Notes under the pieces: model-generated
The model's input: only the letters and a program-made list of their open reading frames with translations
What the model was told of the DNA's origin: nothing
Databases searched by the model: none
Source: Vibrio fluvialis
Lineage (GTDB): Bacteria; Pseudomonadota; Gammaproteobacteria; Enterobacterales; Vibrionaceae
Assembly (NCBI RefSeq): GCF_900460245.1
Contig: NZ_UHIP01000001.1
Span: 62,001 to 126,000, forward strand
Direction: 5' to 3'
DNA: 64,000 nucleotides
Part shown: in pieces, positions 1-64,000 of the stretch
Numbering within the stretch: position 1 is the first letter of the stretch
How the letters are laid out: the number at the start of each line of letters is the position of its first letter
Translations under genes and position numbers: made by a program

Positions 1-207
1 GCGTTCACGTGCGTCTAGCACATCTTTCGTGATAAGACCTTCTTCGATTTCGCGTAGAGCGATAACCGTTGGCTTATCGTTCTCTTCCGGCACCAGTGAG
101 TCTTTACCGCCAGTTTGCATTTGACGAGCGCGGCGAGCCGCAATCAGAACTAGGTCGAAACGGTTGCCAACTTTTTCAACAGCGTCTTGAACAGTTACGC
201 GTGCCAT
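1..207 (-). CDS. rpoZ: RNA polymerase omega subunit (5' part; gene runs off the window)
   Basis: The 69 codons visible from the ATG at 207 give a protein beginning [20 protein letters not shown], followed by the RRARQM segment and [14 protein letters not shown], which is the conserved core of the omega subunit. Omega binds beta-prime, helps assemble RNA polymerase and forms part of a ppGpp site. The family is about 80-90 residues, so only the last 15-20 are missing beyond the left edge. It lies downstream of gmk on the same strand with about 100 nt between them, the usual gmk-rpoZ(-spoT) order. Confidence 0.97.
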
Positions 208-309
208 GAGAACTCCAAATAGTTAACTAAAATGTTGAATGACGAGAAAGTATACAGCCTAACGCGTTGAGATACTAGCGAGAGGCTGGCCAATTTCATG
301 GTGGCGGGC

Positions 310-1185
<876 letters not shown>

Positions 1186-1213
1186 TTGCAGGGCCAATTG
1201 ATTAAGGTATAAT
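1186..1213 (+). promoter_or_regulatory. Sigma-70 promoter of yhhQ
   Basis: TTGCAG at 1186-1191 and a perfect TATAAT at 1208-1213 are 16 nt apart. Transcription would start near 1220 and give a leader of about 110 nt. The leader contains a first hairpin (TGGCTGCGAGCCA, around 1227-1239) inside a longer CTGAC/GTCAG pairing, and then the preQ1 element. Confidence 0.7.
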
Positions 1214-1286
1214 CGCCGCCCCTGACGCTGGCTGCGAGCCAGAAGAGTGTCAGCGACTAACATTGATGAGTGAAGCTACGGCTTCA

Positions 1287-1324
1287 ATTTGGGTTCCCTC
1301 GCCCCCAAAACAAACTAAAAAGGT
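1287..1324 (+). promoter_or_regulatory. preQ1-I riboswitch in front of yhhQ
   Basis: The P1 stem TTGGG (1289-1293) pairs with CCCAA (1304-1308) around the loop TTCCCTCGCC. It is followed by the A-rich tail AACAAACTAAAAAGG (1309-1323). A stem of about 5 bp with a GGTTC-type loop entry, a C-rich loop end and a tail ending in ACTAA is the pattern of class I preQ1 aptamers. The tail runs directly into the AGG that serves as the ribosome binding site six nt before the ATG at 1330. Ligand binding would therefore hide the ribosome site and block translation of the transporter when queuosine precursor is plentiful. The assignment is from pattern and context; a covariance-model search was not run. Confidence 0.8.
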
Positions 1325-1329
1325 ACAAT

Positions 1330-1995
1330 ATGAGTAACTTTACCCCTGCGCAGCAGCGCAAAGCTTTATCCTATCTTGTTCTGTTCCACCTGGTGATCAT
1401 TGCCTCGAGCAACTACCTGGTGCAGATTCCGTTTACCATCTTTGGTTTTCATACCACCTGGGGCGCCTTCACTTTCCCGTTTATTTTTCTGGCGACCGAT
1501 CTGACTGTACGTATCTTTGGTGCGCCGATGGCACGCAAAATCATCTTTCTGGTGATGCTGCCAGCGCTGTTGGTGTCGTACCTGTTGTCTGTGGTGTTCT
1601 TTGAAGGCCAGTTTCAGGGTTTGGCGCCGCTGAGTGAGTTCAACCTGTTTGTGGCGCGTATTGCCGCCGCCAGTTTTATGGCTTACTTACTGGGTCAGAT
1701 TCTGGATGTGCATGTGTTTAACCGCCTGCGTCAATTGAAGCAGTGGTGGGTGGCACCGACCGCATCCACCTTATTTGGTAATGCGTTGGATACCATCGCT
1801 TTCTTCGCCATCGCGTTCTACCAGAGCCCGGATCCGTTTATGGCGCAGCACTGGACGGAAATCGCGTTGGTGGATTACAGCTTCAAGCTGATCATCAGCC
1901 TTGGCCTGTTCGTGCCGATGTATGGTGTTCTGCTCAATTATCTGATTCGCAAACTGACGGCGGTGAACCCGAATTTCACTGTCGCGAAAGCGTAA
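1330..1995 (+). CDS. yhhQ: Queuosine precursor (preQ0/preQ1) transporter, YhhQ family
   Basis: Inner-membrane protein of 221 residues, the same length as E. coli YhhQ, which imports 7-cyano-7-deazaguanine for queuosine synthesis. About six hydrophobic segments are visible, with the family features TWGAFTFPFIFLATDLTVR and a C-terminal LGLFVPMYGVLLNYL. The frame stays open upstream to a GTG at 1270, but that start would translate through the riboswitch. The ATG at 1330 follows the AGG at 1321 and begins MSNFTPAQQRKALSYLV as in relatives. It is a single-gene unit ending in a strong terminator. Confidence 0.95.
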   Translation: MSNFTPAQQRKALSYLVLFHLVIIASSNYLVQIPFTIFGFHTTWGAFTFPFIFLATDLTVRIFGAPMARKIIFLVMLPALLVSYLLSVVFFEGQFQGLAPLSEFNLFVARIAAASFMAYLLGQILDVHVFNRLRQLKQWWVAPTASTLFGNALDTIAFFAIAFYQSPDPFMAQHWTEIALVDYSFKLIISLGLFVPMYGVLLNYLIRKLTAVNPNFTVAKA

Positions 1996-2009
1996 ACCAA
2001 GATAAAGAA

Positions 2010-2036
2010 AAGCCCGGGCAGTGCCCGGGCTTTTTT
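2010..2036 (+). terminator. Rho-independent terminator of yhhQ
   Basis: GCCCGGGC and its complement around a short AGT loop are followed by TTTTTT. It begins 15 nt after the yhhQ stop. Confidence 0.93.
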
Positions 2037-2075
2037 GTGGAGAGAATCCCTACAATTCACTCGCTCTGGAGAGGA

Positions 2076-3779
2076 TTAATGGTCGTGAGCCGCGCCAGCG
2101 CCTTTTGGATAGCGGATAGACTCAACCATGTCTTGGACTTCAGTCGGTACTTCAGCCGTGAATTTGTTCACCACGATTGAGACCACGAAGTTCAGACACA
2201 TACCCAGCGTACCGATGCCTTCTGGGCTGATACCAAAGAACCAGTTGTCAGGCGTACTTGCTGCCGGGTTGATGAACTTGAAGTAGATGATGTAAGCCGC
2301 AGTGAACGCGATACCTGCCACCATACCTGCAATCGCCCCTTCTTTGTTCATCTTCTTGTAGAAAATACCCAGGATGATGGCAGGGAAGAAGGAGGCTGCT
2401 GCCAAGCCGAAGGCGAAGGCGACCACCTGAGCCACGAAGCCCGGAGGGTTAATACCCAAGTAACCGGCGCCGACGATGGCGACAATTGCAGCGACACGCG
2501 CAGCCATCAATTCCTGTCTGTCGGTCATATTTGGCTTGAAGCCTTTCTTCAACAAGTCATGAGAGATAGACGTTGAGATAACCAGCAGTAGACCTGCCGC
2601 TGTAGACAGTGCTGCTGCCAAACCACCTGCTGCCAGCAGACCTACAACCCAGTTAGGCAGTTTCGCCAGCTCTGGAGAAGCCAGTACGATGATGTCACGG
2701 TTGATGTTCATTTCGTTGCGAGCATCACCCGAGTAGAACATGCGACCATCGCCGTTCTTATCTTCCCACTTAACCAGACCTGTGCTTTCCCAGTTTTTGT
2801 ACCAGCTTGGTGCTTGCTCAGCCGTCACACCTTGCATGTCCGGACCGTTGATGGTTTCGATAAGGTTCACGCGAGCAAACGCAGCCACACCTGGTGCAGT
2901 GGTATACAGCAGAGAGATGAACAGCAGTGCCCAACCCGCAGAGATACGCGCATCACGCACTTTAGGTACCGTGAAGAAGCGAATGATGACGTGTGGCAGA
3001 CCAGCTGTACCCACCATCAGAGCCGCCGTGATGAAGAACACATCCACCATGCTCTTGTTGCCTTCAGTGTACGCTGTGAAGCCAAGCTCCTGCGTCAGAC
3101 CATCAAGCTTATCAAGCAGATAAACATCAGTGCCTGAGATGGTTGAACCCATACCAATTTGTGGCAGCGGGTTACCGGTCATCATGATTGAAGTGAAAAT
3201 AGCTGGTACAAGGAAGGCGAAAATGAGCACACAGAATTGAGCTACCTGTGTATAAGTGATGCCTTTCATGCCACCCAGTACGGCGTAGAAGAACACGATC
3301 GCCATACCGATAACGATACCCACGTTGATGTCAACTTCGAGGAAGCGGGAGAATACCACGCCCACACCGCGCATTTGACCTGCTACGTAGGTGAAGGAAA
3401 TGAAGATCGCACAGAATACCGCTACCATACGAGCCGTTTTCGAGTAGTAACGTTCGCCGATGAAATCCGGCACAGTGAACTGACCAAATTTACGCAGGTA
3501 AGGCGCTAAACACAGAGCCAACAGAACGTAACCGCCTGTCCAACCCATCAGGTAAACCGTACCATCGTAACCGATGAACGAGATGATACCTGCCATTGAG
3601 ATGAACGATGCGGCTGACATCCAGTCTGCTGCGGTCGCCATACCATTCGCGACAGGGTGTACACCACCGCCTGCGACATAGAACTCACTGGTTGATCCCG
3701 CGCGAGCCCAGATGGCGATGCCAATATACAGAGCGAAAGAGAGACCAACGAGAAGAAACGTCCAAGTTTGAATATCCAT
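2076..3779 (-). CDS. actP: Cation:acetate symporter (sodium:solute symporter family)
   Basis: Membrane symporter of 567 residues, about 13 membrane segments, that takes up acetate or another short monocarboxylate with a cation. The family core is visible in FYVAGGGVHPVANGMATAAD near residues 33-52 and in the GLPHVIIRFFTVP loop near 259-271. The start at 3779 has AGAGG eight nt upstream. It is 12 nt downstream of the DUF4212 gene, its usual partner. The C-terminus ends GAAHDH. The response regulator gene crbR, whose family controls the acetate switch in Vibrio, lies 2.4 kb away. The acetate specificity is by similarity; VC2705-type proteins might carry a related substrate. Confidence 0.9.
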   Translation of the reverse strand: MDIQTWTFLLVGLSFALYIGIAIWARAGSTSEFYVAGGGVHPVANGMATAADWMSAASFISMAGIISFIGYDGTVYLMGWTGGYVLLALCLAPYLRKFGQFTVPDFIGERYYSKTARMVAVFCAIFISFTYVAGQMRGVGVVFSRFLEVDINVGIVIGMAIVFFYAVLGGMKGITYTQVAQFCVLIFAFLVPAIFTSIMMTGNPLPQIGMGSTISGTDVYLLDKLDGLTQELGFTAYTEGNKSMVDVFFITAALMVGTAGLPHVIIRFFTVPKVRDARISAGWALLFISLLYTTAPGVAAFARVNLIETINGPDMQGVTAEQAPSWYKNWESTGLVKWEDKNGDGRMFYSGDARNEMNINRDIIVLASPELAKLPNWVVGLLAAGGLAAALSTAAGLLLVISTSISHDLLKKGFKPNMTDRQELMAARVAAIVAIVGAGYLGINPPGFVAQVVAFAFGLAAASFFPAIILGIFYKKMNKEGAIAGMVAGIAFTAAYIIYFKFINPAASTPDNWFFGISPEGIGTLGMCLNFVVSIVVNKFTAEVPTEVQDMVESIRYPKGAGAAHDH

Positions 3780-3791
3780 TGCTAAAACCTC

Positions 3792-4058
3792 TTAGTCTTC
3801 GTGCACGTTGTACTTTTTGTCGAGCGAGTTCATCCGCGCAACGTAAATAAAGATTAAAGCGACGAAGGTGTAAATTGAGCCCTGTTGTGCAAACCAGAAT
3901 CCAAGCTTAAAGCCGCCTAAATGAATGCTGTTCAGCGCATCGACGAATAACACGCCCGCGCCATAAGATACTAAGAACCACACTGCGAGCAGTGACCCCA
4001 TAATCCCCAAGTTTTCTTTCCAGTAGGCTTGAGCATGTTCTGTAGATTCGAACGCCAT
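3792..4058 (-). CDS. DUF4212 small subunit of a sodium/solute symporter
   Basis: An 88-residue membrane protein with two hydrophobic segments (about residues 18-38 and 57-76). It begins MAFESTEHAQAYWKENLGIM. Proteins of this family lie directly upstream of SLC5-type acetate symporters and are thought to be an accessory subunit. The pairing here fits: the symporter starts 12 nt later on the same strand, so the two form one unit. The role in transport is inferred from context only. Confidence 0.9.
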   Translation of the reverse strand: MAFESTEHAQAYWKENLGIMGSLLAVWFLVSYGAGVLFVDALNSIHLGGFKLGFWFAQQGSIYTFVALIFIYVARMNSLDKKYNVHED

Positions 4059-4471
4059 GGCCTTCTCCTTCCTGTTAGATGTTGTGTTAACGCAATGTTA
4101 CGGTTTGTAATTTAGCAGTGTTTAATCAAGGGATCTGTGCAACTTTAGTCGTGACGGTTTTTGTTTAAAACGATGGAAAATCAAGGCTTCATGGCGGGTT
4201 TGTGATGCAGATTGCGTGTTAAAACTATGTTAAATTAGCCAAAGGTCTAAGAAATCCGCACCAGAAAAGTCGTGTCGGCGGCACTTTTTTAGTGTCGGCA
4301 ATGCGGAATTTGTGTTGCGCGCCGATCGGCAGCGCTTGCCACACTTAGGTTAGGTGGTATTTGTTTACATAAACTTTTCGTCAAACTGCTAGGTTTTCGT
4401 GCACAATAGGCAAGCAGTAGCGCGGTGGAATCCACCGTATATAACAACAATTTAATTAAGGGAGGGGGAGT
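4059..4471. promoter_or_regulatory. Divergent promoter region between the actP unit and nhaP2
   Basis: 413 nt without a gene between two divergently transcribed units. It is AT-rich in the left half. A perfect hairpin CGGTGG-AAT-CCACCG lies at 4423-4437, within the likely nhaP2 leader and about 35 nt before its start codon. I see no confident -10/-35 pair, and only weak half-site matches to CRP sites, so the promoters are not placed. Confidence 0.45.
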
Positions 4472-6217
4472 GTGGACGCGATTACCATCAACAGCTTTTT
4501 TCTGGTTGGCGCATTACTCATTGCGCTCAGCGTACTCCTGAGCCCGGTATCCTCAAAACTGGGGATTCCTATTCTTTTGGTTTTTCTTGCCGTCGGTATG
4601 TTGGCTGGGGAAGACGGGGTCGGTGGCATTTTATTTGATAACTATCCGGTAGCGTATCTGGTGAGTAACCTGGCGCTGGCGATCATCCTGCTCGATGGCG
4701 GGATGCGCACCCGGGTAGCGAGTTTCCGGGTCGCATTCTGGCCGTCGGTGTCTTTGGCGACTGTCGGGGTAGCGATTACCACGATGCTGACCGGATTGAT
4801 GGCAGCTTGGTTGTTTGATCTCGATCTGCTGCAGGGCATTCTGGTGGGTGCGATTGTCGGTTCAACCGATGCGGCGGCGGTGTTCTCGCTGCTCAAAGGT
4901 CGCAGTCTCAACGAGCGTGTCGGAGCCACGCTGGAAATTGAATCCGGTACCAACGACCCGATGGCCGTGTTTCTGACCGTCACCATGATTGCAGTGCTGG
5001 GCAGCCAGAGCAGCGATCTGAGCGCAGGTTTCCTGGCGCTGAGCTTTGTGAAACAGTTTGGTCTCGGCGCGTTACTCGGCCTGTGTGGCGGCTGGTTATT
5101 GTGGAAACTGATCAATCGCAGTCAGTTACCCGAAGGGCTTTATTCCATTCTGACCGTGAGCGGCGGCCTGATTATTTTTGCGTTGTCGAACGCGCTCGGC
5201 GGCAGCGGCATTCTGTCTATTTATCTGGTCGGTCTGCTGATCGGTAACCGCCCAACCCGCAGCCGTCATTCGATTCTGAACGTGCTGGATGGCATGACCT
5301 GGTTGTCGCAAATCGGCATGTTCTTGGTATTGGGTCTGCTGGTCACACCGTCAAATCTGGTGGCGATCATGGTGCCGGGTCTGGCGCTGGCGTTTGGCAT
5401 GATTCTGTTTGCCCGTCCGGTGTCGGTATGGATTGGCTTGTTGCCGTTCAAAAGTTTTACCGCCCGTGAGAAATGGTTCATTTCCTGGGTCGGATTGCGC
5501 GGCGCAGTACCGATCATTCTGGCGGTGTTCCCAATGATGGCCGGATTGCCGGATGCACAGCTTTACTTCAATCTGGCGTTCTTCGTGGTCATGGTATCGC
5601 TGATTGTGCAAGGCGGAACGCTGACCAAGGCGATGTCGCTGGCCAAGGTAGAGCTGCCATCAAAGCCGGAGCCGATTTCTCGCACGGGTGTCGAGATTTT
5701 TCCGACCAGCGAGTGGGAATTGTTTATCTACAATCTGAAGCAGGACAAATGGTGCATCGGTGAGCCGCTGCGTAACCTGTTCATGCCGGATGGTACGCGG
5801 ATTGCGGCGGTATTCCGTCAGCAGCAACTGCTTCACCCGTCGGGCAGTACTAAGCTTGAAGAAGGGGATACGCTGTGTGTGCTGGCGCAGGAAAAAGATC
5901 TTGAAGCGCTCAGCCAACTGTTCAGTGAAGCGCCGGAAAAAGCCTCACTGGCGCGCTTCTTTGGTGACTTCTTCCTCGATATTGAAGCCAAATTGGTGGA
6001 TATCGCGATGGCTTATGGTCTCGATTTGGGCGAGCTGAGCGACGACAAAACGCTGAAAGATTTAGTGACCGAACACCTTGGCACCACCCCGGTACTGGGT
6101 GACCACTTCGAATGGCATGGCCTGCATTGGGTGGTGGCCGACGTGGTGGACTGGCAGGTGACCAAGATTGGTTTACGTCTGCCAGCGGAAGATGATGTGG
6201 TGGAGGCGGGCGAGTAG
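4472..6217 (+). CDS. nhaP2: K+/H+ antiporter NhaP2 (CPA1 family)
   Basis: 581 residues. The N-terminal about 390 residues form a cation:proton exchanger domain of some 12-13 membrane segments with the ion-site motif GTNDPMAVF near residue 159. The last about 180 residues are a cytoplasmic regulatory part (a TrkA-C-like region near 400-485 and an HlyC/CorC-like tail). NhaP2 of V. cholerae exchanges K+ or Na+ for H+ and protects at acid pH in high K+. The start is a GTG at 4472 directly after the ribosome site GGGAGGGGGAG. It converges with crbR, with only two nt between the stops. Confidence 0.94.
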
Positions 6218-6219
6218 CG

Positions 6220-6849
6220 TTATTCGCTCATCTCTTTCAGCAGGATCACGGCCTGAGTGCGGTTTTTCACCCCAAGTTTACGGAAGATCGCCGTCATATG
6301 TGCTTTGATGGTGGCTTCCGAAACATTCAGTTCATAAGCAATCTGCTTATTCAGTAAGCCGTCCGACAACATGCCCAGTACTTTGTATTGCTGTGGGGTC
6401 AGGGCGGCGATTTTCTCCGCCAGATCGTTACAGGCTCCCGCATCGGCGATCAGCCCTTCCGGAAAATACGGTTCGCCGTTCAGCACCTGATTAATTGCGC
6501 TGATCAAACTGCGCATGTCGCTCGATTTAGGAATAAAACCGAACGCGCCATGGCTTTTGACTTGTGACACCACTGACGGCTCTTCACTGGCAGACACCAC
6601 TACAATCGGCAAATCCGGGTATTCGGCACGCAGGTGAATCAGCCCCGACATGCCGTTGGCGCCGGGCATTTTCAAATCCAGCAGCAGCAGATCCGGCTCA
6701 GAGCCTTTATTGAGCAGCGCCAGCAGCGCATCGAGAGAATCAGCTTCAAGAAGGTTCGCCCCACTGACTGCCATGTGCACAGATTGGAACAGGGCATTGC
6801 GAAATAGCGGATGATCATCGGCGATGATGATGGTGTAGGTCGAGTCCAT
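6220..6849 (-). CDS. crbR: LuxR-type response regulator CrbR
   Basis: Receiver domain (about residues 4-120; acidic DDHP near 11-14, phosphorylatable Asp in LLLLDLKMPG, Lys in IPKSS) followed by a LuxR helix-turn-helix (LTPQQYKVLGMLSDGLLNKQ onward). In V. cholerae the CrbS/CrbR pair switches on acetyl-CoA synthetase and acetate use; this gene has that position beside actP. The frame continues to a TTG at 6912, but I chose the ATG at 6849, which gives MDSTYTIIIADDHP with the receiver motif at the usual distance; neither start has a strong ribosome site. The cognate kinase is not in the window. Confidence 0.85.
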   Translation of the reverse strand: MDSTYTIIIADDHPLFRNALFQSVHMAVSGANLLEADSLDALLALLNKGSEPDLLLLDLKMPGANGMSGLIHLRAEYPDLPIVVVSASEEPSVVSQVKSHGAFGFIPKSSDMRSLISAINQVLNGEPYFPEGLIADAGACNDLAEKIAALTPQQYKVLGMLSDGLLNKQIAYELNVSEATIKAHMTAIFRKLGVKNRTQAVILLKEMSE

Positions 6850-7024
6850 GACGTTAAACACTTTTAACAAATTAGTTAAAGAAATTATTGTCCGCTTTGA
6901 AAATATGGACAATGTTCACACACTAAAAGTCTGAACTGTATCCACTTTTTATCTGCATGAAGATGAATAGCGCTCACCCTGTTTGACAGCGGGGTCTCGA
7001 ACCGGGTGAGCGTAAAAGGAGGAA

Positions 7025-8815
7025 TCAGAGCTGGTGGTTGCTCAGATGCTGCAAAAATTGCTCGGCAGGCTGAAAACCGGTGATGCGCGCGTTTGAAACG
7101 CGTTCGCCCTGCGCATTCCAGAACTCGATAGTCGGCAAACCGAGCACTTGCATTTGTTTCAGCAATTCAATGTCTTGCGGTTGATTTTGTGTTACGTCGG
7201 CTTGAAGTAAGACAAAGTTTTTCAATTTCTGCTCCACATCCGGATGGTGGAAGGTGTACTTATCAAACTCCTTACACGCCACACACCAGTCGGCGTAGAA
7301 ATCGAGCATCACTGGTTTGCCCGCCGCTTTGGCGCTGGCTAATTCACGGTTGAGGTCGTCAACATTGGCAATTCGAGTGAACGCAATCGCAGGTTGTGCT
7401 TGCGTGGCCGCTTGTTCTGGCATCATCCAGTGATTGAGTAACGGTTGTGCAGAGGCCAGCAGGCCGAGAATGGCAATAATGCCCAGCAGGCTCTGTTTCC
7501 AGCCGGCAAACGGCAGACTGTTTTTGACATGGTACAGCCAGCCAAATGCGGCTAGTCCAAGCAGTGACCACAGTGCGGTGGACCAGAACTCTGGCAGCAG
7601 ACGCTCCAGAAGGAAAATCGGTGCTGCGAGCAGAATAAAGCCGAACAGCGTTTTCACGCGCTCCATCCACATACCCGCGCGTGGCAGCAGACGGTTACCA
7701 AATACTGCAACCAGAATCAGCGGAATGCCCATGCCGAGTGCCAGTGCGTAGAGCGCTACGCCACCTGTCAGCAAATCTCCACTTTGTGCAACATACAACA
7801 GCGCGCCGGACAGCGGCGCAGTGGTGCAGGGCGAACACACCAAACCGGAAATCGCACCCATAGCGAATACGCCCGCCAGGCTACCCCCTTGCTGCTGATT
7901 ACTCAGGTTGCTGAGCCAGGTTTGCATGCGGCTTGGCAGTTGTAAGGTGTAAAGACCAAACATCGACGCGGCGAGCAGCACAAACAGCGCGCTGAGGCCG
8001 ATCAGCACGTAAGGGTGTTGTAAGGCGGCCTGAAATTGTAGCCCGGCCGAAGCAACGACTAACCCGAGCAGGGTGTAGGTCAGCGCCATGCCTTGCACAT
8101 ACACAAAACTCAGCAGCAGCGCGCGGCGGTGCGACAACTGACCGCCGCCGAGCACGATGCTGGTCAGAATCGGGTACATGGGCAGTACGCACGGAGTAAA
8201 CGCCAGCCCGATCCCCAGCAGTAAGAACAGCAGCGGTGTCCACCAAGCATCGGCCAGTTGTGAAGCCAGTGAATCCTGTTGAGACGCTGGTACGCTGTCT
8301 GTGGTGACGGCTGCATTGTTCGCCGAGGCCGATGGTGCCGGTGTGATTTCGGCGGGCTGATCAAAACTAAAACTGTCGAGCGTAATCACGCGGGTTTCCG
8401 GCGGATAACAGAAGCCAGCTTTGGCACAGCCCTGATACTGCACAATCAGTCGAGCACCGTCCTGATAGTCGCGCAGTGGCAGCGTGACAGACAGTGGCGT
8501 GGTGTAGATGGTGACATCCCCAAAGAACTCATCATGATACGGCTGGCCCTGCTGCAACTGATAGTCGCCGAGTGTGACTTTGTCTGCACTGATGCTGATG
8601 CGATCCTGATACAGGTAGTAGCCGTCTTTGACCTGCCAATCGAGATAGACCTGATTGCCTTGCTGGAAATAGCTGAACGGAAAGGCTTCATCCACGGTCA
8701 CAAACTGGTTGTTACTGCCGAGCGAGAGAGGGTTATTGTTACCAAACGCCGCCAGTGCCGGTTGGCTCAGAGCGGAACACACCAGCAGTAAGAAAGAGAA
8801 AAATATACGCATCAT
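7025..8815 (-). CDS. dsbD: Thiol:disulfide interchange protein DsbD
   Basis: Moves reducing power from cytoplasmic thioredoxin across the inner membrane to periplasmic DsbC, DsbG and CcmG. Three parts are visible: signal peptide and periplasmic immunoglobulin-like domain with a Cys pair (CAKAGFC, near 110); a central eight-segment membrane domain with conserved Cys in FTPCVLP and [10 protein letters not shown]; and a C-terminal thioredoxin-like domain with CVAC in [14 protein letters not shown] near 510. The open frame begins at a TTG at 8818; the ATG at 8815 (or 8812) is the likely start, giving a normal signal peptide [22 protein letters not shown]. Length about 596, normal for DsbD. Confidence 0.96.
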
Positions 8816-9036
8816 CAAGACATTCTGAAAAAGTGGACAGTCATACTATACCCAAAATATTCGTGACTGCGCCTGTTGGTGTCAAATTCTGTGCAACATC
8901 AGGCGCGCCGGACGACATTTGGACGCTATGTTCGATGAGACCGGAGTGAAGGGGATTTGGTTTCATGTCGGGCATGAAACGGAGTCAATAAGCTGAAAAA
9001 GCGTGAGCAAGCACCCGCGCAGGGCGGGCGCCTGAG

Positions 9037-9522
9037 TCAGGCAACACCAAGACGCGTTTTGACGACGCGTTCGCACGCTTCAACGTTATTGGCGTCACGC
9101 GGGATCACCAGCACGGTGTCGTTGCCACCGACGGTGCCGAGAATTTCGCTGTGCGGATCGATGTCCACCAGGCGGGCCACCAGTTGGGCACTGCCGGGAT
9201 GGGTTTTGACCACCACAATCGCCTGATTGTGGGTGATGAACTCAATCTGTGAGGCGATGGACGACTCCACGCGTACTGGCGCAGTTTCGACCGTTATACA
9301 GTAGACTTTCTTACCGCAGGCGTTCTGCACTTTGACCACGCCGAGCTGTGACAGCAGGCGCGACACCGTCGACTGGCTGATACCGTCAAAGCCCAGCTCG
9401 ATGAGTTTTTCGCGCAGTTCATTCTGATTGGCAAAACTCTGCTGTTGCAGCAGACGTTTGCAGGCCGCCGCCAGAGATTCATCCTCATGCGCAATGGCAC
9501 TGTGAGGCATTTTTCTGTTCAC
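9037..9522 (-). CDS. argR: ArgR-family arginine repressor paralogue linked to the arc genes
   Basis: 161 residues with the ArgR layout: winged helix DNA-binding domain (the ISQSTVSRLLSQLGVVK recognition region at about 48-64) and a C-terminal hexamerisation/arginine-binding domain (about 85-155). The family motif G-D-D-T that binds arginine reads GGNDTVLVIP here, so the first Asp is replaced by Asn. It lies downstream of pyrBI and the arc operon on the same strand, which suggests a local regulator of arginine catabolism rather than the housekeeping ArgR, usually next to mdh. The symbol marks the family; the paralogue status is an inference. Confidence 0.85.
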   Translation of the reverse strand: MNRKMPHSAIAHEDESLAAACKRLLQQQSFANQNELREKLIELGFDGISQSTVSRLLSQLGVVKVQNACGKKVYCITVETAPVRVESSIASQIEFITHNQAIVVVKTHPGSAQLVARLVDIDPHSEILGTVGGNDTVLVIPRDANNVEACERVVKTRLGVA

Positions 9523-9864
9523 GGGTAACTCCTTATCCAGTCACGCCGAGGCGTGAGACATTCTGGTGTTCCATACCCTGTCAGCACACTCCCAAAGCCT
9601 TAGAGTGTGACAACCCGCCAGTGACGAATGCATTCGCCATGGTGCGGGAAACCTGTGTTGAGCACTGGGATAGTCATTGTTGGTGAAAGAAGCATACCAT
9701 TAATAAAAATGCGGCTTTTTGAATAGGATCACCAAATAATAATCTGGGTAAATGCTTGTTGTTTGGTGATTTATATTGAAGTGGTGCAAGTTTATGCATC
9801 GTTTTATGCGCGGCCATAACGGCCACTCAGCGCCAGAGCAGGCGGCTGAGTGGCTGACGCGGAA
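9523..9864. promoter_or_regulatory. Gap between argR and pyrI with a strong hairpin
   Basis: 342 nt. Beside the pyrI stop is a long hairpin, GCCACTCAG (9822-9830) pairing with CTGAGTGGC (9846-9854). It has no T tract on the minus side, so it is more likely an mRNA 3'-end structure than a classic terminator. The AT-rich part 9690-9790 should hold the leftward argR promoter; I could not place it with confidence. Confidence 0.5.
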
Positions 9865-10326
9865 TCAGTTCTCGGTCATGATTTCGCGCGAGAATACTTT
9901 TTCACAGTAGTGGCATTTGAGTTGAACATTTTCTTGTTTCAGAATCACGCGGAAGCGGCTGCTGACCGGCTCGCCGTGTGAGATACAGTTGCTGTTCGGG
10001 CAGGCAAACACACCATCGATGCGCTCTGGCAGTGTCAGCGTCAGCTTGTTCACTACCTGATACTCTTCAATCTGGTTCACGGTCGCGTTCGGTGCATACA
10101 GCGCCAGTTGGTTGGCCTGCTCTTTGCTCAGATAAATGTTCTCAATCTTGATCAGATCTTTATGACCCAGCGCTGACGACGGCAGGTTGAGGCCAATGGT
10201 GATGCGCTGATTGGTTTCGTGCAGTTTGAACAGCGACAAAATCTTGATGCCCAGATTGGCAGGAATGTGGTCAATCACTGAGCCGTTGCGGATCGCTTCT
10301 ACCTGTAGTTGGTTCTCTTTTACCAT
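9865..10326 (-). CDS. pyrI: Aspartate carbamoyltransferase regulatory chain
   Basis: 153-residue regulatory subunit that binds CTP/ATP and joins catalytic PyrB trimers in the ATCase dodecamer. The allosteric domain comes first ([22 protein letters not shown]). The C-terminal zinc domain has four Cys in two pairs, CPNSNC and CHYC, as in the E. coli protein. It starts 15 nt after the pyrB stop, so the two subunits are co-translated from one mRNA under the attenuator upstream of pyrB. Confidence 0.98.
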
Positions 10327-10341
10327 GATGACATCTCCTGC

Positions 10342-11271
10342 TTATAGATTTGGGTTCAGAACGAGGGCGAGTAGGGCTTCACGGGCGTAGACGCCGTTTT
10401 CGGCCTGCTGGAAGTAGTACGCGTGCGGTGTTTTATCCACGTCGGTGGTGATTTCGTCCACGCGTGGCAGCGGGTGCAGCACTTTCAGGTTCGGACGCGC
10501 GGTTTTCAATGTGTCGGCAGACAGAATGTAAGCCGACTTCATGTGCGCGTATTCGGACTCGTCAAAACGCTCTTTCTGCACGCGAGTCATGTAGAGAATA
10601 TCCAGCTCGGGTACCACTTCTTCAATGCTGGCGTGAGTGCTGAACGCAATGCCCGCTTCTTCCAGTTCCTGGCACAGGTAATCCGGCATCGCCAGCACTT
10701 CCGGGGCGATGAAGAAGAAACGAATGTTGGTGAATTTCGCCAGTGCCTGAGTCAGCGAGTGCACTGTGCGGCCATATTTCAAATCGCCGACGAACGCGAC
10801 GTTGAGGTTATCCAGCGTGCCTTGCGTTTCGTAAATCGAGAACAGATCGAGCAGAGTCTGGGTCGGGTGCTGGTTGGCGCCGTCACCGCCGTTAACCACC
10901 GGCACGCCGTTAGAGAACTCGGAGGCCAGACGCGCGGCGCCTTCTTGCGGGTGGCGCATCACAAACGCGTCGACGTAAGAGGAAATCACCTGCACCGAGT
11001 CCGCCAGGCTTTCGCCCTTTTTCGCCAGCGAGGTGTTGCCGCCGTTGTCAAAACCAATCACGGTGCCGCCCAGGCGTTGCACTGCGGTTTCAAACGACAA
11101 GCGGGTACGGGTCGATGGCTCAAAGAAACAGCTCGCCACCACTTTGTTTTTCAGTAGCTCAGGGTTTGGCTCCGCTTTGAGGCGGGCGGCCGTATCGACG
11201 ATAAGTTCCAATTCACTGCGAGTGAATTCCGGAATCGAAATGATGTGTCGGTTAAACAGCGAGTGTGCCAT
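10342..11271 (-). CDS. pyrB: Aspartate carbamoyltransferase catalytic chain
   Basis: 309 residues. Condenses carbamoyl phosphate with L-aspartate, the first committed step of pyrimidine synthesis. The carbamoyl phosphate motif [15 protein letters not shown] is near residues 50-64, with [12 protein letters not shown] and the HPLPRVDEI substrate loop further on. It is preceded by a coding leader and a terminator that make an E. coli-type pyrBI attenuator. The next gene upstream, arcB, makes carbamoyl phosphate from citrulline, which could feed this enzyme directly. Confidence 0.98.
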
Positions 11272-11333
11272 AACGTCTCTTCCTTTTGTGTAGGTTCATG
11301 GCTCGGCCGATGGGCTGAGGACGAAAAAAACTC

Positions 11334-11364
11334 AAAAAAAAGCCCCCTGAAATAGGAGGCTTTA
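11334..11364 (-). terminator. pyrBI attenuator terminator
   Basis: On the minus strand AAGCCTCCT pairs with AGGGGGCTT (one G.T pair) and is followed by eight T. It overlaps the stop codon of the leader peptide. In the known pyrBI mechanism, low UTP makes polymerase pause so that the ribosome on the leader catches up and disrupts this hairpin. Confidence 0.9.
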
Positions 11365-11451
11365 ACAACGATCACCACAGAAAAACAAAACGGCGTGACG
11401 CGCCCAATACGGACGGTTTTTCAAACGCGATGCTCGATTGAATACGCTCAT
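11362..11451 (-). CDS. pyrL: pyrBI operon leader peptide
   Basis: A 29-codon frame from the ATG at 11451 to the TAA at 11362-11364; it begins MSVFNRASRLKNRPYWARHA and ends FFCGDRC. It lies between the promoter and pyrB, and its stop codon is inside the ascending arm of the attenuator, which is the arrangement required for translation-coupled attenuation. T-rich stretches in the transcript (the TTTTGTTTTTC part) would give the UTP-dependent pauses. It is too short for normal gene calling; the assignment rests on position and architecture. Confidence 0.82.
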   Translation of the reverse strand: MSVFNRASRLKNRPYWARHAVLFFCGDRC

Positions 11452-11481
11452 TTTTTGTTCCCTGTAGACAAATTGCGGAGG

Positions 11482-11509
11482 ATTATACGGACAAAAAACA
11501 CCGGTGCAA
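11482..11509 (-). promoter_or_regulatory. Sigma-70 promoter of the pyrLBI operon
   Basis: On the minus strand TTGCAC (11504-11509) and TATAAT (11482-11487) are 16 nt apart, placing the start near 11475, about 25 nt before the leader ATG. Confidence 0.78.
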
Positions 11510-11635
11510 TAGCTTTTGAAAAATATTCAAGTTATGGATTTTTATGCGGATTTTGCCGAGATTTACTGAATTTTAACCACCAGTTTATGCGTCTGGCTTG
11601 GTGGTGGTTTTTTAAGAAAAATGGCGAAAAAGCCG

Positions 11636-11669
11636 CTGAAAAAAAATGCGGGCTTTATTCAGCCCGCAT
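11636..11669 (-). terminator. Terminator of the arcACB operon
   Basis: ATGCGGGCT and AGCCCGCAT arms with a GAATAA loop, followed by a run of T on the minus strand, 35 nt beyond the arcB stop. It separates the arc operon from pyrLBI. Confidence 0.92.
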
Positions 11670-11704
11670 TGGTAGGTATGTAAAGGAAGTCAATTGATTT
11701 TGGG

Positions 11705-12715
11705 TTAGTCGCCCAGTGTTGCCACCATGATGGCTTTGATGGTGTGCATGCGGTTTTCCGCTTCATCGAACACGATTGAGTAGTCGGATTCGATCACTTC
11801 GTTGGTCACTTCACAGCCGTCTTTCAGTACTGGGTAGTCGTGCGCCAGTTGTTTGCCCACTGTGGTGTCTTCGCCGTGGAATGCTGGCAGACAGTGCATG
11901 AATTTCACATTCGGGTTGCCGGTCGCTTTGATGACGTTCATGTTCACCTGGTAAGGCAGCATCAGGTTGATGCGCTCTGCCCATGCTTCTTTCGCTTCGC
12001 CCATAGAGACCCAAACGTCGGTGTACAGGAAGTCACAGCCAATCACGCCTTCTTGCACATCGTCAGTCAGAGTGATTTTACCGCCGGTTTCTTTGGCGAT
12101 TTCGCGGCAAGTGGCCACTAATTCTTCGGTTGGCCAGAATTGTTTTGGCGCCACCAGGCGAATGTCCATGCCCATTTTCGCTGCGCCAACCATCAGAGAG
12201 TTACCCATGTTGTTGCGCGCATCACCGAGGTAAGCGAATTTGATTTCGTGTAGCTGTTTACCGCGGCTGTGTTCCATCATAGTCAGGAAGTCTGCCAGAA
12301 TTTGGGTTGGGTGGAATTCGTCAGTCAGGCCGTTCCACACTGGCACACCAGCGTAAGCACCCAGCTCTTCGACGATCTCTTGGCCAAAACCACGGTATTC
12401 AATACCGTCGTACATGCGACCCAGCACACGGGCGGTATCTTTCATCGATTCTTTGTGACCAATCTGAGAACCTGATGGGCCAAGGTAAGACACTTGCGCG
12501 CCTTGGTCGAACGCCGCCACTTCAAACGCACAGCGAGTACGAGTGGAGGTTTTTTCAAAGATCAGTGCGATGTTTTTGCCTTTCAGGCGTGGTTGTTCAT
12601 AGCCGTTGTATTTGGCTTTTTTCAGTTCCACCGCCAGGTCCAACATGTGTTGAATTTCGCGTGGAGTGAAGTCGAGTAGTTTCAGGAAGTTACGGTTACG
12701 TAGGTTAAAAGCCAT
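11705..12715 (-). CDS. arcB: Ornithine carbamoyltransferase (catabolic, arginine deiminase pathway)
   Basis: 336 residues. In the deiminase pathway it splits citrulline with phosphate to ornithine and carbamoyl phosphate. Motifs: [15 protein letters not shown] near residues 53-67 (carbamoyl phosphate), [12 protein letters not shown] near 134, and [10 protein letters not shown] near 273, where the Cys binds ornithine. Sequence cannot by itself tell an anabolic argF from a catabolic arcB; the third position in an arcA-arcC-arcB unit is the reason for this symbol. A perfect hairpin lies in the 90-nt gap from arcC. Confidence 0.9.
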
Positions 12716-12735
12716 GATCTTATCCTCATCTGGGA

Positions 12736-12763
12736 AGCGCTTACGCTATCTCGCCTAAGCGCT
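12736..12763 (-). other. Intercistronic hairpin between arcC and arcB
   Basis: Perfect eight-base arms AGCGCTTA and TAAGCGCT around a 12-nt loop. It has no T tract, so it is more likely an RNA processing or stability element than a terminator. Confidence 0.6.
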
Positions 12764-12805
12764 GAAAATTCAATGTTTGCTTACCAGTGACAACTGCACG
12801 GGTGA

Positions 12806-13720
12806 TTACTGATCGCGAGTGATGTTGGTGCCTGCTTTTCCTTCCAGAATGCGCAGACCATCTTGCAGCGCGCCGATACCGACTACGGTGCCGCCTTTGC
12901 GAATGAATTCGCATGAAGCTTCGATTTTTGGCCCCATGGAGCCGGCATCGAACTGGTATTTCGCCAGCTCATCTGGCGTGGTGTTGCGCAGTGCAGTCTG
13001 AGTTGGTTTACCCCAGTCAAGGTACACGGCATCGGCATCAGTCAGGATCAGCAGCGCATCGGCGCCGATTTGTTTGGCGAGGAATGCTGCCGACATGTCT
13101 TTGTCGATCACCGCTTCCACACCGACCAGTTTGCCGTTTTCACGTTTGACCGGAATGCCGCCACCGCCAGTACAGATCACCAGATGACCTTCATCAATGA
13201 GGGTGGTGATCGCTTCATGTTCGATGATGCCGGTCGGTTGAGGGCTGGGTACCACGCGGCGGAAGTATTTGCCGTCCGGTTTCACCGTCCAGTGGTATTT
13301 CTCTGCCATTTCACGCGCTTCGGCTTCTTCGTAGACCGGACCAATCGGTTTGGTCGGGTCGGCAAAGGCCGGGTCGTTCGGATCGACAGACATCTGAGTC
13401 AGCATGCAAGTCACGTTGCGTTCTGGCAGTAGGTTTTTGAATTCCTGCATCAGCATGTAACCGATCATGCCCTGAGTTTCGCTACCCAACACGTCAAGTG
13501 GGTAAGGGTTTACTTTCTTGTATTCCAAACCTTGCAGCGCGAGCAATCCCACTTGCGGACCGTTTCCGTGTACCAGTACCACGTTGTACTCTTTGGCAAT
13601 TTCAGAAATGGTTTTGGCTGCAATTTCAATGTTGTGGCGTTGTACATCCGCTTCTAACGGTTCACCGCGACGAAGCAATGCGTTACCACCTAATGCGACG
13701 ACTACTGTTTGTTTAGTCAT
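12806..13720 (-). CDS. arcC: Carbamate kinase
   Basis: 304 residues. Uses carbamoyl phosphate and ADP to make ATP, ammonia and CO2, the energy-yielding step of arginine fermentation. Family features: VVALGGNALLRRGEP at the N-terminus, LVHGNGPQVGLLALQ near 49-63, CTGGGGIPV near 190, and the nucleotide segment LILTDADAVYLDWGKP near 232-247. It follows arcA by 62 nt and precedes arcB by 90 nt on the same strand. Confidence 0.97.
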   Translation of the reverse strand: MTKQTVVVALGGNALLRRGEPLEADVQRHNIEIAAKTISEIAKEYNVVLVHGNGPQVGLLALQGLEYKKVNPYPLDVLGSETQGMIGYMLMQEFKNLLPERNVTCMLTQMSVDPNDPAFADPTKPIGPVYEEAEAREMAEKYHWTVKPDGKYFRRVVPSPQPTGIIEHEAITTLIDEGHLVICTGGGGIPVKRENGKLVGVEAVIDKDMSAAFLAKQIGADALLILTDADAVYLDWGKPTQTALRNTTPDELAKYQFDAGSMGPKIEASCEFIRKGGTVVGIGALQDGLRILEGKAGTNITRDQ

Positions 13721-13740
13721 GGTTGTATCTCTTATTATGT

Positions 13741-13776
13741 GGGCCGAAGCTGGCAGAGGAAAATCAGCCCCGGCCC
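13741..13776 (-). other. Intercistronic hairpin between arcA and arcC
   Basis: GGGCCG (13741-13746) pairs with CGGCCC (13771-13776), with an inner GCTG/CAGC extension. No T tract follows. With the hairpin in the next gap, it may set unequal amounts of the three pathway enzymes. Confidence 0.6.
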
Positions 13777-13782
13777 GAGTTA

Positions 13783-15003
13783 CTAGATGTCATCACGTTC
13801 AATTGGGCAGCTCATGCAGCGTGCACCGCCACGGCCGCGGCCCAGTTCATCACCCGGAATTGGCAGAACGGTGATGCCGGCTTTGTCGTATTTCTCGTTG
13901 GTGTAGGTGTTACGTTCGTAACCAATCACCACGCCAGGACGAACGGTCAGCACGTTGTTTGCATCGTTCCACTGTTCACGTTCTGCTTCGAAACTGTCGC
14001 CACCGGTAGTGATCATGTTCAGTTTGCCGACGCCCAACGCTTTTTCGATAGTGTGAATGTAAGACTCTTGTTGAGTGGCTTTCACGCGGCCAGATTCATC
14101 ACCGGTCAGGCTCCAGCAGTTCACGTCATCCGGAATCACGTTTGGATACACGGAGAAGGTGTCTTCACGCATGTGCGTCATCACGGTATCCAAGTGCATG
14201 CAAGAACGGTCTTTTGGCAGTTCCAGCGCGATGACTTGTTTCGCCTGACCATGTTTGAACAGGGAAGAAGCCAACTGTTCAACACCTTGTGGCGTAGTAC
14301 GTTCAGACATACCAATCAACACTGCGCCGCGGCCGATAACCAGTACGTCACCGCCTTCAATGGTGGATTTGTCGTAGTTACGCTCTTCGTCGCCGAAGTA
14401 CTTGATGAAGTCCTGGCCAGCGAAGGTTGGGTGCCAACGGTAGATCGCACGCAGGTGGTTGGTTTCACGCTGACGGGCCACTTTCGCCATTGGGTTGATA
14501 GAGACGCCACCGTAAACCCAGCAAGAAGTGTCGCGGGTAAACAGATGGTTTGGCAGCGGTTTGATAATGAAGTCATTCGCTTTGTTCATCGCCTGCAGAA
14601 TAGACGAAGATTGAATGGGCAGTTCACCGTAAGACAGACCACCAGTCAGAATTTTCGCCAGATCCATGTGTGGCTGGTCAGCCAGGTAGCAGCGCAGATC
14701 GTTAGCGAATGTTGGACCAAAACGGTTATCAGAAATTTGCGTATTCAGCAGCCATTCTTTGGCTTCAGGCACATCCAGTGTTTCAGCGAGCAAATTAGTG
14801 AGTAGCAATACTTCAACGCCTTGGTCGCGAAGTGTTTGGGCAAAAACGTCGTGTTCTTTACCTGCACGTTCGATATCCAATACGTCATCAAACAGCAGAT
14901 CGTGACAGTTTGATGGAGTCAGATGGGTGAGCGCGCGGCGTGGGCGGTGAATTAAAACGCGACGTAATTGACCTATTTCAGAACCTACGTATAACTTACT
15001 CAT
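13783..15003 (-). CDS. arcA: Arginine deiminase
   Basis: 406 residues. Hydrolyses arginine to citrulline and ammonia, the first step of the pathway that gives ATP without oxygen and raises pH. Guanidino-modifying enzyme fold: [13 protein letters not shown] near 158-170, the [13 protein letters not shown] segment near 214, the HLDTVMTH active-site motif near 271-278, and the catalytic Cys in [11 protein letters not shown] at the C-terminus. First gene of the arcA-arcC-arcB unit, with likely ARG boxes upstream. A 360-codon open frame on the other strand is a shadow of this gene. Confidence 0.97.
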
Positions 15004-15070
15004 AATCGTATCTCTCTTATTTTCTGTGTATTTCTTTATTTGAAATACATATTTATTTGTAGGGATTTGG

Positions 15071-15105
15071 TAATGAATTTAATTGGGTTTTAATTAATTC
15101 ATTGT
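15071..15105 (-). promoter_or_regulatory. Likely tandem ARG boxes upstream of arcA
   Basis: AATGAATT (15072-15079) and its exact complement AATTCATT (15096-15103) lie in two adjacent 16-18 nt AT-rich sites, TAATGAATTTAATTGG and TTTTAATTAATTCATTGT. Each resembles the ARG box consensus TNTGAATWWWWATTCA, and the pair spacing is right. They lie 68-102 nt before the arcA ATG, where ArgR could activate or repress. Confidence 0.55.
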
Positions 15106-15803
15106 TTCGTTCTGATATTCATATTACCCCGTCAGAGAGGTCTTTCTTAGAGAGCGATCACAGTTCGATTTTTATTAAAAAAGCATGAAATCTAGTGTTT
15201 TTTAACAATGTTTATTCATCTGATAGAAGATTATCTTGTTGGGTGGTTGTGCGGATTTTATGGAAGTTTAATCGGGATAAATAAAGAATATTCATGAAAT
15301 TAGGAGGATGAATTGATAGTTGAGGAAGTTTATGCAAATTCATTTCCCTTATTATTCACTCAATAGCACTGAAGTATGCATTTCTAAAGGGTAGATAGTG
15401 ACTTTAGGGCGAATAAAAACGTCCGATGTAACAAAAATATCGGCCAAAATATTGATCTGAGACAAACTAAAACCGATGCAATAAAGCCTGATTTGAGCAC
15501 GGAAAACCTTAAGTAGAGGCGAATAAACAGGGGAATTCTGACCGGCGTAAACAGGGATAAAAAATACCAGAGAATAAACTTTCTTATTCCGGTGGTAATT
15601 ATCCATTACTGTTGAATGACTCACTGACACCGCTGCTTAATAAACCCGCCAGTCGGACAGAATGATGGTTAATCCATAGCGGTCATCGTGTGCGGCGAGA
15701 AGAGCTGGGAGTGGGCAACACAGGGGAGACAATGGTCTGATGGGCAAAGCCGCACGCCTGACCTGAAGACGAACGAAGCTGGCAATGATGTACACGCAGA
15801 GCG
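15106..15803. other. Gap upstream of arcA with no supported gene
   Basis: About 700 nt of AT-rich sequence between the arcA control region and the yfcC terminator. Further TATTCAT-like half sites occur at about 15116-15123, 15212-15219 and 15288-15296. An AGGAGGATG at 15302-15310 starts a frame that stops after two codons. The minus-strand open frames of 92 and 87 codons here lack a ribosome site and have unconvincing composition. I see no RNA gene I can name. Confidence 0.5.
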
Positions 15804-15828
15804 AAAAAAAGCCGCGCAGAGCGCGGCT
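15804..15828 (-). terminator. Terminator of yfcC
   Basis: AGCCGCGC and GCGCGGCT arms followed on the minus strand by seven T, about 28 nt after the yfcC stop. Confidence 0.92.
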
Positions 15829-15856
15829 TGAGAGAGGAAAAGTAGAGCGGTTGTGC

Positions 15857-17302
15857 TTACATGAAGGCACCGACACTGAGCATGACCATGATGAACACAC
15901 ACAGAATACCCAGCAGTGGTGCGACCCATTTCAGCCAGCGAACGTAAGGGACGCGGGCAATGGCTAGGCCGCCCATCACCACCGCAGACGTTGGTGTGAT
16001 GAGGTTGACGATACCTGATGCTGATTGGTAAGCGGTCACGACCAGTTCACGTCCCACACCAGCAAAGTCAGCCAGCGGTGCCATGATTGGCATAGTCAAT
16101 ACTGCCAGGCCTGAAGATGAAGGCACCAGGAATGACAGCAGGATTTCCAGCCAATACATCACGTTAATAAAGATTACTGACGACAGGCCAGTCACCATTT
16201 GCTCGGCTGAGTTCAGAATGGTGTCGGTGATCATACCGCGGTCCATCACCACCACGATACCGCGCGCAATACCGATGATCAGGGCGACACCAAGCAGGTC
16301 ACGAGCGCCATCAATGAAGCTGGAGGTAAACTCTTCTTCACTCATGCGTGCCACCAGACCAATGATGATGGTTGCGCCAAGGAACATGGCGGAGATTTCA
16401 GCCATCCACCAGCCCGCAACAGATACACCGTAGATCATCACGGCAAAGGCAGCAGCGAAGATAGTCAGAATCACTTTGCGTGTGCCGGTGAACTCGAGAG
16501 CTTCATCACTACGGCTGCCCAGGAAGTGGGTTTTGTTCTCTTCGTATTTATCAAACACGATGGATTTACTTTGGTCTGCACGCACCATTTTGGCGTAGCG
16601 CATCACGTACATCACACAGATGATCCAGCCGACCACCAGAATCGCAGCGCGCAGCCAGATACCGTCGGTAAACGGAATGCCTGCGGCGTTCGCGGCAATA
16701 ACGGTGGCAAACGGGTTGATGGTAGAACCCAGCGTACCGATACCTGCGCCAAGTAAGACTGTTGCAGCGGCAACCACAGGGTCAAAACGTGCGGCCATCA
16801 TGACCGGAACCAACAAGGTGTAGAATGGCAGCGATTCTTCCGCCATGCCATACACGGTGCCGCCGGTGGCAAACAGCGCCATCAGGATCGGAATCATCAA
16901 CTCTTCGCGTCCTTCCAGACGGGCGGTAACACGTTCGATACCCGCGTCAATCGCGCCGGTTTTGGTCACCAACCCCAGGAAACCACCGATCACCAGGATG
17001 AACAGTGAGACGTCAATCGCCGCCGCTTCATAGCTGTTGTGATCGTAGAAGCCGTCAATTGGTGCCAGCAGCACATCAATCACGCCCTGAGGATTACCCT
17101 CGGCTGGGTGGTAGGTGCCTGCCACCGGCACTTCACGGCCGAGGTCTTCGTTCATGGCACGGTCATACTGGCCAGCCGGAACAATCCAGGTGAGCATCGC
17201 TACCAGAGCGATCAGTATAAAGAGAATGGTGTAAGCGGAAGGGAACTTAAAGTTGGCCAGGAAGCCGCCTTTACGTTCTGTGGGTGCAGTTTGGGTTGTC
17301 AT
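15857..17302 (-). CDS. yfcC: YfcC-family transporter, probable arginine/ornithine antiporter of the arc cluster
   Basis: 481-residue membrane protein with about 12 segments, of the C4-dicarboxylate carrier-like family that includes E. coli YfcC. Typical parts are TWIVPAGQYDR near 39-49, GTVYGMAEESLPFYTLLVP near 148-166, GTLGSTINPFATVIAANAAG near 188-207, and FLVPSSSGLAVLTMPIMAPL near 395-414. It is upstream of arcA on the same strand but has its own terminator. Position suggests it exchanges arginine for ornithine as ArcD does in other bacteria; the substrate is inferred. SD CTAAGGAG-like sequence lies just before the ATG at 17302. Confidence 0.88.
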   Translation of the reverse strand: MTTQTAPTERKGGFLANFKFPSAYTILFILIALVAMLTWIVPAGQYDRAMNEDLGREVPVAGTYHPAEGNPQGVIDVLLAPIDGFYDHNSYEAAAIDVSLFILVIGGFLGLVTKTGAIDAGIERVTARLEGREELMIPILMALFATGGTVYGMAEESLPFYTLLVPVMMAARFDPVVAAATVLLGAGIGTLGSTINPFATVIAANAAGIPFTDGIWLRAAILVVGWIICVMYVMRYAKMVRADQSKSIVFDKYEENKTHFLGSRSDEALEFTGTRKVILTIFAAAFAVMIYGVSVAGWWMAEISAMFLGATIIIGLVARMSEEEFTSSFIDGARDLLGVALIIGIARGIVVVMDRGMITDTILNSAEQMVTGLSSVIFINVMYWLEILLSFLVPSSSGLAVLTMPIMAPLADFAGVGRELVVTAYQSASGIVNLITPTSAVVMGGLAIARVPYVRWLKWVAPLLGILCVFIMVMLSVGAFM

Positions 17303-17787
17303 AGCTGTCTCCTTACATTCAGAAAATGAAGCGCTCTGAACGCGTTTGGTGGCTAATATTCTCTATTCACCTGATGGCTTTCTGCCTGAAGAGTTGAGGC
17401 GCGGTGATGCATAACAAATATCAGAGCGGAAACAGAGAAGATATGTTTGCATCATCAGGCCCACACCTCAATTCACTCATTTAGAAAACGTTTATTGCAA
17501 TACTATTCAATATGGCAACGTATTTCGTGGAATAAAGCTTAGGACTTGTAATAAATATGGTGAAAACTTTTATTGTTATTCATGGTGATAAAGTGAATTT
17601 CACTTCATCGTTAAAGAAATTCTAAAGAGCCTGCGGCGGATTATCTTAGCGGTGGTTCACAAAATATTGGGGTAATAAATTGGCCGGAAATAACCAGAAA
17701 AATAAAGCGGGGTAATTGGCTATAAATAATGAAATTCTATTCTTTAAATATTCCCCTTGTGCACGGTTACTCGTGACTTTTCTCCGG

Positions 17788-17818
17788 GTGAATAAAAAAT
17801 AGGGAATTTTATTCAATT
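17788..17818 (-). promoter_or_regulatory. ARG-box-like pair
   Basis: TGAATAAAAAAT followed closely by GAATTTTATTCA resembles two ArgR half-palindromes. They lie directly downstream of the FNR box in the leftward sense. The central AT spacer of the second is one base short of consensus, so the call is tentative. Confidence 0.4.
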
Positions 17819-17857
17819 GCTATTTCAGTGGCAGGAAAATAACTTTCGAACCAATGC

Positions 17858-17871
17858 TTGATTTAAATCAA
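17858..17871 (-). promoter_or_regulatory. Perfect FNR box
   Basis: TTGATTTAAATCAA matches the FNR consensus TTGATNNNNATCAA at every fixed base and is a full palindrome. A TATTTT that could act as -10 for leftward transcription follows 16 nt later, a few bases closer than the ideal class II spacing. Confidence 0.75.
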
Positions 17872-17943
17872 GTCACTGTATCGCACACTAAACGGTATTC
17901 GGGCACAAAAGCAGCGCTAACGCGAGCAGCTTGGCGCGGCCAT

Positions 17944-17968
17944 AAAAAAAGGGAGCCGAAGCTCCCCT
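17944..17968 (-). terminator. Terminator of dcuA
   Basis: GGGAGC-CGAA-GCTCCC with a seven-T tail on the minus strand, 20 nt after the dcuA stop. Confidence 0.93.
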
Positions 17969-17987
17969 TGCTTTGCACTTTATTCGT

Positions 17988-19295
17988 TTAGATGAACAGA
18001 CCGCCAAACAGGAAGCCGAAGGCAACCGCTGAAGCGATGGTTACCACACCCGGGATAAAGAACGGGTGGTTAAAGACGTATTTGCCGATGCGGGTTGAAC
18101 CGGTGTCGTCCATTTCAACCGCCGCCAACAGCGTTGGGTAGGTTGGCAGGACGAACAGCGCGCTCACCGCTGCGAATGATGCAACGGCCGTCAGTGGCGC
18201 AACACCAATCGCCAGTGCCGCAGGCATCAGAGCAACCGTGGTTGCACCTTGCGAGTAGAGCAGCATAGAAGCAAAGAACAGCACCAGCGCCAGCATCCAT
18301 GGATAATCAGCCAGCAGTGCACCGGCCACTTCTTTAATACCTGCCACGTGCGCGTTGACGAACGTTGAACCCAGCCACGCGACGCCCAGTACACACACAC
18401 ACGCAGTCATACCGGAGCGGAATGTTGCCGCAGAAGAAATTTTCGATGCATCGATCTTGGTGAACAGTACAATCGCCGCCGCTGCCGCCAGCATGACGGT
18501 CATGATGGCTTCGTTACGGCCCAGCGCCGGGTTCTCAATCAGACCCACCGATTTAGAAATGGCGGCGGCGTAGCACACCACAAACGCAATCGCGGCGAGG
18601 AAGATGTAGGTCGCTGTTTTCGCGGTTGGCAGAATTTCACGTTTCTCGTTGTTTTCCAGTTTCACCAGGCCTTTAGCCAGATTCTCCTGATAAGTCGGAT
18701 CGTCTTTCAGCTCACAACCCATGAAGTTGGCGACAAATGCACCGACCATACAAGCGGCGAACGTGGTAGGAATACAGATGGCCAGCAGAGTCAGGTAATC
18801 AACGCCAAACGGCACCAGCATCGCGGCAAACGCGACCACGGCCGCCGAGATTGGCGACGCCGTAATGGCAATTTGTGAAGCGACCACTGCGATAGACAAT
18901 GGGCGAGAAGGACGTACGCCCTGACCTTTGGCCACTTCGGCAATTACGGGCAAGGTAGAAAATGCGGTGTGACCAGTACCCGCCATCAGTGTCATCAGGA
19001 AGGTGACAATCGGGGCGTAAAAGGTGATGCGTTCCGGATGTTTACGCAAAAAGTTTTCAGCCACCTGAACCAACCAATCCATACCCCCCGCTACCTGCAT
19101 AGCAGCAATGGCGGTGATCACAGACATGATGATCAGAATAACATCGACAGGAATGAATGCCTGACTGGTCGGAACGCCCAGAACAAGAGACAGGACAATG
19201 ACACCTGCGCCACCGGCAAAACCGATACCGATACCGCCGATACGTGCTCCCAAAAAGATAAAGAGCAGAACAACTAACAGTTCAACCCAAACCAT
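17988..19295 (-). CDS. dcuA: Anaerobic C4-dicarboxylate transporter DcuA
   Basis: 435-residue inner-membrane carrier that exchanges fumarate, malate or aspartate for succinate. It begins MVWVELLVVLLFIFLGARIG and has the family blocks AMQVAGGMDWLVQVAE, LMAGTGHTAFSTLPVIAEVA, AITASPISAAVVAFA and, at the end, MDDTGSTRIGKYVFNHPFFI. DcuA is preferred over DcuB because aspA is immediately upstream, as in the enterobacterial aspA-dcuA operon. The ATG at 19295 has GAGG eight nt before it. The aspA gene ends 160 nt upstream. Confidence 0.93.
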   Translation of the reverse strand: MVWVELLVVLLFIFLGARIGGIGIGFAGGAGVIVLSLVLGVPTSQAFIPVDVILIIMSVITAIAAMQVAGGMDWLVQVAENFLRKHPERITFYAPIVTFLMTLMAGTGHTAFSTLPVIAEVAKGQGVRPSRPLSIAVVASQIAITASPISAAVVAFAAMLVPFGVDYLTLLAICIPTTFAACMVGAFVANFMGCELKDDPTYQENLAKGLVKLENNEKREILPTAKTATYIFLAAIAFVVCYAAAISKSVGLIENPALGRNEAIMTVMLAAAAAIVLFTKIDASKISSAATFRSGMTACVCVLGVAWLGSTFVNAHVAGIKEVAGALLADYPWMLALVLFFASMLLYSQGATTVALMPAALAIGVAPLTAVASFAAVSALFVLPTYPTLLAAVEMDDTGSTRIGKYVFNHPFFIPGVVTIASAVAFGFLFGGLFI

Positions 19296-19424
19296 AGTGA
19301 TACCTCGTGTAATATTATGAATTTAATTATCTGAAAACTCAGTGAGGATAAATCCTCAGATAATTAAAGCGGGTTCGGTCAGAGCAGGTCCGTTGCGAGC
19401 CACCAAAAAAATGGTGAGCAGAAC

Positions 19425-19442
19425 AGGCCCCGGATGGGGCCT
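19425..19442 (-). other. Hairpin after aspA
   Basis: AGGCCCC and GGGGCCT arms with a four-nt loop, 13 nt after the aspA stop. A run of T comes only about 20 nt further on, so termination may be partial, allowing read-through into dcuA. Confidence 0.55.
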
Positions 19443-19454
19443 GATGAAAGAGTT

Positions 19455-20906
19455 TTATTCGTAGCGTTTCGCTTTGTATTGCGGGTGCATCAGGTTTTGT
19501 ACTGAGAAGATGTCATCCAGTTCTTCTTCGGTCAGTAGGCCACGCTCCAGCACGACTTCGCGTACACTCTTACCGGTTTCCGCACAGATCTTACCGACGA
19601 TGTCACCTTCATGGTGGCCGATGTACGGGTTCAGATAAGTCACGATACCGATAGAGTTAAACACGTAGCCTTCACAGATCTCTTTGTTGACTGTGATGCC
19701 GTCGATACATTTGTCACGCAGGTTCACACACGCGTTAGACAGCAGAGAGATGGATTCGAACATGGCTTGTGCAATCACAGGCTCCATCACGTTCAGCTGT
19801 AGCTGGCCGCCTTCGGCTGCGAAAGACACGGTGTTGTCGTTACCCAGAACTTTAAAGCACACTTGGTTGACCACTTCTGGCACAACTGGGTTTACTTTTG
19901 CAGGCATGATAGAAGAGCCAGCTTGCAGTTCAGGCAGGTTCAGTTCGTTCAGACCTGCACGTGGGCCGGAAGAGAGCAGACGCAGGTCGTTACAGATTTT
20001 AGACAGTTTCACCGCCAGGCGTTTCAGTGCGCCGTGAGTCATCACGTAAGCACCACAGTCTGACGTCGCTTCGATAAGGTCTTCAGCTGGAACCACTTCC
20101 AAACCGGTTACTTCAGCCAGGTGTTTCACCGCCGCCGCTTGGTAGCCCGGTGCTGTGTTCAGGCCGGTACCGATCGCAGTTGCGCCCAGGTTCACTTCCA
20201 GTAGCAGTTTAGAGGTGTATTGCAGGGCACGGATTTCTTCGTTCAGCGTGACCGCCCAAGCGTGGAATTCCTGACCCACAGTCATTGGTACTGCGTCTTG
20301 TAGCTGAGTACGGCCCATCTTCAGGATGGTTTTGAACTCGATACTTTTCAGTTCAAATGCGCCTTTCAGATACTCGATCGCATCAATCAGTTTTTGTACG
20401 CTGTTGTAAACCGCGATACGGAAACCGGTAGGGTACGCACAGTTAGTCGACTGGCTCTTGTTCACGTGGTCGTTCGGGTTAATGAACTCGTACTGACCTT
20501 TTTCTTTGCCCATCAGCTCAAGCGCAACGTTGGCAATCACTTCGTTGGTGTTCATGTTCACCGAAGTGCCCGCGCCGCCTTGGTAAACGTCTGAAGGGAA
20601 CTGGTCCATGCATTTGCCGGTTTCCAGAATCAGATCACACGCTTGAATGATGTAATTCGCCACATCCTTAGGAATTACGCTCAGTTCTTTGTTTGCCAGC
20701 GTCGCTGCTTTCTTGGTCATGACCATACCGCGTACAAACTCAGGCACATCTGAAATAGTCATATTTGAGATGTTGAAGTTTTCCATTGCGCGCAAGGTAT
20801 GAATGCCGTAGTAAGCGTCGGCGGGTACGTGACGTTGGCCTAGTAGATCTTCTTCGATACGTGTGGCTGGGGTGGATGTCATAGGGGCATCAGATAGGGT
20901 AGCCAT
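19455..20906 (-). CDS. aspA: Aspartate ammonia-lyase (aspartase)
   Basis: Splits aspartate into fumarate and ammonia, supplying fumarate for anaerobic respiration and exchange through DcuA. The fumarase/aspartase signature [15 protein letters not shown] lies about two thirds along the protein, with [14 protein letters not shown] and [17 protein letters not shown] before it. The frame is open to 20957, but the ATG at 20906 has GGATCC/AAGGA upstream and places RIEEDLLG as in relatives (483 residues). The longer start would add 17 residues. Confidence 0.96.
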
Positions 20907-21024
20907 AACAGGATCCTTAAGATAATTATTCTGATTAGATTTAAAATGCTTAGCCATTTCTGCCTTAAGAATCCATTCATCAGAATTTTTGGCTGGAAAA
21001 TCCGTCCTGACTTCTGTGGCACAT

Positions 21025-21041
21025 AATACTTGAGTAGTATT
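21025..21041. promoter_or_regulatory. Palindrome upstream of aspA
   Basis: AATACT and AGTATT are exact inverted arms five nt apart, about 120-135 nt before the aspA start. A possible operator; I do not recognise the protein that would bind. Confidence 0.35.
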
Positions 21042-21088
21042 TTAAAAATAGGAACTGGATCACTTTTTACGTCAATTGGCGGAAAGAT

Positions 21089-22999
21089 TTATACGTGGTG
21101 TGACTCAACCACCGTCAGGTTTTCAAAACCATGGGCAGAGACGCAATTTTTGCCTTTGCGCTTGGAGCGATACATCGCTTGGTCGGCATGGGTCATGGTT
21201 TGTGATGCTTCTGCCAAAACTTCCGCAACCCCAACGCTGATGGTGACTTTGTGCTGCGGCCAGGACGAAATGGCCACGCATACGCGCTGCATCAGCTTGA
21301 TCGCCTGGTGAATATCGGTGTGCTGAATAATGACGGCAAACTCATCACCGCCAATGCGGGCGATAAAGTCGGTGTCACGCAGCAAGGCTTGTAACTGAGT
21401 GGCGACATAGCGAATCACTTCATCGCCAACGGCATGGCCGAGCGAATCGTTCACTTCTTTGAAGGAGTCGATATCGATGATGGCGAGGCAGGTTGGCGGC
21501 TGGTTCTGGTAGCGCTGTTTAAGACGCGCGTAATATTGCAGTGTGTTTTCAAACTTCTTCTTGTTCCACAGTGAGGTGGCCGGGTCGCGTTCGCTGCGCT
21601 CTTTGAGTTCAACAATCGCATTGTAATGCTCGGAAATATCGGTAAACGAGTAGACGTAATAGTGTACTTTGGACAGCTTTCCGGCCAACGCACGCACTTC
21701 GGTTTTGCATACCACTTCATGACCTTCTGGATCCTGCAGGCTGTACTGGCCTTTCCATTCGCCTGTTTGCTGCAGATGGCCGAGCATCAGTTTCTGCTTG
21801 TGGCCCGAGGGCAACAGATCCAGAATCATCCGGCCTGGCAGCAGATGCATCTCAATCCCGACCATTTCACTAAAGCGGGTGTTGGCGCGCAATATGCGGT
21901 GCTCGCGGTTGGTAAACGCAATCGCGACGCCATTCTCCATCACAAACTGGGCGTAGGTCTGATCCATGCGCATGCGGCGATGCGCTTCGAGCATCATTCC
22001 CAGCACGCCGGAGATCAACCCGAGCCCGAGCCAGATGACGATACTGTCGGACAGGATCTGCTTATCGCGCACCTTAAAGGTTTGCTGCAGCACTTGTGGT
22101 GAGTAGTGGGTTAATAACGTCATGCCGCCGACTGAAGAGAACAGCTGATTATTGAATGGCTGGAAAATGAACAAACCTTCGTCGGTCATCACGCTGCCGT
22201 TAGCTCGTCCGGTCGCCTGAATGGCTTGCCACACCCGCGGGTATTCATTGGGTAGATTGTGCGAGGCGCGCGCCTGAATCAAGTCGCCGAACAATTTGTT
22301 CTCATCGCTGCTGACGACAAAGAATCCGTGTTGATCAATAAAGTCGACGTTCAGATCCTGATTATTTTCCGTGATCTGATGGATCACGTTCATCACGTCC
22401 AAGTTGGCAATAAAATAGCCCTGACGGCCAGTCAGGGTGTCGATGGGGTAGAGAATGCGAAACCCCGGCTTGTATGGAATCACGGGCAGGCCGTGTTCGT
22501 ACTCCAGATCGATACCAAAGTATCCTTGTTCACCCGGCGTGAGTTGCTGCGCGTAATTGAAGTAATCGCGCTGGCCCTTATCCTGCAACTGCCCGATTGG
22601 CACGATAAACGGATGTGTCATCTGCGGCGTGCTATCGACACGAATCACCTCTTTGCCTGTGTTGTCGAGGTAGCGAAGCTGATAAAACAGACCAGAGTTT
22701 AAGGAAGTCAGATACCATTGGCTTTCGAGAAAACCGCGGTACTTGGGATTGTTGGTCAGAGCAAAGTCCACCAACAAGGGAGAATGGCTGAGGCCATAAA
22801 AAGTCTTTTCGATTTGATGGTGAAGGCGAGTGGCTTTGGTTTCAACAAACGACAGAAACTGAGAACCCTGCGCTTCCATTCTGCTGAGCAGAAACTGATG
22901 CGCTTTGTCCGATAAATGATAATAGTAGGCGATGGGGATCAGTGATAATCCTACCCATAGCACTAAAGCCTGTTTAAGAGTTTTGGCAACTCGTTTCAT
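21089..22999 (-). CDS. Membrane diguanylate cyclase with periplasmic sensor and PAS domain
   Basis: 636 residues. An N-terminal membrane segment (about 10-28), a periplasmic sensor of the dCache type (about 30-305), a second membrane segment (about 320-340), a PAS-like region (about 350-455, NGVAIAFTNREHRILRANTRF), and a GGDEF domain from about 470. The catalytic motif is intact (ARIGGDEFAVI), and an RxxD inhibitory site (RDTD) lies five residues before it, so it should make cyclic di-GMP with product inhibition. The signal it senses is unknown. Stand-alone gene on the minus strand upstream of aspA, matching a GGDEF gene in this place in V. cholerae. Confidence 0.92.
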   Translation of the reverse strand: MKRVAKTLKQALVLWVGLSLIPIAYYYHLSDKAHQFLLSRMEAQGSQFLSFVETKATRLHHQIEKTFYGLSHSPLLVDFALTNNPKYRGFLESQWYLTSLNSGLFYQLRYLDNTGKEVIRVDSTPQMTHPFIVPIGQLQDKGQRDYFNYAQQLTPGEQGYFGIDLEYEHGLPVIPYKPGFRILYPIDTLTGRQGYFIANLDVMNVIHQITENNQDLNVDFIDQHGFFVVSSDENKLFGDLIQARASHNLPNEYPRVWQAIQATGRANGSVMTDEGLFIFQPFNNQLFSSVGGMTLLTHYSPQVLQQTFKVRDKQILSDSIVIWLGLGLISGVLGMMLEAHRRMRMDQTYAQFVMENGVAIAFTNREHRILRANTRFSEMVGIEMHLLPGRMILDLLPSGHKQKLMLGHLQQTGEWKGQYSLQDPEGHEVVCKTEVRALAGKLSKVHYYVYSFTDISEHYNAIVELKERSERDPATSLWNKKKFENTLQYYARLKQRYQNQPPTCLAIIDIDSFKEVNDSLGHAVGDEVIRYVATQLQALLRDTDFIARIGGDEFAVIIQHTDIHQAIKLMQRVCVAISSWPQHKVTISVGVAEVLAEASQTMTHADQAMYRSKRKGKNCVSAHGFENLTVVESHHV

Positions 23000-23218
23000 T
23001 GCAACTCACGCTGTCTGAAATCTGGTTTAAAAATAGTTAAGCCTTTGCTTATTTTCCATTGCGAAATCCAGTAAAAACGGGCGTTTCACTCTATCCATTT
23101 GATTTCTATTCAGAGAAATTTTCCTCACAGGCAACAATTCGCTACATTTTTGCCTTGCGTCGAGCGCTTGAAGTGCTCAGGGCTTGGCGCTAAGGTTGTA
23201 GCCAACTAAGGAGGGACT

Positions 23219-23713
23219 GTGTTTCCGATACTACTGATTCTATTTATTGCGGTGCCAGTGATCGAAATCGGCTTGTTTATTCAGGTGGGTGGCGTGCTGG
23301 GGCTGTGGCCGACGATTGCACTGGTTCTGATCACCGCGTTTGTTGGTGCGTCTCTGGTGCGCAGCCAGGGATTACACACGCTGATGACGGTGCAACAACG
23401 TATGCAGAACGGTGAAATACCGGCGCAACAAATTGTGGAAGGCGTGATGCTGGCTGTGGCGGGTGTGTTGCTGCTGACGCCGGGCTTTATGACCGACGCG
23501 ATGGGTATGCTGATTCTGCTGCCTGCGCCACGAGCGATGTTGGCCAAATACCTGATGAGCAAAGTGGTGGTGACCAATATGTCATCCGGCTTTCAATCCA
23601 GCCACTTTGAGCGCGATTTTCACTCTCATTCGTCCCAGCAACATGGCCAGACGTTTGACGGTGAGTTTGAACGCAAGCAGGATGACGATCAGGACAAGCT
23701 CAATCGCCCTTGA
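23219..23713 (+). CDS. fxsA: FxsA-family membrane protein
   Basis: 164 residues; the first about 115 form a conserved hydrophobic domain (FPILLILFIAVPVIEIGLFI, LVRSQGLHTL, LLLTPGFMTDAMGMLILLP) and the rest is a hydrophilic tail rich in His, Asp and Lys. E. coli FxsA lowers phage T7 exclusion by F plasmid when overproduced; the normal role is not known. Start is GTG at 23219 after a strong GGAGGG. In E. coli fxsA is also next to aspA. Confidence 0.92.
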   Translation: MFPILLILFIAVPVIEIGLFIQVGGVLGLWPTIALVLITAFVGASLVRSQGLHTLMTVQQRMQNGEIPAQQIVEGVMLAVAGVLLLTPGFMTDAMGMLILLPAPRAMLAKYLMSKVVVTNMSSGFQSSHFERDFHSHSSQQHGQTFDGEFERKQDDDQDKLNRP

Positions 23714-23724
23714 GCTCAGCAGAC

Positions 23725-23754
23725 AAAAAAGCTCTCCAATGGAGAGCTTTTTTA
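23725..23754. terminator. Bidirectional terminator between fxsA and trmL
   Basis: AAAAAAGCTCTCC pairs with GGAGAGCTTTTTT over an AAT loop, so both convergent genes can use it. Confidence 0.93.
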
Positions 23755-23780
23755 TTCGGTCAGTGTCTTGCACTGAGCGC

Positions 23781-24254
23781 TCACTGCGCGCCTTCAAATC
23801 CCATCTGACGCCAGGCTTCAAACGCGATGATCGCCACCGCATTTGACAGGTTCAGGCTGCGCGCCTCGGGCATCATCGGAATTCGGATGCGCTGCGCCAT
23901 GGGCAGGCTTTCAATCAGGTCAGCGGGCAGCCCTCGGGTTTCCGGGCCAAACAGCAGTACGTCACCGCGCTGAAACTGCGCATCGACATGATGACCGGTA
24001 GTCTTGGTGGTGCAGGCAAAAATGCGGTAATCGCCCCGCGCTTCGAGAAAATCGATGAACGCCTGATAATCTTTGTGGCGGGTCACGCGTGCCAGATCAT
24101 GATAATCCAGCCCGGCACGGCGCACTTTCTTCTCTTCCAGATCAAAACCCAGCGGCTCAATCAGATGCAGGTTGGCACCACAGTTGGCACACAGACGAAT
24201 GATGTTACCGGTGTTCGGTGCGATCTCCGGTTCATACAGGGCGATATCAAACAT
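23781..24254 (-). CDS. trmL: tRNA (cytidine(34)-2'-O)-methyltransferase TrmL
   Basis: 157-residue SPOUT-class enzyme that 2'-O-methylates the wobble base of the two tRNA-Leu species ending in CAA and NAA, using SAM. It begins [20 protein letters not shown] and has the knotted C-terminal SAM site [11 protein letters not shown] near 103-113 and [20 protein letters not shown] near 126-145. Length is normal for TrmL, which unlike TrmH lacks N- and C-terminal extensions. Confidence 0.95.
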
Positions 24255-24325
24255 AGCGCGTCAGTTCCTCTCTTGCTGAGCGACGGAGTATATACCCAAG
24301 TCGCCGCAAGATGCGAGAGAGCCGC

Positions 24326-24943
24326 TTAGGCCGAGAGTGCTTTGGCGACCGCGTAGTTTTCGCTCACCGCTTCCCAGTCGACCACGTTCCACCACGCATC
24401 AATGTATTCCGGGCGACGGTTCTGATAACTGATGTAATAGGCGTGTTCCCACACATCCAGCGCCAGTATCGGCTCGCCACGCACGCTGGCGACATCCATG
24501 AGCGGGTTATCCTGGTTGCTGGTGGAACTGATGTGCAGCGCACCTTCTTTGACCACCAGCCACGCAAAGCCCGAACCGAAGGTGTTGACTGCCGCTTGAG
24601 CAAACTGCTCTTTGAACGCATAAAAGCTGCCAAAGGTGGCGCGAATCGCTTCACCCAGTTCGCCCTGCGGTTCGCCGCCACCATTGGGCGTCATGCAGTT
24701 CCAGTAGAGAATGTGGTTGTAGTAGCCGCCGCCGTTGTTACGCAGCGCCGGGGGCAGAGTGGAGATTTGGGCAAACAACTCCGTGAGCGGGGTGTGTTCG
24801 TGTTCAGTGCCTTTGAGGGCGGCGATGAATTTGTCGTAGTAAGTCCGGTGGTGCTTACTGTAATGGACTTCCATGGTTTTCGCGTCGATGTACGGTTCCA
24901 GTGCATCGTAGGCGTATGGCAACTCAGGGAAAATATGAGACAT
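24326..24943 (-). CDS. sodA: Superoxide dismutase, probably Mn type
   Basis: 205 residues. Converts superoxide to peroxide and oxygen. The metal ligands are visible: His in MEVHYSKHHRTYYD (about 27), His in GGYYNHILYWN, and Asp/His in DVWEHAYY near 165-169. Fe and Mn forms are hard to separate; the overlying Fur box, so expression when iron is low, is typical of the Mn enzyme. ATG at 24943 follows GGATC. Confidence 0.93.
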   Translation of the reverse strand: MSHIFPELPYAYDALEPYIDAKTMEVHYSKHHRTYYDKFIAALKGTEHEHTPLTELFAQISTLPPALRNNGGGYYNHILYWNCMTPNGGGEPQGELGEAIRATFGSFYAFKEQFAQAAVNTFGSGFAWLVVKEGALHISSTSNQDNPLMDVASVRGEPILALDVWEHAYYISYQNRRPEYIDAWWNVVDWEAVSENYAVAKALSA

Positions 24944-24977
24944 AGTTGATCCTCCGTTTGATTAACTTAACGTTACT

Positions 24978-24996
24978 GATAATCAATCTCATTATC
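24978..24996. promoter_or_regulatory. Fur box of sodA
   Basis: GATAATCAATCTCATTATC matches the 19-bp Fur consensus GATAATGATAATCATTATC at 15 positions with both outer arms exact. It is 35-53 nt before the sodA ATG. Confidence 0.85.
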
Positions 24997-25022
24997 AACT
25001 ATGTCTTTTGTAAGGTCTTTCG

Positions 25023-26402
25023 TTACGCATCCAAAGGCAGGGTGAACTGCACTTTTAAGCCGCCGAGGCGACTGCGGCTGGCGGCAATCTCGCCACTGTG
25101 CTGACGAATCGCGCTTTCAGTGATCGCCAGCCCCAAGCCTGTCCCGCCGCTGTGGCGATCACGAGCAGTCGACACGCGGTAGAAGGGGCGGAATATTTCA
25201 TCCAGTTCACTTTCCGGCACGCCTTCACCGTTATCTTCTACGGTGACGGTGAGCTGCTGCGCGGTGGCGGAAAAATGCACCTCAATCTTATCCTGCCCAT
25301 AGTGAATGGCGTTACGTACGATGTTTTCCAGCGCGCTCATCAACAGTTTCGGATTGCCGGAAATATTGCGCTCGGGAATCTCGTCCAGAGTCAGGGTTTT
25401 GTGCATCTGCTCAGCTTCAAACTGAGCATCACTGAGCAGTTCTTCCCACAGGCTGCTGAGTGGCTGGACTTCGCGACTGAGATGACTGTTGGTCTGCATG
25501 CGCGACAGTTCGAGCAATTCACCAATCATCTGCTCAAGACGCTGCGCTTCGGTGTCTATGCGCTCCAGCTCCGTACTGGTGCCTTGTTTACGGGTCGCCA
25601 GTGCATTGGCCATGCGCAGCCGGGTCAGCGGCGATCGCAGCTCATGCGAGATGTCGGACAACAGACGCTGCTGGCCGGAAATCATCAGATTGACCGCTTC
25701 GACCATCTGGTTGAAGCTGCGGCCAGCCTGACGAAACTCGGTGGTGCCTTTTTCCAGATTCGGGTCGACCACGAACTCGCCGCGCGCCACACGTTGAGCG
25801 GCTAGCGCCAGCCTCTGCGCCGGTTTACTCAATGCCCAGGCGAGCCACAACAGCAGCGGTGTGCTGACGACCATGACCGCCAGCAGCAGGTGCAATGGGC
25901 GATCAAACAGGCGTAGCAGGAACGGCGGTGGCTCATCCCAGCGCAGGCCGACATACAGCAGCAAATCGCGCTTGGCGAGCACAATCGGCAGTGGGCCGGC
26001 AATCATGTAGCGGCCATACAGACGCTGCTGCGGCTTATCCACCGATTCAATGCTGGTGGTAAAGTTTTGCAGCGCTTTGAGTTTGAAATCTGCGTGTTTC
26101 TTGGTGGTGAGGATGTTGCCTTCCTGATCGGTGAGGAAAAAGCGCGGGCGCCCTTCGCCCTGCGGGCCACCGTTGCCTTCCAGAATCATCAGAATGCGCG
26201 CCAGATTGGTTTCGCTGCCGAAGCGATCTTCAATCGAGTCTTTGTATTCCAGCAGGCGCTGATAACCTTCCGGCGGAATATCGCGTGATTTGCGCGGATC
26301 GAGATGGGGCAGTGACAGCACCGCCACAACCACCAACATCATGGTAAACCAGAAGATGGCAAAGATGCGGCCGTACAGGCTGTTGATCTTAGGCAGACGC
26401 AT
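25023..26402 (-). CDS. cpxA: Envelope stress sensor kinase CpxA
   Basis: Inner-membrane histidine kinase that phosphorylates CpxR on envelope protein stress. Two membrane segments (about 11-28 and 165-187) flank a periplasmic domain. A HAMP region follows, then the phospho-acceptor His in LLSDISHELRSPLTRLR near 246, the N box (ALENIVRNAIHYG) and GTGLGLAI near 430. The frame can extend to a TTG at 26405, but the ATG at 26402 shares one base with the cpxR stop (TGATG), typical of coupled translation; 459 residues. Confidence 0.96.
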   Translation of the reverse strand: MRLPKINSLYGRIFAIFWFTMMLVVVAVLSLPHLDPRKSRDIPPEGYQRLLEYKDSIEDRFGSETNLARILMILEGNGGPQGEGRPRFFLTDQEGNILTTKKHADFKLKALQNFTTSIESVDKPQQRLYGRYMIAGPLPIVLAKRDLLLYVGLRWDEPPPFLLRLFDRPLHLLLAVMVVSTPLLLWLAWALSKPAQRLALAAQRVARGEFVVDPNLEKGTTEFRQAGRSFNQMVEAVNLMISGQQRLLSDISHELRSPLTRLRMANALATRKQGTSTELERIDTEAQRLEQMIGELLELSRMQTNSHLSREVQPLSSLWEELLSDAQFEAEQMHKTLTLDEIPERNISGNPKLLMSALENIVRNAIHYGQDKIEVHFSATAQQLTVTVEDNGEGVPESELDEIFRPFYRVSTARDRHSGGTGLGLAITESAIRQHSGEIAASRSRLGGLKVQFTLPLDA

Positions 26403-27088
26403 CAATCCTCCACAATCATCAGGTAGCCGCGACCACGCAGGGTTTTGATGCGCGCTTTCCCGTCGCTGCGTTCCGGCAATTTTTTACGCAGGTTGGAAAC
26501 GTGCATGTCGATGGCGCGGTCAAACGCTGCCAGTCGCTTGCCAAGCACATCCAGACTCAGCGCTTCTTTCGTCAGCGTTTCGCCCGGGTTCTGGACAAAA
26601 TGGGTCAGCAGAGCAAATTCCGTGGTGGTGAGATCGAGCAGTTCCCCCTGACAATATGCTTCTTGCCTGCCGGGATAGAGTTGCAGGTCCTGGCATTCAA
26701 TCACATCCGTCGGCTTGCTTTGGGTGTGATTGCCAGTGCGGCGTAAAATGGCGCGAATGCGTGCCAGCAACTCGCGGTCACTGAACGGCTTAGGCAGGTA
26801 GTCGTCAGCGCCGAGTTCCAGGCCAATCACGCGGTCGATCTCTTCGCCTTTCGCAGTCAGCATCAGCACGGGTGTCTGCCATTTCTCACGCAACTTTTTC
26901 AGCGTTTCCATACCGTTGAGCTTGGGCATCATCACATCAAGCAGAATCAGATCGATACGTTCACTCACCGCCAGCAAGCCCGCTTCGCCGTCGTTGGCTT
27001 CGGAGACTTCAAAGCCTTCGTAGCTCAGCACCTCTTTGAGCAAACTGGTGAGTTCGGTATCGTCATCAATAAGAAGAATGTGCGCCAT
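26402..27088 (-). CDS. cpxR: Envelope stress response regulator CpxR
   Basis: 228-residue OmpR-type regulator. Receiver domain with DDD near residues 8-10, the phospho-Asp in LILLDVMMPKLNG near 52 and Lys in LPKPF near 102; a winged-helix DNA-binding domain covers about 130-226 (TKEALSLDVLGKRLAAFDRA). First gene of cpxRA, divergent from cpxP, with a CpxR box in the shared 187-nt region. Confidence 0.97.
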   Translation of the reverse strand: MAHILLIDDDTELTSLLKEVLSYEGFEVSEANDGEAGLLAVSERIDLILLDVMMPKLNGMETLKKLREKWQTPVLMLTAKGEEIDRVIGLELGADDYLPKPFSDRELLARIRAILRRTGNHTQSKPTDVIECQDLQLYPGRQEAYCQGELLDLTTTEFALLTHFVQNPGETLTKEALSLDVLGKRLAAFDRAIDMHVSNLRKKLPERSDGKARIKTLRGRGYLMIVED

Positions 27089-27163
27089 AACTGCCTCTTA
27101 AAACATTGGGGTTAACTCTAGTTTACTGTGAAATTTTGTTCTGAATCAGAGCTAATTTCACTC

Positions 27164-27178
27164 TTTACGAATCTTTAC
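27164..27178. promoter_or_regulatory. CpxR box between cpxR and cpxP
   Basis: TTTACGAATCTTTAC is a perfect inverse copy of the CpxR consensus GTAAA-N5-GTAAA. It lies about 100 nt before both cpxP and cpxR starts, fitting activation of cpxP and autoregulation. Confidence 0.9.
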
Positions 27179-27275
27179 GCTGCCTAAACGTCACTTTACT
27201 TAGCAGGACGTATTCTACACTCAAGCGCTGCGAGGGCAGCCCGTAAGTAAGAGTTCAACGATTGAGGATATGATT

Positions 27276-27821
27276 ATGAAAACGGCTAAAAAATTGATGC
27301 TTGCAGCTGTCGTTCTACCGATTGTGCTGGGTTCAGCGAGTGCACTGGCTGCCGGTGGTAAAAATAAAGGTCCGGATGGCGAAATGTGCGGCCCGGATGG
27401 TGAACGCGGTATCTTCAAACAGCTTAACCTGACCGCAGAACAACATGCGAAACTGCGTCAGATGCGTGAAGAAGGGCGTGAGCAGATGCAGCAAAAACGT
27501 CAGGCTGGTCCTTCAGAACAGATGAAAGCGATGCGTGATAAAGAACGTGCGCTGATGCTGGCACCCAACTTCGACAAAGCGCAGGCCACCGAACTGGCCA
27601 AACAGATGGTAGATATGCAGGTGGAACGCCGCGTACAGATGATGGAAAAACGTCATCAGATGCTGAGCGTATTGACCCCTGAACAAAAAACACAGTTCCA
27701 GAATCTGCAACAGGAACGCATGGCGAAATGTTGGGAAAACGGCCCACGTGAAGGTCATCATGGCGGCAAAGGATCAAAAGGTCAGAACATGATGCCGCCA
27801 GCGCCACCAGCAGGTGAATAA
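27276..27821 (+). CDS. cpxP: Periplasmic CpxP/Spy-family stress protein
   Basis: About 181 residues with a signal peptide (KKLMLAAVVLPIVLGSASALA, cleavage near residue 24). A mostly alpha-helical body with two LTxxQ-type motifs follows: LNLTAEQHAKLRQM and LTPEQKTQFQNLQQ. CpxP binds CpxA to dampen signalling and helps remove misfolded proteins. The ATG at 27276 is preferred to the one at 27270 because TTGAGG is then eight nt upstream. The tail is rich in Gly, His and Pro. Confidence 0.92.
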   Translation: MKTAKKLMLAAVVLPIVLGSASALAAGGKNKGPDGEMCGPDGERGIFKQLNLTAEQHAKLRQMREEGREQMQQKRQAGPSEQMKAMRDKERALMLAPNFDKAQATELAKQMVDMQVERRVQMMEKRHQMLSVLTPEQKTQFQNLQQERMAKCWENGPREGHHGGKGSKGQNMMPPAPPAGE

Positions 27822-27836
27822 TTCCGACTCTCATTC

Positions 27837-27862
27837 AAGGCAGCTTAGGCTGCCTTTTTTGC
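27837..27862 (+). terminator. Terminator of cpxP
   Basis: AAGGCAGC-TTAG-GCTGCCTT followed by a T run. Confidence 0.9.
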
Positions 27863-27952
27863 GTTTTGTTACCGGATGTTCGATGAGATTTAACGCACAT
27901 TAAACAGGCTTTTGCGTATAATTACGCCATTGATTTGCTTGGATATCATACT

Positions 27953-28861
27953 ATGAAACAGGAATACGCCAGACTGGTTACTCTCGCAGCATGGACGGCA
28001 ACCACGGTTGCGACGTTGCTGCTGATCATCAAAATTGCTGCCTGGTGGGTGACCGGCTCAGTCAGCTTGCTGGCGTCTCTTATCGACTCGCTGCTCGACA
28101 TCGCCGCGTCGGTAGTCAACTTGATTGTGGTGCGCTATTCGCTCCAACCGGCAGACCGGGAGCACACCTTTGGCCATGGCAAGGCGGAGTCGTTGGCCGC
28201 TCTGGCGCAGGCGATGTTTATTTCGGGCTCGGCCTGTTTCTTGATTCTGAACGGTATTGACCGCTTCTTCCGCCCGCATGAACTACAATCGCCGGAACTC
28301 GGCATTTACGTCAGTGGATTTGCCATGGTGGTGACGTTTGCGTTGGTGATGTTCCAGCGTCAGGTGGTGAAGAAAACCGGCAGTCAGGCGATTGCGGCAG
28401 ACTCACTGCATTATCAGTCAGATCTGTTCATGAACGCGGCGATCATGGTGGCGTTAGGTCTGAGCTGGTTTGGTATAACACAGGCGGACGCGGTGTTTGC
28501 GGTCGGGATTGGCATCTATATTCTTTACAGCGCGTATCGCATGGCACACAGCGCAGTACAAACGCTACTGGATCGCAAACTGCCGGACGACGAACTGATG
28601 CAGATCCGTACCTTGTCACTGTCGGTGGAAGGGGTTATGGGCGTGCATCAACTGCGCACCCGGATGTCGGGGCCTGTAAGATTCATCCAGTTACATTTGG
28701 AACTCGATGACAAGATCCCGTTAATTGAAGCACATCGCATCTCAGACATGGTGGAAGCCAAACTGCGCAAAAATTTCCCGGGTGCTGATGTTTTAATCCA
28801 TCAGGATCCGTATTCTGTGGTCTTCGGACCGGAGAGAAAGCAAAAATTCCAAGGGTGGTAA
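27953..28861 (+). CDS. fieF: Cation diffusion facilitator FieF (iron/zinc efflux)
   Basis: 302-residue CDF exporter with six membrane segments and a cytoplasmic tail. The metal-site motif [12 protein letters not shown] in TM2 near 46-57, [23 protein letters not shown] near 66-88, and [12 protein letters not shown] in TM5 near 147-158 are as in E. coli FieF, which expels Fe2+ and Zn2+ in exchange for protons. The frame is open to a TTG at 27935; the ATG at 27953 gives the normal N-terminus. It lies next to the Cpx genes as in enterobacteria. Confidence 0.95.
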
Positions 28862-29006
28862 GGAAAAAGCCTGCAACGTTGGCTATCTTTTCTCCAATCG
28901 ACTAAAAAACATGATCCTGATGTGAATCAACAACGATGATGGTTAAAACTGTAATACTCTTACATAAGTAGAAAACTTACAGAATTTCGTGCAAATAACA
29001 GTAGTA

Positions 29007-29020
29007 TTCCTAATTAGGAA
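29007..29020. promoter_or_regulatory. Palindrome upstream of pfkA
   Basis: TTCCTAATTAGGAA is a perfect 14-bp palindrome 100 nt before pfkA, in the 259-nt fieF-pfkA gap. It may be an operator; the binding protein is not known to me. Confidence 0.35.
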
Positions 29021-29120
29021 ATGTAACATAACGCACAGATAATGAATGCTTTTGCCGTCTGAATGTCGTTAGCAGGCGGCCCAAAAAATTATATTAAGTT
29101 CCCAAAAATCGAGGGTGAGC

Positions 29121-30083
29121 ATGATTAAGAAGATCGGTATTTTGACAAGTGGCGGTGACGCCCCAGGCATGAATGCTGCAATTCGCGGCGTGGTTCGTAC
29201 AGCCTTGGGCGCAGGTCTTGAAGTATTCGGTATTTACGATGGCTATCAGGGCCTGTATGAAGGCCGCATCAAGCAGCTGGATCGTTCAAGCGTGTCTGAC
29301 GTAATTAACCGTGGTGGTACCTTCCTGGGTTCTGCGCGTTTCCCGCAGTTCCGTGAAGAATCTGTTCGTGAAAAAGCGATCGAAAACCTGAAAACACACG
29401 GTATTGATGCACTGGTTGTGATCGGTGGTGACGGTTCGTACATGGGTGCGAAGAAGCTGACTGAAATGGGTTACCCATGTATCGGTCTGCCAGGCACGAT
29501 CGACAACGACATCGCAGGTACGGATTACACCATCGGCTACCTGACTGCACTGAACACGGTTATCGAGTCTATCGACCGTCTGCGTGACACGTCTTCTTCT
29601 CACCAGCGTATTTCTATCGTAGAAATCATGGGCCGTCACTGTGGTGACCTGACTCTGATGTCTGCGATTGCGGGTGGTTGTGAATACATCATCACGCCAG
29701 AAACTGGCCTGGATATGGATCAACTGATCTCTAACATTCAGGACGGCATCAAGAAAGGCAAGAAACACGCGATTATCGCGCTGACAGAGCTGATGATGGA
29801 TGCGAACCAGTTGGCAAAAGAGATCGAAAAGGCAACGGGTCGTGAGACTCGCGCAACGATTCTTGGCCACATTCAGCGTGGTGGTAAACCAACGGCGTTT
29901 GACCGCGTTCTGGCTTCTCGTATGGGTAACTACGCGGTTCACCTGTTGCTGGAAGGTCACGGCGGCCGTTGTGTTGGTATTCAGAAAGAACAACTGGTTC
30001 ACCACGACATCATCGATGCGATTGAAAACATGAAGCGTCCAGTACGCAAAGATCTGTTCCAGGTGGCTGAAGAGCTGTTCTAA
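29121..30083 (+). CDS. pfkA: 6-phosphofructokinase I
   Basis: 320 residues, the length of E. coli PfkA. Phosphorylates fructose 6-phosphate with ATP, the committed step of glycolysis. It begins [20 protein letters not shown]; the ATP site GGDGSYMGA is near 102-110 and the catalytic [16 protein letters not shown] near 124-139. The frame can begin at GTG 29115, but the ATG at 29121 has GAGGG at the right distance and the family N-terminus. Confidence 0.98.
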
Positions 30084-30110
30084 GCACAGCTAACCTGAAC
30101 TCAGTTCGTA

Positions 30111-30138
30111 AAAAAGACCGCCTTGGCGGTCTTTTTTT
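30111..30138. terminator. Bidirectional terminator between pfkA and glpX
   Basis: AAAAAGACCGCC and GGCGGTCTTTTT arms with a two-nt loop core serve the convergent genes pfkA and glpX. Confidence 0.93.
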
Positions 30139-30149
30139 GTTTTTGGTTG

Positions 30150-31157
30150 TTAGAGAATAATTTCGCGCACTTCCGGATCTTTACGCTCCAGGTAGTGAAT
30201 CGATTTGATGCGGCGAATAGTACGGCAGCGACCGCGGATCAGCAGGGTTTCGGTGGTGGCAATGTTGCCTTGGCGGGTAATGCCTTCCAGCAGATCGCCT
30301 TTGGTGATGCCAGTCGCGGCGAAGATGACATTATCGCTGCGCGCCATGTCTTCCAGTTTCAGAACGACTTCGGCTTTAACGCCCATCTGCTCACAACGCT
30401 CAAGCTCACGAGCCCCCCAGATGCGGTTATCTTCGGTCTCGCCTTTGACTTTATGGCGCGGCAGCAGACGACCATTCATGTCGCCGTCCAGCGCGCGAAT
30501 CACGGCCGCAGAGACAACCCCTTCCGGCGCGCCGCCCACACAGTACATCACATCGACTTCGCTGTCTGGCATACAGGTCAGGATAGAAGCCGCCACGTCA
30601 CCATCTGGCACCGCAAACACGCGTACGCCAAGTTTTTGCATCTGGGCAATCTCGTTATCATGTCGCGGTTTGGCCAGCGTAATCACAGTCAGGTTACTGA
30701 GCGGTTTACCCAGCGCCGCAGCGATGTTTTCCAGGTTTTCCTGCAAAGGTTTGTGCAGGTCGATGCAACCTTTCGCACCCGGACCCACTACCAGTTTTTC
30801 CATGTACATGTCCGGCGCTTTGAGGAAGCTGCCTTTTTCGCCCGCCGCCAGTACGGCCAGCGCGTTGGACTGGCCCATCGCCGTCATACGTGTGCCTTCA
30901 ATCGGGTCCACCGCAATATCGACTTCATCGCCACCGATGCCCACTTGTTCACCGATGTACAGCATTGGCGCTTCGTCAATCTCGCCTTCGCCGATGACGA
31001 TCTCACCCTTGATTTCGGTTTTATTTAATAAGGTGCGCATCACTTCAACTGCAGCGCCGTCTGCGGCATTTTTATCGCCGCGGCCAAGCCATTTATATCC
31101 TGCCAATGCAGCGCCTTCCGTGACGCGTGAAAATGCCATTGCCAAATCGCGTTTCAT
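30150..31157 (-). CDS. glpX: Class II fructose-1,6-bisphosphatase GlpX
   Basis: 335 residues. Removes the 1-phosphate of fructose 1,6-bisphosphate in gluconeogenesis, opposing the neighbouring PfkA. Metal and substrate motifs: VIGEGEIDEAPMLYIGE near 55-71, DIAVDPIEGT near 80-89, CVGGAPEGV near 182-190, and AATGITKGDLL near 275. A large antisense open frame over this gene is a shadow. Confidence 0.96.
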   Translation of the reverse strand: MKRDLAMAFSRVTEGAALAGYKWLGRGDKNAADGAAVEVMRTLLNKTEIKGEIVIGEGEIDEAPMLYIGEQVGIGGDEVDIAVDPIEGTRMTAMGQSNALAVLAAGEKGSFLKAPDMYMEKLVVGPGAKGCIDLHKPLQENLENIAAALGKPLSNLTVITLAKPRHDNEIAQMQKLGVRVFAVPDGDVAASILTCMPDSEVDVMYCVGGAPEGVVSAAVIRALDGDMNGRLLPRHKVKGETEDNRIWGARELERCEQMGVKAEVVLKLEDMARSDNVIFAATGITKGDLLEGITRQGNIATTETLLIRGRCRTIRRIKSIHYLERKDPEVREIIL

Positions 31158-31469
31158 GCTTACTCCAAACCAAGGATCAGTAATAGGGACAATTTGCGGC
31201 GGATCTTAGCATATTCGAAAGGAAACGTTTGCTTTTTGACACCCATGAGACTTGCACTCGATCAAAACTCGCTACGATAGCCTCTGTTTTCAGGCATTGT
31301 TTCCCCCTTCACGCATGCAAAGTAAGCGTCAGGTCAATTTGCGCCGTTTTTTTAACCGAATAGCGCAAAATATCGAATATAGTGAGTGTTTCTCTGCGCT
31401 TGGCTGAGTAGAATGGGGAAATTAAGTGAAGTGAGTTCACCGCAACCGAATCAAAAAAGGGTAAGTACC

Positions 31470-31712
31470 ATGTCTTTTGAAGTACTAGAACAACTAGAAG
31501 CAAAAATCCAAACCGCGGTTGATACAATCGCGTTGCTGCAAATGGAAGTTGAAGAGCTAAAAGAAGAAAAAGTGAAGCTGACTGAAGAAGCAAACGAGCT
31601 GAAAGCCAGCCGTGAAGCTCTGGAGCAGCGCGCTCAGCAAATTCAACAAGAACACACGGCATGGCAAGAGCGTATTCGCAATCTGCTGGGTAAAATGGAC
31701 GACGTGGAATAA
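31470..31712 (+). CDS. zapB: Cell division protein ZapB
   Basis: 80-residue coiled coil ([20 protein letters not shown], then Glu/Lys-rich heptads to the end) that links the FtsZ ring to the chromosome terminus through ZapA and MatP. The frame is open from 31386, but the ATG at 31470 follows AAAAAAGGGTAAGTACC and gives the family N-terminus and length. Divergent from glpX across 312 nt, in which I can place no promoter with confidence. Confidence 0.96.
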
Positions 31713-31741
31713 TCCACCGATTGCCACGATATCGAATCTAT

Positions 31742-31774
31742 AAAAAAACGCCGACGGTTGTCGGCGTTTTTTTG
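31742..31774. terminator. Bidirectional terminator between zapB and metF
   Basis: AAAAAAACGCCGACGG and its near complement ending in GTTTTTTT. Confidence 0.92.
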
Positions 31775-31788
31775 TTTCTCACATTCGC

Positions 31789-32718
<930 letters not shown>

Positions 32719-32734
32719 TTAAAAATTGACGTTT

Positions 32735-32750
32735 AGACGTCTATATGGCT
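32735..32750. promoter_or_regulatory. MetJ operator of metF
   Basis: A perfect met box AGACGTCT (32735-32742) is followed by the diverged box ATATGGCT; TTGACGTT lies before it. MetJ with SAM should repress metF here. Confidence 0.85.
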
Positions 32751-32920
32751 ACAGAATGTCTTGAATGCATTTTAATGTCAACCTTGCCAATATGAATATT
32801 TTTCATGTTGATCGTGAGGTTAATTCAACAACGTTCTCAGCACGTTAGTCGCATTTTCTGCCTGTAACCTTCAAGTTCGACGAATGTGCTGATATAGAAA
32901 TTAATAGTAGAACAAACAAC

Positions 32921-32948
32921 AAAAAGCTCGCCAATTTGGCGAGCTTTA
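32921..32948 (-). terminator. Terminator of metBL
   Basis: AAAGCTCGCCAA pairs with TTGGCGAGCTTT on the minus strand, ten nt after the metL stop, and is followed by T bases. Confidence 0.88.
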
Positions 32949-32954
32949 TCATGC

Positions 32955-35366
32955 TTACAACAGGCCTGCGAGCAGGTTGAGATCCGACTGAATCGCGCCT
33001 GCCGTGACTTCACGTCCGGCTCCCGGGCCGCGAATCACCAGCGGATTATCGCGGTACCATTTGCTCTCGATGGCAAAGATGTTGTCACACGGCAGCAGAT
33101 TCGCCAGCGCGTGTTCTTTATCGAGTGCTTCCACGCCAACAGTGGCTTTGCCATTTTTTTCGAGGCGCGCCACATAACGCAGCACTTTATCCTGACGCTG
33201 TGCTTTCGCCAGACGTTCGGCCAGGCGCTCATTGAGCAACTGGCTTTTATCGAGGAAATCATCCAGTGACAGATCGCGCAACTCTTCCGGCACTAGGGAT
33301 TCAACGCGTACGTTTTGGGGTTCGATTTCCAGCCCCGATTCACGCGCCAGAATCACCAGCTTACGCATTACGTCAGAGCCATCGAGATCGCAGCGTGGGT
33401 CCGGTTCGGTCAGGCCTTGTTGCCAGGCGAGATCAACCAGTTCACTGAACGGCACCTGGCCATCGTATTGCTGGAACAGCCACGACAGCGTGCCAGAGAA
33501 TATACCCGACAGCGCGGTAATTTCATCGCCGCTTTCACGCAGATCGCGCACGGTGTGATTGATGGGTAAGCCGGCACCAACGGTCGCGTTGTACAACCAA
33601 TGGCGACTGATTTTGGCAAATGCGTCTTTCACTTGCTGGTAGTAATCACCCGCGGCCGATCCCGCCACTTTGTTGGCCGAAATCAGATGCATGCCGTGTT
33701 CGGCGATATCGAGATAACGGCTCGCCAGTTCCTGACTCGCGGTGACATCCAGCACCACCACTTCGTCAAAGCCCTGAATATTCCCCAGTTGCGTCAACCA
33801 AGTTTGTCCATCGTTCGGTACGGCTTCGTCGTTATAGTGAGCAAACACTTTTGCTGCGTCGATACCTTGTGGTTTGAAGCAGTAAGTCTGGCTGTCAATC
33901 ACCGCCACCAGTTCGAAGTTCATGCCATGACGCTTTTCCAGCTCTTCTTTCTGCTCAGCAAACAGCTTCAGCCAGCTGGAGCCGATGTTGCCTTTCCCGC
34001 ACAGAGCCAGCGCGACCCGTTTTTGTGCCTGGAACAGTTGCGTGTGCAGGCCGATGACCAGTGGTTCGACAGCCGTCTGGCGCAGCACGGCGACCAGACT
34101 CAGACCGGATTCCGCTTCGCACACAAATTCAACCGGCGCGGTTTTGAGCTGTTGGAAGAACCCATAGCTGTGCTGCGCGTTTTTGGTGACACCTGCACCG
34201 ACCGCGCCCACCATGGAATAACCTTCTTTGAGTTTGATTTCCGCCTCAATACCTAAATCTTGCAAGAAGGCCAGCGAACCGGAGGCAATTTCTGCGGTAT
34301 AGGCCAGACGCAGGTATTGTTGGTCGGCCTGAACTTCATACGCCAGCGGTTCCAACTGCGCCCGTTGGAGTTTTTCCAGCACGTCTTGCTGAGCGCGCTG
34401 GAAGTTGTGACCATGCACAAACGCCAGTTCAATCAGCAGAACTTCTTCCAGCGACGTGATGATTTTTGCGCCGCGGCCTGAAGCCAGCACGCGCTCGATG
34501 CGGGTGGATCCGGATTCTGGTTGATAACTGCAACGCAGGCTGAGATCCATCGCGCTTTGTGCCACAGGCTGTAAAGTACGGCTGTGCAGTACCGGTGCGG
34601 CCAGGCGAGCCAGTTCGTTGGCTTCATCCAAACGCAGCAGTGGCAGCAGGCAGGCATCGGTGACCAGACGCGGGTCGGCGCTGTACACGCCTGCGACATC
34701 ACTCCAGATGGTGACGCGATCCACTTCGGCCAGCGCGCCAATTACGGTCGCGGAATAGTCAGAACCGTTACGGCCGAGCAGCACGGTTTCGCCTGCTTCG
34801 TTCTGCGCCATAAAACCTGTGATGATGACGCGATGATGGGCGTGTTGTGCCAGTACTTCTTTGATCAGCGGATAAGAGCGCGCGCGATCGACTTCCGGTT
34901 GCGTGCCGCTCTCGGCGCGCAGGAAAGCACGAGCGTCCTGAGCGACCGCTGGCAGTTTGAGCTGGTTGAGCAGCGCTGCCAACAGGCGTGATGACCACAC
35001 TTCTCCGTGACCGAGCACCGCCGCTTGTTGCGCTTTGTTCAGGGGAGCGGCAAGCTCGCCCAGGGCGACAAATTCGTTGTTGAGTTGGGTGAGCAGCTGA
35101 TCGGCAGTGTCGCCGTCCAGCAAACCTTCAATCAGTTCGCTTTGATATAGACGCAGGGATTGCAGCGCTTCGTGCGCAATACGGCCGTCTTTATTCAGAG
35201 CATCGAGAAAGGCAATCAGGCGGTTGGTTGTTTTACCCGCCGCGGAGACCACCACGAGATCGTCGGCCTGTGAATATTCCTGCAGAATATGGGCGACGCG
35301 TTGATAACATTCCGGGTCTGCGAGACTGCTACCACCAAATTTATGCAGCTGACGCGAAATTGTCAT
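32955..35366 (-). CDS. metL: Bifunctional aspartokinase II / homoserine dehydrogenase II
   Basis: 803 residues. The N-terminal about 290 residues are an aspartate kinase (LHKFGGSSLADPECYQRV at the start; LGRNGSDYSATVIGALA near 197-213), followed by a regulatory linker. The homoserine dehydrogenase starts near 455 (VALALCGKGNIGSSWLKLF) with NATVGAGLPINHTVRDL near 590. It makes aspartyl phosphate and homoserine for methionine synthesis. Its ATG shares one base with the metB stop (TAATG), so translation is coupled. Confidence 0.97.
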   Translation of the reverse strand: MTISRQLHKFGGSSLADPECYQRVAHILQEYSQADDLVVVSAAGKTTNRLIAFLDALNKDGRIAHEALQSLRLYQSELIEGLLDGDTADQLLTQLNNEFVALGELAAPLNKAQQAAVLGHGEVWSSRLLAALLNQLKLPAVAQDARAFLRAESGTQPEVDRARSYPLIKEVLAQHAHHRVIITGFMAQNEAGETVLLGRNGSDYSATVIGALAEVDRVTIWSDVAGVYSADPRLVTDACLLPLLRLDEANELARLAAPVLHSRTLQPVAQSAMDLSLRCSYQPESGSTRIERVLASGRGAKIITSLEEVLLIELAFVHGHNFQRAQQDVLEKLQRAQLEPLAYEVQADQQYLRLAYTAEIASGSLAFLQDLGIEAEIKLKEGYSMVGAVGAGVTKNAQHSYGFFQQLKTAPVEFVCEAESGLSLVAVLRQTAVEPLVIGLHTQLFQAQKRVALALCGKGNIGSSWLKLFAEQKEELEKRHGMNFELVAVIDSQTYCFKPQGIDAAKVFAHYNDEAVPNDGQTWLTQLGNIQGFDEVVVLDVTASQELASRYLDIAEHGMHLISANKVAGSAAGDYYQQVKDAFAKISRHWLYNATVGAGLPINHTVRDLRESGDEITALSGIFSGTLSWLFQQYDGQVPFSELVDLAWQQGLTEPDPRCDLDGSDVMRKLVILARESGLEIEPQNVRVESLVPEELRDLSLDDFLDKSQLLNERLAERLAKAQRQDKVLRYVARLEKNGKATVGVEALDKEHALANLLPCDNIFAIESKWYRDNPLVIRGPGAGREVTAGAIQSDLNLLAGLL

Positions 35367-36532
35367 TAAAAGGCCTCCTTGGCTTTATTAAACGCCTGAT
35401 CCAGATCGGCAATCAGGTCGGATGCATCTTCCAGACCGACTGACAAACGCAGCAGTTGCTGTGAGACGCCCGCTTCCGCCAGAGCTTCTTCGCCCATCGC
35501 GCGGTGAGTCATTGAGGCGGGGTGACATACCAGACTTTCTACACCGCCGAGTGATTCTGCCAGCGAGAACAGTTCCAATTCGCCGACGAAGTATTTCAGT
35601 TGCTCAAACGAACCGCCAAACTCAAAACTCAGCATTGAACCAAAACCGACCTGCTGTTTTTTCGCAATCTCGTGACCAGGATGGTTTGGCAGGCTAGGGT
35701 GATAAATCACTTTTACCAATGACTGGCTTTGCAGATAGTTAAGGATTTGCTGTGAGCTTTCTTCATGCACGCGCATACGTGCGCCGAGCGTGCGCAAGCC
35801 ACGCAGCGTCATGTAGCTGTCAAACGGCGTACCCGTCGCGCCGATGCAGTTACCCCACCATTTCAGCTCTTCGGCATGCTGGGCATCTTTACTGATGATC
35901 ACGCCGCCAATCACGTCCGAGTGACCGTTCAGGTATTTGGTGGTGGAGTGCACCACAAAGTCAGCGCCGAGCGTCAGAGGCTTTTGGTACACCGGTGTCA
36001 AAAAGGTATTGTCGACCGCCACCAAGGCGCCGACCGCTTTGGCTTGCTGGCAGATTTTTTCGATGTCGACCACACGCACCAATGGGTTGGACGGGGTTTC
36101 CAATAACACCAGTTTCGGGTTTTGGGCCATCGCCGCCGCCAGAGCCTGCTCGTCGGACTGATCGACAAACAGCACTTTGAAGTCGCCTTTCTTCGCGCGC
36201 GTGTTAAACAAACGGTAAGTGCCGCCATAACAGTCGTGCGGCGCAATGATTAAATCTTGTGGAGAAAGAAACGCGCTGACCCAAAGGTTGAGCGCCGAAG
36301 TGCCGCAGTTGGTGACCACCGCATCGGCACCGCATTCGAGTTCAGATAGTGCCTGTTCCAGCAAACCACGGTTCGGGTTACCAGAGCGGGTGTAATCGTA
36401 TTTTGGCACTTCACCAAACGCAGGAAAGCCATAGTTGGTCGAGAGATAAATGGGTGGAACAACAGCGTGGTATTGAGTGTCAGATTCAATACCCGTGCGG
36501 ACCGCAACGGTCGCTGGCTTGCGATTGGTCAT
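35366..36532 (-). CDS. metB: Cystathionine gamma-synthase
   Basis: 388-residue PLP enzyme that joins O-succinylhomoserine and cysteine to cystathionine. The Cys/Met-metabolism signature surrounds the PLP lysine in FVVHSTTKYLNGHSDVIGG near 192-210; YDYTRSGNPNRGLLEQAL near 45-62 is the N-terminal substrate loop. First gene of metBL, divergent from metJ across a 218-nt region with four MetJ boxes. Confidence 0.96.
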   Translation of the reverse strand: MTNRKPATVAVRTGIESDTQYHAVVPPIYLSTNYGFPAFGEVPKYDYTRSGNPNRGLLEQALSELECGADAVVTNCGTSALNLWVSAFLSPQDLIIAPHDCYGGTYRLFNTRAKKGDFKVLFVDQSDEQALAAAMAQNPKLVLLETPSNPLVRVVDIEKICQQAKAVGALVAVDNTFLTPVYQKPLTLGADFVVHSTTKYLNGHSDVIGGVIISKDAQHAEELKWWGNCIGATGTPFDSYMTLRGLRTLGARMRVHEESSQQILNYLQSQSLVKVIYHPSLPNHPGHEIAKKQQVGFGSMLSFEFGGSFEQLKYFVGELELFSLAESLGGVESLVCHPASMTHRAMGEEALAEAGVSQQLLRLSVGLEDASDLIADLDQAFNKAKEAF

Positions 36533-36641
36533 GAGCGTTTCCTTTCCTGATTGACGGTGTTTTGGCTTCCAAGTCGGCAGTGAACCTTAATATTTCTGTT
36601 CACCCCGCTGAATAACATCACACTTTACTGACCAAAAAAGA

Positions 36642-36673
36642 AGACGTCAACACTTCTAGACGTCTATATGTCT
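36642..36673. promoter_or_regulatory. Four tandem MetJ boxes between metB and metJ
   Basis: Four contiguous octamers, AGACGTCA, ACACTTCT, AGACGTCT, ATATGTCT; the third is a perfect met box and the others keep most of the consensus. This is the cooperative MetJ operator for metBL and probably for metJ itself. Confidence 0.9.
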
Positions 36674-36750
36674 TTGCTTATGGCAGTAAATCCCGCTAAA
36701 ATTGGGGACTTTGAAAATATTCAACTCGAATCCAACAACGAAGGTGCGCA

Positions 36751-37068
36751 ATGGCAGACTGGAATGGCGAATATATTAGCCCATACGCGGAGCATGGGAA
36801 AAAGAGCGAGCAGGTGAAAAAAATCACCGTATCGATTCCGCTTAAGGTGCTGAAAGTGCTGACGGATGAACGTACTCGCCGCCAAATCAATAACCTGCGT
36901 CATGCAACGAACAGTGAACTGTTGTGTGAAGCGTTTCTGCATGCCTACACAGGCCAGCCGCTGCCAACGGATGAAGATCTGCGTAAAGACCGCCCGGATG
37001 ACATTCCGGCGGAAGTGAAAGAACTGATGACCGCAATGGGCATTGAGTTCGAAGCGTACGACGACTGA
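36751..37068 (+). CDS. metJ: Methionine repressor MetJ
   Basis: 105 residues with a ribbon-helix-helix fold: [20 protein letters not shown] near 22-41 provides the DNA-contact strand and [20 protein letters not shown] the dimer helices. It uses SAM as co-repressor. Length equals E. coli MetJ. Divergent from metBL, the usual arrangement. Confidence 0.98.
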
Positions 37069-37089
37069 TCCCACGGACCGACACGCATT

Positions 37090-37121
37090 AAAAAACCCTG
37101 GCATTGGCCAGGGTTTTTTTG
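37090..37121. terminator. Bidirectional terminator between metJ and the malic enzyme gene
   Basis: AAAAAACCCTGGC and GCCAGGGTTTTTTT arms with a short loop serve both convergent genes. Confidence 0.93.
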
Positions 37122-37144
37122 TCTTCACTTGAAGCAAAGAGTGC

Positions 37145-38422
37145 TTAGGCTTCCATGTAGCCTTGTGGCATTTCGATGCGAGCAACGCCCGAATCCACGG
37201 CAGCCTGAGCCACCGCTTTTGCTACGCGTGGTAGCAGGCGAGGGTCCATTGGTTTTGGAATGATGTAGTCGTTGCCGTAAGACAATTTGTCTACACCCGC
37301 GGCTTTCAGCACTTCTACTGGCACTTCTTCTTTGGCTAGCTGACGAATCGCGTCGACCGCAGCCAGTTTCATCTCATCGTTGATTTCGCTGGCGCGGACA
37401 TCCAGAGCACCACGGAAGATGAATGGGAAACACAACACGTTGTTCACCTGGTTCGGGTAGTCGCTGCGGCCGGTACCCATAATCAGATCGCTGCGCACTT
37501 GGTAAGCCAGTTCTGGTTTGATTTCTGGATCTGGGTTGGAACACGCAAACACCACCGGTTTGTCGGCCATCAGCTTCAGTGCGTCGGCTGGCAGCAGGTT
37601 CGGACCCGAAACGCCCAGGAACAGGTCAGCGCCGGCGATCACATCTTCCAGCGTACGTTTGTCGGTGTTGTTCGCGAACAGTTGTTTGTATTCGTTCAGG
37701 TCGTCACGACGGGTGTGAATCACACCTTTGCGATCCAACATATAGATCTTTTCGCGCATTGCGCCACATTTGATCAGCAGTTCCATACAAGCGACGGCAG
37801 CGGCGCCAGCACCCAGACAGACGATGATGCACTCTTCCAGCTTTTTACCTTGCAGCTCAATCGCGTTCAGCATGCCGGCAGCGGTGACGATCGCAGTACC
37901 GTGCTGGTCATCGTGGAACACGGGAACGTCACAACGTTCAATCAGGCGGCGTTCGATTTCAAAACAGTCCGGAGCTTTGATGTCTTCCAGGTTGATGCCA
38001 CCAAAGGTGTCGGCAATGTTCGCGACGGTATCGACGAACTCGTCGATGGTGCGGTGTTTGACTTCAATGTCGATAGAATCCAGGCCCGCAAAACGTTTGA
38101 ACAGCAGGGCTTTACCTTCCATGACCGGTTTGGATGCCATCGGGCCCAGGTTACCCAGACCGAGGATCGCCGTTCCGTTGGAGATAACTGCAACGGTATT
38201 TCCCTTTGCAGTGTACTTGTATACGTTGTCGACATTTTGTGCGATTTCACGCACCGGTTCCGCCACGCCCGGGCTGTAAGCCAGAGCAAGGTCAGCAGCA
38301 GAATCTGCTGGTTTCGTTAGAGAAACAGCGATTTTCCCTGGAATAGGTAGGGCATGGTAATCCAGTGCGCGTTGGCGGAAAGTTTCTTCCGGAGTCAGTT
38401 GTTGGCGATTGTCATCGGACAT
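37145..38422 (-). CDS. Malic enzyme, short form without phosphotransacetylase domain
   Basis: 425 residues. Oxidatively decarboxylates malate to pyruvate with NAD(P)+. The malic enzyme signature (ALAYSPGVAEPVREI near 46-60), VFHDDQHGTAIVTAAG near 166-181 and GAGAAAVACMELL near 203-215 are present. E. coli MaeB is about 760 residues because of a C-terminal phosphotransacetylase-like domain; that part is absent here, as in other Vibrio homologues. Whether NAD or NADP is used cannot be told with certainty. Confidence 0.93.
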   Translation of the reverse strand: MSDDNRQQLTPEETFRQRALDYHALPIPGKIAVSLTKPADSAADLALAYSPGVAEPVREIAQNVDNVYKYTAKGNTVAVISNGTAILGLGNLGPMASKPVMEGKALLFKRFAGLDSIDIEVKHRTIDEFVDTVANIADTFGGINLEDIKAPDCFEIERRLIERCDVPVFHDDQHGTAIVTAAGMLNAIELQGKKLEECIIVCLGAGAAAVACMELLIKCGAMREKIYMLDRKGVIHTRRDDLNEYKQLFANNTDKRTLEDVIAGADLFLGVSGPNLLPADALKLMADKPVVFACSNPDPEIKPELAYQVRSDLIMGTGRSDYPNQVNNVLCFPFIFRGALDVRASEINDEMKLAAVDAIRQLAKEEVPVEVLKAAGVDKLSYGNDYIIPKPMDPRLLPRVAKAVAQAAVDSGVARIEMPQGYMEA

Positions 38423-38583
38423 AGGGGGAGGTTCTCTTATTGTTTTGGAAAAGGAGAATTATTCTAATTGATGTCTGTCAAGCTGCCTAGGCAGGATTGC
38501 GAGTCAATCGTACAAAACTTGACTGATTTAATCTGATAAGACCAGCTGTTTTGTGATCGCCGTGAGGAGAAATTGCAGGCATG

Positions 38584-38611
38584 AAAAAAGGACGCCGGAG
38601 CGTCCTTTTCT
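38584..38611 (-). terminator. Terminator of rpmE
   Basis: On the minus strand AAAAGGACGC-TCCG-GCGTCCTTTTTT, about 23 nt after the stop. Confidence 0.93.
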
Positions 38612-38633
38612 GAATCTTCGCGTGAAGCAGTAA

Positions 38634-38852
38634 TTACTTCTTGCTTGATAGTGCGCCGAAACGCTTGTTGAAGCGATCAACACGGCCGCCAGTGTCAACA
38701 ACACGTTGTTTACCAGTGTAGAATGGGTGGCACTTGTCACATACGTCCAGGTGCAGAGAGTCTTTACCTAGAGTAGAGTTGAAAACGAAAGAGTTGCCGC
38801 AAGAGCAAGTCGCGTTTACTGCTTTGTATTCTGGGTGGATACCAGCTTTCAT
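38634..38852 (-). CDS. rpmE: 50S ribosomal protein L31 (zinc form)
   Basis: 72 residues beginning [20 protein letters not shown]. The four Cys expected of the zinc-binding L31 type are present (CSCG and CDKC, with HP between blocks). A zinc-free paralogue, if any, is not in this window. Single-gene unit divergent from priA across 245 nt. Confidence 0.98.
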
Positions 38853-39097
38853 GGGATAACCTCAATTTAGGCCGTGTCGCTATCCGAATCAACGTCGGAC
38901 ACCACACGTAATGTTAATGATACTGTTCGATACTCAGCCTTGTTGACCAAGCATCTTCAAGGCGCGATATATTAATGAATCCACCGCTTCGGATCAACCG
39001 CTTTCGGCGTTATTTTCGCCACTATTGTGGGTCGAATTTCCCATCCGCATCCAGTAGACTGTGATTTCTCACCATTTTTGACTGCTGACGGACTGTT

Positions 39098-41299
39098 ATG
39101 CGCCCAACTATTGCCCGTGTTGCCTTGCCGGTGCCACTGGATAAGCAATTTGATTACCTGATTCCCAGCCATCTGTTTCCGATCATCGGCGGACGGGTGT
39201 CGGTGCCGTTTGGCCGCCAGACGCTGGTCGGCATCGTCACGGCACTGGTGCAGGAATCGGAATTTCCGCGTGAGCAGTTAAAAGTGATCAAAGCGGTGCT
39301 GGATTCGCAGCCCGTGTGGCCGGAGACCCTGTACCGCCTGCTGCACTGGTGTAGCCAGTTTTATCAGTATCCACTCGGCGACACGCTGGCCAATGCGATG
39401 CCGGGTGCGCTGCGCAAAGGCAAACCAGCCGATTTTGCCAGCAGTAAAGAGTGGCAGATTACCGAACGTGGCCGTGATCAACTGATGCAGGGGTTTGGCC
39501 GGGCGATTAAACAGGCTCAGGTGATGCATTTGGTGCAATCAGGTCCGGTGGCGCATCAGATCATGCTGGATGAAGAAGTGTCCAGTGCCACATTGAATAC
39601 CTTGCAAGACAAAGGTTGGATTGAAGTCACTGAAAAGCAGCCTCAGTTTCGCCCGTGGCCGAAGGAGATTGAAGCTCAGGTGGATAAACCTAGGCTCAAT
39701 CAGGAGCAGGCGATTGCGATTGCATCGGTGAACAGTCAGCGTGGTTTTGGTTGTTATCTGCTGCAAGGCGTCACGGGGTCGGGTAAAACGGAGGTTTACC
39801 TCAATCTCATCAAGCCGGTGTTGGAAGCCGGGCGGCAAGCGTTGGTGCTGGTGCCGGAAATTGGCCTCACGCCCCAGACCATCAACCGTTTTCGCAAGCG
39901 TTTTGATGTGCCGGTCGAAGTGATTCACTCGGGGCTGAATGAAACGGAACGCCTCAATGCCTGGCTGGCGGCGCGCGATAAAATTGCGGGCATTGTGATT
40001 GGCACGCGCTCGGCGCTGCTGACACCGTTTGCCGATCTCGGCATCATTATTGTCGATGAAGAGCACGACGCCTCTTATAAACAACAAGACAGCCTGCGTT
40101 ATCACGCGCGGGATGTCGCCGTCATGCGCGCCAATCTTGAGCAGGTGCCGATTGTGCTGGGTTCGGCCACGCCGGCTCTGGAAACGCTGCACAATGCGCT
40201 GACGGGTAAATATCATCATCTGCAACTGACGCAGCGCGCCGGAGCGGCACTGCCGACCACTAACCGGGTGTTAGACGTCAAAGGCTTATATCTTGAAAGT
40301 GGCTTGTCGGCACCGCTGATCGCCGAAATGCGCCGCCACTTGTCGCAAGGCAATCAGGTGCTGTTGTTCCTCAACCGTCGCGGTTTTTCGCCCGCGCTGA
40401 TGTGCCACGAATGTGGCTGGATTGCCGACTGTCAGCGCTGCGATGCCTACTATACCTATCATCAGTACAGCAATGAAATCCGCTGCCACCATTGTGGTTC
40501 GCAGCGTCCGGTGATTCACCAATGTCAGGGCTGCGGCTCGACGCATCTGGTGACCGTCGGTGTCGGCACCGAGCAGCTGGAAGCGCAGCTCGGTGAGCTG
40601 TTTCCGGAATACAAAGCGATTCGTATCGATCGCGACAGCACGCGCCGCAAAGGCAGTCTCGAATCGGCACTCAACGCGATTCGCCGCGGCGAATATCAAA
40701 TTCTGATCGGCACGCAGATGCTGGCCAAAGGTCACCACTTCCCCGATGTGACGCTGGTAGCGCTACTGGATGTCGATGGCTCGCTGTACAGCAGCGATTT
40801 TCGTGCCTCTGAGCGTCTGGCGCAGCTGTTTATTCAGGTCGCCGGCCGTGCGGGCCGAGCGAGTAAACCCGGCGAAGTGGTGTTGCAGACCCATCATCCC
40901 GAGCACAGTTTGCTGCAAGCTTTGCTGAATAACGACTACAACCATTTTGCCGAGCAGGCGTTGGCTGAGCGCAAACTGGCGCAATTGCCGCCGTACACTT
41001 ATCTGACCTTGTTTCGCGCCGAAGGCAACCAGTCGCCAATGGTGGAAGATTTTCTGCGCCAGGTGAGACACACCTTAGAAGCGCATCCGCTGTGTGAACA
41101 GGGCTGCATGGTGCTCGGCCCAACTCCTGCACCTCTGGCAAAACGCGCGGGCAAATTCCGCTGGCAATTATTGCTGCAGGCGCCGAGCCGTTCAGTGATG
41201 CAAAAGCTGCTCGCCAGTGCCAAACCTGCGATTCAGTTGCTGCCGCTGGCGGGGAAAGTTCGCTGGTCATTGGACATAGAACCACAGGATCTGAGCTGA
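39098..41299 (+). CDS. priA: Primosomal helicase PriA (restart of stalled replication)
   Basis: 733-residue superfamily 2 3'-5' DNA helicase that rebuilds replisomes at abandoned forks. N-terminal fork-binding domain; Walker A LLQGVTGSGKTEVYLN near 220-235; DEEH in IIVDEEHDASYKQQD near 322; a zinc module with Cys pairs (CHECGWIADCQRCD, CHHCGSQ, CQGCGS) near 440-490; and the helicase C motif VAGRAGRASKPGEVVLQTHH near 583. Length normal. Confidence 0.98.
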   Translation: MRPTIARVALPVPLDKQFDYLIPSHLFPIIGGRVSVPFGRQTLVGIVTALVQESEFPREQLKVIKAVLDSQPVWPETLYRLLHWCSQFYQYPLGDTLANAMPGALRKGKPADFASSKEWQITERGRDQLMQGFGRAIKQAQVMHLVQSGPVAHQIMLDEEVSSATLNTLQDKGWIEVTEKQPQFRPWPKEIEAQVDKPRLNQEQAIAIASVNSQRGFGCYLLQGVTGSGKTEVYLNLIKPVLEAGRQALVLVPEIGLTPQTINRFRKRFDVPVEVIHSGLNETERLNAWLAARDKIAGIVIGTRSALLTPFADLGIIIVDEEHDASYKQQDSLRYHARDVAVMRANLEQVPIVLGSATPALETLHNALTGKYHHLQLTQRAGAALPTTNRVLDVKGLYLESGLSAPLIAEMRRHLSQGNQVLLFLNRRGFSPALMCHECGWIADCQRCDAYYTYHQYSNEIRCHHCGSQRPVIHQCQGCGSTHLVTVGVGTEQLEAQLGELFPEYKAIRIDRDSTRRKGSLESALNAIRRGEYQILIGTQMLAKGHHFPDVTLVALLDVDGSLYSSDFRASERLAQLFIQVAGRAGRASKPGEVVLQTHHPEHSLLQALLNNDYNHFAEQALAERKLAQLPPYTYLTLFRAEGNQSPMVEDFLRQVRHTLEAHPLCEQGCMVLGPTPAPLAKRAGKFRWQLLLQAPSRSVMQKLLASAKPAIQLLPLAGKVRWSLDIEPQDLS

Positions 41300-41344
41300 T
41301 TTTGCTTATTGTTGCTTTTATCAGAAAAGTAAAATCCTTCTTAT

Positions 41345-41360
41345 CGTGATTAAAATCACG
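41345..41360. promoter_or_regulatory. CRP site upstream of cytR
   Basis: CGTGATTAAAATCACG has both GTGAT and ATCAC half sites at the correct six-base spacing, against the consensus TGTGATCTAGATCACA. It is about 245-260 nt before cytR in a 304-nt gap. A second partial site (TTGTGATGC) follows at once. CRP control of cytR is known in E. coli. Confidence 0.7.
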
Positions 41361-41603
41361 CTTGTGATGCAAAATTTGTTAATCAGACCGTAACTTTCTA
41401 TGCGGAAACGAATAGACTATTCGCAACATTTTGTCAGTGAAACGTTTTCGCTGCATAAAATCGAGCTTAAGTTCGTCCAAAGCGGTATCAGACGTTGGGT
41501 AAAAGGAGTGCCGAACTTCTGAATGTAATTGGACAACTCGCAATCCCATAATCATAAAAAAGTGCAATTGCACGATGAGAACCGAGAAAGAGGGTAATTA
41601 CAC

Positions 41604-42611
41604 ATGGCGACAATGAAGGATGTTGCCCAGCTTGCAGGCGTTTCGACGGCGACGGTCTCGCGCGCTCTGATGAATCCCGAAAAAGTTTCAGCCTCAACCC
41701 GTAAGCGGGTCGAGGAGGCAGTTTTAGAAGCTGGCTATTCACCGAATTCTTTGGCCCGAAATCTGCGCCGCAATGAGTCAAAAACCATTGTCGCGATAGT
41801 GCCGGATATCTGTGACCCTTATTACACAGAGATCATTCGTGGTATCGAAGATGCTGCAATGGAACACGGTTATCTGGTGCTGCTGGGCGACAGCGGACAG
41901 CAGAAAAAACGTGAAAGCTCATTTGTGAACCTGGTGTTTACCAAACAAGCGGACGGCATGTTACTGCTGGGGACTGACTTGCCGTTTGATGTGAGCAAAC
42001 CCGAGCAGAAAAACCTGCCACCGATGGTGATGGCGTGTGAGTTTGCGCCGGAGCTTGAGCTACCTACGGTACACATTGATAACCTGACATCGGCGTTTGA
42101 AGCCGTGAACTATCTGACTCAGATGGGGCACAAACGTGTGGCACAAATCGCCGGACCGGAAGCCGCGGTGCTGTGTCAGTTTCGTCAGCAAGGTTATCAG
42201 CAGGCGCTGCGTCGTGCGGGTATCACTCGCAATCCGACCTACAGTATGAGTGGTGACTTTACTTTTGAGTCCGGAGCCAAAGCGGTGCGTCAATTATTGG
42301 CCCTGCCTGAGCCACCAACGGCTATCTTCTGTCACAACGATACCATGGCGATTGGCGCGATTCAGGAAGCGAAACGTCTGGGACTGCGCGTACCGCAAGA
42401 TCTCTCTGTGGTGGGCTTTGATGACATTCAATTCGCCCAGTACTGCGATCCACCGCTGACGACCATCTCTCAGCCTCGCTACGAGATTGGCCGTCAGGCG
42501 ATGCTGATGATGCTGGAATTGCTGCGTGGTCATGACGTGCGTGCCGGCTCACGTTTGCTGGAAACTCAGCTGGTGGTGCGTGAGAGCGCAGCGCCGCCTC
42601 GTTCGATGTAA
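41604..42611 (+). CDS. cytR: LacI-family repressor CytR
   Basis: 335 residues. Helix-turn-helix at the N-terminus (MATMKDVAQLAGVSTATVSR) and a periplasmic-binding-like sensor domain (IVAIVPDICDPYYTEIIRGI onward; HIDNLTSAF; CHNDTMAIGAIQ). CytR represses nucleoside uptake and breakdown together with CRP and is released by cytidine; in Vibrio it also affects biofilm and competence genes. Position between priA and ftsN is the conserved one. The ATG at 41604 follows GAGGG. Confidence 0.95.
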   Translation: MATMKDVAQLAGVSTATVSRALMNPEKVSASTRKRVEEAVLEAGYSPNSLARNLRRNESKTIVAIVPDICDPYYTEIIRGIEDAAMEHGYLVLLGDSGQQKKRESSFVNLVFTKQADGMLLLGTDLPFDVSKPEQKNLPPMVMACEFAPELELPTVHIDNLTSAFEAVNYLTQMGHKRVAQIAGPEAAVLCQFRQQGYQQALRRAGITRNPTYSMSGDFTFESGAKAVRQLLALPEPPTAIFCHNDTMAIGAIQEAKRLGLRVPQDLSVVGFDDIQFAQYCDPPLTTISQPRYEIGRQAMLMMLELLRGHDVRAGSRLLETQLVVRESAAPPRSM

Positions 42612-42740
42612 GCAGCTTCAAACCTGACATTTCCTTGAAATAAGCGGCGTATTTTGATGCGCCGCTTCCATTTCCGCTCTGTTATCTGCCGCGAAACTGC
42701 TTTAACATGTGGGCAAAATTGTCAACTTTTGAATTTGTCT

Positions 42741-43298
42741 GTGGCTAATAAAGATTATGTAAGGCGCGGTCGTAGTCCGAAAAAGCCGACCCCCAAAAAA
42801 GCAGCTCCTCGACGTAGAAAACCTTGGCGTAGTGGCCTGTTGGCGACGCTATTGGTTGCCGGTTTTGGCTATGGGCTGTATCTGCTCAATCAGGATCCTG
42901 AGCCGCCGAAACCCACTCCGGTCGTGGTGGATACCAAGCCGAAATCCGTCAGCAAACCTAAAGCGACTAATGAATTGCCACCGCCTCCGACGGAGAAGTG
43001 GGATTATGTTGAATCACTGCCGAGTCGTGAGATTGAGGTCAAAGCCAAAGAGCTGCAGGTCTCCGATATTCCTTACGTGATGCAGTGCGGCGCGTACAAA
43101 AATATGCAGCAGGCGGAAGCGCGTAAACTGGATATCGCCTTCCAAGGGTTGAGTAGCAAAATCCGCAAGAAAGAAGACAGCAGCTGGTATCGCGTGGTCC
43201 TCGGTCCGTACAAATTCAAACGCGATGCGGAGCGTGATAAACACAAACTGCAACGCGCTAAAATTGAACCTTGTGCGATTTGGAAAGAGCAGCAGTAA
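42741..43298 (+). CDS. ftsN: Cell division protein FtsN
   Basis: 185 residues from a GTG at 42741 giving M(V)ANKDYVRRGRSPKK. Short basic cytoplasmic part, one membrane segment (about 33-50), a Pro-rich periplasmic linker and a C-terminal SPOR domain (YVMQCGAYKNMQQAEARKLD near 111-130; WYRVVLGPYKFKRDAERDK) that binds denuded septal peptidoglycan. FtsN triggers constriction. The frame is open to 42654, but alignment of ANKDYVRRG with known FtsN N-termini supports the GTG. The ribosome site is weak. Confidence 0.9.
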   Translation: MANKDYVRRGRSPKKPTPKKAAPRRRKPWRSGLLATLLVAGFGYGLYLLNQDPEPPKPTPVVVDTKPKSVSKPKATNELPPPPTEKWDYVESLPSREIEVKAKELQVSDIPYVMQCGAYKNMQQAEARKLDIAFQGLSSKIRKKEDSSWYRVVLGPYKFKRDAERDKHKLQRAKIEPCAIWKEQQ

Positions 43299-43315
43299 TC
43301 TCGTGAACAACAGAA

Positions 43316-43344
43316 ACGCCCGGACTTTGTGCCGGGCGTTTTTA
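43316..43344 (+). terminator. Terminator of ftsN
   Basis: ACGCCCGG and CCGGGCGT arms followed by TTTTT, 18 nt after the stop. Confidence 0.9.
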
Positions 43345-43365
43345 CTTTGTGCTGACGATTCAATC

Positions 43366-43393
43366 CTTGAATTTTGATTTTCCAGCCTCATAT
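43366..43393 (+). promoter_or_regulatory. Sigma-32 (heat-shock) promoter of hslVU
   Basis: A perfect -35 CTTGAA (43366-43371) and a -10 CCTCATAT (43386-43393; consensus CCCCATNT) 14 nt apart, about 40 nt before the hslV start. Confidence 0.8.
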
Positions 43394-43433
43394 ATCCACT
43401 ATCTTGATAGTGAAAACCACAAAGGGGTTCATC

Positions 43434-43988
43434 GTGACTACCATCGTATCTGTACGTCGTAATAACAAAGTTGTCATCGCAGGTGACGGACAAGTCTCGC
43501 TTGGCAATACCGTAATGAAAGGCAATGCGCGTAAAGTTCGTCGTCTGTACAACAACAAAGTATTGGCCGGATTCGCGGGTGGTACGGCGGACGCATTCAC
43601 GCTGTTCGAACGCTTTGAAAGCAAACTGCAAATGCATCAGGGGCACCTGACAAAAGCCGCGGTAGAGCTGGCCAAAGATTGGCGCAGCGACCGCGCACTG
43701 CGTCGCCTTGAAGCCATTTTGGCGGTAGCCGATGAAACGGCATCGCTGATCATCACGGGTAATGGTGATGTGCTGCAGCCAGAACACGATCTGATTGCGA
43801 TTGGTTCCGGCGGTAACTTTGCTCAAGCGGCAGCGATTGCCCTGTTGGAAAATACCGATTTAGACGCACGTGAAATCGCAGAAAAAGCGCTGACGATTGC
43901 CGGTGATATCTGCGTGTTCACTAACCATCATCACACCATCGAAGAACTGGAAATTCCTGAAGGCTTATTGCCTGCAGCGGCAGAATAA
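43434..43988 (+). CDS. hslV: ATP-dependent protease peptidase subunit HslV
   Basis: 184-residue proteasome-like peptidase forming the HslVU (ClpQY) double ring. After Met removal the catalytic Thr is first in [39 protein letters not shown] follows near 45. Start is GTG at 43434 after AAAGGGG. The frame is open further up but would place residues before the catalytic Thr. hslU starts 41 nt later. Confidence 0.97.
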
Positions 43989-44029
43989 TAATCGCGTGTG
44001 ATTTGCCACCGAATTTGAAGGAAACCATT

Positions 44030-45361
44030 ATGTCTGAAATGACTCCTCGTGAAATTGTCCATGAACTGAATCGTCACATCATCGGTCAGGACAAAGCAAA
44101 ACGCGCGGTTGCAATTGCTCTGCGTAACCGCTGGCGCCGTATGCAGCTTGAAGAGAGCCTGCGTGTGGAAGTTACGCCAAAGAACATTCTGATGATCGGC
44201 CCAACGGGTGTGGGTAAAACCGAAATTGCCCGCCGTCTGGCGAAACTGGCCAATGCGCCGTTCATCAAAGTTGAAGCCACCAAGTTCACCGAAGTGGGCT
44301 ATGTGGGCAAAGAGGTGGAAACCATCATTCGCGATTTGACCGACGTCGCTGTGAAGATGACCCACCAACAAGCAATGGAAAAAGTGAAGTTCCGCGCTGA
44401 AGAGCAAGCGGAAGAACGCATTCTTGATGCTTTGCTGCCACCGGCACGTGATGCCTGGGGCCAAGCGGAACAGAACGATGAATCCTCCAACACGCGTCAG
44501 GTATTTCGTAAGAAACTGCGTGAAGGCAAGTTGGATGACAAAGAGATCGAAGTGAACGTGGCAGTGCCGCAGATGGGCGTGGAAATCATGGCGCCTCCTG
44601 GTATGGAAGAAATGACCAACCAGCTGCAGGGCTTGTTCCAGAATCTGGGTGGTGACACCAAGAAAAAACGTAAACTGAAAATCAAAGATGCGTTCAAAGC
44701 GCTGACGGAAGAAGAAGCGGCGAAGCTGGTTAATCAGGAAGAGCTGAAAGAGCAGGCGATTTACAACGTTGAAAACAACGGCATCGTGTTTATCGATGAG
44801 ATTGACAAGATCTGTAAGCGCGGTGAAGTGTCTGGCCCTGATGTCTCTCGTGAAGGCGTACAACGCGACTTACTGCCCCTGATTGAAGGCAGCACAGTAT
44901 CCACCAAGCACGGCATGGTTCGTACCGACCATATTCTGTTTATTGCGTCGGGTGCATTCCAGGTGGCGCGACCTTCGGACCTGATCCCAGAACTGCAAGG
45001 CCGTCTGCCAATCCGCGTTGAACTGGAAGCGCTATCAAGCGATGACTTCAAACGTATTCTGACTGAGCCAAAAGCTTCGCTGACCGAACAGTACATGGCA
45101 CTGATGAAGACGGAAGACGTTGACATCTCCTTCACGGAAGATGGCATCAAACAGATTGCTGAAGCCGCATGGCAGGTGAATGAAACCACCGAAAATATCG
45201 GTGCCCGCCGCCTGCATACGGTAATGGAGCGTCTGATGGATGAAATCTCGTTTGACGCCACCGAGAAAGCCGGTGCAAGTCTGACGATTGATTCGGCTTA
45301 TGTGCGCTCCAAACTCGGAGAGCTGGTCGAAGACGAAGATCTCAGCCGCTTTATTCTGTAA
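44030..45361 (+). CDS. hslU: HslU ATPase (unfoldase of HslVU)
   Basis: 443 residues, equal to E. coli HslU. AAA+ ring that unfolds substrates such as SulA and feeds HslV. Walker [18 protein letters not shown] near 57-73, Walker [12 protein letters not shown] near 250-260, the I domain between them, and the C-terminal tail ending LSRFIL that inserts into HslV. ATG at 44030 after GAAGGAAA; the upstream in-frame ATT-TTG codons are not used. Confidence 0.98.
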
Positions 45362-45367
45362 TTTCTG

Positions 45368-45396
45368 AGCCCACCTTGATCTGGTGGGCTTTTTCA
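45368..45396 (+). terminator. Terminator of hslVU
   Basis: AGCCCACC-TTGATCT-GGTGGGCT followed by TTTT. Confidence 0.9.
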
Positions 45397-45449
45397 TATT
45401 ACGCACTTGGGCGTATACTGAAGCCAATGTTGATCAATTGTTCGTTCTC

Positions 45450-46367
45450 ATGAATAACTCATTACGTATCTGGTTTGATGCCGCACGTCCTAAGACGTTG
45501 CCTCTGGCACTGGTTTCCATTTTTACCGGCAGCGCGCTGGCGTTTTCGTCCGGACACTTTTCACTGCCGATTGCGTTGCTGGCCCTGCTGACCGCCACCT
45601 TATTGCAAATTCTGTCCAATCTGGCCAATGATTACGGCGATGCAGTAAAAGGCACCGATAACGAAAAACGTCTCGGCCCCATGCGCGCCATTCAGTCGGG
45701 CGAAGTGTCGCTGGCCGACATGAAGCGGGCGATAGTCATCAATATCGCTCTGACGATTATCGCCGGGCTGGCGTTAGTGTTCTACGCGCTGGATAGTCTG
45801 GAAAGCATTCTGGCCTTCATTGGCTTAGGCGTGCTGGCGATGATGGCGGCGATTGCGTACACCGTAGGCAACAAACCCTACGGTTACGTGGGCCTTGGTG
45901 ATTTGTCGGTGTTCCTGTTCTTTGGCCTGCTGGGCGTGTCTGGCACTTACTTCCTGCACACTGGCCACATCGAGTGGAGCCTGTTTCTGCCGTCGCTGGG
46001 TTGCGGTTTGATGGCGGTGGCGGTGCTCAACGTCAACAACATGCGCGATATCGAAAACGACGCCGAGTGCGGCAAGCGTACCGTACCTGTGCGTTTGGGG
46101 CAGCAGCGTGCGAAAACCTACCACTTTCTGCTGCTGACAGGCGCTGTGCTGGCGTTTGCCAGTTACCTGCTGATGCAAGGCAAGCCGCTGTGGATCAGCC
46201 TACCGTTTCTGCTGAGCCTCATTATGGTGACCAAGCATGGCCGCGCGGTGTGGGTCTCTGAGAAACCAGCGCAGATTGCTCCGATGTTGCCAGTGATCGT
46301 CAAGTGTTCACTCGTCACTAACCTTTTGTTTGTTGGAGTGGTTATAGCTCAAACTCTGACGAGTTAA
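45450..46367 (+). CDS. menA: 1,4-dihydroxy-2-naphthoate octaprenyltransferase
   Basis: 305-residue UbiA-family membrane enzyme with about eight or nine segments; attaches the octaprenyl chain to dihydroxynaphthoate to form demethylmenaquinone, needed for anaerobic respiration. The first Asp-rich motif is NDYGDAVKGTDNEKR near 58-72 and the second NMRDIENDAECGKRTVP near 193-209. The ATG at 45450 gives the normal N-terminus (MNNSLRIWFDAARPKTLPLA); the frame is open to 45384. No clear ribosome site. Confidence 0.95.
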   Translation: MNNSLRIWFDAARPKTLPLALVSIFTGSALAFSSGHFSLPIALLALLTATLLQILSNLANDYGDAVKGTDNEKRLGPMRAIQSGEVSLADMKRAIVINIALTIIAGLALVFYALDSLESILAFIGLGVLAMMAAIAYTVGNKPYGYVGLGDLSVFLFFGLLGVSGTYFLHTGHIEWSLFLPSLGCGLMAVAVLNVNNMRDIENDAECGKRTVPVRLGQQRAKTYHFLLLTGAVLAFASYLLMQGKPLWISLPFLLSLIMVTKHGRAVWVSEKPAQIAPMLPVIVKCSLVTNLLFVGVVIAQTLTS

Positions 46368-46442
46368 TTTGCACTCTGTCATTGCATTGACTTACTGACC
46401 CGATATACTCGTTGAAAGACTGTTCGTAAAGAGACTAAGGCT

Positions 46443-46970
46443 ATGGAATATAACACCTCTGCGTTATGTGATATCTATCTCGACCAAGTGGATGTGGTAG
46501 AACCCATGTTTAGCAATTTCGGTGGCTGCGCGTCATTTGCCGGCCAGGTCACGACCATCAAGTGTTTTGAAGATAACGGCCTCATTCGTGAGACGCTCGA
46601 GCAAGATGGCCTAGGGCGTGTACTGCTGATCGACGGTGGCGGTTCACTACGCCGTGCTCTGCTTGATGCTGAACTGGCGGCCATAGCCGAAGAGAACGAA
46701 TGGGAAGGCATTGTCGTGTACGGCTGCGTGCGTGAAGTCGATGAGCTGGAAGACATGAGCATCGGCATTCAGGCGTTGGCATCGATTCCGGTTGGCGCTC
46801 CATCACAAGGTATCGGTGAAGTGGATATACCGGTTAACTTTGGTGGCGTGACGTTCCTGCCGGAAGATTACCTCTACGCCGACAATACCGGTATCATCCT
46901 GTCGCAGGAGCCGCTCAATACGGCTGACCTAGACAGCGAAGAAGATGAAGTGGAAGACGAACTTCTCTGA
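46443..46970 (+). CDS. rraA: RraA, regulator of ribonuclease activity A
   Basis: 175 residues; forms a trimeric ring that binds RNase E and lowers its activity. It begins [20 protein letters not shown] and contains [20 protein letters not shown] near 59-78 and [19 protein letters not shown] near 90-108. The acidic tail ([14 protein letters not shown]) extends beyond the core. In E. coli rraA also follows menA. Confidence 0.97.
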
Positions 46971-46977
46971 ATCAGAT

Positions 46978-47010
46978 TGAAAAAAGCCAGCATTGAGCTG
47001 GCTTTTTTGT
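46978..47010. terminator. Terminator between rraA and the MATE gene
   Basis: AAAAAAGCCAGC and GCTGGCTTTTTT arms can serve both convergent genes. Confidence 0.93.
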
Positions 47011-47030
47011 TGCTATCACTTTGGTCTGAG

Positions 47031-48392
47031 TTAGTGTTGACCGGGCAGTGCCATGCCTTCGCGCAGATAGCGGCGGCGCAGTAATAACGCATACAGATAG
47101 CCCGACAACCCGCCGAGGACGTTGCCGAGCGCAATCCCGATGAACAGTCCTTCAATGCCGTACAGAGTCGACCCGAGCCATGCAGATGGCAGAGTGAACA
47201 GAAACAGGCGCATGAAGCTCCATTGGAAAGCTTTGAGCGGTAAATGAAGCGCGTTGAGCGCCGACACCAGCATCATCACCACACCCTGAAAACCATAACT
47301 GAACGGCACCACCAGCAGGTAATGCCACAGCAGATCGCGCACCGCTTGCTCCTGCGAAAACAGCGCGGCCAGCGGAATACTCAGCGGTACCATCATGATG
47401 AAAACCAACAACTGAAAAATCAACGAGAAGCGCAGGCTTAAAAACAGGCCGGAAAAGCTGCGGGTCGGATTTTGTGCGCCGAAGTTCTGCGCCATAAACG
47501 GCGTCAGGGCGGAAGTCAGCGACATCAGCACCAGGATCAGAATCGATTCAATGCGCTGCGCCGCACCGTATGCGGCCACTGCGGCGGTACCGTGGCTGGA
47601 AAGCATCATCATCAGTAGTGCTCCGGAAATCGGACTCATCGCCGTAGACAGCGCTGCAGGCGTGCCAATCTTGAGGATCTGCTGCCAGTCGTGGCGCAGA
47701 GAGGCAAAATGTGGCGGTGCCAGTAGACGATCGCGTTTGACTAATACGTAGAGTGAGCCAATCAAGGCGCCCAGCCAGGAAAAGGCGCTGGCAATGGCAG
47801 CGCCCTGAATACCGAGCTCCGGAAACGGACCATAGCCAAAAATCAGCAACGGATCGAGACAGCCGTTAATCGCGCCCGCCAGCATCATCATCTTAGCCGG
47901 AGTTTTGGTATCGCCAGTGGCACGAATCGCGCTGTTGCCCGCCATCGGAATAACCAGCAGCGGAATAGTGAGATACCAGACCTGCATGTACTGCTCAATC
48001 AGCGGAATCAGTTCGGCTTTGGCGCCGAGCAGCAAAAATAGCGGTTCGATGGTGAAAAAGCCCAGCGTACAGGCGATGGCGACTAAGGTGACCGCCAGCA
48101 GTAACCCGTGAGTAGAAAAGCGCGCGGCATTAGAGGTATCGCCCTGACCCAGCAGACGACCGATACTGGTCGACAGCCCCACGCCTATGCCCATGGTGAT
48201 GCAGTTGACGCCGAAGGTCACCGGAAAGGTGTAACTGATGGCGGCCAGTGCATCGGTGCCCAATAGCGAGATGAAAAAGGTGTCGACCAAGTTAAACATC
48301 AAGATCGCGACCATGCCGAAAATCATTGGGATCGTCATCTGGCGCAGTACATTGGGAATAGGGGCGGAGAGCAGGCCGTGTTTGTCGTGCAT
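47031..48392 (-). CDS. MATE-family multidrug efflux protein
   Basis: 453 residues with about 12 membrane segments in two repeated halves, the layout of Na+- or H+-driven MATE exporters. It begins MHDKHGLLSAPIPNVLRQMT; conserved parts are MFNLVDTFFISLLGTDALAA near 32-51 and GDTKTPAKMMMLAGAINGCLDP near 163-184. V. cholerae has several MATE pumps; I cannot tell which one this matches, so no symbol is given. It is a single gene converging on rraA. Confidence 0.92.
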   Translation of the reverse strand: MHDKHGLLSAPIPNVLRQMTIPMIFGMVAILMFNLVDTFFISLLGTDALAAISYTFPVTFGVNCITMGIGVGLSTSIGRLLGQGDTSNAARFSTHGLLLAVTLVAIACTLGFFTIEPLFLLLGAKAELIPLIEQYMQVWYLTIPLLVIPMAGNSAIRATGDTKTPAKMMMLAGAINGCLDPLLIFGYGPFPELGIQGAAIASAFSWLGALIGSLYVLVKRDRLLAPPHFASLRHDWQQILKIGTPAALSTAMSPISGALLMMMLSSHGTAAVAAYGAAQRIESILILVLMSLTSALTPFMAQNFGAQNPTRSFSGLFLSLRFSLIFQLLVFIMMVPLSIPLAALFSQEQAVRDLLWHYLLVVPFSYGFQGVVMMLVSALNALHLPLKAFQWSFMRLFLFTLPSAWLGSTLYGIEGLFIGIALGNVLGGLSGYLYALLLRRRYLREGMALPGQH

Positions 48393-48522
48393 ATACCCTT
48401 CTTACATCACGCGGCAACGTGCGTCACTCAGGTAAGCAGGCAGCCAGTTACAGGGAAGAAGTCGCTAGGATACTCGATCTTGCCTGCGGGCACTAGCCGA
48501 GCCAAGTTCACGGAGCCTCAAC

Positions 48523-48554
48523 AAAAAAAGGCCGGCGATGCCGACCTTTTTTCT
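48523..48554 (-). terminator. Terminator of tpiA
   Basis: AAAAAAAGG..CGGC-GAT-GCCG..CCTTTTTT, one mismatch in the stem, just beyond the stop. Confidence 0.88.
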
Positions 48555-48565
48555 TCAATAAGCGA

Positions 48566-49336
48566 TTACGCTTTTGCTTTTGCTGCTGCTTTCGCGATCG
48601 CTGCAAAGCTTTTCGCATCCAGAGACGCGCCGCCAACCAGGGCACCGTCGATGTCTGGTTGTGAGAAGTAAGCTTCTGCGTTTTCTGGTTTAACAGAACC
48701 GCCGTATTGGATGATAACTTGTGCTGCAACGGCTTCGTCTTTTGCTGCGATCAGAGCGCGAATAGAGGCGTGGATGCGTTGCGCATCTTCAGCAGTTGCT
48801 GCTTTACCAGTACCGATTGCCCAGATTGGTTCGTAAGCGATGATTGCGCCGTTCAGAGCTTCAACGCCGTATGCGTCGATCACTGCGTTGATTTGACGTG
48901 CACATACTGCTTCCGTTTCGCCCGCTTCGTTTTGTGCTTCAGTTTCACCGATACAGAAAACTGGAGTCAGACCGTTTTCTTTCAGGAATGCGAATTTCTG
49001 CGCAACAAACTCGTCTGATTCGTTGTGGTAATCACGACGCTCAGAGTGACCGATGATGATGTGAGACGCACCGAAATCTTTCAGCATGGCTGGAGACATG
49101 TCACCAGTGTACGCACCGCTGTTGTGCAGGTCAGTGTTCTGTGCACCCAGGATCATTTTGTTGCCGCCTTCTGCAATCAGACGCTCAGCCAGATCCAGGT
49201 ACAGTGCTGGTGGAGCTACTGCCACGTCAACACCCGTTACACCTTCAAGTTCCGCATTCAGACCAGTCAGCAACTCAGTAACCATTGCTTTGCTGCCATT
49301 CAGTTTCCAGTTCCCCATCACTACAGGACGACGCAT
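48566..49336 (-). CDS. tpiA: Triosephosphate isomerase
   Basis: 256 residues. Interconverts dihydroxyacetone phosphate and glyceraldehyde 3-phosphate. Catalytic Lys in [10 protein letters not shown] near 12, His in [11 protein letters not shown] near 97, Glu in [11 protein letters not shown] near 169, and the phosphate-binding YGGSVKPEN near 211. Single-gene unit on the minus strand. Confidence 0.98.
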
Positions 49337-49568
49337 AGGAATATCTCCAATTTAAATGAATAAAAAAAACGTGACTGCGAAAGAATATAACAGATAAAAC
49401 TACGCAGATCATGACTCCGGTCATGACTTTCTGGGATCTTGTTTGATGAGGCGCAAGGCCGGGAAGTGATCTGCTATACAGAATAGAGGCCATTCGCTCG
49501 GATTTTGTGCTGCGTCTTGTTATTACTGTCAGTTCAGTATGGGGAAAATAACAAACAAGGAAGTAGAT

Positions 49569-49916
49569 ATGCCTAATTTGGTGCTTGAGTATTCCAACTC
49601 TGTGGATGAGCGCGTCAATGTGCAGGGGCTGTTGGAAGATTTGCATCAGGTGGTGATGGAGTGCGGTTTGTTCGATATTCCATCCATCAAATCCCGTGCG
49701 TTACGTTGCCACCACTGGTTGGTGGGGGATGAAGCGGACAGCGTGGATTTTATTCATATCAGTTTTGAGATGCTGGACGGGCGCACCTCCGAGCAAAAAC
49801 GCGAGCTGTCACGCCAGTTGATGGACGTCTTGGTTGCACAAGCCAGTCATGTCCGCAGTCTGACGGTGAATATTCGTGACATGGACCGGGCATGTTTTCA
49901 GAAGGTCACGAACTGA
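49569..49916 (+). CDS. 5-carboxymethyl-2-hydroxymuconate delta-isomerase family protein
   Basis: 115 residues with the tautomerase-like CHMI fold: N-terminal Pro after Met (MPNLVLEYSNSVDERVNVQG), expected to be the catalytic residue. No other homoprotocatechuate genes are nearby, so the native substrate is not clear. The ATG at 49569 (after AAGGAAGTAGAT) is chosen because it exposes Pro; the frame is open to 49539. It is followed after 34 nt by a DUF805 gene on the same strand. Confidence 0.85.
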   Translation: MPNLVLEYSNSVDERVNVQGLLEDLHQVVMECGLFDIPSIKSRALRCHHWLVGDEADSVDFIHISFEMLDGRTSEQKRELSRQLMDVLVAQASHVRSLTVNIRDMDRACFQKVTN

Positions 49917-49950
49917 CAGCGAGTTGATTCCGTTTTAACAGGAAACACGT

Positions 49951-50376
49951 ATGTCTTATCAAACACTGTTATTTTCATTTCAGGGACGCATCGGACGCCA
50001 GACTTACTGGATCTGGAATGTCTGCTATTACCTGGCCATTGTCAGCGTGATTGTACTGCTCAACCGCTGGTTGCCGGGACTCGCGCCGTATGTATTGCCG
50101 ATGTTTATGCTGCTGATTCTGGTACCGGATTTGGCGGTGACGGCCAAGCGCTGGCATGACCGGGATAAGTCGAGTTGGTGGCTGCTGCTCAATGTACCGT
50201 TGGTGATAGGCCGAATGACAGTGCCAATGGGAGAGGCCAGTATGACGACCACGCCCAATTTACTCGATACCGGTATCTCACTCGCGGCTCTGTTGTGTGG
50301 TAGTTGGATACTGATTGAATGTGGCTTTCTGGCCGGAAGCGACGGCGATAACCGTTTTGGTAAAGCGCCGGAATAA
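49951..50376 (+). CDS. DUF805 membrane protein
   Basis: 141 residues, four hydrophobic segments (about 22-40, 45-62, 77-92, 105-127). The family marks are FSFQGRIGRQTYWIW at the N-terminus and KRWHDRDKSSWWLLL in the middle, with GDNRFGKAPE at the end. Function unknown. Probably one unit with the gene before it. Confidence 0.9.
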   Translation: MSYQTLLFSFQGRIGRQTYWIWNVCYYLAIVSVIVLLNRWLPGLAPYVLPMFMLLILVPDLAVTAKRWHDRDKSSWWLLLNVPLVIGRMTVPMGEASMTTTPNLLDTGISLAALLCGSWILIECGFLAGSDGDNRFGKAPE

Positions 50377-50391
50377 GGCGATTCAAATGAT

Positions 50392-50420
50392 GAAAAAAGG
50401 AGGCATTCGCCTCCTTTTTA
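50392..50420. terminator. Bidirectional terminator after the DUF805 gene
   Basis: AAAAAAGGAGGC and GCCTCCTTTTT arms around ATTC. Confidence 0.9.
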
Positions 50421-50421
50421 T

Positions 50422-50772
50422 TTAGCGCCACGAATCCGATTTCGGGCGGAAGGGAATCACATCCGCGCTCGGTTTCTCCTCAATGATCTCACCATCAAGT
50501 GCGTCGCGAAATTTGGCCATTTGCAGACTGAGTTCTCGCATCAGGGTGACGTTCGCGTGGTCTGGATTCTTGCATTGGCTCAGAATCAGGTCGATATGAC
50601 TTTGCTGCGCCCACAATCGATTCTGCATGCCATCGGATGCGGAAAGGATCATCTCCTGGCACATATCGCGTTTAAAACGGCTGAATGCTTCAGGATCCTG
50701 CTGCGCCAGCTCTACCAGTTCATCAAAGGATGGCAGGGTCTGGTTCGCTACGTTTGATTGAGGGGGGGACAT
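50422..50772 (-). CDS. DUF3135-type conserved protein
   Basis: 116 residues, soluble, mostly helical by composition: SFDELVELAQQDPEAFSRFK near 15-34 and MILSASDGMQNRLWAQQSHID near 41-61. The C-terminus is disordered (KPSADVIPFRPKSDSWR). The family is common in Vibrio and relatives with no known role. It overlaps the terminator of the convergent DUF805 gene. Confidence 0.82.
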   Translation of the reverse strand: MSPPQSNVANQTLPSFDELVELAQQDPEAFSRFKRDMCQEMILSASDGMQNRLWAQQSHIDLILSQCKNPDHANVTLMRELSLQMAKFRDALDGEIIEEKPSADVIPFRPKSDSWR

Positions 50773-50885
50773 AGTTCACTCCTCTGCAAGGTCGTACGTT
50801 GATTAAATTATCAACACTTCAAGCATAAGTGAGGAAATGTCCTAAAGGTGGAACGAATATCGTTGTTCTCAAAAATGAGACAAGG

Positions 50886-51503
50886 TCAGGCAGCAGCGAT
50901 AAGGTAGGTGCAGCGGCGCTGGCCTTCGATGATGTGTTCGCTGCGCTCAATACGGTACTCTTCGCCCAACAGACGCTGGAAGATGTTGAGTTCCGACTGG
51001 CACAGATTCGGGCAGCGTTTAGCGGCTTTACAAATCGGGCAGTGGTTTTCGATCAGCAGATAACCGTGCTCGGTTTGCTCCAGCTCAGCCATGTAGCCTT
51101 CCTGTTCACGCAGTTCAACCAGCGTTGCCAGTTTACTGTGCAGATCGGTGCACTCCGCCAGCACGTTCTGGTATTGCGCCAGAGTTTGCGCTTCGCGTTC
51201 GGCCGCCACTTTGGCCAAGCCCTCTTTGCCAAAGATATGCTCCACCGCTTCAATCACCTGAATGGTGAGTTCGCCATGGCGGTCTGTAAACTGATCATGA
51301 CCTTTACGTGTCAGAGACCAATGACGAGTCGGACGGCCAACTTTGACTTTCACATCGTGAAACGCCAGCACGCCGTCGTCTTCCAAAGCCTGCAGGTGCT
51401 GACGCGCACCCATGGTCGTCATACCCAGGTCATCGGCGAGCTGTTTGGCGGTCACGGCACCTTCACGTTTGATGGTGTGTAAAATCCGGTCGATCGTCTT
51501 CAT
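50886..51503 (-). CDS. Iron-sulfur type (SufR-like) winged-helix regulator
   Basis: About 205 residues. N-terminal winged helix (RILHTIKREGAVTAKQLADD, GMTTMGARQHLQALEDDGVL, a basic VGRPTRHWSLTRKG wing) and a C-terminal sensor with Cys in HCPICKAAKRCPNLC near 153-168. This pattern is that of regulators that carry a cluster, such as SufR, so an iron-sulfur or redox sensor role is inferred. Two ATG codons are adjacent; the second (51503) has better spacing to AGAGGG. Divergent from groES across about 250 nt. Its targets are unknown. Confidence 0.8.
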   Translation of the reverse strand: MKTIDRILHTIKREGAVTAKQLADDLGMTTMGARQHLQALEDDGVLAFHDVKVKVGRPTRHWSLTRKGHDQFTDRHGELTIQVIEAVEHIFGKEGLAKVAAEREAQTLAQYQNVLAECTDLHSKLATLVELREQEGYMAELEQTEHGYLLIENHCPICKAAKRCPNLCQSELNIFQRLLGEEYRIERSEHIIEGQRRCTYLIAAA

Positions 51504-51657
51504 CATATCCCTCTTTATTCTCTGACTATTATGGATATTCAGGTTAATAAAGCAAATTATTTACTATACGCGCTGGCGTAAAGCGGCAGAAACCTCATCA
51601 ATTGGAAGACTTCGCCACGGATTCGTTAATTTCATCACACTTTTTTCGCGCTTCCCC

Positions 51658-51686
51658 CTTGGGATATGGCGTTTGATACCCCACAT
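51658..51686 (+). promoter_or_regulatory. Sigma-32 promoter of groESL
   Basis: CCCCTTGGG with core CTTG (51658) at -35 and CCCCACAT (51679-51686) at -10, 15 nt apart; consensus is CTTGAA and CCCCATNT. Leader of about 60 nt before groES. Confidence 0.75.
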
Positions 51687-51754
51687 AACATTCACAAGCT
51701 GGTCAATCAGCGTTTTATTAACCAAACGGAAAATTTAATCAGGAGAGACGACCG

Positions 51755-52045
51755 ATGAATATTCGTCCATTACATGACCGAGTTATCGTTGAACGCCAAG
51801 AAGTTGAATCAAAATCTGCTGGTGGAATTGTTCTCACTGGTTCTGCGGCAGAAAAATCAACACGCGGTAAAGTACTTGCAGTCGGCAAAGGCCGCATTCT
51901 GGAAAACGGTACAGTTCTGCCTCTGGACGTGAAAGTTGGCGATTCTGTGATTTTTGCTGAAAGCTACGGCACGAAATCAGAGAAAATCGACGGTAAAGAA
52001 GTACTGATTCTGTCTGAAAACGACATCCTGGCAATCGTTGAGTAA
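51755..52045 (+). CDS. groS: Co-chaperonin GroES
   Basis: 96 residues. Heptameric lid of the GroEL chamber. It begins [20 protein letters not shown] and has the mobile loop [20 protein letters not shown] and the domain [20 protein letters not shown]. Start ATG at 51755 after AGGAGAG. groEL begins 51 nt after its stop in the same operon. Confidence 0.98.
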
Positions 52046-52068
52046 TTGCTCCCAAGCAAACTAACTAA

Positions 52069-53733
<1,665 letters not shown>

Positions 53734-54329
53734 CGCGACGAGAGTCGCGGAGGTCGCTAACCTCGCGGGCTACGGCCGAAGTAATTACTAACTTATATTA
53801 GTGGTTATTTCCCACACTCGCAAACTTAGTAGTCGAAATCCGTTGGTCGGATTGCACAATCCGATCAACGGCATTCCTTTACGGGAATGTTCGCCTGATC
53901 GCACCTGTGCGATTAGCTTAAAATTGGCGCATTCGCTGCCGTTCAAAAAGTCATATCTAGGAAAGCCATATTGTGCTACTGGCAAAAAGCGGCGGTTCGC
54001 CTGCCGATCAAACGCCAATCCGAAAATATTGCTGTTAAGCATGATCAACGCGATTCATTACTGTAGCGTCCTTCGGGCGTAAGTCATTGTAATTATTGTC
54101 TCGGTATTCAAGTTTACATTGATGCAAGTGAGACCTGTTATACGACTAACAGTAGCCTAGGGGTAGTGCATAACTGGTAACGGTTTTGTGCGAAGCTCCC
54201 TGACAATGTACCTCTGCGAAAGCAACTCGAAACCCGTGAGGGCAATGAGTAATCCATAAACAATATGTGGGTTGAGGGCTAGGCTAAGCAGCATGGTTAA
54301 CGTAAGTGAACTGTTGATAAACACCGTCA

Positions 54330-54334
54330 GCCGC
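54330..54334 (+). other. Possible EBS2 of intron copy 1
   Basis: GCCGC can pair with GCGGC nine to thirteen nt before the groEL junction, where IBS2 is expected. Five pairs only, and I did not confirm a supporting hairpin. Confidence 0.35.
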
Positions 54335-54393
54335 AATGAGCGAAAGATTGTTGATACGCTCTGACCAAAAGGTTCGAGGTCGGTTGTTCCTTT

Positions 54394-54399
54394 TACATC
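54394..54399 (+). other. EBS1 of intron copy 1
   Basis: TACATC in the loop of GTTCC-TTTTACATCT-GGGAAC pairs at all six bases with IBS1 GATGTA (53727-53732). The copy 2 equivalent is at 57527-57532 with the same sequence. Confidence 0.85.
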
Positions 54400-54728
54400 T
54401 GGGAACACGTCGTCATGAGACCTCCGGTGGACAGACAGAACCTAAACTGCTTGTGTAATTACAATGGAACTCGGTAAGCCCAATTATTTGCCTAAATACA
54501 ATTCTGATTTAGGCAGGTCGACCGTAAGGAAAACTGATGAATAAGTGGGTAAAGGAGGTTGGAAAAAGCGAATGCAAAGCTGTAATGGCTTTGATAAGGA
54601 TTCAAACTTTGTCCTAACCAGAAATGGTGCAGACTTCCAACTGGTCTTTAATCGTGTGAAAACATGTAAAGTCATCTAATAAATTAGCCCAACGGGGATT
54701 AGCTATCCCCGTAGGGGTAATAGCTTTT

Positions 54729-54747
54729 CTCCATGAGGGCTATGGAG
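54729..54747 (+). promoter_or_regulatory. Hairpin that covers the ribosome site of the intron protein, copy 1
   Basis: CTCCAT (54729-54734) pairs with ATGGAG (54742-54747); the stem can extend through TT/GA by a G.T pair. It hides the GGAGG that serves the start at 54757. In copy 2 the base matching 54734 is G rather than T, breaking one pair. In the lactococcal intron Ll.LtrB a similar structure lets the protein limit its own synthesis. Confidence 0.55.
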
Positions 54748-54756
54748 GAAAGCAAG

Positions 54757-56415
54757 ATGAGTACAGCAACAACGCATAAGTTACCTGCGTCCTCCCACTT
54801 AATGGAGCACTGGCACAGTATCGACTGGCCGCTAATGCACCAGACAGTGAGAAGACTACAGGTCAGGATCGCGAAGGCAACGAAAAAGTCTGACTGGCGA
54901 CAGGTTAAAAGACTGCAACGCATGTTAACCCGATCGTTTGCTGCCAAGGTGATCGCCATTCGGCGAGTCACCGAAAACAGGGGGAAAAACACCGCTGGGG
55001 TTGATGGGGAAACCTGGAATACACCTGCAAAGAAATGGGAGGCAATAGAACAGCTAAAGCGAACGGGCTATAAGCCCAAACCGCTCAGGCGAGTCTATAT
55101 TCCCAAAGCCAATGGTAAGAAGAGACCGCTGGGGATACCAACCATGCGTGATAGGGCAATGCAAGCACTGTACTTGTTAGCTCTTGAGCCCATATCGGAA
55201 ACCACGGCGGATCGGAACAGCTATGGCTTTCGTCCGAACCGCTCTTGTGCTGATGCCATCGAACAATGCTTCGTGAATCTCAGCCGCAAGGCGAGTGCCC
55301 GTTGGGTACTGGAGGGCGATATCAAAGGGTGTTTTGACTTTATCAGCCATGACTGGCTTATCGGCAATATCCCTATGGATAAGACGATACTCAAGAAATG
55401 GCTGAAAGCCGGATTCATGGAATCTGGAAAATTTAACTCGACGGAGGCGGGCACGCCACAAGGTGGGATTATCTCTCCGGTGCTTGCCAACATGGTATTA
55501 GATGGTTTGGAAACGGTGCTTGAATCTCACTTCGGGAAGAAGAACACCAAAGCCAGCTATAAAACCAAGGTCAACTATGTACGGTATGCGGATGATTTTA
55601 TCATCACTGGTATCTCGAAAGAGTTATTGGAAGAGGATGTTCTACCAATAGTGAAAGCCTTTATGGCTGAACGAGGGCTGGAACTTTCTGATGAGAAAAC
55701 ACTAATTACCCATGTGGATGAGGGGTTTGATTTTCTGGGGCAGAATTTACGTAAGTACGACGGCAAGATGCTAATTAAGCCATCGAACAAAAACGTAAAG
55801 ACATTTCTGCGTAACATTCGGGATTATCTCAATCGCCATAAAACGGTGCCAGCATCAGCGGTGATCGCCAAGCTGAATCCGATGATACGGGGGTGGTGCA
55901 ATTACCACCGTTGGGTCTGCGCGAGCGAGACATTCAAGTATGTCGACTATCGGATCTGGAAAATGTTATGGCAGTGGTGTCGTCGGATACACAGCAACCG
56001 TCGCAAACGCTGGATTAAAGAGAAATACTTTAAAACAGTGGGGGACAGAAATTGGGTATTCAGTGCACCAAAACCAAAAGGGGAAGATGGACACTACCGT
56101 TTGCTCAGCGCAGCGAGAGTGAAAATCGACAAGCATGTAAAGATTAGAGCAATGGCTAATTGCTACCTACCGGAAGACGAACAATATTTTGAGCGTCTGA
56201 AGATGCAAAGGCTCAAGAAGTCTTTGTCGGGTAACATGAAGTTATGGAAGATTGTTGAGAGACAAGATTACCAATGTGCGGTTTGCCACCAGCAATTTAA
56301 TTCGGAAGATGAGTGGGATATTCACCATATTGTCAGACGAGTTGACGGTGGTACGGACAATAGCTCTAATTTGGTGATGTTGCATGTCAATTGTCATAGG
56401 CAGGTACACTCATAG
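54757..56415 (+). CDS. Group II intron reverse transcriptase/maturase with HNH domain, copy 1
   Basis: 552 residues from the ATG at 54757 (GGAGG eight nt upstream; in-frame ATGs at 54742 and 54733 are possible). Reverse transcriptase blocks in order: AGVDGETW, RRVYIPKANGKKRPLGIPT, SYGFRPNRSCADAI, LEGDIKGCFDFISHDWL, GTPQGGIISPVLAN, the catalytic YADD in VRYADDFIITG, and DFLGQNLRKY. The maturase domain follows (GWCNYHRWVCASETFKYVDY). At the C-terminus an HNH endonuclease has CAVC, WDIHHIV and LHVNCHRQVH. All catalytic residues are intact, so splicing help, target cutting and reverse transcription should all be possible. Confidence 0.95.
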   Translation: MSTATTHKLPASSHLMEHWHSIDWPLMHQTVRRLQVRIAKATKKSDWRQVKRLQRMLTRSFAAKVIAIRRVTENRGKNTAGVDGETWNTPAKKWEAIEQLKRTGYKPKPLRRVYIPKANGKKRPLGIPTMRDRAMQALYLLALEPISETTADRNSYGFRPNRSCADAIEQCFVNLSRKASARWVLEGDIKGCFDFISHDWLIGNIPMDKTILKKWLKAGFMESGKFNSTEAGTPQGGIISPVLANMVLDGLETVLESHFGKKNTKASYKTKVNYVRYADDFIITGISKELLEEDVLPIVKAFMAERGLELSDEKTLITHVDEGFDFLGQNLRKYDGKMLIKPSNKNVKTFLRNIRDYLNRHKTVPASAVIAKLNPMIRGWCNYHRWVCASETFKYVDYRIWKMLWQWCRRIHSNRRKRWIKEKYFKTVGDRNWVFSAPKPKGEDGHYRLLSAARVKIDKHVKIRAMANCYLPEDEQYFERLKMQRLKKSLSGNMKLWKIVERQDYQCAVCHQQFNSEDEWDIHHIVRRVDGGTDNSSNLVMLHVNCHRQVHS

Positions 56416-56760
56416 AAGGAAAGTAAAGGAGGGCGCCTCTGCCCCCTCATTACCGACTTACAGGAGTACCATTAGTGAAAGTTTCAAAAAGAGGATAACG
56501 AGAACTGGGTCTATTTCGATCTTAAACTCTATCTTCATACAAAGCTCCTTAGGTTGGGGTTAAAGTAAGGGTTAGATTTACGGAAAGCCGTAAAAGAACC
56601 CGCGATACGATGTTAAACGAGGTATCGTTTAGCAAACGCTCATGGCTAAGAATCAGATATGGCCTGAGACCGCCACTTTCTCCAACAAAAGGACTAAATG
56701 ATCGAAACTGCATTAAGGCTATGCAATAAATTGCTTTTGGTCAACTTTGTCGTTACTGGC
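56416..56760 (+). ncRNA. Domain IV insert of intron copy 1, apparently non-coding
   Basis: About 340 nt between the protein stop and domain V that has no counterpart in copy 2. It contains two perfect hairpins, TTTACGG-AAAG-CCGTAAA (56577-56594) and TAAACGA-GGTA-TCGTTTA (56614-56631). The longest plus-strand frame from an ATG is 39 codons (56610-56729) with no ribosome site. I do not recognise it. It may be a remnant, a structured RNA, or simply part of domain IV. Confidence 0.45.
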
Positions 56761-56790
56761 CGATACGTGTATATCGGTTTATAAAGGCTT

Positions 56791-56824
56791 GAGCCGTATG
56801 CGGGGAAACTCGCACGTACGGTTC
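56791..56824 (+). ncRNA. Group II intron domain V, copy 1
   Basis: A 34-nt hairpin starting GAGCCGTATG and ending CGTACGGTTC with a GAAA tetraloop region, the catalytic core of group II ribozymes. Domain VI follows at about 56828-56865. Confidence 0.93.
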
Positions 56825-57889
56825 TTAGGGGGCGGTGGCGCAGTAATGCGCCGCTGCTACCCGACGCGCGACGAGAGTCGCGGAGGTCGCTAACCTCGCG
56901 GGCTACGGCCGAAGTGATTACTAACTTATATTAGTGATTATTTCCCACACTCGCAAACTTAGTAGTCGAAATCCGTTGGTCGGATTGCACAATCCGATCA
57001 ACGGCATTCCTTTACGGGAATGTTCGCCTGATCGCACCCGTGCGATTAGCTTAAAATTGGCGCATTCGCTGCCGTTCAAAAAGTCATATCTAGGAAAGCC
57101 ATATTGTGCTACTGGCAAAAAGCGGCGGTTCGCCTGCCGATCAAACGCCAATCCGAAAATATTGCTGTTAAGCATGATCAACGCGATTCATTACTGTAGC
57201 GTCCTTCGGGCGTAAGTCATTGTAACTATTGTCTCGGTATTCAAGTTTACACGGATGCAAGTGAGACCTGTTATACGACTAACAGTAGCCTAGGGGTAGT
57301 GCATAACTGGTAACGGTTTTGTGCGAAGCTCCCTGACAATGTACCTCTGCGAAAGCAACTCGAAACCCGTGAGGGCAATGAGCAATCCATAAACAATATG
57401 TGGGTTGAGGGCTAGGCTAAGCAGCATGGTTAACGTAAGTGAACTGTTGATAAACACCGTCAGCCGCAATGAGCGAAAGATTGTTGATACGCTCTGACCA
57501 AAAGGTTCGAGGTCGGTTGTTCCTTTTACATCTGGGAACACGTCGTCATGAGACCTCCGGTGGATAGACAGAACCTAAACTGCTTGTGTAATTACAATGA
57601 AACTCGGTAAGCCCAACTATTTGCCTAAATACAATTTTGATTTAGGCAGGTCGACCGTAAGGAAGACTGATGAATAAGTGGGTAAAGGAGGTTGGAAAAA
57701 GCGAATGCAAAGCTGTAATGGCTTTGATAAGGATTCAAACTTTGTCCTAACCAGAAATGGTGCAGACTTCCAACTGGTCTTTAATCGTGTGAAAACATGT
57801 AAAGTCATCTAATAAATTAGCCCAACGGGGATTAGCTATCCCCGTAGGGGTAATAGCTTTTCTCCAGGAGGGCTATGGAGGAAAGCAAG

Positions 57890-59584
57890 ATGAGTACAGC
57901 AACAACGCATAAGTTACCTGCGTCCTCCCACTTAATGGAGCACTGGCACAGTATCGACTGGCCGCTAATGCACCAGACAGTGAGAAGACTACAGGTCAGG
58001 ATCGCGAAGGCAACGAAAAAGTCTGACTGGCGACAGGTTAAAAGACTGCAACGCATGTTAACCCGATCGTTTGCTGCCAAGGTGATCGCCATTCGGCGAG
58101 TCACCGAAAACAGGGGGAAAAACACCGCTGGGGTTGATGGGGAAACCTGGAATACACCTGCAAAGAAATGGGAGGCAATAGAACAGCTAAAGCGAACGGG
58201 CTATAAGCCCAAACCGCTCAGGCGAGTCTATATTCCCAAAGCCAATGGTAAGAAGAGACCGCTGGGGATACCAACCATGCGTGATAGGGCAATGCAAGCA
58301 CTGTACTTGTTAGCTCTTGAGCCCATATCGGAAACCACGGCGGATCGGAACAGCTATGGCTTTCGTCCGAATCGCTCTTGTGCTGATGCCATCGAACAAT
58401 GCTTCGTGAATCTCAGCCGCAAGGCGAGTGCCCGTTGGGTACTGGAGGGCGATATCAAAGGGTGTTTTGACTTTATCAGCCATGACTGGCTTATCGGTAA
58501 TATCCCTATGGATAAGACGATACTCAAGAAATGGCTGAAAGCCGGATTCATGGAATCTGGAAAATTTAACTCGACGGAGGCGGGCACGCCGCAAGGTGGG
58601 ATTATCTCTCCGGTGCTTGCCAACATGGTATTAGATGGTTTGGAAACGGTGCTTGAATCTCACTTCGGGAAGAAGAACACCAAAGCCAGCTATAAAACCA
58701 AGGTCAACTATGTACGGTATGCGGATGATTTTATCATCACTGGTCTCTCGAAAGAGTTATTGGAAGAGGATGTTCTACCAATAGTGAAAGCCTTTATGGC
58801 TGAACGAGGGCTGGAACTTTCTGATGAGAAAACACTAATTACCCATGTGGATGAGGGGTTTGATTTTCTGGGGCAGAATTTACGTAAGTACGACGGCAAG
58901 ATGCTAATTAAGCCATCGAACAAAAACGTAAAGACATTTCTGCGTAACATTCGGGATTATCTCAATCGCCATAAAACGGTGCCAGCATCAGCGGTGATCG
59001 CCAAGCTGAATCCGATGATACGGGGGTGGTGCAATTACCACCGTTGGGTCTGCGCGAGCGAGACATTCAAGTATGTCGACTATCGGATCTGGAAAATGTT
59101 ATGGCAGTGGTGTCGTCGGATACACAGCAACCGTCGCAAACGCTGGATTAAAGAGAAATACTTTAAAACAGTGGGGGACAGAAACTGGGTATTCAGTGCA
59201 CCAAAACCAAAAGGGGAAGATGGACACTACCGTTTGCTCAGCGCAGCGAGAGTGAAAATCGACAAGCATGTAAAGATTAGAGCAATGGCTAATTGCTACC
59301 TACCGGAAGACGAACAATATTTTGAGCGTCTGAAGATGCAAAGGCTTAAGAAGTCTTTGTCGGGTAACATGAAGTTATGGAAGATTGTTGAGAGACAAGA
59401 TTACAAATGTGCGGTTTGCCACCAGCAATTTAACTCGGAAGATGAATGGGACATTCACCATATTGTCAGACGAGTTGACGGTGGTACGGACGCTAGCTCT
59501 AATTTGATGATGTTACATGTCAATTGTCATAGACAGGTACATAACGACGGTTATCTCACAACGTTTCATAGTAGTCGGGACTAA
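57890..59584 (+). CDS. Group II intron reverse transcriptase/maturase with HNH domain, copy 2
   Basis: 564 residues from the ATG at 57890 (569 from the in-frame ATG at 57875, which has AGGAGGG closer). Same domains as copy 1: reverse transcriptase with YADD in VRYADDFIITG, maturase, and HNH with CAVC, WDIHHIV and LHVNCHRQVH. It differs from copy 1 at a few residues (I to L after FIITG; K for Q before CAVC; DASSNLMM for DNSSNLVM). It has a longer C-terminus, NDGYLTTFHSSRD, where copy 1 ends in S. Active residues are intact. A small second gene follows 37 nt later inside the same intron. Confidence 0.95.
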   Translation: MSTATTHKLPASSHLMEHWHSIDWPLMHQTVRRLQVRIAKATKKSDWRQVKRLQRMLTRSFAAKVIAIRRVTENRGKNTAGVDGETWNTPAKKWEAIEQLKRTGYKPKPLRRVYIPKANGKKRPLGIPTMRDRAMQALYLLALEPISETTADRNSYGFRPNRSCADAIEQCFVNLSRKASARWVLEGDIKGCFDFISHDWLIGNIPMDKTILKKWLKAGFMESGKFNSTEAGTPQGGIISPVLANMVLDGLETVLESHFGKKNTKASYKTKVNYVRYADDFIITGLSKELLEEDVLPIVKAFMAERGLELSDEKTLITHVDEGFDFLGQNLRKYDGKMLIKPSNKNVKTFLRNIRDYLNRHKTVPASAVIAKLNPMIRGWCNYHRWVCASETFKYVDYRIWKMLWQWCRRIHSNRRKRWIKEKYFKTVGDRNWVFSAPKPKGEDGHYRLLSAARVKIDKHVKIRAMANCYLPEDEQYFERLKMQRLKKSLSGNMKLWKIVERQDYKCAVCHQQFNSEDEWDIHHIVRRVDGGTDASSNLMMLHVNCHRQVHNDGYLTTFHSSRD

Positions 59585-59621
59585 TATCAATAATTCATTG
59601 TGACGACCTGAGGAATTAGCT

Positions 59622-59924
59622 ATGAGCACTATCAAAAGACATATGGAGAATGAGCAACATAAGTTTGATGTAGCCACTGATATAGCAATACAAGCCGGAG
59701 TTCTTCAACTTTGCGAGTACTGCGACAGCTCGGTATTTCAGGGTTCCGGGGACATAGAAGATGCCTATGATTTAGGTGCTGATATGTATGCCTCGGGTGA
59801 TCTGGGTAATGTATTCGACTCGGAACAGGACATGATCGATGCCATTGAAAATACCGTTCAATCAGGTGACCATTCAGGTGAAGTATGCTTCCATTGTGAT
59901 GAGATGATTAACGGAGATGACTGA
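59622..59924 (+). CDS. Unrecognised 100-residue double-CxxC protein carried in intron domain IV
   Basis: ATG at 59622 with AGGA seven nt upstream. Acidic, soluble protein; two Cys pairs, CEYC near residue 33 and CFHC near 91, suggest one zinc site built from both ends. Between them are Asp/Gly-rich helical segments (GDIEDAYDLGADMYASGDLG, DMIDAIENTVQ). No membrane segment, signal peptide or DNA-binding motif. It lies after the intron protein gene and before domain V, so it moves with the intron and is read from the groESL transcript or an internal start. I do not know its function; copy 1 lacks it. Confidence 0.8.
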   Translation: MSTIKRHMENEQHKFDVATDIAIQAGVLQLCEYCDSSVFQGSGDIEDAYDLGADMYASGDLGNVFDSEQDMIDAIENTVQSGDHSGEVCFHCDEMINGDD

Positions 59925-59970
59925 TAATGTGTTGCTGGCCGGTATTTTAAATATGGGCTTATAAAGGCTT

Positions 59971-60004
59971 GAGCCGTATGCGGGGAAACTCGCACGTACG
60001 GTTC
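59971..60004 (+). ncRNA. Group II intron domain V, copy 2
   Basis: Identical in sequence to domain V of copy 1. Domain VI follows to 60045, with one C-to-T change relative to copy 1 that turns a G-C into a G.T pair. Confidence 0.93.
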
Positions 60005-60065
60005 TTAGGGGGCGGTGGCGCAGTAATGCGCTGCTGCTACCCGACATTCGCGCCCAGCCTGAAAC

Positions 60066-60098
60066 GAAAAAGCCGGAGTGAATGCTCCGGCTTTTTTA
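60066..60098 (+). terminator. Native terminator of groESL
   Basis: AAAAAGCCGGAG and CTCCGGCTTTTTT arms in the groEL 3' exon, 20 nt after the junction. Both introns are therefore inside the groESL transcript. Confidence 0.92.
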
Positions 60099-60171
60099 TG
60101 CCTGAAAATCCGCTAGAAATTTGTGCAGTGTTTCTGCACACTGAAAAATCAGTCTCCAAGGAAAGGTAAAT

Positions 60172-61620
60172 ATGAAAATTCAGCAGCTTAAGCATCACAC
60201 CGAATCGGTTTCACTGTCTATCGATCACTGGGCGTTAGCCAAGGGTGAACACTGGGGCATGTTTTCTACCCACAGCCACGCCGCCTCGTTGTTGGTGCGT
60301 ATTCTGAGTGGGGAGCTGACGCCGCAACAAGGTGAGGTGAGTGACATGCCGGGTGTGGTGGCGTGTGTCTCGCTGCATGAGCAGCAGCGGTTGCTGGATT
60401 TGGAACTGGAAAAAGACGACACCGATTTTATGGACCAGATTGATTATGGTTCGACGGTGCAGGAGTTGATTCTGGAAACCGGCTGCGGTGAAGAGGCACT
60501 GGAAGCCTTGCTGATTCAAACCGATCTGCTGGCATTGCGTCAGCGCGGTTTTCGTCAGCTTTCTACTGGCGAAACCCGCCGCGTGATGCTGGCGCGGGCG
60601 ATGGCCCTTAAGCCACAACTGCTGATCCTCGATGAACCTTATTCCGGGTTAGATATTGCTCACCGCGCGCATCTCTCTCAACTACTTGAGGAACTGGCGC
60701 AGCAGATGCAACTGCTGATTGTGACTTCGCGCGAAGATGAATTGCCGCCGTTTGTTACTCATGTCGCTCTGTTTGGCGAGCAAAGCTTGTCGCAGATACT
60801 GACTCGCGATGCCTGGCTCAATCATCCGCTGATGGCGCAAATGAAAGCGCTGTCGCACAGCCGCAGTGACGCTATGCTGGCACTGCTGGAGGCTCATCAG
60901 AGCGCGCACAGTTATCCGGATCCGTTGGTGGAAATGAACAATGTCACGGTTGAGTACGTCGATGCGCCCATTTTTCATGGCGTAAACTGGCAGATTCGGC
61001 AGGGTGAGCACTGGCAGGTTCGTGGGCCCAACGGGTGTGGTAAGAGTACGCTGCTCGGGTTGATTCTCGGTGACCATCCGCAGTGTTATAGCAATGATAT
61101 TACTGTGCTTGGCATGAAGCGCGGTAGCGGCGAAACCATCTGGGACGTCAAAAAGCACATTGGCGTGGTGTCGTCGGCGCTGCATCTGCAATACCGCGTC
61201 AATTGCAGTGCGCTGGAAGTGTTGGTATCGGGTTTTTACGACTCGATTGGCCTCTATCAGCAGCCGAGCAAAAAAGAGATTCTGTTGGCGCGTGAGTGGC
61301 TGCAACTGTTGGAGATGAGTGAACTGGAGAAAGTCGGCTTCCGCAATCTTGATTACGGCCAGCAGCGTCTGCTGCTGATTGGCCGCGCGCTGATAAAGCA
61401 GCCCGCACTGCTTATCCTCGACGAACCGTATCAAGGGCTGGATTACCTGAATCGCAAGCTGGTGTTTCACGCGCTCAATCGTATTGCCTCAGCGGGAATC
61501 AGCCAACTGTTGTATGTGACGCACCACGAGGAAGATGCACTGGATGCGATTCAGCACTTTGTCGACTTCGAGGCTCAGGAGCGTGGAGGCTACTGCGTGA
61601 GAATTCACTCAACAGCGTGA
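60172..61620 (+). CDS. modF: ModF-like double ATP-binding protein
   Basis: 482 residues with two ABC ATPase domains, like E. coli ModF of the molybdate locus. The first domain (about 1-210) has lost the Walker A glycines and lysine: the place reads GMFSTHSHAAS, although the signature LSTGETRR and Walker B LLILDEPYSGLD remain. The second (about 255-475) is complete: RGPNGCGKSTLLG, LDYGQQRL, LLILDEPYQGLD. GSGETIWDVKKHIGVVSS is shared with ModF. No membrane partner is nearby, so its cellular role remains unclear. ATG at 60172 after GGAAAGG. Confidence 0.9.
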   Translation: MKIQQLKHHTESVSLSIDHWALAKGEHWGMFSTHSHAASLLVRILSGELTPQQGEVSDMPGVVACVSLHEQQRLLDLELEKDDTDFMDQIDYGSTVQELILETGCGEEALEALLIQTDLLALRQRGFRQLSTGETRRVMLARAMALKPQLLILDEPYSGLDIAHRAHLSQLLEELAQQMQLLIVTSREDELPPFVTHVALFGEQSLSQILTRDAWLNHPLMAQMKALSHSRSDAMLALLEAHQSAHSYPDPLVEMNNVTVEYVDAPIFHGVNWQIRQGEHWQVRGPNGCGKSTLLGLILGDHPQCYSNDITVLGMKRGSGETIWDVKKHIGVVSSALHLQYRVNCSALEVLVSGFYDSIGLYQQPSKKEILLAREWLQLLEMSELEKVGFRNLDYGQQRLLLIGRALIKQPALLILDEPYQGLDYLNRKLVFHALNRIASAGISQLLYVTHHEEDALDAIQHFVDFEAQERGGYCVRIHSTA

Positions 61621-61728
61621 ATTCAGTTGGTTAGCCATAAGCATGACCGAAAACTAACAATCGTTGGTCAATTTGTCGGCCATAATAGGCGGGTAGACAA
61701 GCAAAACTATCCCACGATGGAGGTTAGT

Positions 61729-62286
61729 ATGAAAAAGATCGTTTCAGCGCTGGCAGTGGCTGCCGCTCTGGCTTCAACTTCTGCGATGGCATCAACACCG
61801 GTCATGTTCTCTTCAATCAACAACTTTAATGCCCCGGATGATAACGCGGTTGCGGGTGTGCGCGTGGCGGCACTGTATGGCAATGTGGATCAGGTCAAAG
61901 GCCTGGACTTAGCCATCATCGGTATGTCAGAAACGCAAACCACCACAGGTGTGAACCTGGGGATTTTCGGCGCGCACAAAATCAATCAGGAAATGACCGG
62001 TGCGTCACTGGGTCTGTTTAACTGGAACACCGGTAAAACGGTGGGTGCGAACGTCGGTGCGGTCAACATCACCAATGATGTGAAAGGGGCAAACGTCAGC
62101 TTTGTGAACTACTCAGAAGGCAACACCATGGTGGATGTGGGGGCAGCGAACTTCTCTGACACCTCAACCGTGCAGGTCGGTATCTTCAACAAAACGTCGA
62201 AGATTGAAGGGGTGCAGGTTGGCCTGATCAACTGCGCCGACAACGGTTTCTTCAAATGTTTCCCGATCATCAACTTCGCGAAATAA
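61729..62286 (+). CDS. Exported repeat protein (LA_2272-like surface repeats)
   Basis: 185 residues from the ATG at 61729, which follows GATGGAGG. Signal peptide MKKIVSALAVAAALASTSAM with AMA-type cleavage near residue 23. The mature part is a series of short, similar units of about 20 residues of the form V-x-V/G-A/L-x-N (VNLGIFGAHKIN, ASLGLFNWNTG, ANVGAVNITND, VQVGIFNKTSK, VQVGLINCADN), a beta-solenoid or surface-repeat pattern. Two Cys near the C-terminus (NCADNGFFKC) may form a disulfide. Function unknown. The longer frame back to 61627 lacks a ribosome site. Confidence 0.85.
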   Translation: MKKIVSALAVAAALASTSAMASTPVMFSSINNFNAPDDNAVAGVRVAALYGNVDQVKGLDLAIIGMSETQTTTGVNLGIFGAHKINQEMTGASLGLFNWNTGKTVGANVGAVNITNDVKGANVSFVNYSEGNTMVDVGAANFSDTSTVQVGIFNKTSKIEGVQVGLINCADNGFFKCFPIINFAK

Positions 62287-62298
62287 GCGTTGGTTGAA

Positions 62299-62334
62299 TG
62301 AAAAAAGCGTTGCCTGTGAGCAACGCTTTTTTAT
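62299..62334. terminator. Bidirectional terminator after the repeat protein gene
   Basis: AAAAAAGCGTTGC and GCAACGCTTTTTT arms with a CTGTGA loop. Confidence 0.93.
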
Positions 62335-62345
62335 TTCTAGGGAGT

Positions 62346-62819
62346 TTAATGGCGGCGGCGAAAACGCTGATGTACGCCGCGGCGCAGGCCCTGAAAGGTA
62401 TTTTCGACCTTATCCACCCCGTACAACACGCACAGTACCAATAGGGTAATCACGACCGATTGCAACTGATACCCCAAACCAATCATCAGCCCGAGCGCGG
62501 CCAATACCCAGATCACTGCCGCGGACGTCACACCGTGAATCTTGCCATCCTGAGTCATCATCACGCCCGCACCAAGAAAGCCGACGCCGGTAATGATCTG
62601 GCCCAATACGCGCGCCTGATCGAGCGTGTTGGGGGAGAGCGATACCGCCATTGCCATAAACAGATAGGTTCCGGAAATAATCAGAATCGAGGTTCGAATG
62701 CCGACGGGCTTACCGCGTGTTTGGCGCTCAATGCCAATCAGCAAACCGTTAATCGCACAGCACATCAGTGCCGGCCAACTGAACGGGCCAAAATCAAAAA
62801 CAGTATCCAACGAAAACAT
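62346..62819 (-). CDS. MgtC/SapB-family inner-membrane protein
   Basis: 157 residues, four or five hydrophobic segments in the N-terminal 130. The family core is visible: NGLLIGIERQTRGKPVGIRT near 24-43, ILIISGTYLFMAMA, and GVGFLGAGVMMTQDGKIHGV near 76-95 with the TSAAVIWVLAALGLMIGLG stretch. Such proteins are involved in growth at low Mg2+ and in inhibition of F-ATPase in pathogens, but short homologues are common and their role is not settled. The ATG at 62819 (AAGG upstream) is preferred to the open frame reaching 62867. Confidence 0.9.
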   Translation of the reverse strand: MFSLDTVFDFGPFSWPALMCCAINGLLIGIERQTRGKPVGIRTSILIISGTYLFMAMAVSLSPNTLDQARVLGQIITGVGFLGAGVMMTQDGKIHGVTSAAVIWVLAALGLMIGLGYQLQSVVITLLVLCVLYGVDKVENTFQGLRRGVHQRFRRRH

Positions 62820-62919
62820 AATGGCCTTAAACGTACTGAGGAACAAAAACGCGCAGTATGCGCGCAATCAGAATCCGAAGCGAATAAAAGCTTTTAGTGG
62901 TGTGGATAACGGTTACTTG

Positions 62920-63942
62920 TTACTCAAGGTGAAGATCGAGAGGGGTTTTACTCTTACGACCGCCAATCTCACGCGTTAAGGTTGGTACTAGATAACCGGA
63001 GACGCGCTCCAGCAGCCCGCTCATGATGGCTTTGGCGTCTGCATCGCTGATGTAGAAATGGGCCGCGCCCTGCACTTTATCCAACACGTGCATGTAGTAA
63101 GGCAGAATGCCGGCATCAAACAGGGTTTCACTCAGCGCCACTTGCGCTGCAACGCTATCATTCACACCTTTGAGCATCACGCCTTGATTCAGCAGGGTAA
63201 CATTGACCGCACGCAGGCGTGCCATCTGCTGTTTGAGTTCGAGATTGATTTCGTTGGCGTGGTTGATGTGCGTCACCAGTACCACCTGAAGGCGGGTATT
63301 CGCCAGCAGTTCCACCAGTTCATCGGTCACTCGGGCCGGAATCACCACGGGCAGGCGCGAGTGAATGCGCAGGCGTTTGATGTGGCTGATGGCGCCGATA
63401 CGCTCAATCAGCCAGCTCAGTTCCTGATCTTTGGCCATCAGCGGATCGCCACCGGAAAGGATGACTTCATTGAGCTCTGGTTGCGAAGCAATGTAATCCA
63501 GGCTTTGCTGCCATGCCGCTTTGCTGCCTTTGTTGTCGGCGTAGGGAAAGTGACGCCGAAAACAGTAACGACAGTTAATCGCACAACCACCTTTGACGAT
63601 CATCAGCGCGCGGTTGCGATACTTATGCAACAAACCAGGTACGGTGTTGTTCTGCTCTTCGAGAGGGTCTTCGGAGTAGCCCGGATGGACCTCAAACTCT
63701 TCACTGAGCGGCAGTACCTGACGCAACAGCGGATCGTACGGATTGCCTTTTTCCATCCGATCGACAAAACTTTGCGGCACCCGCTGCGCAAACAATTTGC
63801 GCGCGTCAAAGCCGTTTTTCCATGGCTGAGGATTGATGCCGAGCTGCTGAAGTAATTGAGCAGGATCGGAGATCCCATTCGCGAGCTGTTGGATCCAGTT
63901 TTGCTCAACAGAATCGACTTTTCGGGTTATGATGTGCGGCAT
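62920..63942 (-). CDS. epmB: EF-P beta-lysylation protein EpmB (lysine 2,3-aminomutase)
   Basis: 340-residue radical SAM enzyme that converts alpha-lysine to beta-lysine before EpmA attaches it to elongation factor P. The cluster ligands are in GGCAINCRYCFRRHFPY near 118-134, with the SAM motif SGGDPLMA near 161 and the substrate/PLP Lys-containing tail. It lies divergent from efp with only 32 nt between the start codons. The product of the two genes acts in one pathway. Confidence 0.96.
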   Translation of the reverse strand: MPHIITRKVDSVEQNWIQQLANGISDPAQLLQQLGINPQPWKNGFDARKLFAQRVPQSFVDRMEKGNPYDPLLRQVLPLSEEFEVHPGYSEDPLEEQNNTVPGLLHKYRNRALMIVKGGCAINCRYCFRRHFPYADNKGSKAAWQQSLDYIASQPELNEVILSGGDPLMAKDQELSWLIERIGAISHIKRLRIHSRLPVVIPARVTDELVELLANTRLQVVLVTHINHANEINLELKQQMARLRAVNVTLLNQGVMLKGVNDSVAAQVALSETLFDAGILPYYMHVLDKVQGAAHFYISDADAKAIMSGLLERVSGYLVPTLTREIGGRKSKTPLDLHLE

Positions 63943-63974
63943 TAACTTTAACTCGAAGAATGTAAGAGGAAATA

Positions 63975-64000
63975 ATGGCTACTGTTAGCACGAATGAATT
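63975..64000 (+). CDS. efp: Elongation factor P, first codons (runs off the window)
   Basis: ATG at 63975 after AAGAGGAA gives MATVSTNE, the N-terminus of Vibrio EF-P. Only 26 nt are present; the call rests on those residues and on the conserved divergence from epmB. Confidence 0.85.

What the first reader, a model, noticed from the sequence alone, without database searches (positions are those of the whole stretch)
53733..60045. Two full group II introns in exact head-to-tail tandem
Copy 1 ends at 56865 and copy 2 begins at 56866 with no base between; the ends were set by aligning the copies with each other and with the two exon flanks. Group II introns normally home to an empty site. Here the 5' exon (IBS1/IBS2) stays intact after the first insertion, so a second intron can enter the same junction as long as it tolerates a G instead of A as first base of the 3' exon. 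That would make copy 2 (3' side) the older one and copy 1 the newer. Homologous crossover would not by itself create the perfect first junction.
Basis: partly seen in the sequence, partly recalled or inferred. Interest (0 to 1): 0.9.

Follow-up and report, generated by a model that had tools for sequence, protein, structure and literature searches.

The report
Two introns stacked in groEL stop
A bacterial chaperone gene carries two self-splicing mobile introns joined end to end inside its stop codon, and the upstream copy differs from its twin at the one base thought to read its right-hand neighbour, which suggests that such introns can invade a site that is already occupied.

Summary
Copy 1 (53733-56865) and copy 2 (56866-60045) are complete group II introns (assigned to subgroup IIB) with nothing between them, inside the groEL stop codon (TA|A). 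They are not plain duplicates: 28 SNPs in 2676 nt, non-homologous domain IV tails, 3 SNPs in the last 95 nt. Every splicing state leaves groEL a stop codon (TAG or TAA).

A Lysobacterales contig looks like a further case.

Main new result: one SNP (copy position 700) falls on the coordination-loop base that behaves as EBS3, which pairs with the first base of the 3' exon. It is C in copy 1 (neighbour G) and U in copy 2 (neighbour A). Of 42 introns, 3 of 3 with a G neighbour have C and 38 of 39 with an A neighbour have U. G552 keeps U-A through its downstream copy's changed first base.

Best reading: re-homing into an occupied site, upstream copy newer. Splicing and mobility were not tested.

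The parts
52096..53733 (+). groEL coding sequence; the stop codon is TA (53731-53732, exon) plus G (53733, first base of copy 1)
   Evidence: ORF of 545 aa; 40 of 43 distinct related introns have groEL in their locus
53720..53724 (+). IBS2 (GCGGC), candidate
   Evidence: complementary to the EBS2 candidate GCCGC in both copies; direct reading
53727..53732 (+). IBS1 (GATGTA), last 6 bases of the 5' exon
   Evidence: 6 of 6 pairs with EBS1 TACATC
53733..56865 (+). group II intron copy 1 (upstream, presumed newer), 3133 nt, GCGCG...CCGAC
54134..54278 (+). copy 1 domain I core (RF02012), after 401 nt of intron
   Evidence: 106.9 bits
54330..54334 (+). copy 1 EBS2 candidate (GCCGC)
54394..54399 (+). 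copy 1 EBS1 (TACATC)
   Evidence: the introns tabulated read TACATC here, L011 reads TACATT
54432..54432 (+). copy 1 EBS3 candidate = C (copy position 700), matches G at 56866
54733..56415 (+). copy 1 intron-encoded protein (RT, maturase, HNH); the start homologous to copy 2's is at 54742
56789..56865 (+). copy 1 domains V-VI (RF00029)
   Evidence: 66.9 bits
56866..60045 (+). group II intron copy 2 (downstream, presumed older), 3180 nt
57267..57411 (+). copy 2 domain I core (RF02012)
   Evidence: 105.3 bits
57463..57467 (+). copy 2 EBS2 candidate (GCCGC)
57527..57532 (+). copy 2 EBS1 (TACATC)
57565..57565 (+). copy 2 EBS3 candidate = T/U (copy position 700), matches A at 60046
57875..59584 (+). 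copy 2 intron-encoded protein (RT, maturase, HNH)
59622..59924 (+). small ORF in the domain IV tail of copy 2, Lambda_ea8_5 domain; no plus-strand ORF of 40 aa or more in copy 1's tail
   Evidence: PF20735, E 4.3e-12
59969..60045 (+). copy 2 domains V-VI (RF00029)
   Evidence: 66.6 bits
60046..60046 (+). first base of the 3' exon (A, IBS3), third base of the spliced stop codon TAA
   Evidence: direct reading

Best explanation
Two mobile group IIB introns of one lineage sit in series in the groEL stop codon because the site survives its own occupation. An intron inserted at TA|A leaves the whole 5' recognition sequence (IBS2-IBS1) next to its own first base, so the DNA now reads TA|G. A second intron ribonucleoprotein can reverse-splice there if its EBS3 pairs with G. 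Copy 1 carries EBS3 = C and so matches the occupied site; copy 2 carries EBS3 = U and matches the original A. In RNA, copy 1 is expected to splice first, joining TA to the first base of copy 2 and so rebuilding copy 2's 5' splice site; copy 2 then splices. GroEL gets a stop codon at every stage (TAG, TAG, TAA), so stacking should cost the protein nothing. Shown by sequence: structure, exact ends, stop codon states, the EBS3-neighbour association, recurrence. Inferred: the role of the loop base as EBS3, insertion by retrohoming, upstream copy newer, order of splicing. Not tested: activity of either intron.
For: Zero-base junction at exact intron ends, with no shared base on either side of the breakpoint. 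EBS1 pairs 6/6 with the groEL end and 1/6 with the end of copy 1. The copies are distinct introns: 28 SNPs and different domain IV tails, which resemble tails of different other introns. EBS3 candidate versus first 3' base in 42 distinct introns: 3 of 3 G-neighbour introns have C, 38 of 39 A-neighbour introns have T; Fisher p = 3.5e-4, not corrected for relatedness (bases; counts; p). Copy 1's C is derived against L004, L033, L036. Other read tandems: L054 with EBS3 C facing the next intron's G, and G552 with EBS3 U facing a downstream copy that starts with A. On the tree non-tandem rows lie between the tandem rows. Both intron-encoded proteins are open; 10 of 15 differing codons are silent.
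Against: L058, at groEL, has C facing A, so a mismatch can persist. L059, if a true tandem, has U facing G (wobble). The two copies' proteins are nearest relatives of each other in the window and in G552, which a duplication would also give. RmInt1 excision in vivo did not need the EBS3-IBS3 pair (PMC3123198), so selection through splicing is not assured. L051, one of the three G-neighbour introns, is ectopic, with no groEL upstream, and is the sister of L058. In a stacked insertion the 3' exon is replaced by intron sequence; proteins of related introns can read a 3'-exon base, and second-strand cleavage needs 3'-exon recognition in introns studied (PMC2882425 passage), so homing there may be poor. 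The tree program's own tally (tandem rows against the two L051/L058 rows only) needs just one change and so shows nothing about independent origins. No splicing or mobility data.
Confidence: 0.76

Rival explanations
1. The second intron entered with EBS3 = U through a G-U wobble; EBS3 changed to C only afterwards, under selection for accurate removal of copy 1. (A variant of the best explanation, not exclusive of it.)
For: L059 has EBS3 = U and may be a young tandem of identical copies. Nothing in the sequence dates the change against the insertion.
Against: In RmInt1 the EBS3-IBS3 pair was dispensable for excision in vivo but is stated to matter for target recognition (PMC3123198, passages). 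Since TAG ends the gene whether or not copy 1 is removed, selection on splicing should be weak (inference).
Confidence: 0.4
2. Recombination of a circular DNA copy of the intron (from RNA circles or lariats, reverse transcribed) with a resident intron made the tandem; a single crossover gives a perfect junction.
For: A group II intron can be released as a true circle (PMC4649490, abstract), and a circle-derived junction would also be exact.
Against: The copies differ in the domain IV tail and in SNPs, so the circle would have to come from another intron. L054's two copies match only over 248 nt of domain I, and G552's first 400 aligned positions differ at 72 bases. It does not explain the EBS3-neighbour match.
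Confidence: 0.09
3. Ordinary duplication or unequal crossing-over of one intron, later diverged.
For: The copies' proteins are nearest relatives of each other and both copies share the unusual second base C.
Against: A breakpoint at exactly both intron ends without microhomology has no reason in such events. Tails are not homologous, and SNP density varies 15-fold along the copies (0.34% to 5.1%), as for two alleles with gene conversion.
Confidence: 0.07
4. Assembly artefact.
For: Repeats of 2.7 kb can be mis-joined.
Against: Two-contig genome, distinct tails and SNPs, like arrangements in G552 and L054.
Confidence: 0.02

Closest known systems
Group II introns in the groEL stop codon (Azotobacter lineage; Ferat et al. 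2003 recalled; Michel et al. 2007 seen only as cited in a passage of PMC4465626)
   Same: Same gene and place, large extension at the 5' end before the domain I core, RT-encoding
   Different: Those are described, in the passage seen, as single introns; here two in series with differing EBS3
Nested twintrons of Thermosynechococcus, Trichodesmium and Methanosarcina (PMC2882425 passages, PMC4649490 abstract, PMC4424553 passages)
   Same: A group II intron uses another intron as its target; sequential splicing (Trichodesmium); in Methanosarcina called a perpetual homing site
   Different: There one intron interrupts another; here the second enters at the exon-intron boundary and neither is interrupted
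C. tetani C.te.I1 with repeated domains V/VI (PMC4424553 passage)
   Same: Several 3' ends in a row at one locus
   Different: Only the domain V/VI part repeats; here two whole introns
Natural circularly permuted group II introns (PMC8637638, title and passages)
   Same: D5-D6 of one unit stands just before D1 of another
   Different: Each copy here also has all its domains in normal order

Membership tests
Mobile group II intron, subgroup IIB | Domain I core and domains V-VI | tested here: met
   RF02012 and RF00029 in both copies above gathering score
Mobile group II intron, subgroup IIB | Intron-encoded RT, maturase and HNH endonuclease, reading frame open | tested here: met
   Four Pfam domains in each copy
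Mobile group II intron, subgroup IIB | 5' GUGYG and 3' AY ends | tested here: inconclusive
   3' AC met; 5' end is GCGCG, 4 of 5 positions. L011/L044 and L015 also begin GCGCG
Mobile group II intron, subgroup IIB | EBS1-IBS1 pairing | tested here: met
   6 of 6
Mobile group II intron, subgroup IIB | 3' exon read by EBS3 in the coordination loop (IIB/IIC) and not by delta-delta' (IIA) | tested here: inconclusive
   A loop base matches the first 3' base in 41 of 42 introns, as described for IIB in PMC3123198; only 3 informative G cases, no formal fold or subgroup assignment was run
Mobile group II intron, subgroup IIB | Splicing and retrohoming activity | not testable with these tools
   needs experiments
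groEL stop-codon lineage | Insertion within the groEL stop codon | tested here: met
   TA|intron|A; groEL ORF upstream
groEL stop-codon lineage | Large insertion at the 5' extremity | tested here: met
   401 nt before the RF02012 match; feature as described in a PMC4465626 passage
Twintron (intron within intron) | One intron interrupts the body of another | tested here: not met
   Junction lies exactly between the two introns
Circularly permuted group II intron | D5-D6 upstream of D1-D4 in one unit | tested here: not met
   Each copy has D1 core, IEP and D5-D6 in normal order

The most novel reading that the evidence does not exclude
Some group II introns evolve into specialists for the occupied form of their own site. 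A one-base change in EBS3 (U to C) retargets them to the first base of a resident intron, so they stack upstream of it. When the resident's first base changes to A (G552, perhaps L018) the empty-site sequence is restored and unchanged introns can re-enter. The groEL stop codon would then be a self-renewing landing site that puts intron alleles in series, where recombination between copies can shuffle domain IV cargo and leave chimeras (L058, with EBS3 C facing A, could be such a relic).
Probability: 0.4. Interest if true: 0.82.

Novelty: new variant of a known kind. Interest (0 to 1): 0.68.

Why it matters
Group II introns are usually said to home to empty sites. If an occupied site can be entered again, and a single guide base decides it, occupancy need not protect a site and introns can accumulate in series at a harmless spot. 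The EBS3 co-variation gives a natural, one-base test of how the 3' exon is chosen in vivo, and stacked copies offer a way for introns to recombine and exchange cargo genes. The prediction can be tested with one plasmid assay.

Tried and rejected
Rejected: misassembly (G552 and L054 show a like arrangement); plain duplication of one intron (different tails, uneven SNPs). L072 (Parashewanella), first taken as a tandem because GTGCG follows its end, is not one: what follows looks by eye like a terminator hairpin and then genes, not an intron. L052's long 5' part carries transposase-like ORFs that I recognise from memory as IS66-like (no search was run), not a second intron. I first read L051's G neighbour as a groEL TAG stop; it is an ectopic insertion without groEL upstream. 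L055 also has no groEL in its locus and an unlike 5' flank, but its contig starts 127 nt before the intron.

Led nowhere: junction pattern in viral contigs, 0 matches; RT scan of viral contigs, 1 distant hit. Junction pattern in genomes: own genome only, 1 of 226 Vibrio, 1 of 394 of the order, 1 of 369 of the class, 1 of 340 of the class with an A-or-G first base; these sets overlap and include the own genome each time. The G-only pattern missed G552, which was in the order set, so these counts are lower bounds. In the 23 genomes of G552's genus, 2 had a match to its intron protein and only G552 had two.

Counts: 43 distinct introns after merging identical copies; 42 enter the EBS3 table (39 A, 3 G), and 40 of 43 have groEL in their locus, making 38 sites, 3 of them tandem. 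Left out: L059 (neighbour unknown); L100 (not at groEL); L017, L018, L020, L054B, L072 (domain I or 3' end missing); L009 (same intron as L045); L067 and other distant loci. The script row for L052 was a false match; one search gives T.

Papers: passages only of PMC8637638, PMC8919778, PMC8742464, PMC4465626, PMC3123198, PMC2882425, PMC4424553, PMC6907783; abstract and outline of PMC4649490; otherwise search listings. Exact head-to-tail pairs of whole group II introns were not seen in the listings and passages from searches of an open-licence library, of which I opened only the papers named. Not read: Dai and Zimmerly on Methanosarcina, Ferat 2003, Michel 2007, Zumkeller 2020 (plant mitochondria, an intron said in its title to invade itself).
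Full report
What is there. groEL (52096-53733) ends ...GGCGGCATGATGTA, followed at once by a group II intron that begins GCGCG and ends CCGAC at 56865. A second intron begins at 56866, ends at 60045, and is followed by ATTCGCG. The intron therefore splits the stop codon: TA|A when spliced, TA|G (= TAG) when not. With two introns, the unspliced message reads TAG, removal of copy 1 gives TAG again, and removal of both gives TAA (direct reading). The copies share their first 2676 nt (28 mismatches, no gaps) and last 95 nt (3 mismatches); the domain IV stretch between is not homologous by BLAST. Both have Rfam domain I and V-VI matches and a full intron-encoded protein with RT, maturase and HNH domains. 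Of 15 differing codons in that protein, 10 are silent. A search of the window's genome (2 contigs, 4.86 Mb) with copy 2 finds this locus only.

Are they a duplication? SNP density is uneven: 1.3% in the first 1002 nt, 0.34% in 1003-2481, 5.1% in 2482-2676 (10 of 28 SNPs in the last 195 nt, p = 1.6e-5, intervals chosen after seeing the data). The domain IV tails differ, and each resembles the tail of a different intron among the loci fetched (copy 1: L057, 62%; copy 2: L052 and L034, 61-62%). This fits two alleles that were brought together and partly homogenised better than one element copied in place. The junction shares no base on either side of the breakpoint.

Where could a second intron enter? 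EBS1 (TACATC) pairs 6 of 6 with the groEL end GATGTA and 1 of 6 with the end of copy 1. So the groEL/intron boundary remains a target after the first insertion, while the intron/intron boundary does not look like one.

The EBS3 result. [quoted passage not shown] In the collected introns the corresponding stretch, 3' of the EBS1 hairpin, reads CGGTGGA[X]AG or close to it; I take X as EBS3 from its position and from the co-variation that follows. Copy 1 has X = C (54432), copy 2 has X = T (57565). Among 42 distinct introns with both features readable, 3 of 3 with a G neighbour have C (window copy 1, L054 upstream copy, L051) and 38 of 39 with an A neighbour have T; the exception is L058 (recount). 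Fisher p = 3.5e-4, not corrected for relatedness: L051 and L058 are sister introns. The three outgroup introns readable at this base (L004, L033, L036) have T, so copy 1's C is derived. The chance that 28 random SNPs hit this one base with this letter is about 0.35%. L051 turned out to be ectopic, not at groEL, so in this set both groEL-sited introns with a G neighbour are upstream members of tandems.

Recurrence. L054, a Thalassotalea MAG: intron A 4916-8314, then GTGCGACGAG at 8315 and a remnant with a domain I core (RF02012, 8905-9051). A and B match at 94% over 248 nt; no other match between them was found, their 5' ends included. There B begins ATGCGAC: the first base is A, EBS3 is U in both copies, and the pair U-A is kept. 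B's protein is open, so apart from the first base B is not visibly decayed. L059, a Lysobacterales contig of 3460 nt, has identical 99-nt ends that are the intron's own last 99 nt, followed by GTGCGAC; this is what an assembler would give for identical introns in series, but the locus is unknown and it is inference. On a tree of 41 intron proteins the window pair, L054, the G552 pair and L059 have non-tandem rows between them; the program's label tally compares tandem rows with only two others, needs one change, and is no test of independence. Of 38 groEL sites with a readable 3' end, 3 are read tandems.

Occupancy. In Vibrio, at least 17 of 227 genomes including this one carry a related intron, or a piece of one, at groEL (16 fetched loci with groEL in them plus the window; only 30 loci were fetched); one is a tandem. 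In E. coli the three closest records share 70% identity; the one opened (strain A37, L095) has a single intron at groEL.

Order of arrival. The model says the upstream copy is newer. L054's downstream copy is a truncated remnant and G552's downstream copy has a changed first base, as expected for older residents. In the window both copies look intact; only the derived EBS3 of copy 1 points the same way.

How it most likely works. A resident intron leaves IBS2-IBS1 untouched and adds a G. An intron whose EBS3 pairs with G reverse-splices there. Splicing should go copy 1 first, then copy 2. Since every state ends groEL, stacking is tolerated. Open: whether EBS3 changed before or after insertion. 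The RmInt1 work says the pair is dispensable for excision in vivo but important for target recognition, which favours before; L059 (U facing G, if real) favours after. A weak point is that stacking replaces the 3' exon, which some introns' proteins also read (PMC2882425 passage).

Compared with what is known. The site and lineage are known (Azotobacter groEL intron, passage of PMC4465626). Nested twintrons and repeated homing of introns into introns are known (PMC2882425, PMC4649490, PMC4424553). I saw no report of whole introns abutting head to tail with a matching EBS3 change (searches; open-licence library, few papers opened). Hence: new variant of a known kind. Confidence in the best explanation was lowered from 0.78 to 0.76 on checking, because the tree run holds no test of independent origin and the 3'-exon point weighs against it.

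Noticed in passing
window 59622-59924; domain IV tails of L004, L033, L034, L052, L099, L013, L014, L038, L039, L043, L044, L053, L055: The stretch between the intron protein's stop and domain V carries small ORFs that differ from intron to intron. Of ten tested, Pfam gave Lambda_ea8_5 (L033, L052), DUF2188 (L014), DUF1508 (L013), one below-threshold match (L042) and nothing for five; window copy 2 is Lambda_ea8_5 too. Others listed look alike by eye. It looks like an exchangeable cargo slot.
   Followed up: partly
L018 around 1041: A Vibrio groEL intron fragment whose first base is A (ATGATGTA|ATGCGAC), which recreates the empty-site sequence TA|A; no 3' end lies in the stretch fetched.
   Followed up: partly
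L017 and L020, after groEL: Only the 5' part of an intron matches after groEL (about 550 and 240 nt), which looks like decay remnants or diverged copies.
   Followed up: partly
L051 4880-4915: An ectopic copy (Marinomonas flavescens) whose 5' flank ends ATGGGCGGCATGATGTA, like the groEL end, although no groEL is in the locus; its EBS3 is C and its neighbour G.
   Followed up: partly
L095 (E. coli A37, NZ_CP029327.1): A single intron of this kind follows groL in E. coli; three E. coli records share the top hit (only this one was opened).
   Followed up: partly
L052 2532-6000: Transposase-like ORFs (IS66-like from memory, not searched) lie inside the 5' part of the groEL intron of Halomonas socia.
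   Followed up: no
window 38859-38908, minus strand: L31 ribosomal protein leader (RF03157).
   Followed up: no
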